IMG/VR virus record: IMGVR_UViG_3300021957_000202
Coordinates: 1-29,683 of that record
DNA length: 29,683 nt
Reading direction: 5' to 3' (one strand)
Source of the DNA: a virus
Position 1 is the stretch's first letter; each line of letters starts with the position of its first letter. The translations under genes were made by a program, and so were the position numbers. This document shows positions 1 through 29,683 of this stretch, piece after piece. Below the pieces are notes generated by a model, which was not told where the DNA came from, did not search any database, and saw nothing but the letters and a program-made list of their open reading frames with translations.

Positions 1-73
1 ATGTACAGCAAAAGGCTTATACATTAGTACCCCCATACCCCTAAACGCTTGTAAATAGGTGGGTAGAGGTGTA

Positions 74-397
74 TTACTCCTTCTTCTTAGTGCCTCTTTC
101 GCTTCTACTTTTTTTGTTATGACAGCTAGCGCAAAGCGGTTGCAGGTTCTTCTCATCCATTCGTAAACCTCCTAACCTTATCGGTTTAATATGATCTACT
201 ACAGTAGCTATTTGTTTACACGTTCTGCATAGTGGCTCGTATTGTAAAACATATAGCCGGAGCTTACGCCAAGCTCTACTATTATAAAAGCTAGCGTCTT
301 CGTGCTCGTTACCTTTCCAGGTTTGGCGCTTGGGCCTGCCTAAGTCCTGGTATTTAATCCAAGGCTTTTTACTTCCTTTCTTTGGTACGTTAGGCAT
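74..397 (-). CDS. HNH endonuclease, packaging-associated (HK97 gp74-like)
   Basis: This 107-residue protein is a small HNH nuclease. The zinc-knuckle cysteines are C57-x2-C60 and C89-x2-C92, and the catalytic beta-beta-alpha metal core is D68-H69 with N84 and H93-N94. The FYNSRAWRKLR segment before the first cysteine pair is usual for phage HNH proteins encoded next to terminase. In HK97-like phages such proteins assist the terminase in cutting concatemers. The start is set by a TAATG overlap with the stop of the upstream 60-residue gene. It is the last gene of the leftward operon, and if the genome is circular, terS would be the next gene about 126 bases on, which fits this role. A homing nuclease is the alternative, but the position argues for packaging. 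Confidence 0.9.
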   Translation of the reverse strand: MPNVPKKGSKKPWIKYQDLGRPKRQTWKGNEHEDASFYNSRAWRKLRLYVLQYEPLCRTCKQIATVVDHIKPIRLGGLRMDEKNLQPLCASCHNKKSRSERGTKKKE

Positions 398-579
398 TAC
401 TTGTCCCCGTCGTTTATTAGTCTATCTATTAGCTCCGGGTCGTAGTGTCTTACGCTGCGTAAATTTTTACGCTCTTGTATCTTTGCAGCTTGTACTTCTG
501 CTTTGCTGCTATCTATTCCTAAGTTTTGGAATAGCTGCGCGTTATGCTTTAGTACTTTGTCTATAGCTTTGTTTCTCAT
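397..579 (-). CDS. Small helical protein of unknown function
   Basis: A 60-residue, charged, probably alpha-helical protein with no recognised domain. The start codon overlaps the stop of the upstream nuclease gene as ATGA, and its own stop overlaps the HNH start as TAATG, so it is translationally coupled on both sides. That tight packing is the main reason to call it real. It carries KAEVQAAKIQERKNLRS in the middle and a basic N-terminus. Lying between a PD-(D/E)XK nuclease and HNH, it could be an accessory DNA-processing or terminase-related protein, but this is only context. Confidence 0.7.
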   Translation of the reverse strand: MRNKAIDKVLKHNAQLFQNLGIDSSKAEVQAAKIQERKNLRSVRHYDPELIDRLINDGDK

Positions 580-971
580 ACCTCTATTTTATTTAAGTAG
601 CTACCGTCTTCTATACTTATGTAAGCTATCTGCTTTACTATTGGTGTATTATTATTAAAGTCCGTTTGTTTGGGTAGCTCCTTATTAAACCATTTTAAAT
701 TAAGATAGGTTAAGTCCCAAGCCCAAACTCCTAAAGGAGTAGAACAAACGTATAAAGGTTTATAGGCTCGGTCTGCTGCTCTATTTAGTAGCGTTTGGTA
801 TTTAGGCCATTCTATAAGTAAGTCTCTATAGTGAGATCGTCTACACTTAAACTCTACCACTACTTTAGCTCTATGGCAAATAGCATCGAAGGGGCTGTAA
901 GTATCTATGGCTACTTTAAGCTCAGGTAGGTAGTGCTCTTTAAATTTGTAAAATAGTTCGGGCTCGTTCAT
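576..971 (-). CDS. PD-(D/E)XK family nuclease (resolvase-like)
   Basis: 131 residues. The central block SPFDA (D29) followed after about ten residues by VVEFKCR (E40, K42) fits the D...ExK signature of the PD-(D/E)XK fold. The following WPKYQTLL segment resembles the helix after the core in Holliday-junction-resolvase-like and VRR-NUC-like proteins. It probably cuts branched or damaged DNA during phage recombination or packaging. The gene overlaps its neighbours by ATGA on both sides. I assign the fold from the motif only. The substrate is unknown, and a restriction-type or homing role cannot be excluded. Confidence 0.6.
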   Translation of the reverse strand: MNEPELFYKFKEHYLPELKVAIDTYSPFDAICHRAKVVVEFKCRRSHYRDLLIEWPKYQTLLNRAADRAYKPLYVCSTPLGVWAWDLTYLNLKWFNKELPKQTDFNNNTPIVKQIAYISIEDGSYLNKIEV

Positions 972-1180
972 CCGTCCGTATATTGATTCATAAAGCTAAC
1001 TACTTTATTTAGGTGCATATCTTTAGCCTCCGTTCTTATCTCGTTAGCGTTCTTATACTCTCTAGCGTCCCAAAAACCTATAAACTCCAGGAATAAGTCT
1101 AACTTAATAGTGGGGCCAAAAGCTTTTGTAGCTTTGGCTCGGATTGCTTTTTTATACTCGTAGCTGTTATTATTAAACAT
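968..1180 (-). CDS. Small protein of unknown function
   Basis: A 70-residue protein with a basic N-terminal half (YKKAIRAKATKAFG) and a mixed C-terminal half. No family is recognised. The stop overlaps the start of the downstream PD-(D/E)XK gene by ATGA, the coupling seen throughout this operon, which supports it as a real gene. A second frame (1099-1311) overlaps its first third. The two are unlikely to be both fully coding, and this one is favoured by the junction. Confidence 0.6.
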   Translation of the reverse strand: MFNNNSYEYKKAIRAKATKAFGPTIKLDLFLEFIGFWDAREYKNANEIRTEAKDMHLNKVVSFMNQYTDG

Positions 1181-1311
1181 TGGTCTAAAATTTTACTGTT
1201 ATTTACTTCGTGTAATAGGGGTATAGCGGTAGCGTCGCTTATTGGTAGGGTAGTACCTACCTCCATTAGTAACACTACTTCTATTATTTTATTTCTCCTT
1301 GTAGTACTCAT
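1099..1311 (-). CDS. Doubtful overlapping ORF between the endolysin and the 70-residue gene
   Basis: An open frame of 70 codons begins inside the last codons of the M15 peptidase gene and runs 82 bases into the next gene. An internal ATG at 1266 would give about 55 residues. It would fill the 108-base gap between 1289 and 1180, which is why it is listed. Its C-terminal third is read from the other frame of the neighbouring gene, and no motif is visible. It may be chance, with the gap acting only as a leader. Confidence 0.22.
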   Translation of the reverse strand: MSTTRRNKIIEVVLLMEVGTTLPISDATAIPLLHEVNNSKILDQCLIITATSIKKQSEPKLQKLLAPLLS

Positions 1312-1789
1312 ATACAGTACGTCCGTTTACGCTCTTAGCTAGCAGTACTTCGCCTTTGTTTAGCTTTGCATCACTAGACCAAGCTACGTGAACCCAGTTA
1401 GGATTAGTACCTTCCTCGTATACGTCTCCGCCAAATTCCCAAATAACTTGCTTAAACTCTAGCTTAGTTCTTATAAAGTGGAAGAGCTCGGCGTTTGTAC
1501 CATTGCCGTAAGTATCGCAGTCTAAGTCGAAAGCTGCCGTTTTCTCGTCGTTTATCATATGATCCGAAGACAAAGCGCCGCCTATTCGCTCGTTAAGGGC
1601 TTTACTTCTAAAGCCGCTACTTACTCTTAGCGGTCCTCCTACAAACTCCCGGCAGGGCTCGAAGATTGCGTTAGCTAGTTTCTTTAGTGCTTCTAGCTTG
1701 GCTATGTTCGGCTGGTTATTTATTCCGTGCTTTATAGCTGTAGCGCTATAAGTTGCTTCTTTAAGGGTTAAGTGCTCGCTTAGTTTCAT
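1289..1789 (-). CDS. M15 family D-Ala-D-Ala carboxypeptidase-like endolysin
   Basis: 166 residues matching the peptidase M15A family of zinc enzymes that cut peptidoglycan cross-links. The family pattern is visible as RVSSGFRSKALNERIGGA (55-72), SSDH with zinc ligand H77, AAFDLD with ligand D88, and WVHVAW with ligand H134. The usual spacing HxxGxAxD is stretched here by about four residues (MINDEKT), so the loop after H77 is longer than normal. There is no signal peptide, so it needs a holin to reach the wall. It lies in the replication operon, far from the holin and spanin candidates near 11 kb. The start is fixed by an ATGA overlap with the upstream 53-residue gene. Confidence 0.85.
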   Translation of the reverse strand: MKLSEHLTLKEATYSATAIKHGINNQPNIAKLEALKKLANAIFEPCREFVGGPLRVSSGFRSKALNERIGGALSSDHMINDEKTAAFDLDCDTYGNGTNAELFHFIRTKLEFKQVIWEFGGDVYEEGTNPNWVHVAWSSDAKLNKGEVLLAKSVNGRTVYEYYKEK

Positions 1790-1947
1790 TTTATGGTGTT
1801 TTCGTTTTCTATGTAATTAACTATATAGTGCCGGCTCGTTAGGTCGCCTTGCTTCTTTTTATAGTCTTTCCACTTTTTTTTTATACGTTCCGCGTCTTTC
1901 TCGTTTCTAGCTTGCGCCCAAGTATTTTTAGCTATCTCTATCCACAT
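1786..1947 (-). CDS. Small basic protein of unknown function
   Basis: A 53-residue ORF filling the space between the primase-helicase stop and the endolysin start. Its stop TGA overlaps the endolysin ATG, and its ATG lies just after the primase stop. The protein is rich in lysine and charged residues (DAERIKKKWKDYKKKQGDL) and is probably a single long helix. The tight coupling supports it. No function can be named. Confidence 0.6.
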   Translation of the reverse strand: MWIEIAKNTWAQARNEKDAERIKKKWKDYKKKQGDLTSRHYIVNYIENENTIK

Positions 1948-1949
1948 TA

Positions 1950-3914
1950 TTAAAACGGCGGTTCATCCGTACTTTGATTACTTCCGTTTAAATTTACTAA
2001 AATCTTGGGATTTTTTTCATTTGTCAGCATTATATATTTTCCTGCCTCCATTAAACTAACTGCGGTAGAGGCTTCTACAAGCTTGCAGCTCTCTACGTCT
2101 CTTATAAAAGTCTTAGCTTGGTTTATCGTTTTACCTTGTACGCTCTTAGCTAGCCTTTCTAGTTCGTCTACCGTCCATTCTTTACCTCCTGGGCCTTGCG
2201 TTTCCTTTACTGTTATCTCTACGTCTATACCTCTTACGCTTAGTTCAAGATCCGGAAAGCTTGCGTTTCTTGTATACAGTCCCTCTATATAAGTACTTTT
2301 ACCGTCTTCGCTTCTGCTTACACCGTAAACAGTTTCTGCCTTTTGTACTAGGTAGCTTCCTAAGTGTCCTTTAGCGCCTCTATCGTTCTTATTTTCGTGA
2401 AGGACCGTAACTAGGTTTAGGTTCTTGTCTGCGCTTATCTTCATTAGTTTACTAACTAAAGCTATAGCTTCCGGTTCCTCGTTTACCCCGTTAGCTATAT
2501 CTACTATACCGTCTATAATACATAAGCTAACCCCTTCTATACGTCTTAGAGCATATTCTATAATACTAAGCCTATCTGCGTTAGTATCTGCTCTACGTAG
2601 TGCGAAGTACTTTAACCGTTCTTGGCCTACTTCTTTAGGTATTCCGGCTAAGTGCAGTATTCTTTGGTTTACCCTTTGCGCGTGGTAGTCTCCCTGCTCA
2701 GTATCAAAATATAAGACATTACCTTTTACTATTCCAGCTTTTATAAGGTTCTCGCTGTAGCCTTCTCGAATAGCTGCGGCAGCCAAGGCACTAACAAAGT
2801 AACTTTTTCTACTCTTGGCTTTCCCTTGTACTAGGCTTATGTTCCCAGCAGTCGCTAGTGTATAAGTCTCTAGCCCTAGCTTTAATTCTAATATGCTAGG
2901 CGGGTTTTTTATTTCTTGGGTAGGATCGAGTAAATACTTTTCTAGTAAGTCCTCGGTAGGCTCTGCGCTCTCTTGGGGTTCGCTTAGTGCCTCCTCGTAC
3001 CTTTCTACCTCGTTTAGTTTCTTAGGCTTTTGGGTTCCGTAGCCTTCAGCTTTTAAAGCGTTAGCGCTGGCTCTATAGTCGTTATTATATTCTAAAGCTG
3101 TTACTAGCGTATAGCTGTTATAAATCGTTTCTGCTTCTAGAGCTGTGCTAGTGGTCCATACGTATAAAAGTCCGGAGTCCTTAAATACTTTACCGCTGTC
3201 CGGTGCTTCGCTTTGTCCCGGTCTTTTAACGTAGATAAACTTACTATCCTCTCGTACTATGGTCCAGCCGTGGCTTTGTATTACCGTTAGGCAGTCTACT
3301 TTATTTTTATAATCGTCCCACGGTGTAAGCTCGTCGCTGTCTTTTAAGCTTGGTTTAGGTGCTTTGTAGGTTACTTCTACTTTTGGGGTTTCATCTAGCT
3401 CCCTAGCGCAGTCTAATAGTATAGCCCTCTCTTCCGGCGTTATAAACTGTATGTTACTCGCTTTAGTCTCTAGCTTATAGCCAGGAGTCGGCCAGGCGGC
3501 TACTTGTCCCCCTATTCCTCTAGTCTCAAAGGTTACCTCTTTAGCTTTGTTCTTAGCTAGCTTTTGGTTCCCTTCTATTACCTCGCACCTATATAGGAAG
3601 TGAAAGCCACCGCTAGGCGTTTCTTGTATTACTAGCTTTGCTAATATATCGGGGCCGTTAGCTTCTAGTAGTGCTATGTACTCTTTAAACTCATTTCCCG
3701 TAAAGTGTTTAGCGTCTATATCTAATACCTCTAGGCCATTATAACCACAAACTAAGCCGAGGCTATCCGTAGTAAATACGTTAAGATCTTCTATAGGAGC
3801 TTCTTTGTACTTTGTCCAGTCCTTTAGTAGTGGTCGCTTTTGTCCACTTACTAGAGGCACCGGGCTAAAGCCGTGCTCTATATATAATTTAGCGGCCTGC
3901 TGTATATCTTGCAT
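1950..3914 (-). CDS. Primase-polymerase / RepA-like helicase fusion
   Basis: 654 residues with two catalytic parts. The N-terminus is an archaeo-eukaryotic-type primase (bifunctional primase/polymerase domain). It shows the GFSPVPL and KRPLLKDW entry motifs, the metal-binding pair D65 and D67 in LEVLDIDAKH, and SGGFHF with H105. The C-terminal half is a RecA/RepA-type ATPase with Walker A GKAKSRKS (364-371), LYFDTEQ (401-407), Walker B LCIIDGI (464-470) and VTVLHENK (502-509). It should unwind the origin or fork and lay down primers for host polymerase, since no phage polymerase is visible. The protein ends in STDEPPF, which resembles the SSB acidic tip. The gene begins 9 bases after the upstream nuclease stop. 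Confidence 0.9.
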   Translation of the reverse strand: MQDIQQAAKLYIEHGFSPVPLVSGQKRPLLKDWTKYKEAPIEDLNVFTTDSLGLVCGYNGLEVLDIDAKHFTGNEFKEYIALLEANGPDILAKLVIQETPSGGFHFLYRCEVIEGNQKLAKNKAKEVTFETRGIGGQVAAWPTPGYKLETKASNIQFITPEERAILLDCARELDETPKVEVTYKAPKPSLKDSDELTPWDDYKNKVDCLTVIQSHGWTIVREDSKFIYVKRPGQSEAPDSGKVFKDSGLLYVWTTSTALEAETIYNSYTLVTALEYNNDYRASANALKAEGYGTQKPKKLNEVERYEEALSEPQESAEPTEDLLEKYLLDPTQEIKNPPSILELKLGLETYTLATAGNISLVQGKAKSRKSYFVSALAAAAIREGYSENLIKAGIVKGNVLYFDTEQGDYHAQRVNQRILHLAGIPKEVGQERLKYFALRRADTNADRLSIIEYALRRIEGVSLCIIDGIVDIANGVNEEPEAIALVSKLMKISADKNLNLVTVLHENKNDRGAKGHLGSYLVQKAETVYGVSRSEDGKSTYIEGLYTRNASFPDLELSVRGIDVEITVKETQGPGGKEWTVDELERLAKSVQGKTINQAKTFIRDVESCKLVEASTAVSLMEAGKYIMLTNEKNPKILVNLNGSNQSTDEPPF

Positions 3915-3923
3915 TAGGTTTGT

Positions 3924-4328
3924 TTATAGTAGTAGTTCCCAGTTATTTTTATACTGGTTGTATCTGTTGTTATCGTTCTTTGGATCTAGGCTTAAACTGC
4001 TTATAGTTACTTCTTCAAAAGGTATAATATAAAAGGTGTCTATATACCAAATATAGATAGCGTAAAAGTCTACCTCGTTAGCTTTGTACTTTCTATAGGT
4101 TGGGTTAGTGCTCTTTATTCTTCTTTGTAGCATCGTACTAAATACATTCTTCCTCCGGTTATCCTTGCTAGCGTATTTTATTTGAACCTTATAAAGCGTT
4201 CTATTATTGTCTACTATACAGTCGTAAGCGTAGCCGTCTACAGCGGGTACTAATACTTTTAGGTCTAAGCTAATAGCAGTACTTATAAATCTATACTCGG
4301 CTAGAGCTCCTTTATTCCGGGTGTTCAT
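3924..4328 (-). CDS. PD-(D/E)XK endonuclease (PDDEXK_5-like)
   Basis: 134 residues. The pattern is GALAEYRFISTAISLDLKV at the N-terminus, then DGYAYDCIVDN with D36, and YKVQIKYA with Q49 and K51. This is the layout of the PD-(D/E)XK endonuclease family that includes the cyanobacterial group I intron nuclease I-Ssp6803I and several stand-alone phage and archaeal enzymes. It overlaps the RusA gene by 17 bases and is followed by the primase-helicase, so a role in recombination or repair is more likely than homing. No intron is visible around it. Confidence is good for the fold and low for the substrate. Confidence 0.65.
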   Translation of the reverse strand: MNTRNKGALAEYRFISTAISLDLKVLVPAVDGYAYDCIVDNNRTLYKVQIKYASKDNRRKNVFSTMLQRRIKSTNPTYRKYKANEVDFYAIYIWYIDTFYIIPFEEVTISSLSLDPKNDNNRYNQYKNNWELLL

Positions 4329-4689
4329 CCGATAGCGTTATTATAATTTGCGCCGTGTTCGCTGGTATTGATTCCTTCCATACCAAAAGCAAGTGTCGAA
4401 AGTATTTAGGGCTATCGTCCTTAATCCATCCCAAGGTTTTAAGAGCGTCGCTAGTGAATTTAACAGCAATAATACTGTTATCCAAATCGTAACGGTAACG
4501 CACATTAGCAGTAACTCTAAAGCTATTAAAAGGAGCGTCTTGATTAAAACCCAGTTGCTCTTTAACCTCTTTAAGTGCAGCGTCTTTAGCTTTCTTTCTT
4601 TTTGTCCAATGTGAGCCGGCATAAAAACTATTTAAGCTAGGTACTTTACCTAGTGTTAGTACTATCTCTTTATTCTTCCTGGTCTTCAT
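4312..4689 (-). CDS. rusA: RusA-type Holliday junction resolvase
   Basis: 125 residues, close to the 120 of E. coli RusA. The family signature is clear: GKVPSLNSFYAG at the N-terminus, RYDLDNSIIAVKFTSDAL holding the metal-binding D68 and D70 plus K77, and GWIKDDS with D91/D92. In E. coli the equivalent residues are D70, D72, K76 and D91. The enzyme cuts four-way junctions symmetrically and clears branches from replicated phage DNA before packaging. Its first 20 bases overlap the upstream 42-residue gene, and its end overlaps the next nuclease gene. Confidence 0.93.
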   Translation of the reverse strand: MKTRKNKEIVLTLGKVPSLNSFYAGSHWTKRKKAKDAALKEVKEQLGFNQDAPFNSFRVTANVRYRYDLDNSIIAVKFTSDALKTLGWIKDDSPKYFRHLLLVWKESIPANTAQIIITLSDEHPE

Positions 4690-4798
4690 CCTCGCAGCTA
4701 CAGTCGTAGTATTCTTCTAATATGCACCCGCCGCAGTTCTCGCAGGTTTCCTCTTGCTCCTTGTAGTAGCTTCTTAGTTCGTAGTCTAGTCCATCCAT
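4670..4798 (-). CDS. Cysteine-rich mini-protein (zinc-knuckle-like)
   Basis: A 42-residue acidic protein. The cysteines are arranged as C-x2-C-x2-C in TCENCGGC and C-x-C in YDCSCEDED, enough for one zinc site. The end overlaps the RusA start by 20 bases. Small zinc-binding proteins of this kind are common in phage early regions and often bind nucleic acid or host proteins, but nothing points to a specific role. It starts at the first of two overlapping ATGs (ATGGATGG). Confidence 0.55.
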   Translation of the reverse strand: MDGLDYELRSYYKEQEETCENCGGCILEEYYDCSCEDEDQEE

Positions 4799-4803
4799 TA
4801 GCT

Positions 4804-4890
4804 TTAGTCTTTCTCTATTCCGTTGTCGTTACGATCTCGGTAACATAGTTGTATCATTGTCATAGTCTTGGTGCAGTTGCAGTTACTCAT
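4804..4890 (-). CDS. Possible 28-residue peptide
   Basis: A short ORF beginning MSNCNCTKTM. Its start overlaps the end of the preceding 30-residue membrane peptide by 8 bases, and its stop is 5 bases before the next ATG. Only this packing supports it. No motif beyond a C-x-C pair is present. Confidence 0.3.
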   Translation of the reverse strand: MSNCNCTKTMTMIQLCYRDRNDNGIEKD

Positions 4891-4975
4891 TATCTTCTTT
4901 ACTTACTTGGTATACTATTATTAATCCTCCTATTATATAGATTAAAATAAGTAATAGCGTTACTAGTGTTTTCAT
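4883..4975 (-). CDS. Single-span membrane mini-protein
   Basis: A 30-residue peptide that is almost entirely one hydrophobic helix: TLVTLLLILIYIIGGLIIVY (residues 3-22), then a short charged tail. The start is preceded by ACCAAAGAGAAATG. This is nearly the same leader as the next upstream ORF (ACCAAAGAGAGATG), which suggests deliberate translation. It may be an inner-membrane peptide acting on the host, but the function is unknown. Confidence 0.5.
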   Translation of the reverse strand: MKTLVTLLLILIYIIGGLIIVYQVSKEDNE

Positions 4976-4987
4976 TTCTCTTTGGTT

Positions 4988-5068
4988 TTATTTGTCTATC
5001 ACTTTATTGAATATATGATTCACAAACAGTCTTAATGTGCATCCGTGTACTTCAAAATCCTCACTCAT
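4988..5068 (-). CDS. Possible 26-residue peptide
   Basis: A short ORF starting MSEDFEVHGCTLRL. Its leader CACCAAAGAGAGATG closely matches the one before the membrane peptide at 4975. It lies directly after the hairpin at 5089-5153. The shared leader is the only real support. Confidence 0.35.
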   Translation of the reverse strand: MSEDFEVHGCTLRLFVNHIFNKVIDK

Positions 5069-5088
5069 CTCTCTTTGGTGTTAAAGGT

Positions 5089-5153
5089 TAAAGGGAGGGT
5101 TTGCCGAATAACCACTTCACTTAGTTTAAATTAGTATAAACCCCCTCCCTTTA
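5089..5153 (-). other. Hairpin with long loop after a stop codon
   Basis: TAAAGGGAGGG and CCCTCCCTTTA form a perfect 11-bp stem around a 43-base loop, beginning 3 bases after the stop of the 101-residue gene. A further TTT/AAA pairing is possible across a two-C bulge. There is no U-run after it, so it may be a processing or stability element or an attenuator rather than a full terminator. Confidence 0.5.
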
Positions 5154-5156
5154 TAC

Positions 5157-5462
5157 CTATTCTTTTTTAGTCGCTTTATACTCGTCTACTTCAGCTCTAA
5201 GCATTGCCAGCTCCTCCAGGTCTAGCCCTAGTATTAGCTCTACGTTGCTTTGTATCTTCGTCAATAGCTCCGGATCTTCTTTATCTAAAGCTGCTAGAGG
5301 GTTCTTTATTCCTCGCTCTAGCTCCTTCTCCGTATTGCTTAACAGTTGCTTTAGCTTATGCTTATATAAAGCCGTTCCCTTGAGCTCGTCCATTTGCTCC
5401 AAAGTGGCCTGCATTAAAGCTACTAGCTTTACCGCTTTCTTAAATAGTTGGTAGTTTTCCAT
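5157..5462 (-). CDS. Helical protein of unknown function
   Basis: 101 residues, strongly helical, with heptad-like leucine and charge spacing (LVALMQATLEQMDELKG, LLSNTEKELERG, LDLEELAMLRAEVDEY), so a coiled coil is likely. The start is coupled to the stop of the methyltransferase gene. A long-loop hairpin follows the stop. It is not recognised. Its position after the helicase and methyltransferase suggests an accessory role in DNA metabolism. Confidence 0.7.
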   Translation of the reverse strand: MENYQLFKKAVKLVALMQATLEQMDELKGTALYKHKLKQLLSNTEKELERGIKNPLAALDKEDPELLTKIQSNVELILGLDLEELAMLRAEVDEYKATKKE

Positions 5463-6466
5463 TAAAAGAGGGTTTTTTGTTCTTCCTCATCTTTAAAGCG
5501 TTGGTTAGCTTCTGCTAAATTTATAACAGCTTGTTTATAGTAGCTATCTTTTAATTCAATACCTATAGCTTTGCGGCCTAAACTTACCGGACTGTAAACC
5601 TCACTACCTACACCCATAAAAGGAGTAAGTACTGTTTCTCCTGGGTTGCTCCAAAGATCTACGCATCTATCTATTACATCTAATTGTAACGGGTGTACGT
5701 GTTTCTCGTCATCGTCTTCCCTTGAATCTCTAAAAGGTAGTACGTTGTTTATTCTAATATCGTCCCAAACCGAGCTAGCGTAACGCTGCCATATATAATG
5801 GTTTAGCTTAGTAATTCCTTCCGGCTCGTTTACATTGTTTAAGTGCTCCCATAACTGCTCTGCAATAAAGTCGCTCTTATTAGCATTATTCCAAGCTTGT
5901 AAGATATTTGGTAGTATTGGAATTTCTCCGTAGTATTTATTTAGTCCGTGTTGATGGGTTACCGGTACCTCTGCCTCTCCTTTCCTTTTAAAAATTAAAA
6001 GGTAGTCGGGCTGTGCTGGGAAGCATTGCGTAGCATCTTCTACTATAAGCTTGTGCATTAAACTTTTTACCATAGTACGCATACGTACTTTAAGTGGCTC
6101 CTTCCAAATAGTTACACGTCCTTTATATTGGAATCCGTGCGCCTGGTGTAGTCTTATTACCTCGTTAGGGAAGTCCCAGCTATCGCCGTTATTCTGCACT
6201 ACCTCCGTAACGTGTACCGCATTAATCCTACCGGCTTTAGTTACTCGTCTTAATTCTTTTATAAGGTATTCGTACTGTTTTAAAAAGTCCTCCTTTGTAT
6301 CACAGTTACTAAAATCTCGGTGAGAGCTGCTGTAATTATATAGCCCAGCGAAAGGAGGACTATATACGCTTAAATCTATACTGCTGTCCGGTAGTGTTGG
6401 CATTACTTCCATACAGTCGCTATTATAAATAGCGTAATTCTCGGTAATCGTTTGTTGTTTTGTCAT
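5462..6466 (-). CDS. DNA methyltransferase, N6-adenine/N4-cytosine type, beta class
   Basis: 334 residues. Catalytic motif IV is SPPF (36-39). The AdoMet side comes last: HVHPLQ (257-261), then motif I TPFMGVGSE (281-289) and IGIELKDSYY. Having motif IV before motif I is the beta-class order. The SPPF tetrad allows either adenine-N6 or cytosine-N4 methylation. No cognate restriction enzyme is seen, so it is probably an orphan enzyme that protects phage DNA or marks it. It sits one base after the SNF2-like helicase gene, a pairing seen in other phages. The target sequence is unknown. Confidence 0.9.
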   Translation of the reverse strand: MTKQQTITENYAIYNSDCMEVMPTLPDSSIDLSVYSPPFAGLYNYSSSHRDFSNCDTKEDFLKQYEYLIKELRRVTKAGRINAVHVTEVVQNNGDSWDFPNEVIRLHQAHGFQYKGRVTIWKEPLKVRMRTMVKSLMHKLIVEDATQCFPAQPDYLLIFKRKGEAEVPVTHQHGLNKYYGEIPILPNILQAWNNANKSDFIAEQLWEHLNNVNEPEGITKLNHYIWQRYASSVWDDIRINNVLPFRDSREDDDEKHVHPLQLDVIDRCVDLWSNPGETVLTPFMGVGSEVYSPVSLGRKAIGIELKDSYYKQAVINLAEANQRFKDEEEQKTLF

Positions 6467-6467
6467 C

Positions 6468-7886
6468 TTATAAAAATTTTGGTAGTTCTATTTCTTTGTT
6501 AAATTCTCTTTTTTTCTCCGTGTACGTCTCGTTTACGTTCTTAGTAAGGTTCTCGTAAAGCTCTATAGCCTTTTGCGTTTTTTGCTGTAGTGCATCTATT
6601 ACCCTTTTTTGACCGTCGCTAATAACTATATCTATAGTTACTTCCTTTGTTTGTCCAAACCTCCAAAAACGTCTAATAGCTTGGTAGTATTGCTCGTATG
6701 AGAAAGTAGGAAAAATAACCGAGTGGCTACAGTGCTGCCAGTTTAAACCGAAGCTAGTCATCTTTGCCTTAGTTATTATTCTCTTTATCTTTCCTGCGCT
6801 AAAGTCCATTAGTATTTGCTCCTTCTTTTCTATTTTCATAGAGCCGGTAATTTCTACCGCTTCCGGATCCATCTCTTTAAGTAGTGCGCTTTCATTATTT
6901 GTATTACACCAATATACTGAAGTCTTACCGGCTGCTAGTTCTACAGCTTTACGGCATCGCTCCGCCTCCGTCTGCTTTTGTTCGTGGCGTATCTCGGTCA
7001 TTGTTTTAGCTACTGGTATTACTATACCCATTTGGCCGTTATGATCGTGCCTAGAAGTATTTACTACCGTATGCGTAACCGTGTTAAGCTTTGGTAATTT
7101 ATAGCGCTCATCACTATAGCCTAAGTCGCTAGGCATCTTACACATTATAGACCATTGATTCACCCAAGCAAAAAAGTCCTTTTCTGCGTGAGGCTTTAAA
7201 TAGTACTTCTCGCCTATATTTCTATTGCGACTGTCTATGCTACTTTGGTTATTCTTAAAAAACTTTGTAAGCATATCAGTATAACCCATATAACCTAAAG
7301 CCTCTGCGCTAGTACCTAGTTCTATAAAGTCATTAGGGCTAGGTGTTGCAGTAGATAAAAACCTATAACGGACCTTTTTTATAAATGTCGTAATTTGGTT
7401 TTTTATCTGCCCTTTAAAGTTCTTTAGTATAGAGCTCTCATCTAATATAACAGCCTCGAAGTCTTCACTATTAAACAAGTGTAAGCGCTCGTAATTACAA
7501 ACTATTATATCTCCTTTAATCTCCCCTTTTAAAGATTGGTATACGTTAGGTATATCCATTTTCTCAGCTTCTTTTATAAACTGAAAACCTACGGCTAAAG
7601 GTGTAAGTATTAGTACTTTCTTACCGGTATACTCTACTACGTTTTTAGCTATGGCTAACTGTATTAAAGTCTTACCTAGTCCAGTATCTGCAAAAATTGC
7701 TATACGTCCTTTTCTTACAGCTCGTTCTATTATTTCTTTTTGGAAGTCAAAAGCTATACTAGGAATGTAAACCGGATCAAAACCCGATTTACTTAAACTG
7801 TGCTTCTTACTTTCTAGAAAATCTAGGTAGCTGGTCTTAGTATCTTTTTTTGTTATGGTAATTCCCATATGCAGTATTTTACTCAT
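6468..7886 (-). CDS. SNF2-like superfamily 2 helicase
   Basis: 472 residues with the SF2 motif series: Q-like region FDFQKEIIERA (46-56), Walker A DTGLGKT (67-73), motif II DESS (149-152) in place of the usual DEAH, motif III STATPSP (178-184), and motif VI QAIRRFWRFGQ near residue 415. The DESS box, the compact size and the motif VI form are those of phage SNF2-like DEAD/DEAH helicases. It probably remodels DNA-protein complexes or branches in replication and recombination. It lies 4 bases downstream of a small basic protein and just before the methyltransferase, forming a likely functional pair. Confidence 0.9.
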   Translation of the reverse strand: MSKILHMGITITKKDTKTSYLDFLESKKHSLSKSGFDPVYIPSIAFDFQKEIIERAVRKGRIAIFADTGLGKTLIQLAIAKNVVEYTGKKVLILTPLAVGFQFIKEAEKMDIPNVYQSLKGEIKGDIIVCNYERLHLFNSEDFEAVILDESSILKNFKGQIKNQITTFIKKVRYRFLSTATPSPNDFIELGTSAEALGYMGYTDMLTKFFKNNQSSIDSRNRNIGEKYYLKPHAEKDFFAWVNQWSIMCKMPSDLGYSDERYKLPKLNTVTHTVVNTSRHDHNGQMGIVIPVAKTMTEIRHEQKQTEAERCRKAVELAAGKTSVYWCNTNNESALLKEMDPEAVEITGSMKIEKKEQILMDFSAGKIKRIITKAKMTSFGLNWQHCSHSVIFPTFSYEQYYQAIRRFWRFGQTKEVTIDIVISDGQKRVIDALQQKTQKAIELYENLTKNVNETYTEKKREFNKEIELPKFL

Positions 7887-7890
7887 TGCT

Positions 7891-8088
7891 TTAAAACTTT
7901 AACCACCTGCTACGGCGTTCGTACTTCCTTACTAAGCCGCCTAAGTTCTTTAGGTGCTTTTGCATCTCGTAGCTATATTCCGTAGCACTTGCTACTATAA
8001 CGGTGTTAATAATCTCCCAGCGCGTTTCTGCTAGGTACTTGCTTACATATCTTTTATGTAGCTGCTTTCTAAAATACTTCTTTAGCAT
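7891..8088 (-). CDS. Small basic protein of unknown function
   Basis: 65 residues, highly basic at both ends (MLKKYFRKQLHKRY and RKYERRSRWLKF) and probably helical. It may bind nucleic acid. Its start overlaps the end of the 50-residue basic gene upstream by 20 bases, and the helicase starts 4 bases after its stop. No family is recognised. Confidence 0.65.
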   Translation of the reverse strand: MLKKYFRKQLHKRYVSKYLAETRWEIINTVIVASATEYSYEMQKHLKNLGGLVRKYERRSRWLKF

Positions 8089-8221
8089 CTTTCTTACGTT
8101 TTATTTTGCGCTTCTTTGGCTTACGCTTACCGGGGTAAAGCGTAGCCTTCAGTCGCTTGTAGTCCTTATTTAGAGCCTTGCTGTTCTTAGCTATGTGCTC
8201 TAGTAATTCCTGCTCATTCAT
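8069..8221 (-). CDS. Lysine/arginine-rich 50-residue protein
   Basis: An ORF starting at ATGAATGAG just after the terminator-like hairpin at 8231-8300. The C-terminal half is dominated by K and R (YPGKRKPKKRKIKRKKDAK), so it should bind DNA or RNA. It ends inside the start of the next gene (20-base overlap). It is the first gene after the hairpin, so it may be read only when transcription passes that element. Confidence 0.55.
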   Translation of the reverse strand: MNEQELLEHIAKNSKALNKDYKRLKATLYPGKRKPKKRKIKRKKDAKEVF

Positions 8222-8230
8222 AAATAAAAA

Positions 8231-8301
8231 AGGGGGGCCGAGATAACAACAACATAACTACTACCTGCCGTATAGAAACGGCAAAAAGAGCCGGCCCCCC
8301 T
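8231..8301 (-). terminator. Strong hairpin with U-run, long structured loop
   Basis: Read on the minus strand, AGGGGGGCCG pairs with CGGCCCCCCT as a perfect 10-bp stem (arms 8231-8240 and 8292-8301). It is followed by TTTTTTATT, as in an intrinsic terminator. The 51-base loop holds its own hairpin, TGCCGT/ACGGCA (8266-8271 and 8278-8283). It begins about 10 bases after the stop of the exonuclease gene. The nested hairpin makes it a candidate for attenuation between the early SSB/exonuclease genes and the helicase genes. Confidence 0.65.
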
Positions 8302-8311
8302 ACACCTAACA

Positions 8312-9088
8312 TTAACTAAAATGATCTCTAATAATATACTGGCTTAACGGTTTGCCCTCTTGGTAGTACTCCCGGTAAACGTCAATAGCTCTAGCTACCT
8401 TTTCCTTACCGCTCTTTATAAAGTCTTCGCCCGTGGTAAATATACCTACGTCGTAGCTGCTCTTATCTACTACCAAAAAAGTAAACTCCTCTAACCCGAA
8501 TAGGTGCGTATAGATTGCCGCCTGGGCATCGTAGCCGAAAGTATAAGCATTATACTTAAACTTATGTATATCGGCAGTAGTCTTTAAGTCTACTATACGC
8601 TGGCCTTTATGTAGTATATCGGCCTTACATCTAAAAGGGAGCCCCATTATATTTCCTATCTGCGGTACTTCCGTAGCCGCTCCGTAGATCATCTCGTAAG
8701 CTTCCGGACAGTCCTTAACCGCTCTAGATACTTTCTTAGCCGTAGCTATCTCTATAACTGTAAAGGTGTTCTCCGGTCCGTACTCTAGCGCAGCGTCTTT
8801 ATACGCTTTCGCGGTCCTGCTCTTTACATCTACTACGTGTAAGCTTTCCTCTTTATGAGGTTCCAACAGTAGCAAATGTATAAGCTTGCCCTCTCGTAGT
8901 GGCTTGCTTTCTACCTGCGCTTCTTTTAAACTAGCTTGGTAGGCTTTGGGGCTTTGCAGTAGCTTCTTCAAGCTGGAGCTGCTTAGAGCTGCCTTGCCTA
9001 AATAACCGTAGTAGAATTCATCGTTAAGCATTTGCTCTAATATCTCTACGCGGTCCCACTCCTTACCGTCTAGTAACTTGATCTTCAT
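8312..9088 (-). CDS. RecB-family PD-(D/E)XK exonuclease (DUF3799/RecE-like)
   Basis: 258 residues. The RecB-nuclease pattern is complete: G67-x3-H71 in REGKLIHLLLLEP, E140 in ATEVPQIG, D157 in FRCKADIL, D167-x-K169 in IVDLKTT, and Q189-x3-Y193 in YDAQAAIYTH. This is the phage family related to RecE and Cas4. It should resect double-stranded ends to feed strand annealing or recombination-dependent replication. No RecT or Erf-type annealing protein is recognised, so the adjacent SSB-like protein may be its partner. The start overlaps the stop of the 57-residue gene by ATGA. Confidence 0.88.
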   Translation of the reverse strand: MKIKLLDGKEWDRVEILEQMLNDEFYYGYLGKAALSSSSLKKLLQSPKAYQASLKEAQVESKPLREGKLIHLLLLEPHKEESLHVVDVKSRTAKAYKDAALEYGPENTFTVIEIATAKKVSRAVKDCPEAYEMIYGAATEVPQIGNIMGLPFRCKADILHKGQRIVDLKTTADIHKFKYNAYTFGYDAQAAIYTHLFGLEEFTFLVVDKSSYDVGIFTTGEDFIKSGKEKVARAIDVYREYYQEGKPLSQYIIRDHFS

Positions 9089-9258
9089 AACTTACTCTCG
9101 TATTCCTGGGTTATAAAATCTACGTTCGTAAGCTCGCTAATTTGCTTTAGTAGCTGTTGCTTTCTTTTGTCGTCGAGATTGCCCCAGTTACTCCGGAGCA
9201 TCTCAACGTACATAAAAGCTAACTTTACCTTATCGGTAGTATAGTTAGTTAGAAACAT
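9085..9258 (-). CDS. Small protein between SSB and exonuclease
   Basis: A 57-residue ORF beginning 3 bases after the SSB-like gene and ending in an ATGA overlap with the exonuclease start. The sequence is helical and charged (TTDKVKLAFMYVEMLRSNW, KQQLLKQISEL). It has no known motif. Its place between SSB and exonuclease suggests an accessory recombination factor. Confidence 0.6.
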   Translation of the reverse strand: MFLTNYTTDKVKLAFMYVEMLRSNWGNLDDKRKQQLLKQISELTNVDFITQEYESKL

Positions 9259-9261
9259 AAC

Positions 9262-9771
9262 TTAAAAGGGTAAGTCGTCAGTTCCAAAGCTAGGAGCTGC
9301 CGCAGGTGTTGGAGCCGGTGCAGGAGGTGCTACCGGTGCCGGTACGCTTTCTGCGTGGCTAGCTTGCTGCACTTGTGGCGCTTCGCTTTCCTTTAACCAT
9401 TTAGCGAAATAAGTAGATAGGGCTACTATCTGCTCTTTAGTGGCCTTAGATCCGTTTAAAAAGGTACAAGCTGCCGTAAGTGCGTGCTGCCTGCTGTAGT
9501 CCTTTCTATTGGAGCTATAGCTAGTACTAGCGCCTCCGCTATTATTGCTATAGCTGTTACTAAAACCTTCGCCATTAGGATTAGGTCTATTAAGCTTAAG
9601 CCTTCCCTCTTTAGGTACTTCGTACTCTACTTCTTCACCGATTGCAAAGCGGAGCTGGGGAGTCTTTCCAAATACTAAGCCGGTAGCTCCGTCGCTTAGT
9701 GTAACCTCAAATTTATAGAGGTCGTTCCATTGGCCCGTAGGCTGGGCTGCCGTTACTGTTGCTTTTTGCAT
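9262..9771 (-). CDS. SSB-like single-stranded DNA-binding protein
   Basis: 169 residues. The N-terminal 65 residues read as a small OB-like beta-barrel (FEVTLSDGATGLVFG, GEEVEYEVPKEGRLKL). A Ser/Asn/Gly linker, a short helical block (RQHALTAACTFLNG to FAKWLKE, 95-128) and a Pro/Ala-rich tail follow. It ends in GTDDLPF, matching the acidic tip of bacterial SSB (DDDIPF) that recruits host repair and replication proteins. It should coat single strands during phage replication. It is not a canonical SSB in the N-terminal part, so I call it SSB-like. A terminator-like hairpin lies upstream, and a 12-bp palindrome abuts its start. Confidence 0.8.
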   Translation of the reverse strand: MQKATVTAAQPTGQWNDLYKFEVTLSDGATGLVFGKTPQLRFAIGEEVEYEVPKEGRLKLNRPNPNGEGFSNSYSNNSGGASTSYSSNRKDYSRQHALTAACTFLNGSKATKEQIVALSTYFAKWLKESEAPQVQQASHAESVPAPVAPPAPAPTPAAAPSFGTDDLPF

Positions 9772-9781
9772 TATATATAAT
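9770..9781. repeat. 12-bp palindrome at the SSB start
   Basis: ATTATATATAAT is a perfect palindrome overlapping the start codon of the SSB-like gene. It could be an operator or simply AT-rich sequence. Nothing else supports a function. Confidence 0.3.
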
Positions 9782-9806
9782 TTAGTTAAACAGTTCTTTT
9801 TAAAAA

Positions 9807-9861
9807 CCCCCAGCCCTTACCTAAAACCAAACCAATAAAATATAAATAGCTGGGCCGGGGG
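9807..9861 (-). terminator. GC-rich hairpin with U-run before the SSB gene
   Basis: On the minus strand CCCCCGGCCC pairs with GGGCTGGGGG (10 bp including one G-U pair) around a 35-base AT-rich loop, and is followed by TTTTTAAAAAG. It starts 9 bases after the stop of the 64-residue early gene. As a terminator or attenuator it would separate that gene from the SSB/exonuclease genes. Confidence 0.6.
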
Positions 9862-9870
9862 TAGTGTTTG

Positions 9871-10065
9871 TTACTTTGATAAATTGCTTTCTCTCCACCA
9901 TTTAGTAAGTAGTACCTTTTGCTCAAATACAATGTCGGCACAGTTCATAATTACCGTGCTGTGTGGAAATTCTTTTTCAGCTTGTGCTCTAGCTTGCTGG
10001 CGTAATTTTACTGCTTGAGTAAAAGCTGCTTCTTCGTGCTGTGTTGTAAATTCTTGAAAAGTCAT
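9871..10065 (-). CDS. First early gene, unknown function
   Basis: 64 residues with a basic, glutamine- and alanine-rich helix (AVKLRQQARAQAEKEF). It has no known domain. It is the first gene after the non-coding region and sits behind the clearest early promoter, with an A-rich leader (AACAACAACAAATAAC) just before ATG. A terminator-like hairpin follows its stop, so it may be produced at higher levels than the rest of the operon. Its start and leader resemble those of the 60-residue gene at 27209-27391. Confidence 0.65.
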   Translation of the reverse strand: MTFQEFTTQHEEAAFTQAVKLRQQARAQAEKEFPHSTVIMNCADIVFEQKVLLTKWWRESNLSK

Positions 10066-10096
10066 AATAATAGTTATTTGTTGTTGTTTGTTATGG

Positions 10097-10129
10097 CTAA
10101 TATACGGCCTTTATTTTCATACTAGCAAA
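10097..10129 (-). promoter_or_regulatory. Early promoter, Bacteroidota type
   Basis: Read on the minus strand, TTTG (10126-10129) is followed after 21 bases by TATATTAG (10097-10104), close to the Bacteroidota consensus TTTG-N19-21-TAnnTTTG. The spacer contains GAAAATAAAGGCCG, similar to the promoter at 27421-27451. It would drive the replication operon, starting with the 64-residue gene. Confidence 0.55.
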
Positions 10130-10162
10130 TAAAAAAGCAAAAAACTTTACTTTATTTTCATA
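10109..10162 (-). repeat. Direct repeat TATGAAAATAAAG, two copies
   Basis: The 13-mer TATGAAAATAAAG occurs at 10109-10121 and 10150-10162 (minus strand), 41 bases apart. The first copy lies in the spacer of the early promoter, the second upstream. This is the layout of a pair of operator or activator sites. Confidence 0.45.
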
Positions 10163-10343
10163 GTGTAAGCTGTAGCCCCTATAAACACTAGCTTTAAGAC
10201 TATAAAAAAAATGTTACTTCCTGGCGCTCACGCGCTCCCGGCCCCAAACAAAAAAAGCTCTAGAAAAAAAAGTAAAAATAAGTTTAAATACCTATTGTGT
10301 AGTTTATAGAAATAGTGCTTTTTACCCTAGTTAGTATTAGTAT

Positions 10344-10430
10344 TAACTAGTTACTAGTAAGTAGTAGCGTAGCTACCTTTAGCTGAAGCTACGGTAGTAC
10401 GCTACTACTACTTAACTTAGTTAGCTAAGT
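10344..10430. repeat. Palindrome cluster with 16-bp bulged stem
   Basis: TAACTAGTTA (10344-10353) and TTACTAGTAA (10351-10360) are overlapping perfect palindromes. Then 10361-10371 pairs with 10398-10408 (11 bp) and 10373-10377 pairs with 10393-10397 (5 bp, one bulged G), leaving a 15-base loop. ACTTAG/CTAAGT around TTAG follows at 10415-10430. Such a density is typical of origins or strongly structured RNAs. Confidence 0.6.
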
Positions 10431-10483
10431 AAGAAAAAAAGAAAACTAGCAAAAGAAAAAAAGAGATCCTTGAAAGGTGAACG

Positions 10484-10509
10484 TTCCCCGGCATTTATGC
10501 AACGGGGAA
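10484..10509. other. Compact hairpin in the non-coding region
   Basis: TTCCCCG-GCAT-TT-ATGC-AA-CGGGGAA folds into an 11-bp stem with a two-base loop and a two-base bulge. Flanking GTGAAC is present on both sides in the same orientation (GGTGAACG and AGTGAACC). It could be part of a small RNA or a protein-binding site. Confidence 0.45.
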
Positions 10510-10520
10510 AAGTGAACCGG

Positions 10521-10543
10521 TAAAACAGCTTAGCTATAAGCTG
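10521..10543 (-). terminator. Possible terminator of the late operon
   Basis: CAGCTTA-TAGC-TAAGCTG is a perfect 7-bp stem on the minus strand, followed by TTTTA. It lies about 125 bases after the stop of the last lysis gene and could end late transcription. The U-run is short. Confidence 0.4.
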
Positions 10544-10667
10544 GGGGTGTACTCTAAAACGAAATATGCTATTTAAGGTATCTAAGAGACGTTCTAAGAG
10601 GCTTTCTTACTAAAGTGGTATATTACCTTACCTTGACTAATTTAAAGGCTTTAAATAGGCTGTTATT

Positions 10668-11075
10668 TTATGACCTACCTATTCTAACAAAAGCTACTAG
10701 AATTACAAGCCCTGCGAAATAAACAAATAGCCACCACCACCAAGGCACTTTAGTAACGGTCTTTACCTTTGTCGGTAGCTCTATAGTTTTAGTAATTGTT
10801 ATCGTATCTGCTTTGCATTGAGCCTCTACGCTTATAGTGTCGTAAGATCTAATAACCCTAGCGCTTACGCGCTCAGTTTCAATTACTATCGTATCTACCG
10901 GTAAAGTAACGGTTACAGTATCTACTACCTCTTTAGGTATGTAAATAGTATCGGTTATAGTTACCTCCGTTTTAGCTGGTGTTAGTGCGTTTCTTAGAGC
11001 TTCGCAGCTCGTTAATGATAACATACCACCAATAAAAAGAAAAGCCCTTAAACGGGCTGTTATTACTTTATGCAT
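10668..11075 (-). CDS. Lipoprotein with C-terminal membrane anchor, unimolecular spanin candidate
   Basis: 135 residues. The N-terminus is a lipoprotein signal: basic MHKVITARLR, a hydrophobic stretch, then lipobox LTSC with C24 as the lipidated residue. The middle is rich in alternating T/V/I strands (TITDTIYIP, TVTVTLPVDTIVIET, DTITITKTIEL). The C-terminus is a single membrane helix, WWWWLFVYFAGLVILVAFV (112-130), with a short basic end. An outer-membrane lipid anchor, a beta-rich ectodomain and an inner-membrane helix are the design of a u-spanin such as T1 gp11, which fuses the two membranes at lysis. It follows small holin-like genes and ends the late operon, which fits. No sequence identity to a known spanin is claimed. 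Confidence 0.7.
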   Translation of the reverse strand: MHKVITARLRAFLFIGGMLSLTSCEALRNALTPAKTEVTITDTIYIPKEVVDTVTVTLPVDTIVIETERVSARVIRSYDTISVEAQCKADTITITKTIELPTKVKTVTKVPWWWWLFVYFAGLVILVAFVRIGRS

Positions 11076-11271
11076 CTTCTATCTTTCCTTTTAGTTCTAG
11101 GTCCCGGTAGAGTACGTAAAGGGCTTTTAGTTCTTCCGCTGTTAAGCTCATAAAAACCGTCTCCCCTTTTAGCGCGTAGATTGGTCCCCCTTGGACGAGG
11201 TCCCAAACTACGGTAACTTCCACTTCTATTCCGCTGTGCTCTAAGTGAAGTATTCCGGCCTCTACTTGCAT
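11068..11271 (-). CDS. Small protein in the lysis region
   Basis: 67 residues, with a beta-rich first half (EVEVTVVWDLVQGG, ETVFMSLT) and a helical end (AEELKALYVLYRDLELKG). Its ATG overlaps the stop of the two-span membrane gene (TAATG), and its end overlaps the spanin candidate by 8 bases. It has no membrane segment. No family is recognised. By position it belongs to the lysis or late accessory genes. Confidence 0.6.
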   Translation of the reverse strand: MQVEAGILHLEHSGIEVEVTVVWDLVQGGPIYALKGETVFMSLTAEELKALYVLYRDLELKGKIEDA

Positions 11272-11441
11272 TAGCTTTTTCTTTTAGGATCTTTTATAAA
11301 GAAAAGGGTAAAAGCTACACCTAGAAAAGCTCCCGCCTCCGTTAGTGTAGCCTTTTCCCAAAACACAAAAGCAAAGCTAGCGCACATAAGTAATACACCT
11401 AGTACGCTAGTCTTCCAGTTGTTAAATATCCGTTCAAACAT
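11271..11441 (-). CDS. Two-span membrane protein, holin candidate
   Basis: A 56-residue protein with two hydrophobic helices: SVLGVLLMCASFAFVFW (residues 12-28) and EAGAFLGVAFTLFFI (33-47). They are joined by a short turn, and the C-terminus KDPKRKS is basic. Size, two spans and a basic tail fit a class II-type holin. It lies in tandem with another small membrane protein (11554-11709) and the spanin candidate. Which of the two forms the lysis hole cannot be told from sequence. Confidence 0.55.
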   Translation of the reverse strand: MFERIFNNWKTSVLGVLLMCASFAFVFWEKATLTEAGAFLGVAFTLFFIKDPKRKS

Positions 11442-11451
11442 TATTCTTTTT

Positions 11452-11553
11452 TTAGCTGCCGCAGGCTTCGCAGTCCGGGTTATCTATACTGCATTGCTCC
11501 GGCTGTTCCTGGTTCTCTAAATCCTCTAGCCAATCGTTAAAGCTGTCCTTCAT
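11452..11553 (-). CDS. Acidic cysteine-containing mini-protein
   Basis: 33 residues, acidic, with three cysteines in EQCSIDNPDCEACGS. It starts one base from the stop of the upstream membrane gene. The cysteine pattern could bind a metal. The tight spacing supports it, but its function is unknown. Confidence 0.45.
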   Translation of the reverse strand: MKDSFNDWLEDLENQEQPEQCSIDNPDCEACGS

Positions 11554-11709
11554 TTACTCCTTTTCTTTATTCATTAAATACCACCTTTGAGCGGTATACG
11601 CTATAGAAACTAATAACAGTACTATTTTTAGCGTATCTTCTAAGGTACTAAAACTAATCGCCATAGTAGCGGCATTCATAAAATATACTTTAAGGTCGGT
11701 AGTATTCAT
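11554..11709 (-). CDS. Single-span membrane protein, possible holin or antiholin
   Basis: 51 residues. A central amphipathic part (TMAISFSTLEDTLKIV) leads into one membrane helix (LKIVLLLVSIAYTAQRWYL) and a charged tail (MNKEKE). It is placed between the tail genes and the two-span holin candidate, so the pair may act as holin and antiholin. This is inferred from topology and context only. Confidence 0.5.
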   Translation of the reverse strand: MNTTDLKVYFMNAATMAISFSTLEDTLKIVLLLVSIAYTAQRWYLMNKEKE

Positions 11710-11722
11710 TTTTTAGTATTGG

Positions 11723-12100
11723 TTAGGGTTGTTCTTGATCTTCCGGCTCCGGAGGATTACAGTAATTACTTTCCGGGTAGAGCTGGCAGTAAGTCTTTGC
11801 GTATTCATCTCTTTGGCTTGAGCTTCCGTAATTGTGTATTCCCATAGGCGTAGGCCAAACGATAAACTCCTCCCAAGATTGTAGAGGCGTTATAGACCAA
11901 GAAACATCTACCGCATATTTTGTAGATACTACGGCTTCTTTTATGGTGTTGCCTTCCTCATCTATTACGGGAGGTTCAATAGTTAGGTAGCCTAACTTAA
12001 CCACCGATTGCGTGAGGTTGCCTTCTTCGTTTCTTAAAAGGTCAATAGAGGCGTTAGCTTCTGCCTCATCTACGAACTCGTATTTTCTTGTTAGCTTCAT
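11723..12100 (-). CDS. Small tail-end protein of unknown function
   Basis: 125 residues with mostly beta-type sequence and a proline- and acid-rich tail (NPPEPEDQEQP). Aromatic stretches (VSWSITPLQSWEEFIVWP) suggest a surface or binding domain. It starts 3 bases after the 555-residue tail protein and belongs to the same CTAG-free block as the two receptor-binding genes. It could be a tail-tip or fibre-associated protein, but no family is assigned. Confidence 0.6.
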   Translation of the reverse strand: MKLTRKYEFVDEAEANASIDLLRNEEGNLTQSVVKLGYLTIEPPVIDEEGNTIKEAVVSTKYAVDVSWSITPLQSWEEFIVWPTPMGIHNYGSSSQRDEYAKTYCQLYPESNYCNPPEPEDQEQP

Positions 12101-12103
12101 ATC

Positions 12104-13771
12104 TTATGAGGTTAGGGTTGCAAGGTTTCCATTACTTATACGAGTATCAAATAAAAGCACTCGGTTAACTCTTTGCTTAGCCTTTATACTGCCATCATAG
12201 TTACCATATCTCACATCATCGCAAGCAGGTATAGTTAGCGTGTCTGCCGTTCCTACTTCCGTTCCGTTAATGTAAAAAGCCATATCTCTACTATCATAAG
12301 CAATAGCACATTTTAACCTATCGCCTTCAGCAAAGAATGAGGTTGTAGTTGTTATGGTGGCTTGTGTAGAACCTCCTTGTTGCACTCTTGCAAACACTTG
12401 CTTTGCGCTTGTGGTATCTATTAAAATATAGTTGCTTGAGGTTGAATCACTAATAGAAAAATTAACTTTGTCTGCCTCATCAAAATAGGCATCAAATAAA
12501 ATTGTTCCTTCCGTTTGACCTATCACCCCACTTTGATTAAGTAAGGTGTTTACATCCGCATCCCTCGTAACGCTTCCGCCACTATGGTTAGGTATGTAGC
12601 TTGTTGGGTATGAGCCTTGTTCTAATTGTGCGCCAAAAGCATACATATTAATATTAGAGCCACTACTTACAAAACGGATACTACTTGTTGTTGTGCTTGT
12701 AGCCGTGAATGTTGTGCTATATCTATTCCAATCGTTATCTATTGTTATAGTTTCAAGTTGAGCAGTTCCGTGACTACCAATATCTATTGAAGTATTACCT
12801 CCATTATTTTTTAAGTATACTGAAAATGTATAAGTAGTACCCGATGTTAAAGCGACATTGTATCCTACTCTCCCTCCGCTTAAAGGGGATTCTACTAATG
12901 TAGCGTTTTGGCTTCCATCGGGAGAAACCGCATTATTATTAGTTAAAGTAGTTCCCGAATTTTTATCCCAATTTTCATAGTATTCACTTTCACCAATCAG
13001 TTGAGTCCTACTCGGCTCTAAAAGCAGACTCGGACAACTTGCCCCACCGCTATAATCAAATCTTGGGGAGTCCTCTAATATTCCTGCTAATCCCGTACTC
13101 GCTCCCGATTCAATGTATTCCGTAGCTACTAAACCTTGTTCTAATTGGGCATCTTGTATGTAGATGTAAGAACCTATTGCAGAACTTGAACCCCCCGAAT
13201 CAGAAGCGTAAAAACGAATATCGCTTGTAGTAGTGTTAAAGGTTATGCTTATTCTATACCAATCTCCACTAACATTATTTACAGAAATATCTATTATATT
13301 ACCTTGATTCAAATAGCCATCAATAGTGCCGTTACTTAAATTTATAAAAGCACCTTGATTTGTTGAACCTGCAATTCTAAAATATATGTAATCTACATTT
13401 CCTTTTGCAGCATAAACTGAAGCGGTCTGCACTCCACTTGAGACAATGTTTTGTCTTGCAAAAGCACTGCCCGTATTTGTACTTGTTATTTTCCAGGCAT
13501 CACTTGAACCATCATAACCACTTTGTCCACTTGTAACACTTACATTGCCAGCTGTCCAAATAGTGTCAAACTGATTGCTTTGGAAGAACAAATTTTCCCT
13601 TCCTTTCTCTATCAGTCCGTTGCTATCTACCCTCGTAGCCGTTAGGTTTGAACCTCTTGAAAAGGTGAAGTCTCCATCACCATTAGTAGGCTTCATACTA
13701 TAAGCCTTTCCATCTTTTCCCGCTTGTCCGCTTGGCAAGAATACTAAACTTGCATCGTCAAAAAAACTCAT
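12104..13771 (-). CDS. Tail surface/receptor-binding protein with carbohydrate-binding-like repeats and lectin-like domain
   Basis: 555 residues. The N-terminal 65 (FTFSRGSNLTATRVDSNGLIEK region) is a common phage tail/spike attachment stretch. Two related beta-sandwich repeats follow, about 65-215 and 255-395. Each ends in a matching signature: IQDAQLEQGLVATEYIESG in the first and FGAQLEQGSYPTSYIPNHSG in the second. They resemble carbohydrate-binding modules. The C-terminal about 410-550 (GTILFDAYF, FYINGTEVG) looks like a concanavalin/LamG-type domain. Together these suggest binding to cell-surface glycans. Codon use differs from the core genes (more CTG, CTT and AGG), and the gene contains no CTAG. 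Confidence 0.7.
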   Translation of the reverse strand: MSFFDDASLVFLPSGQAGKDGKAYSMKPTNGDGDFTFSRGSNLTATRVDSNGLIEKGRENLFFQSNQFDTIWTAGNVSVTSGQSGYDGSSDAWKITSTNTGSAFARQNIVSSGVQTASVYAAKGNVDYIYFRIAGSTNQGAFINLSNGTIDGYLNQGNIIDISVNNVSGDWYRISITFNTTTSDIRFYASDSGGSSSAIGSYIYIQDAQLEQGLVATEYIESGASTGLAGILEDSPRFDYSGGASCPSLLLEPSRTQLIGESEYYENWDKNSGTTLTNNNAVSPDGSQNATLVESPLSGGRVGYNVALTSGTTYTFSVYLKNNGGNTSIDIGSHGTAQLETITIDNDWNRYSTTFTATSTTTSSIRFVSSGSNINMYAFGAQLEQGSYPTSYIPNHSGGSVTRDADVNTLLNQSGVIGQTEGTILFDAYFDEADKVNFSISDSTSSNYILIDTTSAKQVFARVQQGGSTQATITTTTSFFAEGDRLKCAIAYDSRDMAFYINGTEVGTADTLTIPACDDVRYGNYDGSIKAKQRVNRVLLFDTRISNGNLATLTS

Positions 13772-13774
13772 ATC

Positions 13775-14746
13775 TTAAGGATTATTCGTTAAAAAGGTTA
13801 CATCCGTTAAAAGGCAAGAGCCGCCTAATACACTACCGCCATCAGTCTCCACTCTACTCACAAAGCTATTGATGTCCGCTTGACCTTGTTCGGGTGCTGA
13901 AGAACTAATAGAATAAAAATCTCTAATGTTGGTTTCAATATCTACCCGATTTGCGCTTTCATCCGTATTCCAAAATATCATTTCGGACACTTGGGCGTGT
14001 AAGGATTGCGTACTTGCTGCCGCTTGGTTGCCACCTAATCTAAATAATACTGGCCAATTTACTGAACGGGTATCATCACTATGTTCAGTGCCATAAAAAT
14101 ACTGCTTGATAACATCCGATGCGCCTCTCTCAATAGTGTAATTCGTGTAAGTACCAATATCCCACCCTAAAGGCTCGGAAAAGATTGTACCCTTTACTCT
14201 TATGTGTGTATCTCTATTTTGGTAAACTCTTACTCTATTTTCTGCCGTTCCTTGACCATTCAATAAAACCCCATAAGCGTTAGCGTTTGAGGTTGGCCGC
14301 ATTGCAAAGGTCATAAAGAACTCATCCGAGAAAGTTTGCCTTGCCGACAAATCCATATACCTCGTAGTGCCATCAAACTCTACAATAGGTTTACTATTTT
14401 GTGTTATCGTTGTACCGCTTGAGACTATCTTAGGCATATTAGCCAAAGTGCTTTGCGTAAAGTTTCTGCTGTTGCCGCTTTGATCATACCAGGTGCTTAC
14501 ATAAGCATCACCGCTACCGGCAAAGCTTTCTAAAGCTGCGGTATCTAAATTGCTACCGCTAAAGCCTATGTCCTGGCTGTCTATTCCATCAGTAGTAACT
14601 GTTATGGCATTGCCGCTATAGTCGCTTGAGAGCTTGCGTAAAGAGTAGGCCGCGGCTGCACCAGTGTAGGTGTCTAATAAACCGGCTGCGCCCCCTCCGC
14701 TAAAAAAGCCTCTGCGTAGCAGGTAGAAGTATTTAGCTTTTTTCAT
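13775..14746 (-). CDS. Tail protein with arabinofuranosidase-B-like fold
   Basis: 323 residues. Residues about 25-110 match the start of the alpha-L-arabinofuranosidase B catalytic domain as found in Bacteroidota phage tail proteins: AAAAYSLRKLSSDYSGNAI, DSQDIGFSG and VSTWYDQSGNSRNFTQS. The rest is a beta-sandwich with WNTDESANR. The C-terminus FVSRVETDGGSVLGGSCLL is a tail-end signature seen in related phage proteins. The fold is lectin-like, and whether it cleaves sugar is not clear. It probably contacts surface polysaccharide. It precedes the 555-residue protein by 3 bases and is likewise CTAG-free, suggesting the pair was acquired together. Confidence 0.7.
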   Translation of the reverse strand: MKKAKYFYLLRRGFFSGGGAAGLLDTYTGAAAAYSLRKLSSDYSGNAITVTTDGIDSQDIGFSGSNLDTAALESFAGSGDAYVSTWYDQSGNSRNFTQSTLANMPKIVSSGTTITQNSKPIVEFDGTTRYMDLSARQTFSDEFFMTFAMRPTSNANAYGVLLNGQGTAENRVRVYQNRDTHIRVKGTIFSEPLGWDIGTYTNYTIERGASDVIKQYFYGTEHSDDTRSVNWPVLFRLGGNQAAASTQSLHAQVSEMIFWNTDESANRVDIETNIRDFYSISSSAPEQGQADINSFVSRVETDGGSVLGGSCLLTDVTFLTNNP

Positions 14747-14773
14747 ATTCTATTTATTGTATAAACTTAGTAC

Positions 14774-17107
14774 TTATTTCTCTTTTTTCTGTATTATAAA
14801 CCACTCGCTACCGTTACCTATTAAGCTTATACCGTCGTAAGCTCTATCCATTACGTATGTAGTTTCTCCGTCTATAGTTTCGGATCCGTTAGCGCTTATA
14901 GTTATAGTCTTATTAGCTGCTATAGTCTCGTTAGTCTTAAATCTTAAAAATACTCCCGTTACCGCTGCTGGTAAGTTTATAGTATAATTACCATTAGCCC
15001 CCGAATAGCTTATATGATTCATATAGTTAGAGGCGCTTATTTCTTCGCTACCTGCGGGCGTTGCCGCTATTGCGTTTACTGCCGTAGTTACGGCTCCATT
15101 AGTTGCTAAAGTGCCCTCTACGTTAGCTTGCGTAGTGTTTACTATGTCGGCTATTATAATCTCATCAGTACCCTGCTGGCTGCTTACTCTAGCTTGGAAG
15201 TCGGAGCCGCCCCCAATACCTACCGGTATATCTGCGGCTATTCCGCTATCGTCGCTATCTATTGCGAACCATTCAGCGCTCCATTCGTCCATATTAGCGT
15301 TAAAGGTCCCGCCCATTATAAGCCAGTCCGCACTATCAAAAATATAGCGCCGGCCAAACTCAAACGGGCCTACTATAGTGCCGTTGTAAATTTCTACGGG
15401 TTCGTGGTGTAAGCTAAGTACTTCCGAGGTTAATAGCTTTAGCAAGCTTTGATAGCTACCGCTGTTACCTCTACGCCATTGCGTAGAAGCTACCCAAGCG
15501 CTGCCCGTATAAACATATAGGCTGCCTTGTATTCCGGTACTGTCTCCTAGTCTTAACTCGCCAAGATCTAGTATAAGGTTACTCTTTACGGTATTGCTGC
15601 TATTGGTAGAGGTAAATATAGTTACGTCGCTTTGCGCTCCGTTATCATTCAAGTAAAGCGCTCTAAAGTTCTTGGCCGTTCTAGTTTCGGTAAAGTAACT
15701 CGGTACGGTTTGTACGTTGTAGCTATTGTCGTAGACGTTGTAAAAGTCTACGTCTAGCTCTGCCGTACCGTTTACCGGTAAAGGCGGAGTAACTAGACCT
15801 ACTACCTTAGCTAGGTAAACTCCGTCCGCCTCGTTATTAGCGCTGCCTCCGTCTAAGTAGTAGTAGTAGCCTTGAGCATTAGTAGCTGAAGTCGAAGAAA
15901 TCCACGAAGTAGCCCCGTAGATATTAGCGCCGGGGGCCGTTCCTGGGCTCCAAGATCTATTAAGGTAGTGGTACGTTCCGGGGTTGTTTACGTCCTCTAT
16001 GCGTAATTCTATTTGCCATACCGGGCGCCAAGATAAACCAATAGTAACACTACCCGCCCCGCCGTTATGCGCAAGCTGGTAAAGTAAGTCTCCTATTACT
16101 TCTACTCTAGCGTTATCGTCCTTTACTAAAAAGCCTAAATTTTGCCTTCCGGTTGTAGCTGTAAAAGTCATACCACTAGCTAGCAAATTATTTGCCCGCT
16201 CTTGGTTAAAGCTTACTTGTACTTTCTGCATAGCAGGCAAGTAAGTATAGCTATTACCCGAAAGCCTAGCCCCTCCGGTAGTTGTACCGTCTAGCGTTAC
16301 GTCGTCGCTTTCGCTTTGAGAAAATAAAAAGGCTCCGTCGAACCTATAATAAAATACGGTTCTGCTAGAGCTTGTCCGTTCTAGGTATTGCTCGAAAAGG
16401 TAAACCCCGTCTTTTTGGTAGAACCTAGCCCCGAAAGCTATACAAAGCTCTTTTAGTATATCTAAGTAACTAGAATAGGTTATAGTTCCGTCTTCGTCTT
16501 TAGAGCTGTATACCCTAGCATCAAACCTAGTTAGCGTAGTAACATCCGTAGTAGCGCTATAGGTTTGGTTAGTGTCCCAAACATTTACAGCGGTAGCGTA
16601 AAAGGTGTCGGTAGCTGCGTAAATCTCGTCTAATCCTATAACTCCTACTGCTTCCTCTAAAAAACCCTCTACAGTTGTATTTACTATAGTCTCGTAATCT
16701 TTGTTAGCTAGTAGGCCTATTCCGTCCGTGGCTACTATTTGGAATATACGCGGCTTACTTTCGTCTAGCTCGCTTATAAGATCTTGAGTAACTATACCGG
16801 TCCAAAAAGTATTATAGCGGGTTCCTTCGTATAAACTTACCTTAACGTAAAATAGGTGCTCTTGTCTATTGGTTAGCTTATTTATAAAGCTGTCGAAAGC
16901 CCCTACTTCGTTATAGGCGTTTATCGTACACCTAGAGCCAATAATAGGGCTTACTATGTCGTCCGTTTCTCCGGAGTATTCCAAGGTAAAGCCGTCGCTA
17001 GCTACCGTAAAAGAAGTAATACCAGCGCTATAGCCTTCTTGGTATATCTCTATTTTATAGAGCTTATTCGTTGAGCTGTGGAATTCGCTTTGTAATCTTA
17101 AACCCAT
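14774..17107 (-). CDS. Tail hub / tail-tip structural protein
   Basis: 777 residues, directly after the tape measure gene, where the distal tail or hub protein is encoded in siphophages. The N-terminal 130 residues (YKIEIYQEGYSAGITSF, GSRCTINAYNEVG, FWTGIVTQDLISELDE) resemble the base of Bacteroidota phage tail-tip proteins. The middle (YLDILKELCIAFGARFYQKDG) fits hub-like domains. The C-terminal 90 residues form a short beta domain ending GISLIGNGSEWFIIQK, a known tail-fibre ending. It should cap the tail tube and carry the receptor-binding proteins. The assignment rests on position and these segments. Confidence 0.7.
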   Translation of the reverse strand: MGLRLQSEFHSSTNKLYKIEIYQEGYSAGITSFTVASDGFTLEYSGETDDIVSPIIGSRCTINAYNEVGAFDSFINKLTNRQEHLFYVKVSLYEGTRYNTFWTGIVTQDLISELDESKPRIFQIVATDGIGLLANKDYETIVNTTVEGFLEEAVGVIGLDEIYAATDTFYATAVNVWDTNQTYSATTDVTTLTRFDARVYSSKDEDGTITYSSYLDILKELCIAFGARFYQKDGVYLFEQYLERTSSSRTVFYYRFDGAFLFSQSESDDVTLDGTTTGGARLSGNSYTYLPAMQKVQVSFNQERANNLLASGMTFTATTGRQNLGFLVKDDNARVEVIGDLLYQLAHNGGAGSVTIGLSWRPVWQIELRIEDVNNPGTYHYLNRSWSPGTAPGANIYGATSWISSTSATNAQGYYYYLDGGSANNEADGVYLAKVVGLVTPPLPVNGTAELDVDFYNVYDNSYNVQTVPSYFTETRTAKNFRALYLNDNGAQSDVTIFTSTNSSNTVKSNLILDLGELRLGDSTGIQGSLYVYTGSAWVASTQWRRGNSGSYQSLLKLLTSEVLSLHHEPVEIYNGTIVGPFEFGRRYIFDSADWLIMGGTFNANMDEWSAEWFAIDSDDSGIAADIPVGIGGGSDFQARVSSQQGTDEIIIADIVNTTQANVEGTLATNGAVTTAVNAIAATPAGSEEISASNYMNHISYSGANGNYTINLPAAVTGVFLRFKTNETIAANKTITISANGSETIDGETTYVMDRAYDGISLIGNGSEWFIIQKKEK

Positions 17108-17110
17108 CTA

Positions 17111-19306
17111 TTAAAAGCCTCTGTATCTAGTTCTTACTCTTCCTGCTTTCTCGGAGCTTAGGAGTATGTCCTGGCCGCTTATGCGTCCGTACACCTCTAC
17201 AGCTCCTCCGGTGGCTCCCGCTATTTGTGGTAGCTTGCTTAGTGGTATTACTGCCTCCGGTCCTGCCTCGCCTATCATTGCTAACTGGGGGCCGTTCACT
17301 ATACCGCCTTCAGCTAGGAAAGGTATTTTAATACCTGCACCTTTACTAACTGCCTTCATTCCTACTAGTAAACTCTCTAAGCTCAAGCCCGCTAAACCTG
17401 CGCCCGAAGTAATAACTAATAAAGTAGCTAATATAGCTACTAAAGCTATCGTAGCTATTAGCTGCGCTGCCATAGCCTTTAAAGCTGTTATAAAGCTTTC
17501 CGCGAAGCTATCGCCGTTTACTATTGCGCCCGCTATAGCGTTACTTAAATTTGTGCTAAACTCGTAAGCTAGTCCTCCGGTTAAGTCTATAGACTGTTTT
17601 AAAGGTTCGCCTAAATTTACTAGGCTTTTTTGAAGTCCTACTAGCTTGGTTTGTACTTGAGTAACAGCTCCGTTTAGTAAGCTAGTCATTCTTTGCTGAC
17701 TAGGGTATAAGTCAGCGTCTATAGTTTTAGCTAATCCGCTTACTACTGATTCGTACTGTTTAGTAACTTCGGTAGCTTCCTCGGTTTCTTTATTATTGGC
17801 GGCTTGTTTTTCTCTTAACTTGTCTAGGCCAGCGCTTACTTTCTCGCGCTCCGCTTTTAAGGTTTCTAAGTGTCCTTTTAATTCTTTATAGCGTCTAGTT
17901 TCTTCCGCGTCGTAAAACGGGTTACTATAGTTAGCTACGTATTCTTTTATAGCTTGGCCTTGGTCTATAATAGAATCGGTTAAAAGCTCGTAGCGGTCTT
18001 GTAGTTCCTTGGCGCTCTTTTCTGCGTCTTCACTTGCTAGCGCTTTATCTACTGCTTTTTGTGTTAGGTCTACTTCTTTTCTTAAACCTAGATACAAAGC
18101 AGTAACCCCGGCTATAGCTATACCTACCGGCCCCATAGCAGCCGTTAAAGATCCAAAGGCTATACTAAGAGCCCCTACCGCAGTAATTACTAAAGGTACT
18201 AAAGCAAGTAAGCCGGCTAGTATAACTTTATTATACTGCTCGGCGTCTGTCATTCCGCTAATAGCTTTAGTAATCTTTCCTACTGTAGCGGTAAGCTTTT
18301 CTAGTACCCCTTTAAATACTTCGTTTTCCGTTATGGATTCGCCTATTTCAATTAAGGCCCCCTCCGTAGCACTTTGTAAAATCTTAAAGGCTCCGGCGGT
18401 ATTATCCATCATTTCCTCGGCCATAGCTTGCGCTGCGCCTTCGGCATCTTGATAACTTACTGTAAGATCGTCTACTAGCCCCATTTGCTCAGTAAGAACT
18501 AATAAAGCACCTTTAGCCCTTTCTCCTACTAAGTCGTTAGCATCCGCTAAATTTATATTTTGATTAGATAGCTCTCTAAAGGTTTGCGTCATTGGCTTAC
18601 CTTCTCGGTGCAGCTCGCTAAGTATCTTCTTTAGAGCCGTACCTGCTATAGAGCCTTTAATACCGTTATTGGCTAAAGCTCCTAGCATTGCGCTAGCTTC
18701 CTCTACACTAACCCCGGTAGCTTTTGCAATAGGCGCTACGGTCTTCATAGCTTCCGCGAAGCTCTCCATATCTAGGGAGCTAGTGCTAAAGCTTTTAGCC
18801 ATTACGTCCGTAATTCTGCCGGTTTCTTCTGCTGCTAGGCCAAAGGCTCGTAAAGTAGATCCTGCTACCTCTGCCGCTCGTCCTAGTTCAGCGCCTCCGG
18901 CCTGGGCTAAGTATAGCGTAGATTCCGTAACCTTATCTATCTCGCTAGCGGTAAATCCAAGCTTTGCAAATTCTACCTGCAAGCCCGCTACCTCGGAGGC
19001 CGTAAAGGTTGTAGAAGCTCCTAGCTTTTTAGCTTGGTCCTCTAGTATTTTAAATTCTTGAGCAGTAGCACCGGAGACGGCTTTTACTTTACTCATTTCT
19101 GCCTCGAAGCCTTGGAAGGTTCTTACAGCTATGGCCCCTAATCCAATTAGAGGCGCAGAAATTCCAGTACTTAAAGTAGTGCCTATTTGTTTAGCTTGCG
19201 TACCAAAGCGGCGTAATTTAGAGCTGGCTATTTTTAGCCCTCTTTTAAGTCCGTTTAAGTTAGCGCCTATGCTAACGTTAGTACTCGCTACGCTCTTTTT
19301 TGCCAT
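17111..19306 (-). CDS. Tail tape measure protein
   Basis: 731 residues. Residues about 65-240 carry the TP901-type tape measure domain (FEAEMSKVKAVSGAT, LGASTTFTASEVAG, EFAKLGFTASEIDKV, ATGVSVEEASAMLGAL). Hydrophobic segments follow near 360-405 and 605-650, and a coiled-coil-like region lies near 410-520. The C-terminal AEGGIVNGPQLAMIGEAGPE is a common tape measure ending. The protein sets tail length. At the usual 0.15 nm per residue it predicts a tail near 110 nm. The start ATG lies inside the end of the frameshifted chaperone frame. Confidence 0.92.
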   Translation of the reverse strand: MAKKSVASTNVSIGANLNGLKRGLKIASSKLRRFGTQAKQIGTTLSTGISAPLIGLGAIAVRTFQGFEAEMSKVKAVSGATAQEFKILEDQAKKLGASTTFTASEVAGLQVEFAKLGFTASEIDKVTESTLYLAQAGGAELGRAAEVAGSTLRAFGLAAEETGRITDVMAKSFSTSSLDMESFAEAMKTVAPIAKATGVSVEEASAMLGALANNGIKGSIAGTALKKILSELHREGKPMTQTFRELSNQNINLADANDLVGERAKGALLVLTEQMGLVDDLTVSYQDAEGAAQAMAEEMMDNTAGAFKILQSATEGALIEIGESITENEVFKGVLEKLTATVGKITKAISGMTDAEQYNKVILAGLLALVPLVITAVGALSIAFGSLTAAMGPVGIAIAGVTALYLGLRKEVDLTQKAVDKALASEDAEKSAKELQDRYELLTDSIIDQGQAIKEYVANYSNPFYDAEETRRYKELKGHLETLKAEREKVSAGLDKLREKQAANNKETEEATEVTKQYESVVSGLAKTIDADLYPSQQRMTSLLNGAVTQVQTKLVGLQKSLVNLGEPLKQSIDLTGGLAYEFSTNLSNAIAGAIVNGDSFAESFITALKAMAAQLIATIALVAILATLLVITSGAGLAGLSLESLLVGMKAVSKGAGIKIPFLAEGGIVNGPQLAMIGEAGPEAVIPLSKLPQIAGATGGAVEVYGRISGQDILLSSEKAGRVRTRYRGF

Positions 19307-19940
19307 TTGCTTAGTATTGCTTTAGCTTGTTCTTTACTTAGCTTTGCCCCTTTGTGTTTGCTGTCCCAAGGGAAGTTATAGAGCTCCTTGGGCTTTACTC
19401 TTTTATTTTTAGGTAGCTGTAAGTTAACTAGCGTTACCGTTTGGCTTCGCATTATTTCCCAAAGCTCGCGGCTTACCGCTTCCCTCTTTTCGCTAAAACC
19501 CGCTACAGCATTATTAAGGCTGCGCGGGGTAAGTTCTATAAACTCGCTGTAGTTATAACCTAGTAAGCCTAAAGCTATCTCTTCGCAGCGGTCAAAAGTA
19601 AGCGGGGCTTCGGGGCCTTTAGGTCCCCTAACCCCGTCTACTTTTTTGCAGGTGTAAAGCTTTCGGTAAAGACTGCTAAAACTTGCTCTAAGGCTTCCGG
19701 GCTTTCGTCTAGCCAGTCGGCTATCTCTTCGCTAGTAGCGTTAAACTTTTCGCCCTCTACTCTAGCGCCTTGCTTTAGTCCAGCTTTAATAAGCTCTATA
19801 GCTTGGCTTAGTGTTAGACTATCGCCTATACTATCTAACTGCGCTAACGTATAATTGGTAGCGTCCGTAAATTGCATTAGCGCCGCGAAGCCAAATTTTA
19901 CTGGCCTCTCTTCGCCTCCTATGTTAACCTTCTTTACCAT
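19288..19940 (-). CDS. Tail assembly chaperone GT-type fusion made by -1 frameshift
   Basis: The zero frame (19940-19638) meets an open -1 frame that runs from 19641 to a stop at 19288-19290. That adds 117 residues and gives a 217-residue fusion. The extension begins VDGVRGPKGPEAPLTFDRCEE and ends KAILSKWQKRA, with IALGLLGYNYSEFIELTPR in the middle. No start codon is needed, and it fills the otherwise empty gap to the tape measure gene. This is the conserved G/GT arrangement of long-tailed phages, in which the fusion recruits tail tube protein to the tape measure. The slip site is A AAA AAG at 19641-19647. Confidence 0.88.
19603..19636 (-). promoter_or_regulatory. Frameshift-stimulating stem-loop
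   Basis: CGGGG (19632-19636) pairs with CCCCG (19603-19607). Within it GGGG-A-CC pairs with GG-CCCC around a TAAA loop (19612-19628). The two stacked GC helices begin 4 bases after the slippery heptamer, a little closer than the usual 5-9. Confidence 0.7.
19638..19940 (-). CDS. Tail assembly chaperone, short (G-type) form
   Basis: 100 residues, the zero-frame product. It is helical and mildly acidic (FGFAALMQFTDATNYTLAQL, AIELIKAGLKQGARVEG, ATSEEIADWLDESPEALEQ). Its place between the tail tube gene and the tape measure gene, and the slippery end GCA AAA AAG TAG, mark it as the G-type chaperone. It ends ESFTPAKK. The short and long forms together coat the tape measure protein during tail assembly and do not remain in the virion. 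Confidence 0.88.
   Translation of the reverse strand: MVKKVNIGGEERPVKFGFAALMQFTDATNYTLAQLDSIGDSLTLSQAIELIKAGLKQGARVEGEKFNATSEEIADWLDESPEALEQVLAVFTESFTPAKK
19641..19647 (-). promoter_or_regulatory. Programmed -1 ribosomal frameshift heptamer A AAA AAG
   Basis: Read on the minus strand in the zero frame, GCA AAA AAG TAG contains the classic slippery heptamer A AAA AAG immediately before the stop. Four bases later, a stem-loop at 19603-19636 should pause the ribosome. The -1 frame is open for 117 codons beyond. Confidence 0.9.
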
Positions 19941-19966
19941 TTGCTTTATGTGTGTTTAGTGTTCTA

Positions 19967-20377
19967 TTAAGATACTTGGTCGTAAGTTATAGCGCCGGTT
20001 AGCTCAAAAGTAGCCGAGTAGCTTACATTGTCCTCCATTCCAGAATTTACTTCTAAAGAGGTTACATAAGCTGAAGCCTCCCAGTAGTAGTCTCCGCTTA
20101 CTTCAGTAGAAAACTTAACAGTAAGAGCAGTACGTGCGCTCCAAGCTGTCATAAGTTCCTGGACGCCGTAAGCTGCATCTTCTGCGTATAGTGCAGATAC
20201 CGAAATAGTACCGCTTTTAGTTGCTTCTAGTAAGTCTCTTGTGCCAGAGCTGTCCTTAGTAGTTGCGTCTCTCGTATCCATTGATAAAGAGATAGAGCCC
20301 TCTGTAGCGTGAGCTATTAGAGTGCCTGCTGCGTAAACCCCTAGTAGGGTTCCGTTCATAATGCCAGTAGTTGCCAT
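19967..20377 (-). CDS. Major tail tube protein
   Basis: 136 residues, fitting the TP901-1-like tail tube family: MNGTLLGVYAAGTLIAHATEGSISLSMDTRD near the N-terminus, then a beta-rich body and ATFELTGAITYDQVS at the end. Position is decisive: after the tail terminator genes and just before the chaperone pair. It polymerises round the tape measure to form the tube. Confidence 0.85.
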   Translation of the reverse strand: MATTGIMNGTLLGVYAAGTLIAHATEGSISLSMDTRDATTKDSSGTRDLLEATKSGTISVSALYAEDAAYGVQELMTAWSARTALTVKFSTEVSGDYYWEASAYVTSLEVNSGMEDNVSYSATFELTGAITYDQVS

Positions 20378-20378
20378 T

Positions 20379-20567
20379 TTAATTTAAATTTATTTGTTCG
20401 TCTTCTATTACTTGCGGAGCCTCTGCCGGGGCTTCCTCTCCAAATTCTACAGCCTTACCCGCTTCTATAAGCTCCTGGCCGTATTCGTTTACTACTGTTA
20501 AAGTTAGACCTTTAGCTAGCTTCTTACCACTAGGAGAGGTTACTTTTTTTGTTAGTGTTATTTTCAT
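20379..20567 (-). CDS. Small conserved neck/tail-region protein
   Basis: 62 residues. The N-terminus KITLTKKVTSPSGKKLAKGLTLTVV and the helix QELIEAGKAVEF resemble, in layout, the 66-residue protein at 22398-22598 (strand, FYYRKGQVEVL, helix AQDYLNAG). The C-terminus is acidic. It overlaps the tail terminator gene by 4 bases and precedes the tube gene by 1. It may be a minor structural or assembly protein. The resemblance suggests a shared small fold. Confidence 0.6.
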   Translation of the reverse strand: MKITLTKKVTSPSGKKLAKGLTLTVVNEYGQELIEAGKAVEFGEEAPAEAPQVIEDEQINLN

Positions 20568-20953
20568 CGCTTAATTCTTAAAATGTATTCCGAGCTGCTT
20601 ACATAAGTCTCTGTAGCTGGATCGTTATCTACGTCCAAATCTATAAACTGTATGCTATCTATTACTATGCCGTTAACGGTTCCCGTATAACGGTCTAAAG
20701 CTAGTCGTATTCTCTCCGTAAGGCTCGAAAGTGAGGCGTACGTTTCCGCTGCCGCTACTATGTCGTAGCGTATTTCGTCTAAAGTACTTACCCCGCTTTT
20801 AGTATCGCTGGGGCTGTTATCTTGTAGTACATATACAACAAAAGGAAAAGCCGCGCCCTGCGCTGCTATCTGTGGGTAAACTTTGTTACCTACTACCGCA
20901 GATACTCCCGCGTCCTCGGTTAGAATAGTATATATAGCTTTGCCTTCGTTCAT
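20564..20953 (-). CDS. Tail terminator / completion protein (DUF3168-like)
   Basis: 129 residues. The pattern AIYTILTEDAGVSAVVGNKVYPQIAAQGAAFPFVVY, followed by LDEIRYDIVAAAETYASLSSLTERIRLALD, is that of the DUF3168 tail completion family. These form the ring that ends tail polymerisation and joins tail to head. It lies between the HK97 gp10-like gene and the tail tube gene, as expected. Confidence 0.8.
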   Translation of the reverse strand: MNEGKAIYTILTEDAGVSAVVGNKVYPQIAAQGAAFPFVVYVLQDNSPSDTKSGVSTLDEIRYDIVAAAETYASLSSLTERIRLALDRYTGTVNGIVIDSIQFIDLDVDNDPATETYVSSSEYILRIKR

Positions 20954-21498
20954 TATCTACTGAGCTGGTATATGCTCTGCTTTAGTATTTTTTGCACCTC
21001 TCTTAATAGCTGTGCTTGTGTTTGTGCTGCGGCTTTCTTAAAGCCTTTCTCTGCGTAGTTTATGTTTTCTTTTTTGTCCGGTTTAGCTTTCGCTTTACCC
21101 CTTCCTAGCCCGTAGTTTACTATAGCTGCGTAATACCCGTCGAAAGTCTTACCCGCTCTTTTGCCAGTTCTAGCTCCTACATAACCTAAAAGAGCTCCCT
21201 TTTTTCTAGAAGGAAAAAACCCTATAGATTTTTTTAAGTTACCGCTTTTATAAGTTACTTCTTTATACTTACGCTTTGCAGGATCTTTAGCTCTTTTCGT
21301 TTGTATAGTTTTACTAAAGGCCTTTTTATTTTTACTACTTTTTATAGAAGTACTTACAGCTGTTACCATTGGCTTAGCTGCCTTTCTTATACCGGCCTTA
21401 AATTGTCTAGCTTTCTTACGGTCTATTTCTGCTAACCGTTCTAGCTTCATTAAGGCCTTTTCTAAACCTTCTACCTCAAAGTAAATTCCGTCCTTCAT
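20953..21498 (-). CDS. HK97 gp10-like head-tail completion protein
   Basis: 181 residues, strongly basic. It begins YFEVEGLEKALMKLERLAE, which is the start of HK97 gp10-family proteins, and continues with many lysines and arginines. The C-terminal half keeps GYYAAIVNYGLGRGKAK and EKGFKKAAAQTQAQ, typical of the family. It joins the connector to the tail tube. The neighbouring connector and terminator genes, each overlapping by 1 base, support the call. Confidence 0.85.
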   Translation of the reverse strand: MKDGIYFEVEGLEKALMKLERLAEIDRKKARQFKAGIRKAAKPMVTAVSTSIKSSKNKKAFSKTIQTKRAKDPAKRKYKEVTYKSGNLKKSIGFFPSRKKGALLGYVGARTGKRAGKTFDGYYAAIVNYGLGRGKAKAKPDKKENINYAEKGFKKAAAQTQAQLLREVQKILKQSIYQLSR

Positions 21499-21815
21499 TA
21501 GTCCCTTAACGTAGTGTCTAAGATTAAGTAACGCTCTCTACCTTCTAAGCTTACGCCTTCTATTTCGTAAGTGTTTCCGTCCCAAGTTATTTTAGTGGTA
21601 GCGTCTACGTCGCTGCGGTATCTAATCGTAAAGCGTACCTTATTAACGCTAGTAAGTCTAGAAGTCTCTTCGCCTTCCTTTACTGTGCGGTAGTCTATTT
21701 TAGCCCATACGTTACCCAGGTCGCTATACGTGCGTACGGCCTCGCCGAAGCTGTCCGTACTTACGCTAGCATTACGTAGCATTATCCTTCTATCTAACTT
21801 ACCCGGATCAATCAA
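21498..21815 (-). CDS. Head-tail joining protein (phage_H_T_join family)
   Basis: 105 residues. LDRRIMLRNASVSTDSFGEAVRTYSDLGNVWAKIDY and ITWDGNTYEIEGVSLEGRERYLIL are the two conserved halves of the head-closure family related to SPP1 gp16 and HK97 gp9. It forms the ring under the connector. It overlaps the connector gene by 8 bases and the gp10-like gene by 1. Confidence 0.88.
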   Translation of the reverse strand: MIDPGKLDRRIMLRNASVSTDSFGEAVRTYSDLGNVWAKIDYRTVKEGEETSRLTSVNKVRFTIRYRSDVDATTKITWDGNTYEIEGVSLEGRERYLILDTTLRD

Positions 21816-22398
21816 AGCGGAAAACTCTAAACGGGTTTAGCAAGTACTCGCTAGCTGTAGGTAAGCGGTGTACGCTGTCTACTCGCTTCTCATACATTTC
21901 CCCTATAATCAAAAGCATAGCCATTTTTATATTAGCCGGTACGTCCGAAGCTTGAGTATAGCCGCAGGTATAACGAATAATAACAGCGTTTACCGTGTCC
22001 TTTGTAGCTTGCCAGCCTTGGTCCGGCATTATACGCCCCGGCTCGCTTACTAGGTCGGTATTGTAGTCGCTAGCTGTTACGGTCTGCTCTGCTCCGCTGC
22101 CGTCTACATACTTAACGCTAGCTACGTTTTGTACTGGTCCTCTACTTAAATAGATTATATTTTTGTCCCCTTGGAACGGATCTACTCCCGTTTTATACAC
22201 CGGGAAGAAATCGTAAAATTCATCTATTACCGTAGTCAATAAGAACCGCCCTAAATAGTGCTCCGCTATTTGTGTCGAAGCTTCAATAAGTACCCCTAGC
22301 AAGGTGTCCTCGTCGCTAGAGTCTACGCGTAAATAATCCTTAACCTCTTGTACGGTTAAAGCTTTTAAAGTTGCTGGGGTTACTATACTGTAGCTCAT
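21808..22398 (-). CDS. Head-tail connector (HK97 gp6-like adaptor)
   Basis: 196 residues. LTVQEVKDYLRVDSSDEDTLLGVLIEASTQIAEHYLGR is the hallmark of the gp6/gp15-like DNA-packaging adaptor family, a helical bundle that docks beneath the portal. The C-terminal part (IKMAMLLIIGEMYEKRVDS) is the second conserved helix. It begins where the stop of the 66-residue gene overlaps (TAATG). Confidence 0.9.
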   Translation of the reverse strand: MSYSIVTPATLKALTVQEVKDYLRVDSSDEDTLLGVLIEASTQIAEHYLGRFLLTTVIDEFYDFFPVYKTGVDPFQGDKNIIYLSRGPVQNVASVKYVDGSGAEQTVTASDYNTDLVSEPGRIMPDQGWQATKDTVNAVIIRYTCGYTQASDVPANIKMAMLLIIGEMYEKRVDSVHRLPTASEYLLNPFRVFRFD

Positions 22399-22598
22399 TA
22401 CTTAGCTTTGCGGGTTGTTCTTTTTGTGGTCTTTTTGCTTACTGCTCTCTCAGCTTTAGCCGCTTTCTTCTCCTCTACTACCGAGCAAAAGCCAGCGTTT
22501 AAATAATCTTGAGCTACTGCAGTAGGCAGTACTTCTACTTGTCCTTTACGGTAGTAGAAGTCTGCCCCTGCTATAGCTTGGTTAAAAATAACCTTCAT
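22398..22598 (-). CDS. Small protein after the capsid gene
   Basis: 66 residues. The first half holds FYYRKGQVEVLPTAVAQDYLNAGFCSVV. The second half is a lysine/arginine-rich tail (KKAAKAERAVSKKTTKRTT) likely to contact nucleic acid or charged capsid surfaces. It starts 9 bases after the capsid gene and overlaps the connector start. Small proteins here are common in HK97-like phages. Function unknown. Confidence 0.6.
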   Translation of the reverse strand: MKVIFNQAIAGADFYYRKGQVEVLPTAVAQDYLNAGFCSVVEEKKAAKAERAVSKKTTKRTTRKAK

Positions 22599-22607
22599 AC
22601 AAACTTA

Positions 22608-23825
22608 TTAAGCTTGGATCAAGTGCTTTATAGCGCTTGACTGTAGTACGTTAGCGTCGATACGTCTGTAGCCGATGAAGCCCGTCGCGAGGGAATCAGC
22701 GAACCTTTCAGAAAGTCTTAAAATTTGTACGCCGCCCGCTTCGTGGATGTAGTACTGTGAAAGATCACCGAATAAGATAGACTTAACCCCGGTAGCTATG
22801 TCTGCCATATCTTCGTTAATGTAGACTGGCTTACCAAATAACATATCCGGCTCTCCTACGCTCATTCCCGGCACATAGGCGGGAAAATCATTTGTTTCCC
22901 CAAAACCGAGTATTCTAATAGCTTTAGCTGTGTTGCTATTCATCATCCAGCCCGCGTTAGGAGCGTTACGGTAAGAAGCATCTACACTATAGAAAAGGTC
23001 CATAGCTTCGCTAACTGTAACAGCAGTAGCAGAAGCAGCAGTCTTACCCAAGCTTGAGCCAGTTACTACACCTTGAGGCGCAGTAGTACCGTTACCACTA
23101 GTTAAACCTGCGTTAATACCTCTCTTTAAGCGGTTAGCCAATTGGCCACCTACGAAGCTAGCCAAATCAAAAGCGTTATCGCTCATTAACTGGTTTGATA
23201 CTTTTACCAAGCCCGAACCGTAAGTATAAGGATCAAACTTAACATTTGTAAAGTCCATATCGCTAACAGTTGCAGCAGTACCCTCTCCTAAGATAGCGGC
23301 TACTTGATCCACGTCGTCGTTAGCAGGTAAGTTAAACGCTTGGCCGTTTGCCGTGCGAATAACTGTAGCTACTTGCTCAATGTCCGATTTAAATAACTCG
23401 GTAGCGCTTATAAAGTCGCTCCAGTTTTCCGGTACTAAGAAACCGCCTAAACCGTCGTTACTAGTAATCTGCGTATCAGTACCGCCACCATCACGTAACT
23501 CTTGAATAGCGCGAGACTCTGCTGCGTTTAAGCCGTTAACACCCTTACGTAAGTAAGCGTTAAAAGCGTCGCGAGCTTCTACTTTAGCAGGTGCTGCGCT
23601 TTCGCGTACCTCGTCAGCTTTAGACGCTAATTCTTTTTTAAGCTCTTCAGCTTGCTCAATTCGTTTTACGCCGTTGCGTAATTCGTCTTGCTCTGCGTAC
23701 ATTGCATCAAATTGTACGTTTTCCTCAGTTGTTAGGTTACGTCCTTCTGCTTTAGCCGCAGAAAGTAAACCGTTCATTTGCTCGTTTAGAGCGCTGCGCT
23801 TTTCGCGCATTTGTTTAGCATTCAT
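22608..23825 (-). CDS. Major capsid protein, HK97 fold
   Basis: 405 residues. The N-terminal about 80 residues are helical and charged (RSALNEQMNGLLSAAKAEGRN, ELKKELASKADEVRES) and act as the scaffolding delta domain. The mature protein probably begins near residue 100-125, before GGFLVPENWSDFI. The rest is the HK97-fold body, with LVKVSNQLMSDNAFDLASFV and the C-terminal GFIGYRRIDANVL. The adjacent prohead protease should remove the delta domain. The start overlaps the protease stop by 11 bases. Confidence 0.95.
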   Translation of the reverse strand: MNAKQMREKRSALNEQMNGLLSAAKAEGRNLTTEENVQFDAMYAEQDELRNGVKRIEQAEELKKELASKADEVRESAAPAKVEARDAFNAYLRKGVNGLNAAESRAIQELRDGGGTDTQITSNDGLGGFLVPENWSDFISATELFKSDIEQVATVIRTANGQAFNLPANDDVDQVAAILGEGTAATVSDMDFTNVKFDPYTYGSGLVKVSNQLMSDNAFDLASFVGGQLANRLKRGINAGLTSGNGTTAPQGVVTGSSLGKTAASATAVTVSEAMDLFYSVDASYRNAPNAGWMMNSNTAKAIRILGFGETNDFPAYVPGMSVGEPDMLFGKPVYINEDMADIATGVKSILFGDLSQYYIHEAGGVQILRLSERFADSLATGFIGYRRIDANVLQSSAIKHLIQA

Positions 23826-25101
23826 CTTTTGCTAGTTTAATTAAATTTTCGTAAATACTATAATCTACTTTCTCCTCATTTTTCTCTCTCGCTTCCTTCG
23901 CTTCGCCTTCGCCGTTAGGCTCGGCGCTGCGTAGTCCGCTTGAGGCTGACGCGTAAGCCGGGTAAACTACGGCAGAAACGTCAAATAAAGAGCTTACGCT
24001 CTCTATATATCTTACGTGCTGGCCTTCCTCTAAGCGCCAGCTATCTTTATCTACAGTAAAGCCAAAACTTGACTGCGTTAAATCTCCTCTTTTATACAGC
24101 TCTAGTAAGTCGTTACCGTAGCTAGTGTTAGGCATCTCAAACCGATAGTAAAGGCCTTTATCGTCCTCGTTAACTTCTAACGTACCGCTAGCAGTTCTAG
24201 CTAGCAGGTAGTTACTATCGTGATTATAGAGCGCTCGTATATCGTCGTTAAGAGCGTTCTTAAAAGCTCCTGGTAGTATGATCTCCCTAAAGCCTCCTAA
24301 GTCCTCGCTCATTGAATTAAAAACACTAGCGTAACCTTCTACCGTTCTGCCCTCTACAGCTCGCGTTTCGCTCTCGTAGCTTCTTTGCTCTACTAGGTTC
24401 TCTTTACTGCGTACCTCTGCGCCGTCTACTTTCGTTAACGTGCTGAATAAGTGCGCTACTTTTAGAGGCGGTTTACGCTCAGTAAAAGCCTGCTCTTCGC
24501 TATCGTATTCGTAAATACTTATAAGCGCTGCCGGATCTTCCTCATTACCATTTACTTTAAAGCCGCTGTCGCTTTCTATTTGTCCGTTACGCTCTACTTC
24601 TACTATAACCCCTTGGCTACGTCCTCCGGAGCTATTCCAGCTTACGAAGTCCCCTACGTTTACCTCATCGGGTTCCGCTCGGTTTTCGTCTTCTTTGGTT
24701 ACTTCCTCTACGTCTTCCGATTTGCCGTAAGTTATAATTATCTCGGTAGCTGTTTCTTCTACCTTCTTTATATGGCGCTCGCTTTTTTCTTCTTTCATAT
24801 TGTTTAAGGTTCTTTCTGCCCAGCGGTGCATCTCATCACCGCCCCAAGCTGCGTACATTATAGAGCCGCATATTTGCTTACCGTCCTCGTCTTTAAAATT
24901 GCCTTGGTCGTAAACTTTAGCTCTAGATAAAAAGCTATAAATACGAGGTAAGCGCTGCTTAGTTATTGCCTCTTTATTAGCTATGATACGGGCGCTTTCC
25001 CAGCCTACCGGCGTACCGCAGTCGGTCCCTTCGTCCTCTCGGATCTTTAGAGCTCTCTTAGCGTTATCGGTTGCGGCTTGTGGGTAGTCAGTCCAGGGCA
25101 T
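23815..25101 (-). CDS. Three-domain prohead protease
   Basis: 428 residues, about twice the usual prohead protease. The first about 100 residues form a conserved phage module (WTDYPQAATDNAKRALKIRE, AITKQRLPRIYSFLSRAKVY, MYAAWGGDEMHRWAE). About 145-205 is a Tudor-like domain (VGDFVSWNSSGGRSQGVIVEV, NEEDPAALISIYEYD) resembling the hypervirulence-associated Tudor family. About 245-390 is the HK97-type serine protease, with H294 in ALYNHDSNYLLA and S344/S345 in QSSFGFTV; the family uses His and Ser about 50 apart. It cleaves the capsid delta domain during maturation. An ATG at residue 102 could start a shorter form without the first domain. Confidence 0.88.
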   Translation of the reverse strand: MPWTDYPQAATDNAKRALKIREDEGTDCGTPVGWESARIIANKEAITKQRLPRIYSFLSRAKVYDQGNFKDEDGKQICGSIMYAAWGGDEMHRWAERTLNNMKEEKSERHIKKVEETATEIIITYGKSEDVEEVTKEDENRAEPDEVNVGDFVSWNSSGGRSQGVIVEVERNGQIESDSGFKVNGNEEDPAALISIYEYDSEEQAFTERKPPLKVAHLFSTLTKVDGAEVRSKENLVEQRSYESETRAVEGRTVEGYASVFNSMSEDLGGFREIILPGAFKNALNDDIRALYNHDSNYLLARTASGTLEVNEDDKGLYYRFEMPNTSYGNDLLELYKRGDLTQSSFGFTVDKDSWRLEEGQHVRYIESVSSLFDVSAVVYPAYASASSGLRSAEPNGEGEAKEAREKNEEKVDYSIYENLIKLAKDEC

Positions 25102-26322
25102 TTAGTCGGCGTCTACGTTAGTATTGTCCTTTCCGCTTTGGACCATATTTAAAGGCTGTAGGTAAATGTCTCCACCCTCTACCGGGTTTAGGTTCTCTAG
25201 GTCCCTAATATCATTGACCGATAGCCAGCCCCATTGGCGGGCAGTAGCGTAAGCTTCATACCTTGCCTTTTGGTCCCCTCGCATTAACCCCTCTAGGGTA
25301 AAGTAAGCGTAGTAGTTACTCTCGTCCTCTCTAAATAGCTTACGGTTTAGCTCTACCTCCATACGTCTAACGTAAGGCTGTAGACAGTCCCTAACAAATA
25401 CTATACTTTGCTGCTCTACGTTAGCTCTAGTACTTGAATTTTCAAGGTCCGCTAAGTAGCTCGGAGGTATTCTAAAGATTCTAGCTATTTCGTTTACTTG
25501 GAATTTACGAGATTGTAAGAACTGGGCCGCCTCCGGATCTAGTCCGATTTTCTCGTACTTCATACCTTCCTCAAGTATGGCCGTAGAGTGCGCGTTACTA
25601 TTACCGGCTTGCGCTCGGTTCCAACTTGATTTAAGTCTTTTTATTATTTCGTTATCCAATCTACCGGGAGCAGTAATAACCCCGCCGGTATTTGCGCCAT
25701 TAGAGTAGAAGCGCGCGCCGTACTCTTGGGCCGCAAGCCCAATAGCTACGGCTTCGCGTGCTACCGTTATAGGGCTCTTACCCGTTAGGCCGTTAAAGCT
25801 TAACCCTACAAAGTGTAATACTTCGTAATCTAGGTACGTGTGCTTTTGGTCGAAAACGTAGACCTTTTCACCGTCTACTATTTTAACCTCTACTAATAAA
25901 GGATTAAGAGGCGTTAAAGATACGGGCCTGCCGGCTCCGTTCATTTCTATCTTTGCGTAGCTGTTACCGTGCAGTACCAAGTTAGCCGCCATAGCCTCAC
26001 GAAAAGTAAAGGTAGAGCTGACGCTATTAGGCTGTTCTGCTAATAGCTTTTGTATTGGATGGCCTACCGCTTTTACGCGGGTTTCACCGTCCGCTATATA
26101 TACGTTTAAAGGTATGCTAGCTATCGTTTCGCTTATGATCCTTACGGCTGCGTAAACAGCGCTAAAGGTTAGCGCGTTGTCTTCGCTTACTTGTACTCCC
26201 GTTTTGCTAGTACCAAAAAGCCCCGTAAGCCACGCAGCAGGATTAGCTAAACTAGTGCTGGGGTTTTCCGGGGAGCTTCTAAATAAGCGGCCTAAAAGGC
26301 CTGGGTTTTTATTTTCTGCCAA
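25102..26322 (-). CDS. Portal protein, HK97 family
   Basis: 406 residues. Clear portal family segments: AVYAAVRIISETIASIPLNVY (54-74), AMAANLVLHGNSYAKI (110-125), LEEGMKYEKIGLDPEAAQFL and EIARIFRIPPSYLADLENSS. It forms the dodecameric ring through which DNA enters. The start is TTG: the codon before it in frame is only two codons from a TAA stop, and no ATG is available until much later, so TTG is probably used. A good promoter element lies about 25 bases upstream, separating this gene from the small-gene cassette. Confidence 0.93.
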   Translation of the reverse strand: MAENKNPGLLGRLFRSSPENPSTSLANPAAWLTGLFGTSKTGVQVSEDNALTFSAVYAAVRIISETIASIPLNVYIADGETRVKAVGHPIQKLLAEQPNSVSSTFTFREAMAANLVLHGNSYAKIEMNGAGRPVSLTPLNPLLVEVKIVDGEKVYVFDQKHTYLDYEVLHFVGLSFNGLTGKSPITVAREAVAIGLAAQEYGARFYSNGANTGGVITAPGRLDNEIIKRLKSSWNRAQAGNSNAHSTAILEEGMKYEKIGLDPEAAQFLQSRKFQVNEIARIFRIPPSYLADLENSSTRANVEQQSIVFVRDCLQPYVRRMEVELNRKLFREDESNYYAYFTLEGLMRGDQKARYEAYATARQWGWLSVNDIRDLENLNPVEGGDIYLQPLNMVQSGKDNTNVDAD

Positions 26323-26345
26323 AGCTTAGAAATGTATACTTTATG

Positions 26346-26353
26346 CAAATATA
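26346..26353 (-). promoter_or_regulatory. Promoter -7 element before portal
   Basis: TATATTTG on the minus strand matches the Bacteroidota -7 consensus TAnnTTTG exactly. No TTTG is present 19-21 bases upstream, so the -33 side is weak. It lies 24 bases before the portal start and would restart transcription of the structural genes after the small-gene cassette. Confidence 0.5.
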
Positions 26354-26390
26354 CAAAAAAAAGTCTTTACTTCTTGTTTGGTTGCGTTTT

Positions 26391-26567
26391 TTATTGTATA
26401 GGTAGCCTAGTAATTTTAAACCGGTCATTCTCGTAGTAGTTGCACTTAGAGTTTATAACCTTCGTTAAAGTACTGTAGTTTAATTCTAAGGCCTTACAAG
26501 CTTTGGTAAGTGTTCTAAAGCCTTCTACCTTTCTAGAGCTCTTAGACTCTACTAAAATGATTCTCAT
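26391..26567 (-). CDS. Small basic protein, possible helix-turn-helix
   Basis: 58 residues. The centre FRTLTKACKALELNYSTLTKVINS has the shape of a short helix-turn-helix of the kind found in NUMOD1-like and phage DNA-binding proteins. Basic residues lie on both sides. Its start overlaps the stop of the preceding cysteine protein by ATGA. It is the last gene of the cassette, just before the portal promoter, so autoregulation is possible but unproven. Confidence 0.6.
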   Translation of the reverse strand: MRIILVESKSSRKVEGFRTLTKACKALELNYSTLTKVINSKCNYYENDRFKITRLPIQ

Positions 26568-26686
26568 ATAAATAATATAGCGTTATCGTATTCCTTTTCT
26601 ATGCAGGCAGCGCAGGCCTGCGGATCTTCTCCAGCTTCCGTATAAATAGCGCAAGCTTCGCAGTAGTAACCTATCTTAGTAGGCAT
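26564..26686 (-). CDS. Zinc-ribbon-like mini-protein
   Basis: 40 residues with two CxxC pairs, YYCEACAIY and QACAACIEKE, spaced 17 residues apart, a minimal zinc ribbon. It overlaps both neighbours. Such peptides often bind host transcription or translation proteins, but no target is visible here. Confidence 0.6.
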   Translation of the reverse strand: MPTKIGYYCEACAIYTEAGEDPQACAACIEKEYDNAILFI

Positions 26687-26825
26687 AACCTAAAAGAATG
26701 TACTGTATAAAGCTCATAGCTTTAAATAGTAGGTTCATAGCTGGGAAGAATAGCAGCCCGCTAGCTACTATTATTAAGAGCGTCCTCGCGTCTCTTTGGT
26801 CCTGGGTTATTACTTTCTTTTCCAT
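26676..26825 (-). CDS. Small membrane protein in the terL-portal cassette
   Basis: 49 residues. A charged N-terminus (MEKKVITQDQRDAR) leads to a hydrophobic segment TLLIIVASGLLFFPAMNLLF (17-36) and a second, weaker one at the C-terminus (FIQYILLGYAY). It overlaps the preceding gene by 16 bases and the zinc-ribbon gene by 11. It could act at the host membrane. It is not next to the lysis genes. Confidence 0.55.
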   Translation of the reverse strand: MEKKVITQDQRDARTLLIIVASGLLFFPAMNLLFKAMSFIQYILLGYAY

Positions 26826-27013
26826 TGCTTTAAATAAAATTTAGCTTTTTCTAAGCTGTTAAACTTGCGGCTTCCGTAGAAGCTTGGGGTATTCGGTAAG
26901 GCGGTAAAAGAGCCGGGCTGAGTCTCTAAGATCTCAGCGCCGGCGTATTGTATTACTCTCTTTAGTTTCATAAAGCCCTCTTTATATAGTATCTGCTTTT
27001 GCCAGTCTTGCAT
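26810..27013 (-). CDS. Small basic protein of unknown function
   Basis: 67 residues, beta-alpha in character: KRVIQYAGAEILETQPGSFTAL, then FYGSRKFNSLEKAKFYLKQWKRK. An ATG at residue 15 could be an alternative start, but the first ATG forms a TAATG overlap with the upstream gene and is preferred. No family is recognised. Confidence 0.6.
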   Translation of the reverse strand: MQDWQKQILYKEGFMKLKRVIQYAGAEILETQPGSFTALPNTPSFYGSRKFNSLEKAKFYLKQWKRK

Positions 27014-27138
27014 TACTTATAGTCTATATCTGAAATCATCCAAGCTAAAAATTCTCTTTCTTCTACGGTGTTTTTTAATTCGATATTATTTAACTCGTCT
27101 TGTAACCATTGTGGCATAGTGTTTTTTTCCTTTTTCAT
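27013..27138 (-). CDS. Small acidic protein of unknown function
   Basis: 41 residues (MKKEKNTMPQWLQDELNNIE..., then TVEEREFLAWMISDIDY). The leader ACAAAGAGCAAATG resembles that of the two short ORFs at 4975 and 5068. It follows the hairpin at 27155-27194 and ends by TAATG overlap. A real small gene is likely. Function unknown. Confidence 0.55.
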   Translation of the reverse strand: MKKEKNTMPQWLQDELNNIELKNTVEEREFLAWMISDIDYK

Positions 27139-27154
27139 TTGCTCTTTGTTTTAT

Positions 27155-27194
27155 ACCACCAAATCCCCCCGTTTATTTCAGCGGGGGGCGTGGT
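27155..27194 (-). terminator. Strong hairpin after the first cassette gene
   Basis: CCCCCCG and CGGGGGG form a 7-bp stem around a 10-base loop, extended by ACCAC/GTGGT beyond an unequal internal loop. It starts 14 bases after the stop of the 60-residue gene. No U-run follows, so it may be an attenuator or an RNA-stability element. Confidence 0.45.
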
Positions 27195-27208
27195 CGTTTA
27201 TCTTCTGC

Positions 27209-27391
27209 TTATCTTTCTTCGTTTCTTATAATATCTTTTAAATCTTGTAGCATTTCAACCGCTTGATTTGTTTTGCCGCTGTGGATATGGTTTAAAGCCA
27301 TTGTTAAAACGTCTGCATTGTCTGCGTCGCTAATGAATGGTAGGCTGTACTTTTTTTGGAAATCTTCTCTTGTTGTAGTGAAAGTAGTCAT
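27209..27391 (-). CDS. First cassette gene behind its own promoter, unknown function
   Basis: 60 residues (MTTFTTTREDFQKKY..., then LTMALNHIHSGKTNQAVEMLQDLKDIIRNEE), probably helical. It is preceded by a near-perfect promoter and an A-rich leader (AACAACAAAAACAAACAAT). A strong hairpin follows. Together these suggest it is transcribed separately and early, at a high level, like the 64-residue gene at 9871-10065. No domain is recognised. Confidence 0.65.
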   Translation of the reverse strand: MTTFTTTREDFQKKYSLPFISDADNADVLTMALNHIHSGKTNQAVEMLQDLKDIIRNEER

Positions 27392-27420
27392 ATTGTTTGT
27401 TTTTGTTGTTATTACTGATG

Positions 27421-27451
27421 TAAAGATACGGCTATTTTCTTTCTATGCAAA
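27421..27451 (-). promoter_or_regulatory. Promoter inside the terL-portal interval
   Basis: TTTG (27448-27451), a 19-base spacer and TATCTTTA (27421-27428) match the Bacteroidota TTTG-N19-TAnnTTTG consensus with one change. The GAAAATAGCCG before the -7 box is shared with the early promoter at 10097-10129. It lies within the end of the 57-residue gene and would drive the cassette. Confidence 0.6.
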
Positions 27452-27605
27452 CTTTCCCGTAAAAATTTTCATTTTTTTTTAGTGTATAACATTCTCCCTC
27501 TACCAATATATTAACGCAAGCCCCGCCATTACTGACCTGCGGAAAGGCTACTATTTTTTTATCCATTAAAAAAAAAGTTAGCTTTTTTGCTTCCTCTACC
27601 TTCAT
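27432..27605 (-). CDS. Small protein following terL
   Basis: 57 residues (MKVEEAKKLTFFLMDKKIVAF, GGACVNILVEGECYTLKKNEN). Its ATG shares a base with the terL stop (TAATG), so it is translated together with terL. It holds three cysteines and is otherwise beta-like. The promoter of the next gene is embedded in its 3' end. Function unknown. Confidence 0.55.
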   Translation of the reverse strand: MKVEEAKKLTFFLMDKKIVAFPQVSNGGACVNILVEGECYTLKKNENFYGKVCIERK

Positions 27606-29152
27606 TATAATATAATTAGGTCCCGCTCGTCGTATATACTGCCGTCCTCGTCCTCGCTTCTATGCTTTATTAGCCATATACCTACAGCCATAGCCCAAGC
27701 CTGCGCAACGTCTATTTTATCCGTACTCTTAGCTTTGTCAAACTTTAAATTACCTGCCGGATCACTTTTAGCCTGCACATTACTAACACACCAGCGCAGT
27801 AACCTATTACCGTTATGCGCTATCTGCCCGCTCCTTATCCATATTTCTAACTGCTTAATAGCTGGGCTCATACTTGCGAAGCCCTGGCCGTAAGGCTCCA
27901 CCGGCAGCCCTTCCTCCGCTAACGCGGCTATAAGGCTGCTAGAATTCCATCTATCGAAAGCTATAGCCTTGATATTATACAAGCTAGCCACCTCGTAAAT
28001 AGTGTCCTCTATATAGCGGTAGTCCGTTACGTTACCCGGTGTTACTGTCAGCTCCTCCCTAGCTATAAAATTATTATAGTCCGCTCCGCTCTTACCTTTC
28101 CTTCTATCTACTGCCGCCTCACTTACCCAACTATAGACCATAGTCTTAAAAGGCTCGTCTTCCTCTACCGGCGGGAAGATTAAAACTAGCGCCGTTAAAT
28201 CTTCTGTACTCGCAAGATCCAAAGCAGCGTAGCAGTCTCTGCCCTCTAGCTCGTAGTCTTTATAATCCTTACTACAGCTTAAGTAATCTTCGTCGCTTAT
28301 CCAGCGCACTTCACTAGTGGTCCATTGGTTCAAGTGCAGCCTTCTAAAAGTATTTTCATACGTTACCAAAGCTTTAGCTTTCTTAGCTTGCGCTTCTATA
28401 TAGTCCGCTTTAATAGTTACACCAAATCCGGGGTTAGCTTTCTTCCAGGTCTTAGGGTTATGTATGTCTGCTTCTTCGTCAGCTTCGAAGATATGCGGGT
28501 AAAAGGTCTCGTCTTCTATAACTCCGTCTCTAACCTTTTTAGCGTAGTCGTATACCTCGTAGCAAATGCTTTCTTTATTCGTTCCTGCGGTAGATATGCT
28601 AAAAAAAAGCGGTTGCCTCCTAGCTCCGCTAGCCGTTTTCATTACGTCGTAAAGGTCCCTATTCGGTTGGCTGTGCAGCTCGTCAAATAAAACCGCGTGA
28701 GCATTATAACCGTGGGCAGTATCTGCGTCAGCGCTTCGCGCTTGTATAAAGCTTCCGTCTTTACCTACTATACTGTTACGGTATACCTTTACTTTCTCCA
28801 TTAGCAAAGGGCTTTGTAAAACCATTTGCTTTTGTATTTCGTGAATCATTCCAGCCTGCCCCCGGTCCGCAGCACATACTATTATTTCCGCTCCGGGCTC
28901 GTTATCTGCTACCAATAAGTAAAGGCCTAAAGCTGCTAAGAAATTCGTTTTACCATTCTTACGAGGCCAAAAGAGGAAGGCTTCGCGCGTTATGCGCAAG
29001 CCGTCCTCATTCACGTTGCCGAATATGTCGCTTATTACTTGCTTTTGGAAAGGCTCTAACATAAAGGGCTGCTTCGCTAGCTCTCCTTTCGTATGCGTAG
29101 TAATGCGCTCTATAAACTTTATTACTCTCTCTGCTTTGTGTTTATCGTACAT
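27605..29152 (-). CDS. terL: Terminase large subunit
   Basis: 515 residues, Terminase_1/HK97-like. The ATPase shows Walker A PRKNGKT (63-69), Walker B AVLFDE (153-158) and coupling motif SISTAGT (185-191). The nuclease domain has D312 in AALDLASTED, D400 in IAFDRWNS and D481 in DKIDVAQAW, the three metal ligands of the RNase-H-like fold. It translocates DNA into the prohead and cuts the concatemer. It starts 4 bases after the terS stop. An unusual cassette of small genes, rather than portal, follows it. Confidence 0.97.
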   Translation of the reverse strand: MYDKHKAERVIKFIERITTHTKGELAKQPFMLEPFQKQVISDIFGNVNEDGLRITREAFLFWPRKNGKTNFLAALGLYLLVADNEPGAEIIVCAADRGQAGMIHEIQKQMVLQSPLLMEKVKVYRNSIVGKDGSFIQARSADADTAHGYNAHAVLFDELHSQPNRDLYDVMKTASGARRQPLFFSISTAGTNKESICYEVYDYAKKVRDGVIEDETFYPHIFEADEEADIHNPKTWKKANPGFGVTIKADYIEAQAKKAKALVTYENTFRRLHLNQWTTSEVRWISDEDYLSCSKDYKDYELEGRDCYAALDLASTEDLTALVLIFPPVEEDEPFKTMVYSWVSEAAVDRRKGKSGADYNNFIAREELTVTPGNVTDYRYIEDTIYEVASLYNIKAIAFDRWNSSSLIAALAEEGLPVEPYGQGFASMSPAIKQLEIWIRSGQIAHNGNRLLRWCVSNVQAKSDPAGNLKFDKAKSTDKIDVAQAWAMAVGIWLIKHRSEDEDGSIYDERDLIIL

Positions 29153-29156
29153 TCGG

Positions 29157-29630
29157 CTACATTTCTATAATATCGTCTATATCTAAAGTTCTGCCCTCCG
29201 GCCTCTCTAGCTTGGATCTACTAGCAGGCGTTAAACCAAATTCTATTAGCATCATTCTAATACGCCGCCAAGCGTCCGAGCTTTGAGCTGCGGCCGGGTG
29301 CGGCTTTAATACTTTAGCTCCGTTGCTCGCAAAGGTTTCATATATGCGGCCTTCTTTTTGTAGCTTGAGCTCTGCGCTGTACCATTCCTGGTACGCCATA
29401 GCTAAAAGCTCTAGGGCTGTATCGTCTATTTGACTAAGCAGGCCCATACTATGTAAGTGGCCTACGCTTCGCTCATACATTAGTTTACCCTTTGCTTTTA
29501 AAAAGCTGGGCGCTTTATTTATAGGCTTGCTTACCGTAGTAGTTACGGGCTTTTTTGGGGCTCGGTCCTTTCGGGCTGTGCCTCTTTTTTGCTTTAGTGC
29601 CTGCGGTGCGGGCCTCCTTCCTTTAGCCAT
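29157..29630 (-). CDS. terS: Terminase small subunit, P27 family
   Basis: 157 residues. The N-terminus RRPAPQALKQKRGTARKDR, followed by the helical core LLSQIDDTALELLAMAYQEWY and the C-terminal HPAAAQSSDAWRRIRMMLIEFGLTPASRSKL, is diagnostic of the P27 small terminase family. It recognises the packaging site and activates the large subunit. It is the rightmost gene and reads toward terL. The 53 bases to the window end contain no gene. Confidence 0.92.
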   Translation of the reverse strand: MAKGRRPAPQALKQKRGTARKDRAPKKPVTTTVSKPINKAPSFLKAKGKLMYERSVGHLHSMGLLSQIDDTALELLAMAYQEWYSAELKLQKEGRIYETFASNGAKVLKPHPAAAQSSDAWRRIRMMLIEFGLTPASRSKLERPEGRTLDIDDIIEM

Positions 29631-29683
29631 TTTACTCTATTTCTCTAAGTTCTGATTCAAATTTGACACCATAAAAACGTGGC

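Follow-up and report, generated by a model that had tools for sequence, protein, structure and literature searches.

The 29,683-nucleotide stretch of DNA analysed here (the window, a 29.7-kb phage record) almost certainly carries, on its minus strand, a tail-assembly-chaperone gene pair of the phage lambda G/GT type that is expressed by programmed −1 ribosomal frameshifting. Comparative sequence analysis establishes the shift site, the overlapping frame, a conserved stimulator, coding constraint on the T extension and the absence of an alternative start. An earlier note on this DNA had read the chaperone gene in the same way, and its reading is supported by the site, the open −1 frame, the conservation of the hairpin and the lack of another start codon.

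Gene order and protein identity

The overlapping G and T frames are flanked by the major tail protein gene on one side and the tape measure gene on the other, as judged from gene order and Pfam and PHROG matches, with tube protein, G/GT and tape measure following one another along the minus strand (Table 1). The T frame begins with the GTA codon at 19641-19639 (V1), continues for 117 codons and closes at a TAG (19290-19288) beyond the tape measure ATG at 19306, so that T and the tape measure gene share 19 nt; the GT fusion would be 217 amino acids long. The earlier note had described a −1 frame of this length closing within the start of the tape measure gene, which is confirmed, and had pointed out that 330 bases between chaperone and tape measure would otherwise be empty, an interval that we measure as 331 bases. 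All of the G/T features lie on the minus strand, a detail missing from that note.

Table 1. Features of the G/GT locus in window coordinates
Feature	Coordinates	Strand	Evidence
Major tail (tube) protein, upstream of G	19967..20377	−	PF06199 E 1.3e-13; phrog_1407
G, tail assembly chaperone, 100 aa, ATG, zero frame	19638..19940	−	ORF; TAG stop
Slippery heptamer A_AAA_AAG, zero frame	19641..19647	−	Sequence; invariant among close relatives
Zero-frame stop TAG, directly 3' of heptamer	19638..19640	−	Sequence and relatives
Two-tier GC stem-loop, putative stimulator, 4-nt spacer	19603..19636	−	Fold; covariation; register control
ACTTTT arm, complementary to AAAAGT (19645-19640)	19594..19599	−	Synonymous constraint; pair probability
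T, −1 frame extension, 117 codons + stop	19288..19641	−	Open frame; dN/dS; PHROG; Pfam in relatives
Tape measure protein	17111..19306	−	PF10145 E 8.5e-37; phrog_1533

The AF2 model of G (pLDDT 88, pTM 0.82) folds like annotated tail assembly chaperones, with matches to such proteins in BFVD (best E 4e-6, TM 0.82), and its sequence matches the tail protein family phrog_2115 (E 5e-4). T matches phrog_16333, whose function is unlabelled (E 5e-14), and its structure model is of moderate quality only (pTM 0.49). Searches of the PDB by sequence and by fold returned nothing significant for either protein, and tblastn of G against named phages gave no matches. The Pfam chaperone families Phage_TAC_11 (PF11836) and Phage_TAC_6 (PF09550) are matched by relatives, whereas the window's own G and T reach neither: PF11836 is matched weakly by 17 of 32 G relatives (best E 0.0019) and PF09550 by 18 of 35 T relatives (best E 3.5e-5), with T relatives that were scored singly against PF09550 reaching 18.7-22.5 bits, just short of the curated cut-off of 23.4. 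A profile search with the 117-residue extension had been suggested in the earlier note; done here, it gave the PF09550 matches among T relatives, the singly tested members falling just below the cut-off.

T relatives occur in Cellulophaga and Bacteroides phages and one third of the tape measure protein is 50% identical to a match from a Flavobacterium phage; the phage thus probably infects Bacteroidota. Because a scan of GTDB species genomes found no prophage copies, this assignment comes solely from relatives. Elsewhere in the window, replication and DNA-processing genes cluster at 1950-9088 on the minus strand and encode a Prim-Pol with an AAA ATPase (3914-1950), an N6/N4 DNA methylase (6466-5462), a helicase (7886-6468) and a PDDEXK exonuclease (9088-8312). 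The tail protein encoded at 12104-13771 (minus strand) has carbohydrate-binding and lectin-like domains and is likely a receptor-binding or decoration protein.

The slippery site

The zero frame of G terminates GCA AAA AAG TAG, placing an A_AAA_AAG heptamer at 19647-19641 exactly as the earlier note had read it. By itself the heptamer is not unusual in this A-rich genome, AAAAAAG occurring 35 times in the window as against 18 in shuffles. A second A_AAA_AAG, at 19295-19301 on the minus strand, lies in the zero frame of tape measure codons 2-4 (ATG GCA AAA AAG) and is probably a chance occurrence in an A-rich start region.

To place the site in context, we gathered relatives by scanning IMG/VR with G and T, obtaining 30 distinct junctions in the first instance and later 38 (76 distinct T sequences). 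AAAAAAG in the zero frame, together with an open −1 frame, is found throughout this set with the exception of L010, a single contig whose hairpin has a 5-nt deletion on its 3' side (L010:1780-1850) that takes away part of the ACTTTT arm. The deletion closes the −1 frame and places T in the zero frame behind the TAG; a defect or faulty assembly is the likely cause. Loss of the heptamer from close relatives with an intact −1 frame, which the earlier note had named as evidence that would count against it, was looked for among the 76 T sequences and never seen within the two close clades that they form. Nearly all relatives have TAG or TAA as the codon immediately following the heptamer. The L040-L043/L091-L094 lineage has GAG instead of the stop, and its G extends for 13 further codons through the hairpin; since this lineage retains the heptamer, the hairpin and the −1 frame, the zero-frame stop is not essential.

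A conserved hairpin downstream of the slippery site

The GC hairpin CGGGGTTAGGGG...CCCCGAAGCCCCG occupies exactly 19636-19603 and is separated from the heptamer by the 4-nt spacer TAGA (19640-19637), as the earlier note had placed it. Its stability (z −2.2 to −2.7, with equally stable shuffles in 7/200 and 1/200 trials) is moderately significant in isolation, and it is conservation among relatives, whose 30-38 distinct junctions retain it, that takes the hairpin beyond chance. RNAalifold applied to the 30-junction alignment recovers the GC stem and an inner stem, with compensatory changes: the two clades have G-C and C-G, respectively, at the inner pair, L040 carries A-U where others have G-C, and the outermost pair of the GC stem (alignment 21-54) may be C-G, A-U or G-U. 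When the structure is held fixed, 92% of cells in this alignment are paired, as against 38-62% in slid registers, and 18 double-change cells are observed against a shuffled mean of 7. Rfam gave no matches anywhere in the window. Folding of this region, a check named in the earlier note, thus recovers the GC hairpin with covariation in relatives. The position and two-tier stem that were given for the stimulator stand; its extent very likely does not, as the conserved hairpin probably reaches 6 bp into the slippery site itself.

An arm complementary to the slippery site

The consensus fold also pairs AAAAGU (heptamer bases 3-7 and the following U) with an ACUUUU that begins 38 or 41 nt past the heptamer, with a mean pair probability of 0.85 across the 38 junctions. 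As these pairs hardly vary, they lie beyond the reach of a covariation test. To address the matter in another way, we used 40 T codons at which the residue is conserved and the codon is free to vary, counting synonymous changes on the tree. Codons beyond 17 show a mean of 6-8 such changes, whilst codons 1, 3, 12, 15 and 16 show none. Unchanging codons 1, 3 and 12 fall in the shift site, the stop and the stem, and codons 15-16 are ACT TTT, that is, the arm, with zero synonymous change across 76 sequences. Other Thr and Phe codons in T (38, 68, 49 and 90) vary freely and, past codon 17, only codon 110 is likewise without synonymous change. By rank, we estimate the probability of two adjacent unchanging codons arising by chance at roughly 0.004; a Poisson model gives a lower figure, on which we do not rely in view of the large spread from codon to codon. 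That codons 15-16 never change synonymously indicates that the arm is under constraint at the nucleotide level. Towards the end of T, at codons 104-113 (about 19335-19300), there are likewise few synonymous changes; this stretch adjoins the tape measure start, and the constraint there is probably one of translation initiation.

The constraint on the arm is most simply explained by pairing with the slippery site, and the AAAAGU-ACUUUU pairs probably lengthen the conserved hairpin by 6 bp, taking it into the slippery site. Two other explanations of the arm were considered and rejected. A pseudoknot between the apical loop and ACUUUU is not compatible with L014, L017, L035, L044 and L084, which have no complementary loop. 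Bacteroidota promoters contain the element TAnnTTTG, of which ACTTTTG might form part; the TA spacing is lost in the second clade, however, and the GC stem has no fitting upstream element.

Distant relatives and named phages

More distant relatives carry other heptamers at the junction: C_CCA_AAC (L208, L210), G_GGA_AAC (L211-L213), G_GGA_AAG (L140), which is also the heptamer of phage lambda, and A_AAA_AAA inside A9 runs (Bacteroides phage F4, L123, and MT835789, L125). Every one of these is a canonical X_XXY_YYZ in the zero frame of G, with T at −1. Long, strong stems lie a few nt past the heptamer in L210-L212 (z about −4). No downstream stem is seen at the junctions of L123 (2459-2470), L125 (1862-1872) and Cellulophaga phage phi39:1 (z +0.5 to +0.9), and these stem-less relatives could use polymerase slippage. 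The closest named isolate is phi39:1, whose T is 38% identical. Its junction (L122:2440-2470) has an A8 run, and T is read in +1/−2 relative to G rather than −1. One extra A would restore both A_AAA_AAG and the −1 frame, so a homopolymer miscall is possible, as is a different recoding event. In both phi39:1 and F4, T is annotated as a separate hypothetical protein.

Putting these observations together, we tentatively propose, as a possibility that we rate at rather below even chances, that the locus forms a single extended hairpin whose base is the slippery heptamer (AAAAGU of AAAAAAGUA with the invariant ACUUUU), which would hide the shift site until a ribosome opens it and add control over the timing or frequency of slippage, and that members of this chaperone family have switched their recoding route, some relying on a hairpin to stimulate ribosomal slippage at one of several heptamers and others on A8-A9 runs that have no stem and might act by polymerase slippage.

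Alternatives to ribosomal frameshifting

Could T be a separate gene with its own internal start codon? The annotations of phi39:1 and Bacteroides F4, in which T is listed as an ORF of its own, speak for this, and an ATG 188 nt past the G stop, usually the earliest possible T start, is common in the nearer clade. That ATG falls in the middle of conserved sequence, about 46 codons beyond the PLTFD motif, and the protein upstream of it is conserved too. In the window, the T frame offers no ATG, GTG or TTG before the ATG at 19452, about 63 codons into the extension, whilst in the second clade the common ATG is gone, with scattered TTG codons instead. The earlier note would have given up its reading for a separate start conserved in relatives. 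None was found, and the T frame is wholly devoid of ATG, GTG and TTG in six contigs (L110, L116-L118, L120 and L045), from which it follows that T is made as a fusion to G. An internal start is thus refuted for the full-length extension, and we consider it extremely improbable overall. Less credible still is the idea that the −1 frame is open by chance or is what remains of a decayed gene, with the hairpin acting as a terminator or processing signal. The location of the hairpin at the end of G and the lack of an intact frame in contig L010 would fit, but purifying selection acts on T (median dN 0.18, dS 1.0, dN/dS about 0.26), T is 48-58% identical between the two clades and has PHROG and Pfam matches, and the GC stem is not directly trailed by a long T run. 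This coding constraint refutes a chance ORF, and the probability that we attach to the idea is close to nil.

Slippage by RNA polymerase on the A run, whereby mRNAs that gain one A or lose two would encode GT, is very unlikely, if not to the same degree. The window has an A6-A7 run and F4, MT835789 and phi39:1 have A8-A9; the absence of a stem from these three suits polymerase slippage there. Six As is a short run for such slippage, however, and a covarying hairpin at ribosomal spacing is not needed by a polymerase; moreover, the distant relatives with G_GGA_AAC and C_CCA_AAC have no long run.

We infer, therefore, that the ribosome is the agent that slips, and the rate of slippage and the roles of G and GT outlined here are likewise inferred. 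In −1 ribosomal frameshifting at this site, a ribosome on the slippery site would already have opened the base of the extended hairpin, making the GC stem the first structure that it meets. Most ribosomes would stop at the TAG, releasing the 100-amino acid G protein. In a minority of cases the GC hairpin would hold the ribosome back while AAA occupies its P site and AAG its A site; the two lysine tRNAs would then re-pair one base upstream, and translation would continue in the T frame to give the 217-amino acid GT. By analogy with lambda, GT would bring in tail tube subunits through its T domain while G coats the tape measure protein, and the proportion of G to GT would set assembly.

Comparison with known systems

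The gpG/gpGT pair of phage lambda was reportedly described by Levin in 1993 and by Xu, Hendrix and Duda in 2004. The gene analysed here resembles it in being a two-frame chaperone gene flanked by tail tube and tape measure genes, in −1 tandem slippage at X_XXY_YYZ and in a T domain made only as a fusion; it differs in its A_AAA_AAG heptamer, the stop directly 3' of this and the covarying GC hairpin that comes after. No sequence match to lambda-type proteins was found. In lambda, −1 frameshifting gives a small share of GT, the T domain of which brings the tube protein to the tape measure (PMC5009743). A_AAA_AAG is the site used by E. coli dnaX and is among the most shift-prone in E. coli, much more so than A_AAA_AAA or A_AAA_AAC (PMC5009743). 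In dnaX as here the heptamer is followed by a stem-loop. The dnaX case differs in concerning another gene and in its spacer, which is 4 nt here, and in the aligned junctions no conserved Shine-Dalgarno-like element is apparent upstream. In umbraviruses and HIV-1, lower stems are found beside the shift site, with adjacent stop codons (PMC4737148, PMC4373837). Pea enation mosaic virus, other umbraviruses and HIV-1 thus resemble the phage in having a hairpin base near the slippery site and a lower stem, with an adjoining stop in several, but here a phage and a bacterial ribosome are concerned and the arm is invariant and would pair with the slippery bases themselves; the likeness is one of analogy only, with no relationship implied. 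A literature search, from which subscription papers were outside the scope, found no paper on this site in Bacteroidota phages.

In position, architecture, frame and predicted protein fold, the gene matches lambda G/GT and is largely an ordinary example of a known system. Only two aspects might interest a specialist: the probable extension of the hairpin, and the exchange of shift sites inside a single family. Taken together, the results suggest what two sparsely annotated families of phage proteins may do, with phrog_16333 as the T domain and its G partner as the chaperone, in a setting where annotations of Bacteroidota phages have entered T as a free-standing hypothetical gene. They also offer a natural series on one gene, comprising five heptamers with and without stems, in which to compare how recoding signals are replaced, and an example, open to experiment, of a slippery site that may form part of its own stimulator.
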